Source: a virus. Taken from it: a DNA stretch of 22,668 bases. The stretch spans positions 1-22,668 of the IMG/VR virus record IMGVR_UViG_3300008266_000585, one strand, 5' to 3'. Each line of letters begins with the position of its first letter. Positions within the stretch are counted from its first letter, which is position 1. Shown here piece after piece: positions 1-22,668 of this stretch. The position numbers and the translations under genes are program-made. The notes under the pieces are model-generated. The model was not told the origin of the DNA. It saw nothing but the letters and a program-made list of their open reading frames with translations, and made no database searches.

Positions 1-1422
1 TACCCCGACAAGGGCAAGGAGATCGAGGCGGGCATCACGGGCAGCGAGAAAGCCTTCGTTGCGGACCAGAGCGTAGACGACAAGCCGTCCAGCGGGACGT
101 GGATCGACCGCAAGCGCCGTCGTGTCCAGGTCTGCCAGCTCTATTACAAGCAGGGCGCGGAGCATAACTACGCGGTGGTCGTCGGCTCAACGCTCGTCAT
201 GGACGGGCCATCGTATTACCGCGACGAGAAGGGCAAGACGGTCTGCCCCATCGAGGCGTTCAGCGCCTACGTGGATCGCGAGAACTGCCGCTATGGCGTT
301 GTCCACGACATGCGCGGGCCGCAAGACGAGATCAACCATCGCCGGTCCAAGGCCGTTCACTTCCTGCACTCGCGCCGCGTCATGGCCCAACAGGGTGCTG
401 TTGCCGATGTAGGCCAAGCCAAGCGCGAGATTGCGCGTCCTGACGGCTGGGTTGAGGTTGTAGACCCGCAAGCGGTGCAGGTGCTGGACACGCAAGCCGA
501 GACGATGGGCAACCTGAACATGCTTCAGGAAGCCAAGACCGAAATCGATCTGCTTGGCCCCAACAATGCGCTTCAGGGCAAGGGCAATGAGGGCCAATCC
601 GGCCGGGCCATCATCGCCCAGCAGCAGGCAGGGCTTGCCGAACTCGCGCCGCTCTATGACCGCTTCAACGATTTCAAGTTGCGCGTCTACCGGGCGACAT
701 GGGCGCGCATCAAGCAGTTCTGGAAGGCCCCGAAGTGGGTCCGTATCACGGACGACGAGCAGGCCACGCAGTTCATCGGGCTGAACCAGGTGCAAGTGGA
801 CCCGATGACGGGCCAGCCGATGGTGCAGAACGCCGTGGCGCAGATGGATGTGGACGTGATCCTTGAGACTGGCCCCGACACGGTGACGTTGCAGTCCGAA
901 GAGTTCGAACAGCTAGCCCAGATCATGCCGCAGCTTGCAGCCCTGCCGCCGCCTTACGCGCTGGCGCTGATCGAGGCGAGCAGCCTGCCGGCGCAGCGCA
1001 AGAAGAAGATGACGGAGCTGTTGTCAGGCGGAGGGGAACAAACCCCCGAGGCGCAGGCGCAAGCTCAGAAGCAGGCGCAGATGCAGGAACGCGCTGCCTT
1101 GGCCGAGATCAGCGGCAAAGAGGCAGAGGTTGGGCTCAAGCAGGCGCAGGCGCAGAAACTGCTGATGCCCGAGCCGCCCAAGCAGGTTGACCCGTTCGAA
1201 GCGCAGCTAAAGACCGGCGAGCTTCATCTACAGGCGCGGGAACTGGACCTGAAAGAGCGGGAGCTGTCGCTCAAGGAACGCGAGTTGTCCGTCAAGGCCG
1301 AAGAGGTGTCGGCCAACGAGCGCCTAGAAATGGCGCGCATGGATCAGGAAACGACGGCGCGGCGTGACGTAAGCCAGACGCGAAAGCCTCCGCGAAAAGG
1401 GCTTCCAGGTTCCGGCCGGTGA
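1..1422 (+). CDS. Portal protein, P22-like podovirus type (5' partial, frameshifted near the 3' end)
   Basis: The frame is open from the first base, so the N-terminus lies outside the window; 473 codons remain. A portal forms the dodecameric ring at the capsid vertex through which DNA is packaged and ejected. Supporting features are the segment with EINHRRSKAVHFLHSRRV (typical of podovirus portal cores), the following GQAKREIARPDGWVEVV stretch, and a Gln/Ala-rich C-terminal coil with an 8-residue repeat (ELDLKERE / LSLKERE / LSVKAEE) at about 1240-1310. The position just before scaffold/coat-type genes also fits. The frame ends at a TGA (1420-1422) with an atypical tail, while the expected C-terminal sequence continues in another frame to 1579, so this copy looks frameshifted. 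Portal identity is judged from the sequence and gene order only; no search was run. Confidence 0.85.
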   Translation, partial: YPDKGKEIEAGITGSEKAFVADQSVDDKPSSGTWIDRKRRRVQVCQLYYKQGAEHNYAVVVGSTLVMDGPSYYRDEKGKTVCPIEAFSAYVDRENCRYGVVHDMRGPQDEINHRRSKAVHFLHSRRVMAQQGAVADVGQAKREIARPDGWVEVVDPQAVQVLDTQAETMGNLNMLQEAKTEIDLLGPNNALQGKGNEGQSGRAIIAQQQAGLAELAPLYDRFNDFKLRVYRATWARIKQFWKAPKWVRITDDEQATQFIGLNQVQVDPMTGQPMVQNAVAQMDVDVILETGPDTVTLQSEEFEQLAQIMPQLAALPPPYALALIEASSLPAQRKKKMTELLSGGGEQTPEAQAQAQKQAQMQERAALAEISGKEAEVGLKQAQAQKLLMPEPPKQVDPFEAQLKTGELHLQARELDLKERELSLKERELSVKAEEVSANERLEMARMDQETTARRDVSQTRKPPRKGLPGSGR

Positions 1423-1579
1423 AGACACGTCAGGCGTCAACATTGCCGAGGTGATGTCGGGGCTTGCGTCATCGCTTGCAGGGCTGGGCGATGGGATGCG
1501 GGCTCTTGCCGATGCGCAGTCCAAACCCAAGCGCGTTGTCCGTGATCCGCAGACTGGTCGCGTGGTAGGAACTGAGTAA
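1373..1579 (+). other. Portal C-terminal segment in the +1 frame
   Basis: Reading frame 2 is open from after the stop at 1370-1372 to TAA at 1577-1579. It encodes a segment containing SLREKGFQVPAGEDTSG, then NIAEVMSGLASSLAGL, and ends PKRVVRDPQTGRVVGTE. The RDPQTGRVVG ending is characteristic of podovirus portal C-termini, and the next gene starts inside its stop (TAATG), as expected at the true end of the portal gene. The fragment has no convincing start of its own: the first in-frame ATG (1454) has no properly spaced ribosome site. I read it as the displaced portal tail, caused by a one-base indel, a sequencing error or recoding, and not as a separate gene. Confidence 0.75.
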
Positions 1580-1983
1580 TGGCAATCAAGCTTTCCATCG
1601 CGGTCAAGAACGCGCGCCTCGATGCGATTGAGACGGCAATCGGCACGGCAGCGGTCCTGAAAATCCGCACGGGCGCCGCGCCAACGAACATCACGGATGC
1701 TGACAGTGGTACGGTCCTGGCAACGCTCTCGCTTCCGTCCGACTGGATGGCGGCAGCTTCGGGAGGCACCAAGGCGCTGTCTGGTTCATGGACGGACGCA
1801 AGCGCAGACAACTCCGGCACGCCAGAGCATTTCAGGCTCTATGCCTCAGACGGCACCACGCAGCACATGCAGGGCACGGTCACGCTGACAGCGGGCGGCG
1901 GCGACATGACAGTTGACAGCACGTCATGGACAGCCGGGCAAGCATTCACGGTAACATCATTCACGCTGACGGACGGGAACTAA
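1579..1983 (+). CDS. Small beta-rich phage structural protein (putative decoration/appendage)
   Basis: 134 aa. The start ATG overlaps the TAA of the portal tail frame (TAATG), with AGGA 8 nt upstream, so translation is probably coupled. The N-terminus (MAIKLSIAVKNARLDAIETA) followed by VLKIRTGAAP and the C-terminal part (FRLYASDGTT, GTVTLTAGGGDMTVDST) match a widespread family of short phage proteins. In these an N-terminal helix is followed by a Thr/Gly-rich beta-sandwich. Members are usually annotated only as hypothetical and lie in head or tail gene clusters. No catalytic motif, signal peptide or TM segment is present. Role in the virion (decoration or short appendage) is inferred from context; the exact location is unknown. 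Confidence 0.8.
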   Translation: MAIKLSIAVKNARLDAIETAIGTAAVLKIRTGAAPTNITDADSGTVLATLSLPSDWMAAASGGTKALSGSWTDASADNSGTPEHFRLYASDGTTQHMQGTVTLTAGGGDMTVDSTSWTAGQAFTVTSFTLTDGN

Positions 1984-1986
1984 GTC

Positions 1987-2550
1987 ATGCAACAGGGCTA
2001 TATCGCAACCCTTCTCAACTCGATTGGGGACGGCTCGGCGCTCACCAACACCACGACAGCAACGTCAATCCTGCCGGTTATTGCCAAGCCGACACTTCCG
2101 GCGAACTACCTGTTTGCGGGCAAGATGTTCCGCGTTCGTGCGTCGGGCAGGATCAGCACGGTTGTCACGACGCCGGGAACGCTGACGCTCGATTTTCGCC
2201 TTGGTTCGGTTAGCGTGTTTTCGTCAGGCGCGATGACATTAAACACAACGGCGCAGACCAACGTCGGCTGGATATACGATACAATGATGACCGTTCGCGC
2301 TGTTGGTGCGACCACGACTGCCAACATTCTGGGTCAGGGCATGTGGATCAGCCACGCGGTTATCGGATCGCCAGCCCCGACAGCGGGCGGCGCGGGTGAG
2401 CACGTCTTGCCATACAACGCGGCCCCGGCTGTCGGCACCGGCTTCGACAGCACCGCAGCGCAGCTCGTGGACCTGTTCGCGACGTGGTCGGTAGCCAACG
2501 CGGCGAACTCAATCACCTGTCACCAGTTCATGATTGAGGACCTCAACTAG
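1987..2550 (+). CDS. Hypothetical virion protein, beta-rich
   Basis: 187 aa, starting 3 nt after the previous stop, with a weak GGGA ribosome site. The sequence is rich in Ala/Thr/Val with alternating hydrophobic strands (for example FRVRASGRISTVV, LTLDFRLGSVSVF) and no helix-rich region. There is no signal peptide, TM segment or enzymatic motif. It resembles phage proteins that take a jelly-roll or lectin-like fold. A virion surface role is inferred from its place in the run of small beta proteins between portal and scaffold. I do not recognise a named family. Confidence 0.75.
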   Translation: MQQGYIATLLNSIGDGSALTNTTTATSILPVIAKPTLPANYLFAGKMFRVRASGRISTVVTTPGTLTLDFRLGSVSVFSSGAMTLNTTAQTNVGWIYDTMMTVRAVGATTTANILGQGMWISHAVIGSPAPTAGGAGEHVLPYNAAPAVGTGFDSTAAQLVDLFATWSVANAANSITCHQFMIEDLN

Positions 2551-2553
2551 GTC

Positions 2554-3003
2554 ATGCCCCGCATCGGCTCACTCACGCAGCGACCGCGTCAGATGACGCG
2601 ATTTGGCGCGAACATGTGTCCGATGACCAACACGGGCCTGACCACACTAGGCGCGAATGGGGGGATGGAATACATTGAATTAGGCCCGCGCCGCGTTCCT
2701 ATGGGCGGCATCGGGCATTCGCTGTTCTCGACGCCGCTACTCAAGGCCCCCCAGTTCTTCGGCTCGTTCTCGCTGTCAGGCGTGACGCGGGACAGCGCAG
2801 GAACGCCACTGGCCGGATGCGTGGTAGACCTGTTTTTGAACTCCGAGGACACGCTTGTTGCATCCACGGTGTCAGACGGATCGGGCAACTACAGGTTCAC
2901 CCTGAGCGGCAATTCGCAGACCTATTTCGTTCGCGCCTACAAAGCCGGATCGCCTGACGTGGCTGGAACGAGCGTAAACACCCTGACGGCTGTCTATCCG
3001 TGA
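2554..3003 (+). CDS. Virion protein with carboxypeptidase-regulatory-like (CarboxypepD_reg) domain
   Basis: 149 aa, starting 3 nt after the previous stop. Residues 1-68 are Gly/Met/Pro-rich with no recognised domain. Residues about 70-147 form a beta-sandwich of the carboxypeptidase-regulatory-like type. It shows SLSGVTRDSAGTPLAGCVVDL, then VSDGSGNYRFTLSG and a final AYKAGSPDVAGTSVNT strand. This transthyretin-like fold is a common add-on module in phage tail and head-surface proteins, where it can mediate weak carbohydrate or surface contacts. No protease residues are seen, so this is a structural module and not a peptidase. The 3' end overlaps the GTG start of the next gene by 4 nt. Confidence 0.8.
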   Translation: MPRIGSLTQRPRQMTRFGANMCPMTNTGLTTLGANGGMEYIELGPRRVPMGGIGHSLFSTPLLKAPQFFGSFSLSGVTRDSAGTPLAGCVVDLFLNSEDTLVASTVSDGSGNYRFTLSGNSQTYFVRAYKAGSPDVAGTSVNTLTAVYP

Positions 3004-3665
3004 GTGACGTTCGGCTATTTACGGTTCCGAGCGATGCCGCACAGAACGATGTGCGGCTGCTGCCGGCCAACTTGTATGGCGCGCTCGGCGTCACACTCGA
3101 AAATCTCACGCTGATCTCGGAAGGGACCGCCCCGTCTTCGGGTATATCCGGATCGCTGTCCGTCACGCTGGACGCGCTGACGCTAAGCTCATCCGGCGCG
3201 CTTGGCATTGCGGGCACAGAGGCGACGACACTCGCCGCACTGACGCTTTCATCGGCTGGAACGCTTGCGCTCAAAGGGGCGCTGAGCGTCACGCTGAGCG
3301 ATGTTACGCTGACATCTGACGGAACGATTGAGGGCGCGGCGCCGGAACAGGAGGTTCAGACCCGCTCGCAAGGCGGCGTTGACCCCTATTACTACAAGAA
3401 GCGCAAGAAGAAGCAGCCAGAGCCTGTCTCCAAGGATTTCGGGGACGACTGGAAGCCGCCGATGGTGCGGCCGGCGCCGCCCGCAACGCTGCCTCTCCCG
3501 GCGCAAGAGATACTCGCGCGGCAGGGTGCAGGCTTCGCACGAACGCAGACCGCTATCATTGCGGCGCTCGAGAAGATGGAACGGCAGCGCGCCGAGGCTG
3601 AAGCCATCGCGCTGGCCGAACAGGAAGACGAGGACGAGGCGATCATGCTGCTGATGGCGGCGTGA
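3000..3665 (+). CDS. Repeat-containing phage protein with charged C-terminal helix
   Basis: 221 aa from a GTG start that overlaps the upstream TGA (GTGA), which points to coupled translation; no clear ribosome site precedes it. Residues 27-109 hold four degenerate copies of a 17-residue unit (consensus G-A-L-x-V-T-L-x-x-L-T-L-x-S-x-G-T) spaced 21-24 residues apart. A basic/aromatic hinge (PYYYKKRKKK, about residues 123-132), a Pro-rich stretch (PAPPATLPLP) and an acidic helical C-terminus (EKMERQRAEAEAIALAEQ) follow. The layout suggests a stacked beta-strand stalk or solenoid with a C-terminal anchoring helix. Similar repeat proteins occur as unnamed structural genes in other phages. The function is unknown. 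Confidence 0.75.
   Translation: MSDVRLFTVPSDAAQNDVRLLPANLYGALGVTLENLTLISEGTAPSSGISGSLSVTLDALTLSSSGALGIAGTEATTLAALTLSSAGTLALKGALSVTLSDVTLTSDGTIEGAAPEQEVQTRSQGGVDPYYYKKRKKKQPEPVSKDFGDDWKPPMVRPAPPATLPLPAQEILARQGAGFARTQTAIIAALEKMERQRAEAEAIALAEQEDEDEAIMLLMAA
3078..3326 (+). repeat. Four degenerate in-frame protein-coding repeats (GALxVTLxxLTLxSxGT)
   Basis: The copies begin at residues 27 (GALGVTLENLTLISEGT), 51 (GSLSVTLDALTLSSSGA), 72 (GTEATTLAALTLSSAGT) and 93 (GALSVTLSDVTLTSDGT) of the 3000-3665 protein. DNA identity between copies is partial but clear around the CTGACGCT-type core. The spacing varies by whole codons, which fits old tandem duplication under selection for the protein fold. Confidence 0.8.
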
Positions 3666-3681
3666 TTTCGAAAGGTGATGA

Positions 3682-3942
3682 ATGGCGCAGTCAAACGTCA
3701 GTGACACAGCAAGCAGCACGCTGCTTCTCGCTGCCAACAGCGAGCGCAAGGGCGCGGCGATCTGGAACGACAGCACGGCGGTGCTTTACGTCCTGCTCGC
3801 GAGCGGCACGGCAAGCGCCACGGCTGCGAGCGCGAAGATTGCGGCTGATGGGTACTATGAGACGCCCCCGACCTACACGGGCGCTATTACCGGCATCTGG
3901 GCATCTGATGCTTCTGGCGCTGCACGCATTACGGAGTGGTAG
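3682..3942 (+). CDS. Small conserved phage protein (putative virion component)
   Basis: 86 aa with a good ribosome site (AAAGGTGA) just upstream of the ATG. The protein contains SERKGAAIWNDSTAVLYVLL, then ADGYYETPPTYTGAITGIWA and a short ARITEW end. This pattern (an 'R-x-G-A-x-I-x-N-D-S' strand, a 'G-Y-Y-E' strand and 'G-x-I-x-G-I-W-A') is shared by many short phage structural-cluster proteins, and suggests a single small beta-barrel. No catalytic or membrane features are seen. It lies directly before the lectin-like protein at 3946, separated by 3 nt. Confidence 0.8.
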   Translation: MAQSNVSDTASSTLLLAANSERKGAAIWNDSTAVLYVLLASGTASATAASAKIAADGYYETPPTYTGAITGIWASDASGAARITEW

Positions 3943-3945
3943 GGC

Positions 3946-5007
3946 GTGCCTCGCTTCGTCACGGTTGACAACGTCGGCAGCTATACCAGGCGCGCTGGCG
4001 GTATCAGTGACCTTCTCAGCAGAGCCACCTCGCAACTCGGCGGCGTCCAGCCGCTGCATTATTGGGATTTCACCGCCAACCGCGCGCTGTTCAACGGCGC
4101 GGATGTGGGGGCAATCACGTCTACCCCCGGCTACAGCTTCACCCGCGCCACTGTTGGGTCGGCGGAAGACCTTGCAGGCAACATCGTGCAGTTTGCCTCT
4201 GGCCAGCTTCGCCGCACTGACAAGGGCGTCTTGATCGAAGGCGCAAGAACGAACCTGTTCCTTAATAGCGCGACGGGCGTAACGCAGGGCGTCACGGTCG
4301 CCGCCGCTGCTCACACGCTGAGCTTCCGGGGAACCGGAACGATAACCCTCACAGGAACATCAACGGCGGGGCCTCTGGTCGGAACGGGCGCCAATGATCG
4401 CGTTACCCTGACATTTACCCCGACAGCGGGAACGCTGACCCTCACGATTTCCGGGTCATGCACGAACGTGAACCTTGAGGCCGGGGCGTTCGCCTCAAGC
4501 TGGATACCAACAGCCGGCGCAAGCGTAACCCGTGACGCGGACGTGCTGACCATTTCCAGCCCCGGTGTGAATTACCCTCTGAGCCTGTTTGCTGAGATCG
4601 TCCGTGTTGTGGATGCTGGCCCAGCCGGAGCAACAGCCGAAATTGAGATGCAAGTAGGCGACGGCACCGACGCCGAACGCGTAAATATCGGCGTAGCCAG
4701 CACGGGCCTCGCACGCGGCGTCATGACGGACGGCGGGGCGGCGGTCGCGAACGTGTCGGTTGCCGGCGCGCTGGCGCTCAACACGGTTTACAAGATGGCT
4801 GGCCGCTTTGCGGTCAACAGCGTGCAATTCTGCCGGTCAGGCACGCTGGGAACTGAAGACGTGAGCGCGGCTGTCCCAGCCACGCCGACCAGCATCGCGA
4901 TAGGCGCGACCAGCACAGGCATCGGGCTAAATTTTAACTACATCCGCCGTGCCGCCGTATTCAACACCGCGCTGGTTGATGCCGCGCTGCAATCCATGAC
5001 GGCATGA
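3946..5007 (+). CDS. Phage appendage protein with lectin/LamG-like features
   Basis: 353 aa from a GTG start 3 nt after the previous stop. Residues about 36-108 carry LHYWDFTANRALFNG, a YSFTRATVGSAEDLAGNIV segment and GVLIEGARTNLFLNS. Later comes an EAGAFASSWIPTAGASVTRD motif at about residues 177-196. These two motifs are hallmarks of a large group of phage tail and appendage proteins in which they precede a concanavalin A/LamG-like beta-sandwich. The C-terminal half (about 200-353) is indeed strand-rich and could be that domain. A role in carbohydrate or cell-surface contact is inferred. The gene is the last of the small-structural-protein run and is followed by a strong terminator. Confidence 0.8.
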   Translation: MPRFVTVDNVGSYTRRAGGISDLLSRATSQLGGVQPLHYWDFTANRALFNGADVGAITSTPGYSFTRATVGSAEDLAGNIVQFASGQLRRTDKGVLIEGARTNLFLNSATGVTQGVTVAAAAHTLSFRGTGTITLTGTSTAGPLVGTGANDRVTLTFTPTAGTLTLTISGSCTNVNLEAGAFASSWIPTAGASVTRDADVLTISSPGVNYPLSLFAEIVRVVDAGPAGATAEIEMQVGDGTDAERVNIGVASTGLARGVMTDGGAAVANVSVAGALALNTVYKMAGRFAVNSVQFCRSGTLGTEDVSAAVPATPTSIAIGATSTGIGLNFNYIRRAAVFNTALVDAALQSMTA

Positions 5008-5050
5008 TCTGATCCTGCCGAGCTAATCACAGACACAATTCGAGATTGAG

Positions 5051-5078
5051 AAACCCGCCCTGATCAGGCGGGTTTTTT
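5051..5078 (+). terminator. Intrinsic terminator after the appendage genes
   Basis: A perfect 9-bp stem (AAACCCGCC at 5051-5059 with GGCGGGTTT at 5067-5075) encloses a 7-nt loop and runs into six T residues (5073-5078). The T-tract is on the plus strand only, so it should act on transcripts coming from portal through 5007 and separates them from the scaffold-coat genes. Confidence 0.92.
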
Positions 5079-5102
5079 CGTACCCGCCGCCGGGGTCAAT
5101 CG

Positions 5103-5127
5103 GGCGTCAAACAGGACGCCGCTGTTT
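5103..5127 (+). promoter_or_regulatory. Interleaved inverted repeats in the scaffold/coat leader
   Basis: Two perfect 6-bp pairings are interleaved. GGCGTC (5103-5108) pairs with GACGCC (5115-5120), and AAACAG (5109-5114) pairs with CTGTTT (5122-5127). The order A-B-A'-B' is the topology of an H-type pseudoknot, but the connecting loops (0, 0 and 1 nt) are too short for both full stems at once. Either a trimmed pseudoknot or two alternative hairpins is possible. It sits 36 nt upstream of the scaffold ATG and 25 nt after the terminator T-tract. A regulatory role is inference. Confidence 0.45.
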
Positions 5128-5163
5128 CGGGCGATTGCGTGACGACTACGGGAAGGTCGAACG

Positions 5164-5892
5164 ATGAGCGATGAGAAGCTGAACTTTCTGGACGCTGAAG
5201 AACCGGCAACGCCTGCGCCTGAGCCATCCGCTCCGGTCATCGAAGCCGAGAAGCCAGCCGCACCCGAACCAGAGCCGCAAGGCGATGGCAGGGCGCGTGA
5301 TCCGGAAACAGGGCGTTTCGTTCCCATCTCCGCGCTTCTAGACGAGCGCGACAAACGACAAGCCGAGACTGCAAAGCGGATAGACCTCGAGCAACAGCTC
5401 CAACGCTACCAGCAACCGCAACAGCCCGAGCAGATACCGACTGACCCGTCAGGGATCATTCAGTACGCGCTCGCTGAACAGCAGCGCATCGCCTTTAACG
5501 AACGCCTCAACACGTCCGAGCTGATGGCCCGACAGGCCCACGGCGAGGACATCGTGAGCGAGGCGCAACAGGCGTTTCTGTCTGCTGTCGGTCAAAACCC
5601 GATGCTTCAGCAACAACTGCAAGGCCAAATCCATCCATACGATTTTGTCGTCAAATGGTACCGCCAGCACAAGCTGATGTCAGAGATCGGGCAAGACCCG
5701 GAAGCATGGCGCAAGAGCGAAGCCGAGAAAATCCGCGCGCAGGTACTGGCTGAACTTCAGGGGCAGGGCGTCTCGCCAGCCCCATCGTCACAGCAACCCC
5801 CGCCGTCAGTGGTCGGAAGACCAGCGGCAGCGAGAGCAGGCGCGGTTCCTACGGGACCGGGCAACGCTTTCGATAACCTATTCAGAGGATAA
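5164..5892 (+). CDS. Head scaffolding protein
   Basis: 242 aa; ribosome site GGAAGG lies 7 nt before the ATG. It encodes an acidic, Pro/Glu-rich N-terminus (residues 1-40), then a central highly charged, Gln-rich helical region (RDKRQAETAKRI, LEQQLQRYQQPQQPEQ, AEQQRIAFNE). The middle-to-C-terminal part includes HPYDFVVKWYRQHK and EAWRKSEAEKIRAQVLAEL, and the end is PTGPGNAFDNLFRG. Low hydrophobicity, helical charge clusters, a Pro/Gln-rich disordered section and its position immediately before the major capsid gene are the features of phage scaffolds. Scaffolds direct coat assembly into procapsids and are then released. The stop lies 3 nt before the coat gene start. Confidence 0.85.
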   Translation: MSDEKLNFLDAEEPATPAPEPSAPVIEAEKPAAPEPEPQGDGRARDPETGRFVPISALLDERDKRQAETAKRIDLEQQLQRYQQPQQPEQIPTDPSGIIQYALAEQQRIAFNERLNTSELMARQAHGEDIVSEAQQAFLSAVGQNPMLQQQLQGQIHPYDFVVKWYRQHKLMSEIGQDPEAWRKSEAEKIRAQVLAELQGQGVSPAPSSQQPPPSVVGRPAAARAGAVPTGPGNAFDNLFRG

Positions 5893-5895
5893 CCA

Positions 5896-7008
5896 ATGTC
5901 AGAAGTCATGCTGGCTTCTGCTTCTGAGAAACAGAAGTGGATCAGCCAATACTACGCTGAGTATGTGCGCAATTCCGGCTTCAAGCCCTACATGGGCAAG
6001 TCGTCTTCCAGCATCATCATCGCCAAGTATGAGCTGCAAGAGGAAGCCGGAAAAACCATCAACATCCCCCTGATCACCAAACTGGTGGGACAGGGCGTAA
6101 CCGGCGCAACCTCTCTCGACGGCAACGAAGAAGAGCTTGGCAACTACAACTGCGGCATCAGCGTCGATTGGCGCAGGAACGCGGTTCGCATCCCGAAATC
6201 GACGTCCTACAAGACCGAAATCGATCTTTTCGGCGCGGCAAAAGACATGCTGCGCACATGGGAAGCGGAGAAGCTGCGCAATGACATCATCACGGCCATG
6301 CTGTCGGTTGTCACGACTGGCGACACGACGGTTTCCCTTGCCAGCTCATCGTCTGCGAACCGCAATGCTTACTCGGCTGCGAACGCTGATCGCCTGCTGT
6401 TCGGCAAGCTCAAGTCGAACTACTCCGCGACATGGGCGACCGCCACGGCAACCCTCGACACGACCGACGACAAATGCACGGTTGCGTCGATGTCGCTGGC
6501 GAAGCGCATCGCCAAGTCGGCTGACCCCCATATCCGCCCGTACAAGACAGCGGACGGCCGGGAATACTACGTGGCGTTCCACGGCGCGCGGACGTTCCGC
6601 GACCTGAAGGCTGACACCACGATGACGCAAGCGAACCGTGAGGCTCGCTCGCGTGAAGGCTCTGGCATGGATGACAACCCGATCTTCCAGGACGGCGACC
6701 TGCTCTATGACGGGATCATCCATCGCGAAGTCCCGGAGATCGATGACGTGTCATCGACCGGCACCTACAACCTGACCAACGCCGGCGCTTCGGGAACAAC
6801 GGACGTTCGTCCGGTCTTCCTGTGCGGCGCGCAGGCGGTTGGCATCGCATGGGGCCAAGAGCCGACCCCGCGCACGGACATGCAGAAAGATTATCAGTTC
6901 CGTCCTGGCGTCGCCATCGAGGAACTGCTTGGCGTGAAAAAACTGGCGTACAATGGTAAGCAACACGGCGTTGTGTCGTGCTTCTTTGCCGCCGCTGCTG
7001 ACTCGTAA
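5896..7008 (+). CDS. Major capsid protein, N4-gp56 family
   Basis: 370 aa, with ribosome site AGAGGAT upstream of the ATG. The N-terminal third contains LQEEAGKTINIPLITKLVGQ and then GVTGATSLDGNEEELGNY, and the sequence continues with RNAVRIPKSTSYKTEIDLF. The 'G-x-G-V-x-G ... L-x-G-N-E-E' signature is typical of the N4-gp56 type of HK97-fold major capsid proteins (TIGR04387/DUF4043), which are usually about 350-400 aa long. The C-terminal part (VFLCGAQAVGIAWGQEPTPR, RPGVAIEELLGVKKLAYNG) matches the family's end. The protein forms the icosahedral shell, with the scaffold gene directly upstream. Family assignment is from motif recognition. Confidence 0.9.
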   Translation: MSEVMLASASEKQKWISQYYAEYVRNSGFKPYMGKSSSSIIIAKYELQEEAGKTINIPLITKLVGQGVTGATSLDGNEEELGNYNCGISVDWRRNAVRIPKSTSYKTEIDLFGAAKDMLRTWEAEKLRNDIITAMLSVVTTGDTTVSLASSSSANRNAYSAANADRLLFGKLKSNYSATWATATATLDTTDDKCTVASMSLAKRIAKSADPHIRPYKTADGREYYVAFHGARTFRDLKADTTMTQANREARSREGSGMDDNPIFQDGDLLYDGIIHREVPEIDDVSSTGTYNLTNAGASGTTDVRPVFLCGAQAVGIAWGQEPTPRTDMQKDYQFRPGVAIEELLGVKKLAYNGKQHGVVSCFFAAAADS

Positions 7009-7021
7009 GGAGCATTGAACA

Positions 7022-7534
7022 ATGGTTGCTGAAACACTCACCGCAACGCGCGGTGCAACGGGCTTCCCGATTGCTCACTATGCTGGCGCGGGCGTCCTTC
7101 AATGCGCTTACGGCACGTACACCATCGCAGCAGCGGTCGAAGATGGCGACATCTTCGAAATGTGCTGGGTGCCTGCGGGCGCTGTCGTTGTCGGAGGCTA
7201 CTTCTACGGCGCCGACCTCGATACCGGCACGGAAACGCTTGACATGGACATCGGCTGGGCCGCTAACGGCGGTTCGGGAACGTATGACGCTGCCGACCCT
7301 GACGGGCTTGGCAATCTCGGTACGTTGACGGGCGATGTGTTCGCTGCTGGCAACGTGTCGCCGGTTGTGGGTCTCATGTACCCGCTAAGCGGCGTTCTGG
7401 CTGCGGGTACGCTCCCGCAGTTCACGAAGAAGACCAAGATCCAGATCGAAGCCAATACAGCGGGCAACGCAGGTCATACCGGCGTCGTCTCGGTGGTTGT
7501 CTGGTACGTGGTCGATCCGACGATTGCTGTCTGA
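7022..7534 (+). CDS. Capsid-associated structural protein (putative decoration protein)
   Basis: 170 aa, with a strong ribosome site (TAAGGAG) 9 nt ahead of the ATG, consistent with high expression like the adjacent coat gene. The sequence is Gly/Ala/Val-rich and strand-rich: MCWVPAGAVVVGGYFYGADL, then ETLDMDIGWAANGG, and a C-terminal GVVSVVVWYVVDP strand. It has no helical coils, TM segments or catalytic motifs. A small beta protein immediately after the coat gene is the usual place for capsid decoration (cement) proteins, so that is the likely job; it is not proven by any motif. The stop overlaps the next start (TGATG). Confidence 0.75.
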   Translation: MVAETLTATRGATGFPIAHYAGAGVLQCAYGTYTIAAAVEDGDIFEMCWVPAGAVVVGGYFYGADLDTGTETLDMDIGWAANGGSGTYDAADPDGLGNLGTLTGDVFAAGNVSPVVGLMYPLSGVLAAGTLPQFTKKTKIQIEANTAGNAGHTGVVSVVVWYVVDPTIAV

Positions 7535-7875
7535 TGCCGGCTTTCATCTGGAAGGGTGACGACGAGGGGGGCGACGAGTTCGCCTCCCTCTACGGCGTCA
7601 CGTTTTCGGCTGGCGCTCCTGTTGATGTCGGCCACCTTCTCCCGTGGCAGGTCAACAAACTGCGGAACCATCCGTATTTTACGGAAGTTCCGCAGGACGC
7701 GCCGGAGCCGAGAGGCTCACGGGAACAGGACGAACGCGCCATCATCAAGCAGCAACTGGACGACCTCGGCGCGAACTATGACAAGCGCTGGGGCATCGAA
7801 CGGCTGCGCGCGGCGCTTCAGGGCGCGACACGCGAACCGATGGAAGTGATCGAGGGCGAGGTGGTCAATGGCTGA
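7534..7875 (+). CDS. Small head-region protein with C-terminal HeH/SAP-like helices
   Basis: 113 aa, start coupled to the previous stop (TGATG). The N-terminal half has SLYGVTFSAGAPVDVGHL and VNKLRNHPYFTEVP. That is the 'G-V-x-F-x-x-G-x-P-V ... K-L-R-x-x-P-x-F' pattern found in many short phage proteins encoded between coat and head-completion genes. The C-terminal half, IIKQQLDDLGANYDKRWG and then IERLRAAL, resembles the helix-extended-helix/SAP-like segment seen in such proteins, which can bind nucleic acid or other capsid parts. A function in head completion is inferred. The last 8 nt overlap the next gene. Confidence 0.7.
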   Translation: MPAFIWKGDDEGGDEFASLYGVTFSAGAPVDVGHLLPWQVNKLRNHPYFTEVPQDAPEPRGSREQDERAIIKQQLDDLGANYDKRWGIERLRAALQGATREPMEVIEGEVVNG

Positions 7876-8224
7876 CGCGACCCTTGCCGAGCTGCGCAAC
7901 CGCGTGCTGCAAAAGCTCAAGGTGCTGCAAGCAGGCGAGACGGCGGAAGCCGAGGACACCGCGCTGATCGAGGGGCTGATTGCCTCTGTAAACGAGAAGC
8001 TGCGCGACCTTGGCATTGCCTACTGGTCCGACAGCGCTTGCCCGCAATCCATGCTCGAGGATCTGGCTATGTATGTCGCCTGCCACGCGGCCGACGACTA
8101 CATGGACGGCGGGCAGGCCGCATCGTTCCGTCAGACTTACGAGCCGACGGCGGAGCGTAACCTGCGGCGTCTTGTGCAGAGCGGCGAGCGGTTCAACAAG
8201 CCGACGCGGGCCGAGTATTTCTGA
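7868..8224 (+). CDS. Head-tail adaptor, P22 gp4-like (putative)
   Basis: 118 aa; ribosome site GAGGTG lies 6 nt upstream of the ATG. The protein is mostly helical: LAELRNRVLQKLKVLQAGET, then LIEGLIASVNEKLRDLGIAYW, MLEDLAMYVACHAADDYM, and a C-terminal AERNLRRLVQ segment. Helical bundle proteins of this size with a conserved 'L-x-D-L-A-x-Y-V-A' helix act as connectors between portal and tail in P22-type podoviruses (gp4, about 166 aa; this one is shorter). Position directly before the gp10-like gene supports this. The family call rests on gene order and overall pattern, so it is moderate. It ends in a TGATG overlap with the next start. Confidence 0.65.
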   Translation: MADATLAELRNRVLQKLKVLQAGETAEAEDTALIEGLIASVNEKLRDLGIAYWSDSACPQSMLEDLAMYVACHAADDYMDGGQAASFRQTYEPTAERNLRRLVQSGERFNKPTRAEYF

Positions 8225-9648
8225 TGCGCGTGCCGATGGCGACGTCTGCGGCCTCCGCTGTTGTCACGGGGCTTGCCGAGAAGAAGTGCCACAACGTCTA
8301 TCGCGAACCGCATCCGAACGACCCGCAGCGCGAGAACGTGCTGATCGAAGCGCCTGGCAGTCTCCAGCGTGCTGACTTTGCCGGCGCGTGCCGTGGCATG
8401 TGGCAGGCTGACGGCCACGCCTCGGGCAATGTGCTGATCGCGCAGGGGACGACGCTATCGACGTTCACGCCATCGGGCAACTCGACGGGAAGCCTGACGG
8501 GAACCATCGCCGGGACGGATCGCGGGGATTTCGCATTCACCGAGACGCAGGGCTTCGGGCTGTTCAATGGCGGGCTGTACGTCTCGACGGGAACGGCCAT
8601 CGCGGCGGTCACGGATGCGCAGTATGCAACGCTGCTGTCTGACGCCAGCGCCTCGGCCTTCACCAGCGTTGACACCCTCGGGCAGCGTGGGTTGTTCACC
8701 TACAAGAACCGCTTCGGCTTCACGGCTGTCCTCGCGCTCGATGACGTGACGGCGCTGAACTACTACACGGCCGAGAGTTCGCCTGACGACATCATCGCGG
8801 GCCGCGTGCTGGGCGAGTTCTACTACCTGCTGGGCTCGCAGACGATTGAGGTCTGGTCGCAGACTGGCGACAGCACGGACCCCTTCGCGGCGCAGGCTGG
8901 CATGACGCAGCAAGTCGGCTGCGCGTGCCGTGATGGCATCGTCAAGGCTGACAACTCGCTTTTCTTCGTGGACGAGGCTTTCAACGTCCGCAGGCTGGGG
9001 CAAGGCGGCTCGCCCATCATCTCGGAGCCGTGGGTATCTGCGGCGCTGAGATCGGCAGGCGCGGCCAACATCATCGGCAAGACCTACCAGGATCGCGGTC
9101 ACATATTCATCAGCTACCGCACGCCGACCGCCTGCATGGTGTTCGATGTGCTGACGCAAGAGTGGCACACGCGCGGGACCAACCTGACCGCGACGTGGCG
9201 CTATACCGACATCATCACGGCTGCGGGCCGGGTGTTTGTCTGCGATGGCACTGGACAATTTGACGAGCTGAGCCGGGACTATGCCTCTGAGAGCATGGCG
9301 ACGGCGTCCACGATGGGGACCGAGATCGTCCGCGAGTTCACGGCGCACCTGTCGGGCGCACCGGACAGCCTGCCCATCACGACGGTTCGGCTCGAGAGTT
9401 CCAAGGGCGTTGGCGTGGCGACGGGGCAGGGTGTTGACCCTGTCGTGCAGCTTCGCGTGTCAACGGACGGCGGCAATACGTGGACCAACTGGCGCTCACG
9501 CAAGCTGGGCGCGCAGGGCGTCTATGACCAGCGCACGGTATGGCATCGCTGCGGGCGCACGAAGCTCGCGGGAATGGTGTTCCAGTTCCAGAAGTCCGAT
9601 CCCGCGCCGGCCGCTTACCTCGGCGTTGTCGTCAATGAGGATCTGTAA
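8224..9648 (+). CDS. Packaged-DNA stabilisation protein, P22 gp10-like tail protein
   Basis: 474 aa, almost the same length as P22 gp10 (472 aa). P22 gp10 is a hexameric tail protein that joins the gp4 ring, tail spikes and needle and keeps packaged DNA in the head. Recognisable features are NVYREPHPNDPQRENVLIEA near the N-terminus, repeated propeller-like strands, GEFYYLLGSQTIEVWSQTGD, GMTQQVGCACRDGIVKADNS, and SLFFVDEAFNVRRLGQGGSP. These match the Phage_stabilise (PF11134) pattern 'T-E-V-W-x-x-x-G ... G-C-x-x-x-x-x-V-x-x-D-x-S-x-x-x-V'. The start is coupled to the gp4-like gene (TGATG). I consider this one of the firmest calls in the window. Confidence 0.88.
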   Translation: MRVPMATSAASAVVTGLAEKKCHNVYREPHPNDPQRENVLIEAPGSLQRADFAGACRGMWQADGHASGNVLIAQGTTLSTFTPSGNSTGSLTGTIAGTDRGDFAFTETQGFGLFNGGLYVSTGTAIAAVTDAQYATLLSDASASAFTSVDTLGQRGLFTYKNRFGFTAVLALDDVTALNYYTAESSPDDIIAGRVLGEFYYLLGSQTIEVWSQTGDSTDPFAAQAGMTQQVGCACRDGIVKADNSLFFVDEAFNVRRLGQGGSPIISEPWVSAALRSAGAANIIGKTYQDRGHIFISYRTPTACMVFDVLTQEWHTRGTNLTATWRYTDIITAAGRVFVCDGTGQFDELSRDYASESMATASTMGTEIVREFTAHLSGAPDSLPITTVRLESSKGVGVATGQGVDPVVQLRVSTDGGNTWTNWRSRKLGAQGVYDQRTVWHRCGRTKLAGMVFQFQKSDPAPAAYLGVVVNEDL

Positions 9649-10368
9649 GTGACGGATCGGGCGCCTAAACCGCCATCGCTGGCCGTGCCGCTCGTGGATA
9701 AGGAAGGCCGTCTTACGAACGAGTGGTACAAGTACCTGACGGGCGGGGTGAAGTTCTCCAGCAACGTCAACAGCGGCGTGGCGCTTCTTGCTCAACAGCA
9801 GGCAGCGGCGGCAACGGCGCTTGCTGCAGAGCGCGCGGCGCGGATCGTCAATGACGCGGCGGTGCAGGCAGCGGCGGGCGGTGGTGCGGCCATGACCTCC
9901 AACGCCGTGGCGTTCTCGGGCGGCGTCTCGAGCGGCTCGACGTGGGTCACGATTGCGACGGTCACGCTAACCCCGACCGGCGCGGGCGGTGACTACTCGA
10001 TCACGGCTTACATTGACGGCACCATATCGGGCGGCCTGAGCGACGACGGCACGGTGGACACCAGCTTCGCGGGCAATTGGCGCATACGAGAAGAACTGAC
10101 CAGCGGCGGCACGGAATACACGCTCGATAGCGACACGTTTACGGTGGATTACGCGGCGGCTGTTGAGGAGAGCGAGGCGGGAATACCGTTCACCATCGGC
10201 CCATTCTGGACGACCTCATTCACAGGCCTGCCCCTGACCGCAGTTCTCATTCCGGCGAACGAGGGCGCGCAGGTGGACATCAGGCTCGAGATACAGCGCG
10301 CGAGTGGAACCAACGAGATAACGGCGCCCGGCCTTTCCGGGTCAATGTCTGTTACGTGGACGGCATAA
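9649..10368 (+). CDS. Tail-associated structural protein
   Basis: 239 aa from a GTG start immediately after the previous TAA, with GAGGAT 8 nt upstream. The N-terminus reads PPSLAVPLVDKEGRLTNEWY, a short motif ('P-x-V-D-x-x-G-R-L-T-x-x-W-Y') found at the start of many podovirus tail proteins. It is followed by an Ala/Gln-rich helix (residues about 45-80, ALLAQQQAAAATALAAERAA) that could form a trimeric coiled coil. A strand-rich C-terminal domain (about 85-239) ends with SMSVTWTA. A coiled-coil stem with a beta head would suit a tail needle or short fibre, but I cannot assign it to a named P22 protein. Confidence 0.75.
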   Translation: MTDRAPKPPSLAVPLVDKEGRLTNEWYKYLTGGVKFSSNVNSGVALLAQQQAAAATALAAERAARIVNDAAVQAAAGGGAAMTSNAVAFSGGVSSGSTWVTIATVTLTPTGAGGDYSITAYIDGTISGGLSDDGTVDTSFAGNWRIREELTSGGTEYTLDSDTFTVDYAAAVEESEAGIPFTIGPFWTTSFTGLPLTAVLIPANEGAQVDIRLEIQRASGTNEITAPGLSGSMSVTWTA

Positions 10369-10369
10369 A

Positions 10370-11581
10370 ATGTGGGATCAGGTTGTAAAGTTCGCAGTCG
10401 ATAACGCTCCCGCGCTGATCAATGCGGGCGCGTCACTGGCTGGCGGCTATCTGTCAGGCCAAGGCGGGCAGGCAGCGGCCAACGCGCAGCAGGACGCGGC
10501 GAACCAGACGACCGCGCTACAGCGTCAGATCTACATGGACCAGCGCGGGCTTGCCTCGCCTGGCTACATGACTGGCGGCGCGGCCTCCAACAAGCTGGCC
10601 GCGCTGTTCGGCATCGCGCCACAGGACTATCAGGCGGCCTATGGTGGCGGTGGCATGAACATGCAGGGCGGCTCGCAGATGCTGCCCAACCTCGGCGCAG
10701 GCCAGCCGGTTCAGGGTCACACTGGCGGCGGCGGATCAAACGCGGCAGCGGGCCTGATCGGCAGCGTTGCGGGCAGCTTTATTCCGGGCCTTGGCCCTAT
10801 CGGCAGCGCGCTGGGCGGCGCTGTCGGCGGCATGATCCGCAACGGCGGGGACGATTGGAAGACGGTCGCCACGCAAGCGCCGGGCGGCTTCAATTATGCC
10901 GCCTACATGCAGCAGCCTGACCTAGCTGCCGAGTGGGCCAAGCCTGACATCAAGGCGCTGTTCGGCGGCAATCAGGACGCCTATGCCAACTGGCACTACA
11001 ACCAGTTTGGCAAGAACGAGGGCCGCACGCTCGCGCCGATGACCGACACCAAAGGCACGATGCCCACGGGCGGCGCGCAGATGGCGGGGCAGTCTGGCGG
11101 CGCGATGGGCGGCGCGTCCAACCCGCTCGCGGAGTTCTACGCCTCGCCCTACGCGAAGCTCGCAACGACCATCAACGACCAGCAGTTCGACCAGATCAAG
11201 GGCAACCTCGGGGCTGCGGGCAAGTCCATCAGCGGAGCTGCGGAAGGCCGCTATGCCAAGACGCTTGCGGGAAACACTTACGGCGCGTTCGGAGACTACA
11301 CGAACCAGCTCGCGAACCTCGCGGGCATGGGGCAGACGAATTCGCAGCTCGCATCAACTGCGGCCGGCAACTACGGCGCTAACGCCGGGAACGCCATGAT
11401 GCAGGGCGGCAATGCTCGAGCGAATGCGCTGACCTCCGCATATCAGGGCTACGGTCAGGGCCTCTCGGCGGCGGCTGGATCGCTGGGTGACTTCTTCAAG
11501 AAACCGGGAACGCCGACCTACGGCCAGCCCGGCTATGTCGATCCGTCGCGCGCTGCTTATCCCGGACAAGGGTTCGCCTGA
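10370..11581 (+). CDS. DNA ejection/transfer protein (P22 gp7-position; 'DNA transfer protein p32'-like)
   Basis: 403 aa. Gly/Ala/Gln-rich, with an N-terminal helix (WDQVVKFAVDNAPALINAGA), a middle glycine-zipper hydrophobic stretch (GLIGSVAGSFIPGLGPIGSA, about residues 126-150) that can insert in membranes, and a C-terminal region with FYASPYAKLATTINDQQFDQ, GAAEGRYAKTLAGNTYGAFG and ANLAGMGQTNSQLAS. The last set matches the 'DNA transfer protein p32'-type ejection proteins. In P22 the ejection proteins gp7, gp20 and gp16 are carried in the virion and released into the cell ahead of the DNA to form a passage through the periplasm. It is the first of three large genes in that position. Confidence 0.8.
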   Translation: MWDQVVKFAVDNAPALINAGASLAGGYLSGQGGQAAANAQQDAANQTTALQRQIYMDQRGLASPGYMTGGAASNKLAALFGIAPQDYQAAYGGGGMNMQGGSQMLPNLGAGQPVQGHTGGGGSNAAAGLIGSVAGSFIPGLGPIGSALGGAVGGMIRNGGDDWKTVATQAPGGFNYAAYMQQPDLAAEWAKPDIKALFGGNQDAYANWHYNQFGKNEGRTLAPMTDTKGTMPTGGAQMAGQSGGAMGGASNPLAEFYASPYAKLATTINDQQFDQIKGNLGAAGKSISGAAEGRYAKTLAGNTYGAFGDYTNQLANLAGMGQTNSQLASTAAGNYGANAGNAMMQGGNARANALTSAYQGYGQGLSAAAGSLGDFFKKPGTPTYGQPGYVDPSRAAYPGQGFA

Positions 11582-11583
11582 TC

Positions 11584-13017
11584 ATGGTTGCTTACACCGC
11601 AAGGAAGAACCCGCTGGCGATGCCTACGGGTGCGCCCGCTCCTGCGCCCGCTTTTGACGTCTCGGCGGATGCCTACCAGCCCGGCGCGATGTCGGCTGCG
11701 CCAATGACGGCATCGCCCATGACGCCATCCGCAGGCAGTCCGTTCTCACCGCCGCAAGGACCGCCACGCAATGCGCTTCTGGCGTCTGCGCTCGACGGCT
11801 TCCAGCGTGGCTTCGACCCGGCAGGCTTCGAAAAGCGCGAGACGGCAAACAAGGCCGCAGAGGGCGACAAGCTGAAACAGACGCTCGCCCTGATGCAGCA
11901 ACAGCGCGCCTTGCCCGAGCAGCAGCGCGGCCAGTGGTGGCAGCAGAACGCGCCGACGATTTCGAAGATCATCGGGCAGGACGTCTCGCAGATGCCGCTG
12001 GACGTCACGAAGTTCAGTGACCAGGCGCTAGACGGGCAGATCGCGGCGCTGTCGGCGCAGGCGGGGATTGGGCCTGTCGTGCCGGAGCCGTACACGCTCG
12101 CATCTGGCGCAGAGCGGCGCGGCGCGAACAATGAGATAATCGCGTCCAATCCGATTGAGCGTGCGTCCAAGTCTCCGATCATCATTGGCAACGTGGCGTA
12201 TGATCCGGTGACTTATGAGCCGATCATCACGGGGGACGCTAAACCAGAAAACCTTCCCGAAGGGATGTGGCGCGGTGAAGACGGCAAGGGACCGCCGCAG
12301 CCTATTCCGGGCTATGTGGACATGCGGACGCGGATTGCGCGCGGCAGTCAATCGCCAAGCTCGACTGCGGACACGTACCGGCCGGCAACCCCTCAAGACC
12401 TTGCTTCGTGGGGCATTCCCGCTGGGACCGCAGTCAAGATTAACAACCGCACTGGCGAGCCGCAGGTTATCTCTGGCGCAAAGCCCGCATCGGAATACAC
12501 GCCGACGCAGCAAAGCAAGTTCATTCAGCAAGCCCAAACGCTCGATTCCGTGGATGGCGCTCTTAAAGCTTACACGGACTTGATCGATGCTGCCGGGCCG
12601 CAGCTCTGGACGACCGGCATCGGTGGCGACAATCCGAAAGCCAAGCAACTGGATGCCGCTCGCACCGCCATTCTCATCCAGGCTAAAGAACTGTTTAACC
12701 TCGGCGTGCTGAACGGCCCTGACCTTGAGATCATCAGCTCGGCTGTTCCCGATGTGACCGGCTCCGAAGCTCTGGGTAAGTCTGCCGCATCAGCCAAGGC
12801 GCAATTGAGCGTGCTGACAGACTACATCTCGCGCGGACGCAATCAGATACCGACAGAGCTGCTTGAGCGTGCGCGGCCTAACACGAAGAAGACGCGAGAG
12901 GGCGTCCCGTTCCTGCTTGCCAAGCCGACGAACACAGCGGCGGCGGGCGTGCCTGACGGTGTGGACCCCGCAGATTGGGAGTTCATGACGCCTGAACAGA
13001 AGGCTCTGTTCCAGTAA
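11584..13017 (+). CDS. Putative ejection (internal virion) protein, Pro/Gln-rich
   Basis: 477 aa, starting 2 nt after the previous stop. Residues 1-60 are Pro/Ala/Met-rich and probably disordered. A Gln-rich helical part follows (DKLKQTLALMQQQRALPEQQ), then a region of mixed structure, and a C-terminal helical domain containing ILIQAKELFNLGVLNGPDLE, IISSAVPD and LSVLTDYISRGRN. The 'Q-A-K-E-L-F-N-L-G-V-L-N-G-P-D' motif recurs in podovirus proteins encoded with the ejection genes. Its place as the second of three large genes equals that of P22 gp20. Function is inferred from context. TAA overlaps the next ATG (TAATG). Confidence 0.72.
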   Translation: MVAYTARKNPLAMPTGAPAPAPAFDVSADAYQPGAMSAAPMTASPMTPSAGSPFSPPQGPPRNALLASALDGFQRGFDPAGFEKRETANKAAEGDKLKQTLALMQQQRALPEQQRGQWWQQNAPTISKIIGQDVSQMPLDVTKFSDQALDGQIAALSAQAGIGPVVPEPYTLASGAERRGANNEIIASNPIERASKSPIIIGNVAYDPVTYEPIITGDAKPENLPEGMWRGEDGKGPPQPIPGYVDMRTRIARGSQSPSSTADTYRPATPQDLASWGIPAGTAVKINNRTGEPQVISGAKPASEYTPTQQSKFIQQAQTLDSVDGALKAYTDLIDAAGPQLWTTGIGGDNPKAKQLDAARTAILIQAKELFNLGVLNGPDLEIISSAVPDVTGSEALGKSAASAKAQLSVLTDYISRGRNQIPTELLERARPNTKKTREGVPFLLAKPTNTAAAGVPDGVDPADWEFMTPEQKALFQ

Positions 13018-15230
13018 TGCCACTCACAATCGAACAACAGAGAGCGCTTGCGATTGCGCAGGCGAAGCGGAAACGCGCCGAGGCGGAAGCCGCCCCGTCC
13101 CTCCGCTCCGAGACTGACGCCATCATCGAGGAAGCCGCTGCGGCCATTCCTGGCGGCTTCGCGGCGTTCGACGCCAAGCCCGCAGACCCGCAACGCATGG
13201 CGGCGATGGGCTATGTGGCTGACCCGCTCGCCAAGTCGGGGTATGCCCGCCCGCAGGCCCAGCAGGCGCCGGTTACTGATACGACCGACTATAACAACCC
13301 GCTTCGTGGCGTGACTGACTACGCAGTCAACGCGGTTCGCGGCCTTGAAGCTCCGATTGCAGGGCTCACGGGCGGCGGGCTGACAGGATGGGCCAAGACC
13401 ACGCAGGCCGATCCGCTGCTAGGCGCAACGCAGGCCGTGGACTTCATCAGCCCCGTGGACGACCTCGGACGCGCCTATCAGGGTGCGAAGCAGGCAGGCG
13501 CAGGGCTCATTGACGGCGACATGGCGAAAGCGGGCGAGGGCGCCCAGCAGCTTGCCATCGATGGCAGCTTCGCGGCTTTGCAAATGCTCCCCGGCTCGAT
13601 GGCGGCGCGCGGCCTCAACGTGCCGAAAAACACGCTGGCGCTGAACGTGGCCGATCTGGAACGCGCAGCCATGCAGGCCACCAGAGCCCCGCCTGTGGGC
13701 AAGCCTGCTCCGCAAGCCGCAGCCCCCCAGCCGCAGCCCGCGCCCTTCAGCGCCCCCGCAGAGCCCAAGAGCAGCGGCTTCCTGCGCAACAATGCGGACA
13801 GGATCGTTGGCGGTGGCGTGGGTGCGTTTGCGGGCAGCGCCGGGGACGCTCTTGCGGCTTCTGGCGGTGACGGCAATGGCGGGCCTGATATCATCAACCC
13901 GGTGACGGGCGCCTTTGCGGGCATGATCGCGCCAAGGGTGGCGGCGCGTGGATACCGAGCCGCAGGCAGTGCGATCCGTGGCGGTGGCTTCAACGAAGCG
14001 GTTGCCGTGCGCGCGGCGCGCAATGCGCTGGCCCCTGCCGGCCGCTCTGCCGATGAAATCCGCGCTGTAGATATGGCGCAGTATGGCGACAAGCCGTCAG
14101 TGTTGGCCGACCTCACGCAGAACGCGCAGAACTTCAGCGTTGGCCTGTCGCGCCAGCCGGGCAGAGCTGCGGAACTGGCAAGCGAGCAGTCAGGCGACCT
14201 CGCCCGCACGCGCACGGGGCGGCTGTTCACTGACGTTCAGGCAACAACGAAGATCGACCCGGCGACGGTCACAGGCGACATTGACGTGGCCATCAAGCAG
14301 GCATCCGAGGAAATCAGCCCGGCTTACGAAAAGCTGTTTGCGGACAATGCAGGCGTCAACTCCGAACGCCTGATGCAGTTGGCGGATGACCCTGTCGTCG
14401 GCCCTTACGTGCGCCGCGCAATCCAGGCGTCCGAAAGCCTCCAGACAACCGCAGGGCAAGCCCCCAGCAACGCGCGCATATGGGATCTGGTCAAGCGTGG
14501 GCTGGACCGAACCATCGAAAGCCAGAAGCGTTCGGGCGGGCAAGCGGCGTATGAACTCGAGAAGGCGCGCGGCGCGATCAAGGACGAACTTGACGCGCTC
14601 ATGCCGGAATACAAACCCTTGCGGGACGCAGCCGACGCGCCACGGATGCGTGACGCGCGCAAGCAAGGCGCACAAGTCGCAGGCGGTGGCCTCTCAGTCG
14701 AGAAGGTCCGCGCCATTGCTTCCCAGTTCACCGGCAAGCCGCTGACGGCCTTGCAGATGGGCGCCGTTGAAAAGATCGTCCTCGACATCGAGAAAGCGCG
14801 CGGCCTTGATGGCTTGTCCAGCGAGCGTATGCGCGAAGTGTTCGGCGCGGTATTTGATCGCGAAACGGCTGACAATCTCGTTGCACGGATCAGGGCCGAC
14901 CAGACCATCCTGAAGAACGCACAGCGCCGCGACCCCGATTTTGGCTCCGCGACCTCGCAAGCCGGAATGGCCGACCGTGGCATGGGCGCGGTGGCTGCTG
15001 ACGCATTCCGTGCGGTGCGCAACCCGCTGGAAGCTGGCCTGGCCATGCTGTCCCGCTCTGGCGCCTACACGCAGGACCAGCGCAACCGCATTGCTGAAAT
15101 GCTCTACGGCGGCGCGACAGACGAGAACTTGGCCCGCATCTACGGCAACCGCCCCCCACGCAATGCGCTCAATGTTGGAACGCCAACGACACCGCCCGCA
15201 AACGCACTGGCCCCGCGCAACAACGACTAG
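13017..15230 (+). CDS. Putative large ejection (internal virion) protein
   Basis: 737 aa, coupled to the upstream gene by TAATG. The N-terminus (PLTIEQQRALAIAQAKRKRA) is the typical charged helix of large podovirus internal virion proteins. After it come a TPxT/AP-rich linker, Gly/Ala-rich potentially membrane-active segments (about 95-140 and 257-330: RNNADRIVGGGVGAFAGS, GDALAASGG, TGAFAGMIAPRVAARG), and a long helical C-terminal half (about 370-700) with many charged residues. It is in the position of P22 gp16 (609 aa) and is larger. No lytic transglycosylase motif is evident to me. Its TAG shares bases with the stop of the minus-strand gene that faces it. Confidence 0.75.
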   Translation: MPLTIEQQRALAIAQAKRKRAEAEAAPSLRSETDAIIEEAAAAIPGGFAAFDAKPADPQRMAAMGYVADPLAKSGYARPQAQQAPVTDTTDYNNPLRGVTDYAVNAVRGLEAPIAGLTGGGLTGWAKTTQADPLLGATQAVDFISPVDDLGRAYQGAKQAGAGLIDGDMAKAGEGAQQLAIDGSFAALQMLPGSMAARGLNVPKNTLALNVADLERAAMQATRAPPVGKPAPQAAAPQPQPAPFSAPAEPKSSGFLRNNADRIVGGGVGAFAGSAGDALAASGGDGNGGPDIINPVTGAFAGMIAPRVAARGYRAAGSAIRGGGFNEAVAVRAARNALAPAGRSADEIRAVDMAQYGDKPSVLADLTQNAQNFSVGLSRQPGRAAELASEQSGDLARTRTGRLFTDVQATTKIDPATVTGDIDVAIKQASEEISPAYEKLFADNAGVNSERLMQLADDPVVGPYVRRAIQASESLQTTAGQAPSNARIWDLVKRGLDRTIESQKRSGGQAAYELEKARGAIKDELDALMPEYKPLRDAADAPRMRDARKQGAQVAGGGLSVEKVRAIASQFTGKPLTALQMGAVEKIVLDIEKARGLDGLSSERMREVFGAVFDRETADNLVARIRADQTILKNAQRRDPDFGSATSQAGMADRGMGAVAADAFRAVRNPLEAGLAMLSRSGAYTQDQRNRIAEMLYGGATDENLARIYGNRPPRNALNVGTPTTPPANALAPRNND

Positions 15231-15352
15231 CGACGGCGGTTATAGTCTTCCCCTACAAGCAGGACGATGCCCACTAGGCAGAAAGCGAACGGCCATACGC
15301 CAAGCCCCCAGTATAGCCCGAAAAGCAGCAAGCCCAGTCCGATAAGTCCCAT
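15227..15352 (-). CDS. 41-aa single-pass (or hairpin) membrane protein, convergent with the late genes
   Basis: Reading the minus strand from ATG at 15352-15350 gives 41 codons. The product begins MGLIGLGLLLFGLYWGLG and continues through VWPFAFCLVGIVLLVGE to a basic end, DYNRRR. Nearly all of residues 2-34 are hydrophobic, as in two short helices around a Trp-Pro break or one long TM helix, and the positive C-terminus suits a cytoplasmic end. A perfect GGAGG (complement of 15362-15366) lies 9 nt upstream of the ATG, which makes chance unlikely. The stop overlaps the TAG of the ejection gene (CTAG). The function is unknown; a small lysis or superinfection-related membrane protein is possible. 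No convincing promoter is seen between the terminator and the start. Confidence 0.72.
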   Translation of the reverse strand: MGLIGLGLLLFGLYWGLGVWPFAFCLVGIVLLVGEDYNRRR

Positions 15353-15420
15353 ACGCCCCCGCCTCCAAATCAGGCGCGCAAGCTAACACGTTTTCCCCAC
15401 CCCCACCACAAACGACCCGG

Positions 15421-15442
15421 CCCCGCTTCGCGCGGGGTTTTT
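15421..15442 (+). terminator. Intrinsic terminator directly upstream of the tail-spike gene
   Basis: CCCCGC (15421-15426) pairs with GCGGGG (15432-15437) around a 5-nt loop and is followed by five T residues (15438-15442). It ends 18 nt before the tail-spike ATG, leaving no room for a promoter between them. The T-tract is on the plus strand only, so it acts on rightward transcripts from the ejection genes. Confidence 0.85.
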
Positions 15443-15460
15443 CGCATTGGAGCCTGAGCA

Positions 15461-17806
15461 ATGGCTGGAACGCCCGTCCTTGTCCCCGCGCTGTTCGCCT
15501 CTAACGGCGTGGCGCCCGCATCAGGGGCGAAGCTCTATGCGTACATCAAAGGCACAAGCACGCCGCAAACGTTCTACACGGACGAGGCGATCACGACGCC
15601 GGCCGCCAACCCCACAATCTGCAACAGCCTCGGCGCGGTGGTGCGCTATCTCGACCCCGCGCTGTCCTATGACCTTGTCGCCAAGACGAGCGACGATGCA
15701 ACCACGCTGTTTTCCGTCACCTACAGCCTAGACAATAATGCTCTTTTGCTTGGCAGCAAATGGGAGACGCATCTTAGCAAGTCGCTCCCTCAATTCTACC
15801 TTGACGACTATTACGTCACGACCTGGGAAGCCGCGCTCAACGCTGCTGATGGCGCGGCGTTTGCGGCAGGCGGCGGCATCATCTACGCCACGGGCCGTGA
15901 GGAATACGCGTTCACGGGCTATCCGGACGGGATAGCTGCCGGGAACTACATCGTCGGCATTCCGAACTATACCCGCTTTAAGATGCCAGTTGCGGGCGCG
16001 GTGCAAGCGCTTCTCGATTGGCGCGGCTCGACAGGATCAAGCTACACACTGTCAGCCAACGCTGCGAGCGGGGCGGAAACCATCTCGCTGTCGTCCGTCA
16101 CCAGCCTTGCGGTTGGCGATATCCTCCGCATCCAGAAGACGCCGGTCGCTCCTATCACGCTGGGCAAGTACACGCAGCTCGTCCGCATTGAGGAAATCAA
16201 CTCGCTGGTCGTGACCTTGAGCGAACCGCTGGAGTTCGCGGTTGCCACGTCTGACACCTACACGATTGTTGAAATCATTCCCAATGTCGGCGGCGGCTGT
16301 TCGGGCATCATCTTTGATGGATCGGCCAACACCAGTGATACGTGGTGTCTTGGCGCTTATGCGCTTTACTGCAGCGGCATGTATTTCGACAACCTCGGCG
16401 GCGAGAATATGTCTGGCGCCGAACCAATGGACGGGAACACCACTTCTGGCGTCCTCAATATGTTCGGTTGCTTCGACACGCGCGGGCTCAATGATTTCTG
16501 GGCTTACAAGTCGGGCTCTGGGGCAATCAACGCATTCCAGTTTCGCGAGATGGGGCCGACCAATTACGGCAGCTTCTATCTTGAGCGGTCAACCGGCTTT
16601 GGCGCTGGCTGGTACGACTCGACACAGCAGCACGTCCAGTCAGTCATCGAGAGCGGAAGTCTGGGCCGCGCGGGAAAGTTTCAGTGCGTCCTCGGCTTCA
16701 AGGTGGGGCAGGTGCGCTCCGCCAAGATGCGCTTTACCGGCTTTGCTGTCACCGAGGGTGCGCGCGGCTGGATTGGGTCTGCCACCTATCATCCGACAGA
16801 CCTGGAATATTTCACCGTCACGTCAATTGTCAGATCCGGCAACGTCGCCACGATCACCTTTGCCGAGCCGCTGAACACCTATGACAGCGGGCATCCGTTC
16901 GTCATCGCAGGAGCCACGGGAACCAATGACTTCAACGGCCAGGTTCAGCTTGTCCGTGTCGGCTCAAGCGGCAACGCTTACACCTACGCCAACGTCGGGG
17001 TGAACGAGACGGCAGGCGGCACAATCCTCTGCAACCTTGCCCGCAACCCGTCTTTCTGGGTCAACGACACGGGCTGCAATGTCGTTGTCGATCATCTCGA
17101 CTTTCGCGGCGTCACGAACTCGGCGGGCGACGTTCACACCGGAACGGCTGACAGCGTCCGCATCGGCGTGATGCGGACAGAGGGTAGCTTCACGCCCACC
17201 TATGCGGGAACGGCAGGGGCAGCCGCTCAGGGCACGGGCCGACACATCGCGGAGGTCAACGGCGTCAGCGCCATGCCGAACGGCCTGACAATTACTGCTG
17301 GCGGGCTCACCATGACGGGCCAGCTAAATGTTACGCATACAGGCGCCGTAGCCGCGCGCTTCACGGGCGATAACTTTCTATACCCAACTGCTTTGTCGAG
17401 CGCAGCGACGTCTGGCACGTCGGGCTTCGCCGTCACGGTGAAAGACAGCGGCGGAACCAACCGAACTGTCACGCTCCAGAACGCAGCAGGCACGCCCCGA
17501 CTGGTAAACGACTTCACCACGCCAACCGAAATCTGGATGAACGGCTCGCAGACGGGCCGCTTCAACAGTGCGGGCGGGATGCGCTTCGGCTCCCATGACT
17601 TTGTGACGGCTCAAGGCGGTGTAGTCCTGCGTTCTTTCACATCGGCCGACATCGCAGCGGTGGCAAACGCTGTGAACACCACGGGCAAGGTTGCCGGCCT
17701 GATGGTCTACGACACCACGAACAACCGCATCATGATTTCGTCAGGATCGGCAGCGGCCTCGCTTTGGTACGTGGCTGACGCATCCGCATCCGTGACCCCG
17801 TCATAA
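15461..17806 (+). CDS. Tail spike/fibre (receptor-binding protein), beta-helix type
   Basis: 781 aa; GGAG lies 8 nt before the ATG. Residues 1-95 form an N-terminal attachment-type domain: VPALFASNGVAPASGAKLYAY, then STPQTFYTDEAITTPAANPT and RYLDPALSYDLVAKTSDD. This pattern is common to many podovirus tail fibres. The middle (about 130-600) is Gly/Ser/Asn-rich with regularly spaced short strands (for example ASGAETISLSSVTSLAVGDI, SGIIFDGSANTSD, NVVVDHLDFRG), typical of a right-handed parallel beta-helix as in phage tail spikes. The C-terminal 30 residues (GLMVYDTTNNRIMISSG) are the usual trimerisation-end motif. It would bind, and might depolymerise, a surface polysaccharide; catalytic residues cannot be picked out by eye. 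Confidence 0.85.
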   Translation: MAGTPVLVPALFASNGVAPASGAKLYAYIKGTSTPQTFYTDEAITTPAANPTICNSLGAVVRYLDPALSYDLVAKTSDDATTLFSVTYSLDNNALLLGSKWETHLSKSLPQFYLDDYYVTTWEAALNAADGAAFAAGGGIIYATGREEYAFTGYPDGIAAGNYIVGIPNYTRFKMPVAGAVQALLDWRGSTGSSYTLSANAASGAETISLSSVTSLAVGDILRIQKTPVAPITLGKYTQLVRIEEINSLVVTLSEPLEFAVATSDTYTIVEIIPNVGGGCSGIIFDGSANTSDTWCLGAYALYCSGMYFDNLGGENMSGAEPMDGNTTSGVLNMFGCFDTRGLNDFWAYKSGSGAINAFQFREMGPTNYGSFYLERSTGFGAGWYDSTQQHVQSVIESGSLGRAGKFQCVLGFKVGQVRSAKMRFTGFAVTEGARGWIGSATYHPTDLEYFTVTSIVRSGNVATITFAEPLNTYDSGHPFVIAGATGTNDFNGQVQLVRVGSSGNAYTYANVGVNETAGGTILCNLARNPSFWVNDTGCNVVVDHLDFRGVTNSAGDVHTGTADSVRIGVMRTEGSFTPTYAGTAGAAAQGTGRHIAEVNGVSAMPNGLTITAGGLTMTGQLNVTHTGAVAARFTGDNFLYPTALSSAATSGTSGFAVTVKDSGGTNRTVTLQNAAGTPRLVNDFTTPTEIWMNGSQTGRFNSAGGMRFGSHDFVTAQGGVVLRSFTSADIAAVANAVNTTGKVAGLMVYDTTNNRIMISSGSAAASLWYVADASASVTPS

Positions 17807-17815
17807 GGTGACACC

Positions 17816-18586
17816 ATGACAAACCTGTTCTCTTACGATGACCTTGGCGTTCTCACGGAAAGCCTTGGCCGTGTGCCTGATGATGCGCTGCTGTTCGACC
17901 TTCTCGAGACGGCGCGCGAAGTAGCAGGCGAACGCTACAACCGCGCCTGCATCTCGCATGAACGCGACATGGAAAGCTGGCGCGCTGGCATGGAAACGCA
18001 CACGCTACGCATGGCGCAATGGTCCAGAGCCGTTGAGCAGCACGCGGCGGCGATGCGCGATCATGCTGTAACGCTGGAAGGCTGGGGCCTCGACCCGACG
18101 CTGTATCCGAAGCCCGTCCCGCCTGAAGGCCCAGGCCCTGCGCCGCAGTATGGCGAACCCCCTGCCGAACCCGTCCCGCCGACCGATGAAGACGCGGTTG
18201 CAATGCTGATGGCTGAACAACGGGCGGCTGTTGCGCGGGCGCGGCTGGAACCGAAATGGGAACCAGTGATCGACATGGAAATCGAGCGCGCGGAAATCGT
18301 CAACGAGGCGTTTGACCTCGTGATGGCGCGGCTTGGGTCTGTGCCTGTTGCGCCTGAACCAGAAGCCGCGCCCGAACACCACTTCGCAGACCTGATGCTT
18401 GCGGACGAGACGATTGACGACGCACGCGCGCGCCTGTCTGCGCGTCTCAAGGAGCTTCGCCACTACCTCATGGCCCCGGAAATCAAGGTCAACGAGGACG
18501 GCTCTGTCGGCCTCACGGGCGAGGAGCAATCCGAACTGCAAGACCTTGAGAGACGGCAGACGCTGGGGCGCTGGCTCGACGCCTAA
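17816..18586 (+). CDS. Hypothetical protein downstream of the tail spike (possible assembly factor)
   Basis: 256 aa, with AAGGTGA 4-6 nt upstream of the ATG and only 9 nt after the tail-spike stop. The N-terminal 85 residues are helical and charged. A Pro/Glu-rich linker (YPKPVPPEGPGPAPQYGEPP, about residues 101-120) follows. Two further helical segments (LMAEQRAAVARARLEPKWEP; IDDARARLSARLKELRHY) lead to the C-terminus GRWLDA. There is no TM segment or signal peptide. Short helical proteins immediately after tail-fibre genes are often dedicated fibre chaperones, and this is my best guess, but the protein does not match a named chaperone family I know. Confidence 0.72.
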   Translation: MTNLFSYDDLGVLTESLGRVPDDALLFDLLETAREVAGERYNRACISHERDMESWRAGMETHTLRMAQWSRAVEQHAAAMRDHAVTLEGWGLDPTLYPKPVPPEGPGPAPQYGEPPAEPVPPTDEDAVAMLMAEQRAAVARARLEPKWEPVIDMEIERAEIVNEAFDLVMARLGSVPVAPEPEAAPEHHFADLMLADETIDDARARLSARLKELRHYLMAPEIKVNEDGSVGLTGEEQSELQDLERRQTLGRWLDA

Positions 18587-18610
18587 GCACGAACCTAAAA
18601 GGCTGGGACA

Positions 18611-19018
18611 ATGGATGACGATTTCAACGAGCGCTTCAAGGCGCTCAAGCGTGAATTGCGTGAGGTTGCGGAGGACTTCGAACAGCTCAGGAAGCGCAAG
18701 GCAAACGGAGAAGACGTGGAACAGATCGCAGCAAAGGTGACCGCCATCGAGAGCGAGATGCGCACGAAGTTCGCGTCCCTCCAATCCGACAGCCAGGAAG
18801 TGCGCCACGGGCTCCAGAAGCTCGTGGAAGCAATCGACCATCTCCGCGCCGACCTCTCCACGCACAAGCGCGAAATTGCGCAGGTACAGGACAGCCAGAA
18901 GGGCAGCATGTGGGCGCGCATCCCGGTTGCCGGATGGGTGCTTATGGCCGTGGGTTGCTTCGCGGTGATGCAGCTTGGCCTTGAACGCTGGGCCGAGTTT
19001 CAGGGGATGGGGCGGTAA
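18611..19018 (+). CDS. Coiled-coil protein with C-terminal TM helix (XhlA/holin-like, putative)
   Basis: 135 aa; AAAGG lies about 9 nt upstream of the ATG. Residues 1-98 form a continuous charged coiled coil (RFKALKRELREVAEDFEQLR, IAAKVTAIESEMRTKFASLQ). They are followed by one TM helix at about 104-122 (IPVAGWVLMAVGCFAVMQLG) and a short tail. This soluble-coil plus C-terminal anchor plan is that of haemolysin XhlA-like proteins, which act with holins and endolysins in some phages. It stands at the head of the membrane/lysis region. A holin-accessory role is inference; it could also be a virion membrane-contact protein. Confidence 0.7.
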   Translation: MDDDFNERFKALKRELREVAEDFEQLRKRKANGEDVEQIAAKVTAIESEMRTKFASLQSDSQEVRHGLQKLVEAIDHLRADLSTHKREIAQVQDSQKGSMWARIPVAGWVLMAVGCFAVMQLGLERWAEFQGMGR

Positions 19019-19049
19019 AACTCTCGTCAGCGAGTGGGATACCAGTCTG

Positions 19050-19064
19050 TTTTATGGCATAAAA
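19050..19064. promoter_or_regulatory. AT-rich 15-bp palindrome before the HNH endonuclease gene
   Basis: TTTTATG-G-CATAAAA is a perfect 7-bp dyad around one central base, in an AT-rich island within otherwise GC-rich DNA. It lies 22 nt upstream of the ATG at 19087. It could be an operator or promoter element for the endonuclease gene, or part of the DNA that came with it. No convincing -35 element is seen. Confidence 0.4.
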
Positions 19065-19086
19065 TAACTCTCAATAAGAGGGTGCC

Positions 19087-19602
19087 ATGACCAAGACAGT
19101 TCCTATTGAAACGCTCCGTAGAATATTTGTCTATGACGGTGAGACGGGCAATCTCACATGGTCCTTTGACGAAGGTGTCATGCCCCATGTTCGGGGCAAG
19201 CAGGCTTTCACGTCGAAGGGCAGTCACGGATACTGGCAGACCAACTATCGCGGCATCGTCATGCTTGCGCATCGCGTCATCATCGCGATGGAAACAGGCG
19301 AATGGCCCATTCAGGTTGATCATATCAACGGCGACAAGGCCGACAACAGGCGCGCAAACATTCGCCCGGTTACTCAATCAGAAAACAGAAAAAACCTGTC
19401 GCTGACCGCCAAAAACAAAAGCGGCGTCATGGGCGTTAGCTGGGACAAGGTGAACGGAAAGTGGGTCGCGAGAATTAAAGACGCGACCGGACGAATGAAG
19501 AACTTAGGGCGCTTCAAGACATTGGAGGAAGCTGCTGCCGTCAGAAAACAATCTGAGCGGCAGAACGGGTATCACACAAATCATGGCAGGATAACTAGAT
19601 GA
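19087..19602 (+). CDS. HNH homing endonuclease with AP2 DNA-binding domain
   Basis: 171 aa; AGAGGGTG lies just upstream of the ATG. Residues about 55-105 form the HNH nuclease: AHRVIIAMETGEWP, then VDHINGDKADNRRANIR, with H62/R63, D78-H79, N81/N87/N91 and an ENRKN end. Residues about 112-165 match an AP2 DNA-binding fold (SGVMGVSWDKVNGKWVARIK, LGRFKTLEEAAAVR). HNH_3 plus AP2 is a standard layout of phage freestanding homing endonucleases that cut intronless or endonuclease-less alleles and are copied by repair. Base composition is more AT-rich than the neighbours, a sign of acquisition. It sits between two membrane-protein genes and its TGA overlaps the next ATG. Confidence 0.9.
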   Translation: MTKTVPIETLRRIFVYDGETGNLTWSFDEGVMPHVRGKQAFTSKGSHGYWQTNYRGIVMLAHRVIIAMETGEWPIQVDHINGDKADNRRANIRPVTQSENRKNLSLTAKNKSGVMGVSWDKVNGKWVARIKDATGRMKNLGRFKTLEEAAAVRKQSERQNGYHTNHGRITR

Positions 19603-20600
19603 CGGGCTGGGACCGGGCTGCACACTTTGGGCGATGGATGAAAGACCATGCGCCCGCATTTACAGTCGCTTTTGTAACATTCAGTGCGCTGTGGTTTGCA
19701 GTCGGGCTGGCGTGTCTGGCGCTCTACTATTTCGACTCGATGTTCTACCGGAGCCTCGCGCCGCCCGGAATGGAGTTTGCCTTTCAGTGCATTGGCATCG
19801 TGTTCCGCACGTTCGTCATCTTCGGCGGCCTCGCGATTGTCTGGTTGAAAACCAACAAGATCAACCCCGCTGCCGGCCGCACGCTGCGCTTCATCTGGGT
19901 GATGGGGCTGATTGCGTGTGGCATCGCTGCGTTAGGCTTCGTCACTGAAGGAAACGACTGGCACTATCGTAAGGGCGCCGCGATTACGCAGACGGAAAGC
20001 GCATCGACGGAAAGCGCCGACACGATCATCGCACGCGCCGAGAAGGAAAAGGTCGCGATACGCGCCGACCGTGACCAGTTGGTAGCAGCCGCGCGTCAGT
20101 CGATGAACCTCGTCCTTGATGACGGCAACAGCCGCAACGATGACGTCTCGACCTACGAAAAGAACATCGCGCAATACCAGACCGAGGCGCAAGCCAAGCT
20201 GGACGAGCAGGACGCGAAAATTGCCGCCGCAGAGACTGACCGTCTCGGCGCGCGTCAGCAGGCGACGGAAGCGGCCATTGGCGATCCGGCATTGCCTGCG
20301 GTGTTCCAGGCTCCCGCGCGCTATTTCGCAGGCTTCGATGGCGTGACGTTCCGTGACGCCTTCGCACTGTTCTGGGTGATCTTGCTCGAGGCGTGCGGAT
20401 CTGTCGGCGCGCAGGCTTTGCTTGCCGTCCAGATGGCGATGTCAAAGCGGAAAGAAGCGCAAGAGAACGGATCACGCGGGGGACGCACGACATCGCGACG
20501 CCGACTGATCGAGGACATGCGCAAGGCGCGAACCGAAACCAAAGCCGATCTCTCGGAGGATAAAGACAATGGGTCTGCGGCAAGCCAAAACGCAGCCTAA
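19599..20600 (+). CDS. Membrane protein with four TM helices and a large extramembrane coiled coil
   Basis: 333 aa; the ATG overlaps the HNH stop (ATGA), with AGGA 8 nt upstream. TM helices are seen at about 20-44, 60-83, 96-116 and 254-280. Between TM3 and TM4 lies a 130-residue charged coiled coil (IIARAEKEKVAIRADRDQLV, KNIAQYQTEAQAKLDEQDAK). The C-terminus (286-333) is basic, hydrophilic and probably cytoplasmic. No enzymatic motif is apparent. A membrane protein of this design in the lysis region might be a holin-related, spanin-like or superinfection-exclusion protein; I do not recognise a named family. Both of its ends abut HNH endonuclease genes. Confidence 0.75.
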   Translation: MTGWDRAAHFGRWMKDHAPAFTVAFVTFSALWFAVGLACLALYYFDSMFYRSLAPPGMEFAFQCIGIVFRTFVIFGGLAIVWLKTNKINPAAGRTLRFIWVMGLIACGIAALGFVTEGNDWHYRKGAAITQTESASTESADTIIARAEKEKVAIRADRDQLVAAARQSMNLVLDDGNSRNDDVSTYEKNIAQYQTEAQAKLDEQDAKIAAAETDRLGARQQATEAAIGDPALPAVFQAPARYFAGFDGVTFRDAFALFWVILLEACGSVGAQALLAVQMAMSKRKEAQENGSRGGRTTSRRRLIEDMRKARTETKADLSEDKDNGSAASQNAA

Positions 20601-21166
20601 ATGTGCTTCCATCTGCTGCCACGCCTAATGGCCGCGACGTCTGTTGGTCGTAGGCCCAACCGCCGAGCAATTTCTGCGCTTGTTCCTTTTTCTTCGTATT
20701 TGATGCGCCTCGCCATCTCGTTGGTAAGCTTGGCGTGTACATGCGCCTCACCGACCATTCTTGTCTTGTGTACGTCCATATCGGACAGGTTTTCGGCTCG
20801 CGTCGCCCACCTTAAGTGACGCGGGTTTATGCATCTTCTGTTGCCGCAAGAATGCGCAGCGTCACGGCCCTTTGGGCTTGGGCCGGAAGTTTTTGTGCAG
20901 ACGTATCTATGCGCGGCTACCGCCGTTCCATCTTCAAGGCGAATTACTGGGTAACGCGTTTGGTTTTTTCCAGTTGGCCAAATAATGCATTCAGCGGTTT
21001 GGCTTTCAATGGCTTCGTTTGCGAAACGCAGCGGCTCGCCAATGCCGAGTTTGATTAGGTCTATAGTTCCGCGCCGCTTAACTCTGGCATAGTGAGCTGC
21101 GCACATCGTTCCGGCGAACTTCTTCTTGCCGCAACTGTCTACTGAACATACGGAAGGATTAGCCAT
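20597..21166 (-). CDS. HNH homing endonuclease with N-terminal zinc motif and C-terminal HTH-like end
   Basis: 189 aa on the minus strand, with AGAGG about 4 nt upstream of the ATG. Residues 7-33 form a zinc-binding segment (C7, C12, C22, H25; CAAHYARVKRRG). The HNH core is at about 84-131: AAHRYVCTKTSGPSPKGRDA, then HSCGNRRCINPRHLRWATRA, with H105, C107, C112, N114, H117 and N126. The C-terminal 50 residues (HVHAKLTNEMARRIKYEEKG, AEIARRLGLRPTDVAAI, WKHI) are a helix-turn-helix of the type that follows such nucleases. This architecture differs from the AP2-containing enzyme at 19087. Its stop shares bases with the stop of the facing membrane gene (CTAA). Confidence 0.88.
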   Translation of the reverse strand: MANPSVCSVDSCGKKKFAGTMCAAHYARVKRRGTIDLIKLGIGEPLRFANEAIESQTAECIIWPTGKNQTRYPVIRLEDGTAVAAHRYVCTKTSGPSPKGRDAAHSCGNRRCINPRHLRWATRAENLSDMDVHKTRMVGEAHVHAKLTNEMARRIKYEEKGTSAEIARRLGLRPTDVAAIRRGSRWKHI

Positions 21167-21194
21167 GGTGCCTCTCTTCAGGCGCTTTGGTTAG

Positions 21195-21226
21195 GCACGG
21201 GTTGAGCGCTCCAACGCTCCCCGTGC
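21195..21226. promoter_or_regulatory. Long hairpin between the divergent HNH and lysozyme genes
   Basis: GCACGGG (21195-21201) pairs with CCCGTGC (21220-21226), and inside it GAGCG (21204-21208) pairs with CGCTC (21215-21219), leaving a TT bulge and a 6-nt loop. The 12-bp stem has no following T-tract on either strand, so it is not a standard terminator. It lies in the 137-nt gap upstream of the lysozyme start, and might block or expose the lysozyme translation start, or be a transcript-processing site. This is inference. Confidence 0.45.
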
Positions 21227-21303
21227 TGTCTCAGCTTAGCAAAATCTCACTGACCATCAACTTAATGGGGGTACATGTGCCCATAGAAGTTCTGCGCCGC
21301 AGA

Positions 21304-22464
21304 ATGCCTCACGAGCATATCGTCACCGATCAGACGGTATCGCTAATTCGAGGCTTTGAGGGACTGCACCTCAAGGCATATCCGGACCCTGCAAGCGAAC
21401 TAGCAAGAACTGGCAAAGGTTCTGGCGAGCCGTGGACAATTGGTTACGGCCACACGAAGGGCGTGAAGCCCGGCGACACATGCACACTTCAGCAGGCTGA
21501 TATCTGGCTACAGCAAGATGCTGATGATGCGGCCAACATCGTGCGCACTAACATCACTGTACCCCTGACCGCTGGGGAGTTTGGCGCCCTGACGTCGCTG
21601 GCGTTCAATCTCGGGTACATCCCGAAATCGTTAAAGGCCTGCTTGAATGGCGGCGTGACGGACGCGGGCAAGGTGATGACGCCGGGCAGTTATGGATCGG
21701 CGCTTCTCCAGTTTCCCCGCAACTGCCGCGCAGGTGGCAAGCCGCTCAAGGGCCTGTACCGGAGAAGACTGGCTGAAGCTTGCCTGTTCTGCGACCTCCC
21801 GTGGGAGAACGCTTGCAGCATCAGCGTGATCAAGCTGCAAGTCACTGAAGGCGGGCAGATCGACCCGAACGAAAGCACGTCGCTTGAAGACACCCTCATG
21901 CGTGCGCGGCTCGATACATCAAAGCCGCCGAACACATCCGAGATACTAAAAAAACCTTGGTCAGAATTGGTCAAGAAAGCTGAGCCTGAAGCCGTGCCGG
22001 CGACAGGCGAGGCGGAACCAGCGGCGCAGGAAGCCCCCCAGCCCAACCGGCCGCCGCTGGTGTCTGCCCCCGTTCCTGCGCCGCCGAGTGGTCCGGTTGC
22101 GCAGGCGCCGGCGGTGGTGGTCCCGGCTCCCCAGCCCCCGCCGCCGCCGGTCAAGCCTGCGCCGCCCCCGAAGCTCCCTGACCCGCCCGTTCCCATCGGC
22201 CAACAGACCGGCGCTGTAGATGCCGCGAGAAAGTCGGAGGAGTGGTCATCATCTGCCAAGTCGATGATCTACTCCCGCCGATTTTGGGGCCTTCTCCTGG
22301 TTGTGGCGGGCCGTGTCTGGATGCTCAAGACTGGCAGCAACGCGGTTCTTGGAGCTGTTTCTGATCCGCTCGTGATGGAGATGTTCTCAGGCTTCATGGT
22401 CATGGTCATCGGTGAAGCCGTGCAACATTGGGGCGAACGCAAAGCCACGCGGCCGCTCAAATGA
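21304..22464 (+). CDS. GH24 (T4-type) lysozyme endolysin fused to a C-terminal two-TM holin-like domain
   Basis: 386 aa from ATG 21304. The frame is open further upstream to a TTG at 21187, but 21304 puts the catalytic Glu at residue 19, normal for the family; its ribosome site is weak, so the start is uncertain. Residues 7-160 are a phage lysozyme that cuts peptidoglycan, with SLIRGFEGLHLKAYPDP (E19, D28) and WTIGYGHT (T45) forming the E-D-T triad. An insert precedes T45. A Pro/Ala-rich linker (about 230-305) follows. Two hydrophobic helices come next (FWGLLLVVAGRVWML and VMEMFSGFMVMVIGEAVQHW), ending in a basic tail. No signal peptide is seen. The membrane domain resembles small holins; fusion in one ORF is unusual. 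Confidence 0.85.
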   Translation: MPHEHIVTDQTVSLIRGFEGLHLKAYPDPASELARTGKGSGEPWTIGYGHTKGVKPGDTCTLQQADIWLQQDADDAANIVRTNITVPLTAGEFGALTSLAFNLGYIPKSLKACLNGGVTDAGKVMTPGSYGSALLQFPRNCRAGGKPLKGLYRRRLAEACLFCDLPWENACSISVIKLQVTEGGQIDPNESTSLEDTLMRARLDTSKPPNTSEILKKPWSELVKKAEPEAVPATGEAEPAAQEAPQPNRPPLVSAPVPAPPSGPVAQAPAVVVPAPQPPPPPVKPAPPPKLPDPPVPIGQQTGAVDAARKSEEWSSSAKSMIYSRRFWGLLLVVAGRVWMLKTGSNAVLGAVSDPLVMEMFSGFMVMVIGEAVQHWGERKATRPLK

Positions 22465-22668
22465 TGGCGCTATGGATGGGCCTGCCACAATGGGCGCGCA
22501 CCGCGCTCCTGTGGTGCGGCGCGCTGTTCATGATGGCGCTGACCGGCAAGTTCTTGCTGTCGCAGCATGACAAGCGCATCCGCAGGGAAGTGAACGACGC
22601 GCGCGACATCGAAGCCGCGCAAGTAGAGTCAGAAGTCCTCACCCAGATCACGGAAAACACCAATGAAG
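22461..22668 (+). CDS. Rz-like inner-membrane spanin (3' partial)
   Basis: The ATG overlaps the lysozyme TGA (ATGA), and the frame is open to the window end (69 codons). The product starts MMALWMGLPQWARTALLWCG, then carries one N-terminal TM helix (about residues 12-34, continuing LFMMALTGKFLLS). A charged periplasmic coiled coil follows (KRIRREVNDARDIEAAQVES). A short N-in TM helix plus a coil directly after an endolysin is the classic i-spanin (Rz) layout, which joins with an outer-membrane Rz1 to break the outer membrane at lysis. An overlapping Rz1 frame cannot be judged because the gene is cut off. Confidence 0.7.
   Translation, partial: MMALWMGLPQWARTALLWCGALFMMALTGKFLLSQHDKRIRREVNDARDIEAAQVESEVLTQITENTNE

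Follow-up and report, generated by a model that had tools for sequence, protein, structure and literature searches.

Endolysins with a transmembrane domain (TMD) at the C terminus have been described from several phages. LysAP of Acidovorax phage AP1 (OM049504; PMC8879335) combines a GH24 domain (PF00959, E 4.4e-44) with a C-terminal hydrophobic helix and a basic end, is encoded in a lysis cassette, and needs its TMD for localization and lysis (PMC8879335). The endolysins of the Chi-like phages (Enc34 ORF39, M4Lys, and Siskin; PMC8943055, PMC7143992) likewise carry a C-terminal TMD and no N-terminal signal and belong to lambda-like cassettes with spanins; Enc34 has two helices, and the tail of M4Lys is needed for membrane localization and lysis (PMC7143992). 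The papers on Enc34, M4Lys, and LysAP ask how C-terminally TM-tailed endolysins reach the wall. In the Caulobacterales, SpmX (muramidase domain 6h9d; PMC5347347) joins a GH24 domain through a long proline-rich linker to two C-terminal TMs, a layout that was checked in more than 40 genomes by a scan whose query matched real genes at up to 89% identity. SpmX showed no detectable lysozyme activity; its lysozyme domain is devoid of secretion signals and interacts with PopZ, a cytoplasmic protein, and with the cytoplasmic portion of DivJ (PMC5347347).

The DNA analyzed here, referred to as the window, spans a whole IMG/VR contig (22,668 bases) and comes from a P22-like podovirus (P22_portal PF16510, E 8e-66; capsid PF13252, E 6e-57) whose capsid protein shares 50% identity with the capsid protein of Pseudanabaena phage Pam1. 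It encodes a GH24 muramidase, a Pro/Ala linker, a C-terminal two-helix domain, and a basic end in a single uninterrupted ORF, and all of these elements, including the catalytic E-D-T set, were borne out as a sequence-only reading of the DNA had described them. The protein is classed here as a putative C-tail-anchored endolysin: the enzyme is N-terminal, the helices are C-terminal (marginal in the type A tail of the window, clear in the type B tails of relatives), an N-terminal signal is absent, and the gene lies in a lysis cassette. The sequence-only reading had suggested that this layout was unknown, yet LysAP, M4Lys, Enc34 ORF39, and SpmX share the C-terminal TM arrangement. The design itself is thus already known, and the interest of the protein lies in natural tail swaps and in the parallel with SpmX.

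The described systems differ from the window protein. LysAP has 227 amino acids, a short linker, one described TM, and a holin gene upstream, and its tail has no profile similarity to that of the window protein. The Chi-like enzymes belong to the PHA02564 catalytic family, not GH24, and are shorter, without a long proline linker. The SAR endolysins P1 Lyz and R21 have the GH24 fold and are structural matches but possess an N-terminal membrane helix, and there is none in the window protein. Roseobacter phages CRP-3, CRP-212, CRP-235, and CRP-738, as well as TM-tailed GH24 genes of alphaproteobacteria, pair GH24 with a C-terminal hydrophobic tail, but they lack a long Pro/Ala linker, and homology to the tail of the window protein was not detected. 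In the literature library that was searched, no report of a proline-linked TM endolysin was found. In contrast to the window protein, SpmX is a cellular cell-pole scaffold encoded outside a lysis cassette; the window family is its phage parallel, in which the whole layout exists inside a phage lysis cassette.

In the GH24 tree the SpmX domains are monophyletic (100/99) without phage rows, and no homology was detected between SpmX tails and the phage tails (hhalign <3%). Co-option of a phage lysin has been proposed as the source of the SpmX GH24 domain; a phage family in sister position to SpmX is absent from the GH24 tree. Because the phage tails are unlike those of SpmX, LysAP, and the Roseobacter phages, and because SpmX forms a separate clade, the GH24-linker-TM layout seems from these sequence comparisons to have arisen more than once. 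In Parvularculaceae and other alphaproteobacteria (L203-L224), many GH24 genes encode an acidic linker that varies between them and a TM at the C terminus, for example LLILLxVLFIIxARVDDWxKYRR; the tree places these genes close to SpmX (92/89).

Gene architecture and lysis cassette

The features of the locus are collected in Table 1. The sequence-only reading had placed the ORF at 21304-22464; the frame is real and uninterrupted, but its start probably lies upstream of ATG 21304, at GTG 21277 (395 amino acids). This start is preferred over ATG 21265 and ATG 21304 because the MPIEVLRRR read from GTG 21277 aligns with the MAIEILRRR starts of relatives, unlike ATG 21304. The lysozymes of relatives begin at MAIEILRRRPPSE, the counterpart of which in the window is GTG 21277, and a putative Shine-Dalgarno sequence, GGGGG, is located 5 nt upstream of this codon. 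The match to PF00959 spans residues 17-158 (Pfam, E 3.5e-26), and its score of 92-95 bits exceeds the cut-off (22.3). The catalytic Glu, Asp, and Thr of the putative muramidase are positioned in the motifs RGFEG, YPDP, and WTIGYGHT, respectively, and the active site is intact. Foldseek matches of the lysozyme domain were phage GH24 endolysins, including R21 and Lyz, and the SpmX muramidase domain 6h9d. The linker comprises approximately residues 216-300 and is rich in proline (29 of the 91 residues between 215 and 305). The N terminus, MPIEVLRRRMPHEHIV, is polar and basic and a scan shows no N-terminal hydrophobic segment, which sets the protein apart from SAR endolysins.

Table 1. Features of the lysozyme gene and of the downstream spanin genes in the window
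Feature	Position	Strand	Basis or remark
Complete lysozyme gene (GH24 domain, proline linker, two-helix tail)	21277..22464	+	GTG 21277 start preferred
GH24 / Phage_lysozyme catalytic domain	21352..21777	+	PF00959; PDB relatives 9kbs, 6et6, 8app; Foldseek
Catalytic residues	E19 21358-21360; D28 21385-21387; T45 21436-21438	+	Numbered from ATG 21304
Pro/Ala-rich linker, predicted disordered	21949..22203	+	pLDDT <50; dN/dS up to 0.81; breakpoints
Conserved juxtamembrane helix (QTGAVDAARKSEEWSSSAKSMI)	22204..22269	+	Alignment of relatives, tail-only model
First hydrophobic helix (RRFWGLLLVVAGRVWMLKT)	22276..22332	+	About residues 325-343; marginal hydrophobicity
Second hydrophobic helix (region of PLVMEMFSGFMVMVIGEAVQHWG)	22366..22446	+	About residues 355-381
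Basic C-terminal end ERKATRPLK	22435..22461	+	Sequence, charge pattern
i-spanin (Rz-like) gene, cut by contig end	22461..22668	+	ATGA overlap with lysozyme stop
o-spanin lipoprotein gene, first codons ATGAAG only	22663..22668	+	Offset +201 from lysozyme stop

Downstream of the lysozyme the window carries only the start of a two-component spanin system, which is complete in relatives. In these, the lysozyme stop overlaps the start of the i-spanin gene, which encodes a homologue of 100 amino acids with an N-terminal TM, and the o-spanin gene overlaps that of the i-spanin. The offset of the o-spanin start in the window is the same as that of MKSFARLTLCAAIPLLSSC in relatives (PHROG 1275, Rz-like spanin, E 4.6e-8). 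After the o-spanin, most relatives encode a separate small protein of about 46-78 amino acids with one or two TMs. These small proteins match no holin family and are called holin candidates because of their place, size, and helices. The contig ends (22668) inside the i-spanin gene and a separate holin is therefore missing from the window; the earlier impression that there was no separate holin is explained by this contig end. One relative (L046:3001-4400) has a chimeric i-spanin, with a type A-like N-terminal membrane part and a type B-like periplasmic part, next to a type-B-like o-spanin.

Two HNH homing-endonuclease genes that are absent from most relatives, at 20597-21166 on the minus strand and 19087-19602 on the plus strand, flank the lysis genes of the window. 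The former parts the lysozyme from its usual upstream neighbor (19599-20600, plus strand), breaks the usual overlap of the two genes, and gives the lysozyme a new 5' end. In L016 another HNH gene (6137-6718, minus strand), 33% identical to the minus-strand HNH of the window, is located between lysozyme and i-spanin, so that the lysis cassette appears as a repeated homing target. The upstream neighbor encodes 333 amino acids, with three TMs at the N terminus, a coiled-coil region, and a single hydrophobic segment further along; its counterparts overlap the lysozyme start directly in relatives and fall into two divergent classes, with identities of about 90% and about 30%, respectively. Further upstream (18611-19018, plus strand) lies a 135-amino acid coiled-coil protein with one C-terminal TM, which is kept in 14 of 15 relatives checked and is a second membrane-lysis candidate.

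Conservation and exchange of the tail

A scan of viral contigs gave 28 relatives, and further ones came from searches that used either just the tails or a set of lysozyme domains. The same order of lysozyme, linker, and two helices is unbroken in more than 30 IMG/VR contigs, and every full copy is a single ORF. The tails of close type A relatives are 72-100% identical, with dN/dS values mostly of 0-0.2, compared with values of up to 0.6-0.81 in the linker. Between the tails of the window and L006 there are 13 synonymous and no nonsynonymous differences, and for the window and L026 the dN/dS of the tail is 0.034. The tail is better conserved than the enzyme to which it is attached, the identity of which falls to 27-33% in L029, L049, L050, and L051. 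The tail is under purifying selection, and together with the unbroken ORF in more than 30 independent contigs this rules out an assembly or read-through error, one circumstance in which the claim of a genuine fusion would have failed. The whole fusion was absent from prophage and host genomes in a genome-contig scan with alignment. In L103 (2501-3487) the linker is in another frame and Arg-rich, with enzyme and tail intact, as if by two compensating indels.

The tails are of three types: A, found in the window, B, carried by L020, L021, L023, L054, L056-L060, and L069, and C, found in L096. Types A and C are homologous (hhalign 98%), and profile comparison found no homology between A and B. 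What is new here is the modularity of the protein, in which near-identical enzymes carry tails of type A, B, and C, breakpoints lie in the linker, and tail type tracks the spanin. In the tree, the GH24 domains of L026 (A) and L096 (C) are identical and those of L004 (A) and L021 (B) are nearly identical. Tail A also occurs on two lysozyme groups, a single origin of these enzymes being recovered in 42% of bootstrap trees. Across the enzyme, most 60-base segments show a DNA identity of about 80-100%, as far as codons 260-275 in the linker; identity then falls to approximately half across the tail and the spanins beyond it; in the L004/L021 pair it returns at the common small TM gene. Recombination breakpoints between relatives thus fall in the proline linker. 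Such swaps, one enzyme with different tails and one tail with different enzymes, make the question of how TM-tailed endolysins reach the wall directly testable.

The type B tail occurs with a type B i-spanin in 10 of 10 cases and the type A tail never does; the i-spanins beside A tails are 21 iA, 2 iC, 2 iD, and 3 of unassigned type. Both A and B tails are accompanied by h2, one type of the small TM gene, which shows that tail type tracks the spanin and not the holin. As the tail and spanin genes adjoin, linkage alone can explain this association, and a functional match of tail and spanin is possible. The tail is a module, exchanged between relatives along with the spanin genes through recombination in the proline linker. 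It is an unlikely proposition that the linker serves as a built-in recombination joint and makes the endolysin a machine of two exchangeable parts, allowing any GH24 domain to be combined with a tail that travels with the spanins and is suited to them in function, so that cleavage of the murein would be physically coupled to envelope fusion. If this were true, SpmX-like layouts would have arisen repeatedly, in phages and bacteria, by the addition of tethered tails to GH24 enzymes.

Predicted membrane topology and proposed route to the wall

AlphaFold models of 13 relatives show a confident lysozyme, a disordered linker (pLDDT <50 at residues 231-324 in the numbering of the 395-residue form), and a helical tail. 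Tail-only models of 16 relatives resolve three helices, the juxtamembrane one and the two that follow it, with pLDDT values of about 60-80; the confidence of the tail model is moderate (mean pLDDT 64), and a structure search with the tail gave no significant match. The best 19-residue Kyte-Doolittle mean in the window protein is 1.57, slightly under the usual 1.6, and this hydrophobicity is not beyond chance, with 265 of 1000 shuffles of the protein reaching the same value. Approximate estimates of the insertion energies of the two type A helices are about +1.4 and +1.1. With such weak helices a strict TM predictor may call none, whereas the type B tails are clearly hydrophobic. The evidence beyond chance is the conservation of the tail together with its replacement at the same place by more hydrophobic two-helix tails. 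The flanking charges are constant in 21 of 21 type A tails, with +1 to +3 on the N side, -1 in the loop, and +3 or +4 on the C side. By the positive-inside rule this constant pattern predicts an N-in, C-in topology in which both tail ends and the enzyme face the cytoplasm. The lysozyme domain of SpmX, binding cytoplasmic partners without a secretion signal, supports the same N-in topology for an SpmX-like layout. The linker had earlier been proposed to reach through the periplasm; the type A charge pattern argues otherwise, since it places the enzyme in the cytoplasm, and the linker would then not extend across the periplasm prior to lysis.

We give a probability of about one half to the most likely reading, in which the protein is a phage endolysin anchored C-terminally at the inner membrane on its cytoplasmic side, from which it would reach the wall once a separate holin acts. 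Because it has no N-terminal signal, the GH24 domain would be made and held on the cytoplasmic face, where a two-helix hairpin (N-in, C-in) would hold it via a leash of more than 100 residues. The tethered enzyme would be harmless until the membrane is opened or depolarized by the separate holin, the probable candidate for which is the small TM protein encoded downstream of the spanins in relatives. The flexible leash could then let the still-anchored enzyme reach the murein at the hole; alternatively, the weakly hydrophobic hairpin might slip out of the membrane and release it. The spanin pair would complete lysis. This model is supported by the setting of the gene in a lysis cassette, in which the spanin genes overlap and a small TM gene stands apart, and also by the intact GH24 active site, the unbroken fusion, the selection on the tail, the constant charges, the AlphaFold models, the tail swaps with breakpoints in the linker, the cytoplasmic partners of SpmX, and the need of LysAP for its TMD. 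Against it stand the weak type A helices, holin candidates that belong to no holin family, and the moderate confidence of the tail model. In addition, LysAP and M4Lys lyse E. coli on their own when over-expressed, which suggests by analogy that the enzyme can cross without a holin.

The last observation is accommodated by a C-terminal SAR-type mechanism, as proposed for LysAP (PMC8879335) and discussed for Enc34 (PMC8943055). Here a weak hairpin would insert, the enzyme would cross alone by Sec or by flipping, and depolarization would free it, with a pinholin or no holin needed. The weakly hydrophobic, charge-containing helices look like releasable anchors, and azide slows lysis by LysAP, which is also a GH24 enzyme with a C-terminal TMD, while loss of the TMD abolishes it. 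Lysis by M4Lys likewise proceeds in the absence of a holin. Against this mechanism, a Sec inhibitor did not stop M4Lys. Moreover, the window protein has no N-terminal signal and a charge pattern that predicts N-in, no known route exports an N-terminal hydrophilic domain using a C-terminal signal (PMC8943055), and the SpmX lysozyme domain appears to be cytoplasmic. We therefore regard this mechanism as rather unlikely for the window protein.

A true holin-endolysin fusion, in which the tail oligomerizes and makes the hole so that one protein is both timer and enzyme, is improbable. The size of the tail and its basic end are holin-like, and a natural holin-endolysin fusion, in an order opposite to that of the window protein, has been reported from Clostridium sporogenes. 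In Pam5, a distant relative by its capsid protein, a separate 72-amino acid two-TM protein (L227:20277-20495) occupies the place of the tail, with the endolysin on one side and the next TM gene, the i-spanin candidate, on the other. However, profile comparison found no homology of tails A and B to the Pam5 protein or to the downstream small TM proteins, and tails A, B, and C match no holin family in Pfam or PHROGs, where the tail has no other family match either. The tail was also never found as a stand-alone gene, searches of viral contigs and phage records with tails A and B giving fusions only or no match, and most relatives retain a distinct small TM gene downstream of the spanins. Of the two options in the sequence-only reading, membrane tether or combined holin and endolysin, the second is disfavored along with the likening of the tail to a small holin, and membrane tethering by the tail is the best reading of the sequence data. 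Very improbable is a role of the tail mainly in docking to the spanin complex or to some other protein of the envelope, with amphipathic, peripheral helices, as the strict pairing of the B tail with the type B i-spanin, the presence of h2 with both tails, and the marginal hydrophobicity of the type A helices might suggest, since adjacency of the genes is sufficient to explain the pairing and the type B tails are clearly hydrophobic.
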